Of a stretch of DNA of 5,605 nucleotides, positions 1-5,605 are shown in pieces; the first letter of the stretch is position 1; every line of letters begins with the position of its first letter. Location of the stretch: assembly GCA_020061125.1 (NCBI GenBank), contig JAGUYV010000319.1:1-5605 (forward strand). The letters are read 5' to 3'. The notes under the pieces are model-generated. The model made no database searches. It had not been told where the DNA came from and saw only the letters and a program-made list of their open reading frames with translations. Both the position numbers and the translations under genes were made by a program. Origin of the DNA: a bacterium. GTDB lineage: Bacteria > UBP15 > UBA6099 > DSWB01.

Positions 1-1
1 C

Positions 2-382
2 TCCACCCCGTCGTGCATGGGTATCGCCGTGGACTACGACTACGGCGGCGCGCCCGTGGCGCACGCGCGCGGCGGCTGGATCGCACAGCGCAACTATCCC
101 TTCCACATGGCGTACCGCGCGGTGTTCGAGAGCGCGGTCGTGGAATTCGATTCGCGCAACACGCCCGCGGTCCGGTTCACCTGGCCGCGCGGAAAGCCGC
201 CCGCGCCCTTTATCCAGAAGACCGACGGCTACCGCCTCCAGGCAAAACACTTCGCCGAGTGCGTGGCCAATAAAAAACAACCCGAAACGGCAACCGCACA
301 GGACGCGCGCGCGTCCCTGGCTCTGGCGCTCGCCGCGCGCGAGTCCGCGCGCACCGGACGCCCCGTGGAATTCGGCGCATGA
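2..382 (+). CDS. Gfo/Idh/MocA-family oxidoreductase, C-terminal fragment
   Basis: The reading frame is open from the window edge (first full codon at base 2) to a TGA at 380-382, giving the last 126 residues of a protein whose NAD(P)-binding N-terminal half lies outside the window. What is visible fits the C-terminal alpha/beta substrate domain of Gfo/Idh/MocA dehydrogenases. A beta-sheet stretch runs from about SCMGIAVDYDYGG through FESAVVEFD. It is followed by the typical tail, DGYRLQAKHFAECVANKK, then a helix rich in Ala and Arg (ASLALALAARESARTGRPVEF) that resembles the family's closing 'A...A..S...G..V' segment. These enzymes oxidise or reduce sugars, inositols and related polyols with NAD(P). 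The substrate cannot be told here. The aminotransferase start lies 60 bases downstream on the same strand, so the two are probably co-transcribed and may act in sequence, ketone formation then amination. The family call rests on the C-terminal pattern only, without the Rossmann motif or the EKP motif. An internal ATG at 17 is not the true start because the frame and fold continue upstream of it. Confidence 0.68.
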   Translation, partial: STPSCMGIAVDYDYGGAPVAHARGGWIAQRNYPFHMAYRAVFESAVVEFDSRNTPAVRFTWPRGKPPAPFIQKTDGYRLQAKHFAECVANKKQPETATAQDARASLALALAARESARTGRPVEFGA

Positions 383-432
383 ACCCGGGGGGAAATCTCC
401 CGCCCCTTTCCGCATCATCACTCGATTCCCTT

Positions 433-437
433 GGAGG
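433..437 (+). promoter_or_regulatory. Shine-Dalgarno that sets the aminotransferase start
   Basis: A consensus GGAGG ends five bases before the ATG at 443. It overlaps a possible in-frame TTG at 431, which would add four residues but would have no ribosome binding site of its own. The ATG at 443 is therefore the preferred start. Confidence 0.75.
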
Positions 438-442
438 AATGG

Positions 443-1717
443 ATGTCAAAAAAAGACAAAAAGCAAAAGGCCGGTGAGGAGAAACCCATTAGCGTGAAGT
501 CCGGGGATCTGGCGCTGTACGGCGGCGTCCCCGTTCGCAGAGACATGCCCGAGCAGCGCGTAGTCACGGGCGAGGACGAAATCAAGCAGGTGGTGCGCGT
601 GGTGCGCAGCGGGCGCCTCACCTCCCTGTCGCACGGCGTTGTCGAGAAATTCGAGAAGAAGTTCGCGGCCTGGTGCGGAGCCAAGTATGCGGTGGCCGTG
701 AACTCGGGCACGGCCGCGCTGCATGTGGCTCTGGCCGCGCTGGACATCGGCCCGGGCGACGAGGTCATCGTGCCCCCGTACACCTTCATCGCCACGGCTT
801 CTGCCGTGATTCAGCAGAACGCGGTTCCGGTGTTCGCGGACATTGATCCCGCCACCCTCAACATCAGCCCCCAGGCCGTGGCCGCGAAAATCACCCCGCG
901 CACAAAAGCCGTCGTTCCGGTGCATTTGTTCGGCCTGCCCGCGGACATGGCTGCAATCAACGAAGTTGCCGGAAAGCATGGAATCCCTGTGATCGAGGAT
1001 GCGTGTCAGGCGCACGGAGCGGCGTACCATGGCGACCGCGCGGGCGCTCTGGGGCGCATGGCCTGCTTCAGCTTTCAGGAATCCAAGAATATGGCCGCGG
1101 GCGAAGGCGGCATGATCACCACAAACGACAAGCAGCTCGCGCGCCAGTGCCGCATCATCCGCCACATCGGCATGGCCGCGAAATACGAATATGTCACGCT
1201 CGGCTACAACTACCGCATGCCCGCCTTGAGCGCGGCCGTGGGCCTGGCCCAGTTGAAAAAGCTCAAGGCCTTCAACAGGCACCGCGCCGCACTGGCCGAG
1301 TTCTACGCAAAAAAACTCGCGGACCTGCCCGTGACGCTGTATCCCGCGCCCGAGGGCGTCACATCAGCCAACCACCTGTTCCCGGTCACCTTCCCCCGCG
1401 AACTCGTGCCTGACCGGGAATTCATGCTCCTTCTGGTGCGCGCGCTGCACGCGGAAAACGCGCCCGTGTGGTGGGTGTATCCCGCGCCTTTGAACCAGGT
1501 GCAGTTCATACGCGAGCAGACCGCATACGCGCGGCAGTGCCCGTTCGCCTGCCCCCTGCGCGAGGAGCCCGCGGCGTACGATGCGCACGAATGCCCCGCG
1601 GCCGAAGACATCGCGGGACGCACCCTCGTGCTGCCCACGGCGCCGTGCTATCCCCTGTCCGTGGCCAGGGACACCGTGGCGGCCCTGCGCAAAGTCACGG
1701 CGTATTTCAGCGGATGA
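443..1717 (+). CDS. DegT/DnrJ/EryC1/StrS family PLP-dependent aminotransferase
   Basis: This is a complete 424-residue fold-type I aminotransferase of the sugar/cyclitol class, which transfers an amino group (normally from Glu or Gln) to a keto-sugar or ketocyclitol in the cytoplasm. The motifs are in order: LALYGGVPVR (23-32), the N-terminal signature seen in the AHBA-synthase/StsC-like branch; NSGTAALHVAL (87-97), the PLP-phosphate loop; PPYTFIATA (111-119); IEDACQAHG (184-192), with Asp186 to hold the pyridine nitrogen and Gln189; SFQESKNMAAGEGG (210-223), with Lys215 as the Schiff-base lysine; and GYNYRMPALSAAVGLAQL (254-271). Lys rather than His at the Schiff-base position argues for an aminotransferase, not a ColD-type dehydratase. 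Residues 1-22 form a charged, Lys/Glu-rich extension ahead of the core. The C-terminal part, with WWVYP (343-347) and CPAAED (384-389), is of family type but does not reveal the substrate. The gene follows the oxidoreductase by 60 bases, consistent with one operon. Length is slightly above the usual 370-400 because of the N-terminal extension. The family is secure; the specific product is unknown. Confidence 0.93.
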   Translation: MSKKDKKQKAGEEKPISVKSGDLALYGGVPVRRDMPEQRVVTGEDEIKQVVRVVRSGRLTSLSHGVVEKFEKKFAAWCGAKYAVAVNSGTAALHVALAALDIGPGDEVIVPPYTFIATASAVIQQNAVPVFADIDPATLNISPQAVAAKITPRTKAVVPVHLFGLPADMAAINEVAGKHGIPVIEDACQAHGAAYHGDRAGALGRMACFSFQESKNMAAGEGGMITTNDKQLARQCRIIRHIGMAAKYEYVTLGYNYRMPALSAAVGLAQLKKLKAFNRHRAALAEFYAKKLADLPVTLYPAPEGVTSANHLFPVTFPRELVPDREFMLLLVRALHAENAPVWWVYPAPLNQVQFIREQTAYARQCPFACPLREEPAAYDAHECPAAEDIAGRTLVLPTAPCYPLSVARDTVAALRKVTAYFSG

Positions 1718-1724
1718 CCGCCCC

Positions 1725-1740
1725 GCGCGCAATTGCGCGC
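1725..1740. repeat. 16-base perfect palindrome downstream of the aminotransferase gene
   Basis: GCGCGCAATTGCGCGC is an exact self-complementary 16-mer beginning 8 bases after the aminotransferase stop. As RNA it could form a 6-bp all-GC stem with an AATT loop, so it may serve as a terminator stem or 3'-end stabiliser. No T-tract follows directly, only CCCGGGTGT. A second, smaller stem (AGCGC 1755-1759 pairing with GCGCT 1763-1767) is followed by the more T-rich TTCATTATCATT, which could complete a weak terminator. It could also be a protein-binding site or a chance product of CG-rich sequence. Confidence 0.4.
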
Positions 1741-1771
1741 CCGGGTGTCAGCGCAGCGCGCCGCGCTTCAT

Positions 1772-1777
1772 TATCAT
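1772..1777 (+). promoter_or_regulatory. Possible -10 element for the exported-protein gene
   Basis: TATCAT matches five of six bases of the sigma-70 -10 consensus and sits in the only AT-rich patch (about 1768-1790) of an otherwise very GC-rich gap, 39 bases before the ATG at 1816. No convincing -35 box lies 16-18 bases upstream. The call therefore rests on position and composition only. Confidence 0.22.
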
Positions 1778-1788
1778 TCACAAGTGTT

Positions 1789-1802
1789 TGAACCACGGTT
1801 CA
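1789..1802. promoter_or_regulatory. Operator-like dyad just upstream of the exported-protein gene
   Basis: TGAACC-AC-GGTTCA is a perfect 6+2+6 inverted repeat. It lies directly after the possible -10 region and two bases before the GGGGA that probably serves as the ribosome binding site (1804-1808). The spacing and size suit a dimeric helix-turn-helix regulator, or a small RNA hairpin affecting translation initiation. No regulator gene is in the window, and a single copy could arise by chance. Confidence 0.3.
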
Positions 1803-1815
1803 CGGGGACCATGCC

Positions 1816-2907
1816 ATGAAAAGACAAACAGCAACAGTGCTCGCCATCCTCGCTCTCGCCGCAGCCCTCACCACCCTGTGCGCCACGGCCGCGCGCGCGC
1901 AGTGGGCGCCGCCCCCGCCGGAAAAACGCCAGCCCCTCGATGTCGCCGCGGTCATGATCTACGCGGCGCACGAAAACGACCGACCTACACTCATCGCCTG
2001 CGTGGACCAGGACAGCTTCTACAGGGAATACCTCGCACGCGCCAGAGACAAAAACCCGATGACCGAAACTGAATTCCGGGCCGGGCTGATCTTCGCGCTG
2101 ACAAATTCCTCGTCGGACAAGCTCGACCAGGCGCTCAAAGGCCTCGAGGGGCGCGACAAATACCGCTTCATCATGATGTTCCTCAAATCGTATTCCGAAG
2201 TGAAAATCGAAGGGGACACGCGCCGCATGATCGTGCGGGCCGAAGACGAACAGGGCCGCCAGCCGGAGATTTTTCTGCGGCGCGATAACGGCGTGTGGCG
2301 CGTAGTCTGGGTCGAGCCGTTCGACCGCCTGCGCGAATTCTTCGGCCAGCAGCCCGCGGAGGACACCTCACAGCAATCCCCGGCCGGAGCCGAAAAGCAA
2401 ACCCCGGCCGAGCCGGAAACGCCCCCCGTGCCCGCCCTGGACCTGCCCCCGGCCAAACGCTCGCCCGCACAGGCGCTCGCCGTGCTCATCATCGGCGCGG
2501 ACCGCAAGGACTGGGATCTGGCGACGACCGCTTTCGACATTGCCGGCATGCGAAACATGCTGGTGCGCGACATGCCCGCGCTGGACTTTCTGCCCACGGA
2601 AAAAATCCGGGAAATCTTCTCGAAAATCCTTGCGCGCGGCGGCCAGAAAATCAGCGCGTTCCTGCCCTCGGAACTCAACCGGCTCAACGCCGCGGAAAAA
2701 GCGGAAATGGTGGAACTCATGGTGCGCGCCCTGTCCACCACCGTGATTTCCGGGACCTCGGCGCGCATCACCGTGCGCCACCCCGACGACGAGTCCAAAT
2801 CCTGGGAATACAAAATGAACAAAACCGCGGACGGGTGGAAGATTGATGTGTTGAGCGTGTTCGACAATCTTCTCGAACAGTTTACCGGGCAACTGAACCG
2901 CAAATGA
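1816..2907 (+). CDS. Secreted protein of unknown function with two tandem copies of one domain
   Basis: I do not recognise this 363-residue protein. It begins with a clear Sec signal peptide: basic MKRQ, a hydrophobic stretch through about residue 24, and probable cleavage after Ala28 (motif ARA, before QW). Cys22 is not in a lipobox because Leu precedes it, so a periplasmic or secreted soluble protein is more likely than a lipoprotein. After a short Pro-rich piece come domain 1 (about 41-178), a low-complexity Pro/Ala/Glu/Gln linker (179-215) and domain 2 (about 216-360). The two domains align with each other without gaps over 114-176 and 294-356. Shared residues include G133/G313, R140-like basic positions, W161/W341 and the FD pair at 169-170/349-350. 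The N-terminal parts also align (45-64 with 222-241). The strand-rich end, with 'G-W' followed by hydrophobic residues, recalls NTF2-like or DUF4878-type small exported domains, but that is only a resemblance. The ATG at 1816 gives a well-formed signal peptide and has GGGGA seven bases upstream. An ATG at 1811 is closed at once by TGA. No catalytic motif is visible. Confidence 0.82.
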   Translation: MKRQTATVLAILALAAALTTLCATAARAQWAPPPPEKRQPLDVAAVMIYAAHENDRPTLIACVDQDSFYREYLARARDKNPMTETEFRAGLIFALTNSSSDKLDQALKGLEGRDKYRFIMMFLKSYSEVKIEGDTRRMIVRAEDEQGRQPEIFLRRDNGVWRVVWVEPFDRLREFFGQQPAEDTSQQSPAGAEKQTPAEPETPPVPALDLPPAKRSPAQALAVLIIGADRKDWDLATTAFDIAGMRNMLVRDMPALDFLPTEKIREIFSKILARGGQKISAFLPSELNRLNAAEKAEMVELMVRALSTTVISGTSARITVRHPDDESKSWEYKMNKTADGWKIDVLSVFDNLLEQFTGQLNRK

Positions 2908-2944
2908 CGCGCGGCCCGGCCGGGCGCACTATTGACGAAACGCA

Positions 2945-2970
2945 AACGCCCCGCCTTATGGCGGGGCGTT
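2945..2970. terminator. Bidirectional hairpin terminator between convergent genes
   Basis: An exact 11-bp stem (AACGCCCCGCC pairing with GGCGGGGCGTT) closes a TTAT loop, in the 88-base gap between the stop of the exported-protein gene (2907) and the stop of purH (2996). Reading +, the stem is followed by GTGTTGTGCGTTGG. Reading -, it is followed by TGCGTTTCGTC. Both are moderately T-rich but lack a long U run. Position and symmetry suggest it ends transcripts from both sides. Confidence 0.8.
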
Positions 2971-2995
2971 GTGTTGTGCGTTGGAATGAACCGGA

Positions 2996-4561
2996 TCAGT
3001 GCTTGAAATGGCGCATGCCCGTGAGGCCCAGGGCGATGTTGTGCTCGTCGCAGGCCATGCCGATTTCATCGTCGCGCAGCGCTCCGCCCGGCTGGATGAT
3101 GGCGGTGATGCCGTAGCGCGAGGCCTCGTCAATGATGTTGCGCATGGGAATGAATGTGTCGAACGCCATGACGCAGCCCACGGATTCGTCGCCCGCTTTC
3201 TCGAACGCGATGCGCATGGCGTCCATGCGGTTGATCTGGTTCGCGCCCGTGCCGATGGTCTGCAGATCCTTAGCCAGCACCACGGCGTTGGAGCCGACAT
3301 GCTTGACCACTTTCCAGGCGAGGATCAGGTCCGCGAGCTGCTTGCGGGTGGGTTTGCGTTTTGACAAAACTTTCAAGTGCGCGCCCTCGGGCAGGAGCAG
3401 GTCGTCGTTTTCCTGAACCAGCACGCCGCCGAGCACGCTGCGCAGATTGAGCGTGCCCGCCTGCTTGGTCCACTTTTTGCCCACGATCTGCAGCACGCGC
3501 ATGTTGGCGGCCTTCTTTGCGGAGCGCAGCAATTCGAGCGCGCCCTCGGTGTAGCGGGATGCGATGATGGCTTCGTTGTAGGTGGCGGTGATTTCCTTGG
3601 CCGCGCGTTTTTCCACCTGTCCGTTGAAGGCCACGACCGCACCCACGGCGCTGGCCGGCTCCACATCGCGCGCCTTGAGATACGCTTTGACCAGGTCCTT
3701 TTCCAGAGCCACGCCCAGGGGCACGCCCTGCTTGACCACGGCCACCGCGGGCTTGTCGAACTCCATGACGATTTCCAGGGCCAGGTTGAGGTCATAGGCC
3801 ATGTTGTAGGGGATGGAGCCGCCCTTGTGCATCTCGGCCTCGGCCAGTGACACGCCGTACAGGTCCGGCTCGCGGAAGAACGCGGCGCGCTGGTGCGGGT
3901 TCTCCCCGTAGCGCAGTTCCATGGCCTTGCTGTATTTCAGGAACAGGGTCCTCGGCAGGAATTCGTCACGGCGCAATTCCTTGTTCATGTTGTTGTAGAT
4001 GTCCATGTCGTAGGAGGCGCTCAACTCGAACGCGCGCACCGCGAGCCTGCGGCAGAAGTCCACGGACGGCTTGCCTTCGGTTTTGGTGAATTCGTCCATG
4101 AATTCCGCGTACTGGGCCGGATTGGTGAGCACGGCCACATCCCGGAAATTGCGCGCCGCCGCCCGGATGATGGAAAGAGTGGCCACATCCGCGGCGGACA
4201 CCGAGTCGTCAATACTACCGCCGGTTTCGGTGACCGCGTCGAACGGCGCGGGGTTGGCGATCACCAGGTCTATGTGCTGGCCGCCGATGTTCTTGAGTTG
4301 TTCGGTGTGGGAGTTCTCGCGGCGAAGGGCCATCACGCCCCCGAAAATGATCGGGTGCATGGCTTCGATGCTCCCGTCCAGGGTCTCGCCGTGGCCGGTG
4401 ACCGTGGCCAGATCCTGGGCTTTGACACCGTTCTTGTCCAGCATCTTGCAGGTGGGCGTGGACGCGATAATCTCCACACCCTTTTTAGACAGGAATGCGG
4501 CCAGATCCACGAGGTTGGTTTTGTCGTGCACGCTGATCAGGGCCGTGGCGATTTTTTTCAT
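2996..4561 (-). CDS. purH: PurH-family protein (AICAR transformylase/IMP cyclohydrolase) with altered active sites
   Basis: The protein has 521 residues, the usual PurH length, and is intact. PurH catalyses the last two steps of de novo IMP synthesis in the cytosol: formyl transfer from 10-formyl-THF to AICAR, then ring closure of FAICAR. The N-terminal MGS-like cyclohydrolase domain (about 1-200) opens with ALISVHDKTNLVDLA (7-21). The transformylase domain (about 205-521) has LRYGENPHQ (216-224), SNAVVLAKD (424-432), QTIGTGANQINRMDA (434-448), IIQPGGALRDDE (488-499) and the C-terminal TGMRHFKH (514-521). Many hallmark residues differ. The STGGT loop reads STPT, one residue shorter (34-37). 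LDGRVKTLHP reads LDGSIEAMHP (61-70). NLYPF reads NPAPF (103-107). DIGGP reads DVATL (125-129). Lys137 is Arg. In the transformylase, VKHANPCG reads VKQGVPLG (276-283), so the catalytic His is Gln278, and SAFGG reads SAVGA (304-308). Asp468 and Asn425 remain. Start: the ATG overlaps the upstream phosphatase stop (ATGA), with GGAGG 7 bases before it. Family membership is secure. Whether both activities survive is doubtful. Confidence 0.87.
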   Translation of the reverse strand: MKKIATALISVHDKTNLVDLAAFLSKKGVEIIASTPTCKMLDKNGVKAQDLATVTGHGETLDGSIEAMHPIIFGGVMALRRENSHTEQLKNIGGQHIDLVIANPAPFDAVTETGGSIDDSVSAADVATLSIIRAAARNFRDVAVLTNPAQYAEFMDEFTKTEGKPSVDFCRRLAVRAFELSASYDMDIYNNMNKELRRDEFLPRTLFLKYSKAMELRYGENPHQRAAFFREPDLYGVSLAEAEMHKGGSIPYNMAYDLNLALEIVMEFDKPAVAVVKQGVPLGVALEKDLVKAYLKARDVEPASAVGAVVAFNGQVEKRAAKEITATYNEAIIASRYTEGALELLRSAKKAANMRVLQIVGKKWTKQAGTLNLRSVLGGVLVQENDDLLLPEGAHLKVLSKRKPTRKQLADLILAWKVVKHVGSNAVVLAKDLQTIGTGANQINRMDAMRIAFEKAGDESVGCVMAFDTFIPMRNIIDEASRYGITAIIQPGGALRDDEIGMACDEHNIALGLTGMRHFKH

Positions 4562-5184
4562 TCCTTCGCCTCCTTTGTTTGGGCGCGCTCCATTGCGTTG
4601 GAGCGAAGCCGTTCCACGGCGGCTTGATCAAGCGCCATGGTTATATGCCGACCGTTCACGAGCTTGTCCCGCCACATGTCGGACAGGGGCCTGTCCTCGA
4701 GAATGCAGCGGGCCACCTGCGACACCACCTGGTGGGTCACGAAGGCGATCCTGCCCGAGTCGCGGTTGTAAACATCCCAGAGGCCCGCGGCCACGCGGAC
4801 CCTCACCTGCTCCAGTGTTTCTCCGTCCGGAAACGAAACCGCGTGCGGTTCCGAATGCCATTTGTCAAACAGGCCCGGAAACGCCCGGTCCGCTTCGGCG
4901 CGGTCCATGCCTTCCACGGCGCCGTGGTTCACTTCCAGGAGCCACTCCTGCACCACGGGTTCGATGCCCAGGGCCGCGGCGATGGCGTCTGCGCTCTGCC
5001 GCGCGCGCTTGAGCGGGCTGACGAAGATTTTGTTAATTTTCAGTTCCGCGAGCCGCGCGGCGGTTTCCTGCGCCTGGGCCAGCCCGGTTTCGTTCAGCTC
5101 GATGTCAATCCGGCCCTGGCACCGTAGCTCACGGTTCATGCGCGTTTCGCCGTGCCTGACGAATATGAATTGTTCCGCGGGCAT
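4558..5184 (-). CDS. Histidine phosphatase superfamily protein (phosphoglycerate-mutase-like)
   Basis: This 208-residue cytosolic protein has the full catalytic set of the branch 1 histidine phosphatases. It has FVRHGETRMN (8-17), with His11 as the residue that becomes phosphorylated; SPLKRARQSA (56-65), with the phosphate-binding Arg60; LLEVNHGAVEG (82-92), with Glu84 as the likely acid/base; and VTHQ (149-152), with His151 as the second histidine. The GRIDIELNETGLAQA segment (24-38) and PDGETLEQVRVRV (119-131) are also standard. The length of about 200 suits small-molecule phosphatases (CobC, PspA and GpmB types) rather than the roughly 230-250 residues of true cofactor-dependent mutases. 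The family hydrolyses varied phosphate esters, and the substrate cannot be read from sequence. It lies between purM and purH, 22 bases after the purM stop and overlapping the purH start by 4 bases, so a role linked to purine or ribotide metabolism is plausible but unproven. The start at 5184 has a GGGAAGGGG purine tract just upstream. A longer frame back to 5307 would overlap purM and encode an unlikely Arg/Pro-rich leader. The last ten residues (AMERAQTKEAKE region) form a charged tail. Confidence 0.9.
   Translation of the reverse strand: MPAEQFIFVRHGETRMNRELRCQGRIDIELNETGLAQAQETAARLAELKINKIFVSPLKRARQSADAIAAALGIEPVVQEWLLEVNHGAVEGMDRAEADRAFPGLFDKWHSEPHAVSFPDGETLEQVRVRVAAGLWDVYNRDSGRIAFVTHQVVSQVARCILEDRPLSDMWRDKLVNGRHITMALDQAAVERLRSNAMERAQTKEAKE
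4569..4573 (-). promoter_or_regulatory. Shine-Dalgarno of purH inside the phosphatase gene
   Basis: GGAGG on the - strand, within AAAGGAGGCGAAGGA, lies 7 bases before the purH ATG and inside the last codons of the phosphatase gene. Together with the ATGA stop-start overlap (4558-4561), it implies that purH is translated by re-initiation or coupling with the upstream gene. Confidence 0.7.
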
Positions 5185-5206
5185 GTAGCCCCTTCCCTGT
5201 CCGGCG

Positions 5207-5605
5207 TCAGCCTGTAACGGTTGCGATGCGATAGGCGGGCAGCCCGGTGAGGTCCTGCGCCGCGTCCTGCACGGCCCGCGCCTGTTCCGCGGACACGATG
5301 ACCGCAAGGCCTACGCCCAGGTTGAACACGCGCCGCATTTCCTCTTCCTCGATACCGCCGGCGTTTTGAATCACATCGAATATTTTGTGGCGGGGCCACG
5401 CGGCCCAGTCAATGTCCAGTCCCGCGCCGCCGGGCAGAACGCGCACGATGTTGCCTTCGAGTCCGCCGCCGGTGATGTGCGCAAGGGCGCGCACTTCAAA
5501 TTCCCCGATCAGCGCCAGGGCCTGCTTGGCGTAAATGCGCGTGGGTTCGAGCAGGGCGCGGCCCAGGGCGGCGCCGAGTTCCGGGACATGCTGCGCCCAG
5601 TCCAG
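5207..5605 (-). CDS. purM: Phosphoribosylformylglycinamidine cyclo-ligase (AIR synthetase), C-terminal part
   Basis: The frame enters at the right edge and stops with TGA at 5207-5209, giving the last 132 of roughly 340 residues. PurM closes the imidazole ring of FGAM using ATP to make AIR, the fifth step of de novo purine synthesis. The visible part is the C-terminal domain, with its signatures in order: LLEPTRIYAKQALAL, then VRALAHITGGGLEGN and VRVLPGGAG, then W--(R)HKIFDVIQNAGG, IEEEEMRRVFNLGVGL and a final segment ending YRIATVTG. These match the family closely, including the ITGGG loop and the FN-GVG motif. The ATP-binding N-terminal half is outside the window. It is the first visible gene of the - strand run and is followed after 22 bases by the phosphatase gene and then purH. 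The operon promoter, and any purine-responsive control, must therefore lie beyond the window. A GTG at 5494 is internal to the gene and not a start. Confidence 0.95.
   Translation of the reverse strand: MDWAQHVPELGAALGRALLEPTRIYAKQALALIGEFEVRALAHITGGGLEGNIVRVLPGGAGLDIDWAAWPRHKIFDVIQNAGGIEEEEMRRVFNLGVGLAVIVSAEQARAVQDAAQDLTGLPAYRIATVTG

Follow-up and report, generated by a model that had tools for sequence, protein, structure and literature searches.

The locus and its gene neighbourhood

The stretch of DNA analysed here (5,605 nucleotides; hereafter the window) is one whole contig, G000:C155, of a metagenome-type assembly of 4.12 Mb in 513 contigs that is 79% complete. Its features are listed in Table 1. 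The gene under study, which we call purH', encodes a divergent paralogue of PurH. It is preceded by a histidine phosphatase gene whose TGA stop codon overlaps the ATG of purH' (ATGA), with an AAGGAGG-like ribosome site, and the two genes are likely to be translationally coupled. Upstream of the phosphatase gene lies purM, which is cut by the contig end in the window; in relatives it is full-length and opens a conserved purM-histidine phosphatase-purH' cluster. This order is found in five genomes from three families (that of the window, G001, G002, G004 and G005). G006 has purM together with the beginning of purH' on a single contig; the G003 contig stops just upstream of purH'. Further upstream of the cluster, relatives carry an M23 peptidase gene and a GuaB3-type IMP-dehydrogenase-related gene; where the latter was located (L035:8420-9592, minus strand), the peptidase gene lies between it and the purM cluster.

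The best model for the histidine phosphatase is alpha-ribazole phosphatase (cobC), with a score below its cut-off. In the window and in L033, L035, L039 and L041, the phosphatase gene invariably sits between purM and the paralogue, and its substrate might connect to the paralogue's role. The sugar aminotransferase gene and the partial oxidoreductase gene at the other end of the window lie outside the purM cluster and are not found near purH' in relatives. The 363-residue protein had no Pfam or NCBIfam match. Terminator-like sites in the region are no more numerous than in shuffled sequences and, apart from one tRNA, no Rfam RNA, including the ZTP riboswitch, was detected near either purH gene of the genome.

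Table 1. Features of the window and the second purH gene of the same genome
Feature	Position	Strand	Details
Gfo/Idh/MocA oxidoreductase, end part	2-382		followed by aminotransferase gene
DegT/DnrJ/EryC1 sugar aminotransferase	431-1717	+	
363-aa protein	1816-2907	+	signal-like N-terminus; Pro-rich linker between two halves that look alike
Stem-loop with T-rich tail, possible terminator (weak)	2952-2968	+	between convergent genes
purH', divergent PurH paralogue, both catalytic sites degenerate	2996-4561	-	521 aa; open frame and translation, Pfam, motif table
C-terminal AICAR-transformylase domain (PurH1), residues 194-521	2996-3982	-	alignment, motif table, column counts
N-terminal IMP-cyclohydrolase domain (MGS-like, PurH2), residues 1-193	3983-4561 (about 3980-4561)	-	alignment, motif table, fold in model
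Histidine phosphatase (branch 1, cobC-like)	4558-5187	-	gene upstream of purH'; PF00300, 161.5 bits
purM (AIR synthase), C-terminal part	5207-5605	-	truncated by contig end; PF02769, 73.5 bits; TIGR00878
Long PurH, 592 aa	L002:623-2401 (contig C120 of the window's genome)	+	hallmark residues of both halves intact

An unbroken reading frame with a predicted PurH fold

The purH' frame runs through 521 codons with no stop or frameshift and aligns to its orthologues almost without gaps, in agreement with an earlier note on this DNA that had described the cyclohydrolase domain as full-length and in frame. Coding periodicity is kept (GC3 0.83-0.87) and equals that of the neighbouring genes. Both Pfam families score above their cut-offs (PF01808, AICARFT_IMPCHas, 302.9 bits; PF02142, MGS, 47.8 bits). 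Among the NCBIfam models, the protein passes PRK00881 for bifunctional PurH (505 bits, cut-off 402) and misses TIGR00355 (461 bits, cut-off 528). The nearest solved structures are M. tuberculosis PurH 3zzm (E 7e-93) and 4a1o, together with 4ehi. The earlier note had also proposed a structure model. AlphaFold2 returned one with a mean pLDDT of 90.7 from an alignment of 31 sequences, whose canonical homologues themselves favour an intact-fold outcome, and Foldseek superimposed it on chain B of 4a1o with a TM score of 0.94 and an rmsd of 2.0 Å. The two-domain PurH2-PurH1 architecture is predicted to be kept.

Residue losses in the cyclohydrolase half

As references we used E. coli PurH (NC_000913) and 126 PurHs from other phyla. 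An ungapped alignment with the E. coli protein shows that the cyclohydrolase motifs of purH' are replaced throughout: STGGT is ASTPT, DGRVKTLHP is DGSIEAMHP, NLYPF is NPAPF, DIGGP is DVATL and AAKN is AARN. In human numbering, Arg64 has become Ser, Lys66 Glu, Tyr104 Ala (residue 105 of purH'), the Gly-Gly pair Ala127-Thr128 and Lys137 Arg. The replacements given in the earlier note (Ser64, Glu66, Ala105, Ala-Thr 127-128 and Arg for Lys137) are thus placed correctly. Its statement that only the Asp survives also holds, as Asp125 is the sole one of Arg64, Lys66, Tyr104, Asp125 and Lys137 that purH' keeps. Its reading of STGGT was right that the motif is altered; the residue it took to be missing was an alignment slip.

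At the same positions, the Arg occurs in 125 of the 126 PurHs of other phyla; the Lys, Tyr, Asp, the Gly pair and the second Lys are present without exception (126 of 126). According to a 2011 survey (PMC3261824), Lys66, Tyr104, Asp125 and Lys137 are fully conserved in every one of the fourteen archaea that possess a PurH2 domain. We further defined near-invariant columns as those with an identity of 95% or more across the 127 canonical sequences, which gave 41 columns in the cyclohydrolase half and 65 in the transformylase half. purH' has lost 19 of the 41 cyclohydrolase columns, whereas no canonical PurH sampled has lost more than 4. The residue losses of purH' exceed chance. With its hallmarks gone and its fold kept in the model, the PurH2 domain is probably catalytically inactive and retained for structure, as the earlier note had proposed.

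A second damaged site in the transformylase half

The transformylase half is also affected, which the earlier note had not mentioned. In purH', KHxNPCG has become KQGVPLG, SYNN has become PYNM, GAGQ has become GANQ and ASDAFFPF has become AFDTFIPM. The individual replacements are His278 to Gln, Asn280 to Val, Asn254 to Met, Phe306 to Val, Gly441 to Asn and Ser467 to Phe, and the orthologues are intact at these positions. KHxNPCG contains Lys266-His267 in human numbering; the catalytic His is gone from purH', and KHGNP is present in the orthologues. Over the near-invariant transformylase columns, purH' has lost 19 of 65, against 9-13 of 65 in the orthologues outside the window. Taken together, the motifs of both halves suggest that purH' has, in the window lineage, probably become a double pseudoenzyme.

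A PurH with intact motifs accompanies the paralogue

The earlier note had suggested looking in the source genome for a second purH, for purO or for a stand-alone cyclohydrolase. A second purH was found: a 592-residue protein, here called the long PurH, which is intact in its motifs (STGGT, DGRMKT, NLYPF, DIGGP, AAKN, KHSNPCG, DPVSAFG, ASDAFFPFR and RDD) and 35% identical to purH'. Both genes are present in all seven genomes analysed from the phylum, which span one class, one order, three families and four genera; one PurH of the two is truncated by contig ends in G005 and G006. MAG contamination as the source of the two copies is excluded by this distribution. Near-invariant columns lost in the long PurH number 6-7 of 41 in the cyclohydrolase half and 8-9 of 65 in the transformylase half. 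Its best PDB match is 9ou7, a 50S-dimer structure that contains M. acetivorans PurH. The long PurH and its orthologues (L002:623-2401; L034, L036, L038, L040, L044) share two insertions, at about residues 395-420 and 490-535, and read RYAENWHQ where RYGENPHQ is expected.

In none of the seven genomes did we find PurO (PF07826; the controls M. jannaschii and H. volcanii were matched), formate-dependent PurP (PF06849; controls matched) or a stand-alone PurH2/PurJ, sought as an MGS domain (PF02142) on a small separate protein. Besides the two PurHs, the MGS matches in the seven genomes are frames of 602-1205 residues, judged CarB-like by length alone. Two such CarB-length frames apparently occur in several genomes of the phylum (G005:C170, G003:C24, G002:C68, G000:C363).

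The best reading of these motifs is that the long PurH closes FAICAR to IMP, and very probably it also formylates AICAR. The earlier note was therefore right that a separate FAICAR-closing enzyme is needed, but the PurO- or PurJ-like protein that it envisaged is replaced by a motif-intact second PurH in seven of seven genomes.

Conservation and history of the two PurHs

The two proteins differ in how they are conserved. Identity to the window protein is 46-53% for the purH' orthologues, and long PurHs are about 65-70% identical across genera within their own group. Split by domain across families and genera, the paralogues are 32-45% identical in the cyclohydrolase half and 52-73% in the transformylase half; the corresponding values for the long PurH are 66-72% and 62-66%. 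The paralogues have lost 17-25 of the 41 near-invariant cyclohydrolase columns, and the pocket residues lost vary by lineage. In G001 the Arg and Lys remain, with the Asp and the second Lys gone; the Asp remains in the window, and Lys66 in G005. Few paralogue-specific residues in this domain are common to the paralogues. This pattern suggests a pocket freed from catalytic duty rather than the formation of one shared new pocket. A conserved new ligand pocket was not seen, the lost residues being different among lineages, which argues against one conserved site for the other ligand that the earlier note had offered as its alternative. All six orthologues outside the window lineage keep their transformylase motifs.

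dN/dS was measured for the paralogues of genus g3 (three species), the window lineage having no close relative among the seven genomes. There it amounts to 0.008-0.036 in the cyclohydrolase half and 0-0.022 in the transformylase half, with similar values for the long PurH. Ratios of about 0-0.04 in both domains show that the paralogue is not junk in this genus, and the strong conservation of a motif-less N-terminal domain fits a structural or binding role.

In the trees, each PurH gene forms its own clade (SH-aLRT 100). The end branch of purH' measures 0.65, compared with 0.97 for G001, whose transformylase motifs remain. On the full-length tree, the AU test rejected a single exclusive clade of both PurHs (p 0.023) but not a wider clade that takes in the long form's closest relatives as well (p 0.375). 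On the transformylase-only tree the exclusive clade was not rejected (p 0.48). A recent duplication within the phylum is disfavoured by the full-length tree, which separates the two PurH clades, but is compatible with the transformylase-only AU test. The two PurHs may stem from an old duplication or from the gain of a foreign PurH.

A scan of a genome contig collection with the window protein alone found no relatives; with the paralogue alignment it returned ordinary PurHs only, at 36-42%. In the literature searched, no paper described a bacterial PurH that is duplicated or inactive, and nothing turned up on ForH.

A proposed division of labour and stepwise loss of function

We favour, with a probability of about 0.6, a reading in which the long PurH closes FAICAR and purH' served as a transformylase with a structural N-terminus, before becoming, in the window lineage, a double pseudoenzyme that acts as a non-catalytic partner or regulator. 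The distribution of the two PurHs throughout the phylum indicates that both were probably present in the phylum ancestor. The cyclohydrolase task would then have passed to the long form, and the operon copy would have lost its pocket while keeping transformylase activity. The fold of its N-terminal domain is predicted to have been kept, and the domain probably serves the dimer as a structural element. Where the transformylase motifs are intact, as in six of the seven genomes, purH' probably remains an AICAR transformylase. The window lineage also lost the residues of the transformylase site and presumably the function with them, and its purH' may have been retained as a non-catalytic partner or regulator. 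Speculatively, purH' might pair with the intact PurH in a mixed dimer. Such a dimer is conceivable because the transformylase site is made from both subunits: in human ATIC it is located where the two subunits meet, AICAR being bound mainly by one and folate by the other, and only the dimer is active (PMC8780674).

A related proposal goes further and takes purH' to be a dedicated PurH pseudoenzyme. Here, both sites would be dead, and the protein, encoded with purM, would be a regulatory or structural subunit, either tuning the intact PurH in a mixed dimer or sensing nucleotides; it would have evolved stepwise within the phylum via a monofunctional transformylase intermediate that survives in sister families. 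We regard this as a tentative possibility.

It is somewhat more doubtful that the paralogue acquired a new function, with one or both emptied pockets binding another nucleotide or a protein so that it acts as a sensor, regulator or moonlighting factor. The strong purifying selection that genus g3 shows on an N-terminal domain without its motifs, the conserved operon and the loss of both sites in the window lineage would all be in line with this. There is also a precedent in M. acetivorans, where PurH, its two active sites empty, acts together with aEF2 in a complex that dimerises 50S subunits (PMC12605026). However, the lineage-specific pocket losses and the scarcity of common paralogue-specific residues leave no conserved new pocket visible, and the transformylase motifs remain intact in six of the seven genomes.

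It is unlikely that the cyclohydrolase half of purH' has retained activity by means of a non-canonical site. The reaction is chemically undemanding and depends for the most part on backbone contacts (PMC6797443, PMC3261824), PurH2 being said to act mainly by orienting FAICAR in this way (PMC6797443), so that weak activity without the hallmark side chains is conceivable in a fold predicted to be kept. Yet Lys66, Tyr104, Asp125 and Lys137 are reported to be fully conserved in archaeal PurH2 and are invariant in the 126 PurHs of other phyla, the backbone elements GG and STGGT are altered too, and a motif-intact PurH is always co-present, which makes such activity unnecessary.

Equally improbable is that the window-lineage purH', redundant beside the long PurH, is simply decaying to a pseudogene. 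No other paralogue has lost the transformylase motif in addition to the cyclohydrolase one, and the other six genomes include no close relative of the window species, which would leave room for slow decay. Its unbroken and near gap-free frame, its neighbour-like coding periodicity, an end branch shorter than that of G001 and the retained ribosome site and ATGA coupling all speak against it.

Comparison with known systems and implications

The overall organisation of purH' is that of the bifunctional PurH/ATIC proteins of M. tuberculosis (3zzm/4a1o), E. coli and human, with two full-length domains, the same fold and a pur gene neighbourhood. purH' differs in having lost the catalytic and binding residues of the cyclohydrolase half, in the window those of the transformylase half as well, and in coexisting with a second, intact PurH. 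The division proposed for most of the phylum, with the two activities on separate proteins, is reminiscent of split PurH systems such as the halobacterial PurN-PurH1 fusion with PurO, or the PurH2-only Archaeoglobus protein AF1811. In this phylum, by comparison, the presumably inactive domain has been retained instead of being deleted, and its companion is another complete PurH in place of PurO.

A second copy of a pur enzyme without catalytic residues is also known from Methanocorpusculum labreanum, where Mlab_0150 is a PurF copy with Ser in place of the active-site Cys (PMC3261824). However, Mlab_0150 was judged a relatively recent purF duplication in a single species, and purH' is phylum-wide, operonic and, in one genus, under strong selection. 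The PurH of the 50S-dimerising MRDF complex of M. acetivorans (PMC12605026, PDB 9ou7) demonstrates that a PurH protein can take on a structural role outside catalysis. Unlike purH', it was annotated as a normal bifunctional enzyme.

Annotation pipelines would label purH' as bifunctional PurH, the PRK00881 cut-off being passed, and this label is likely wrong. Residues considered alone would imply that FAICAR closure is missing or carried out by an unfamiliar enzyme, which is likely wrong as well. On the combined sequence evidence, purH' is a probable case of a divergent paralogue that has lost both activities beside an intact enzyme. The phylum would thus hold a stepwise series, from the intact long PurH through a paralogue with a dead cyclohydrolase and intact transformylase motifs to a paralogue with both sites damaged, which would make the origin of a pseudoenzyme in metabolism directly testable.
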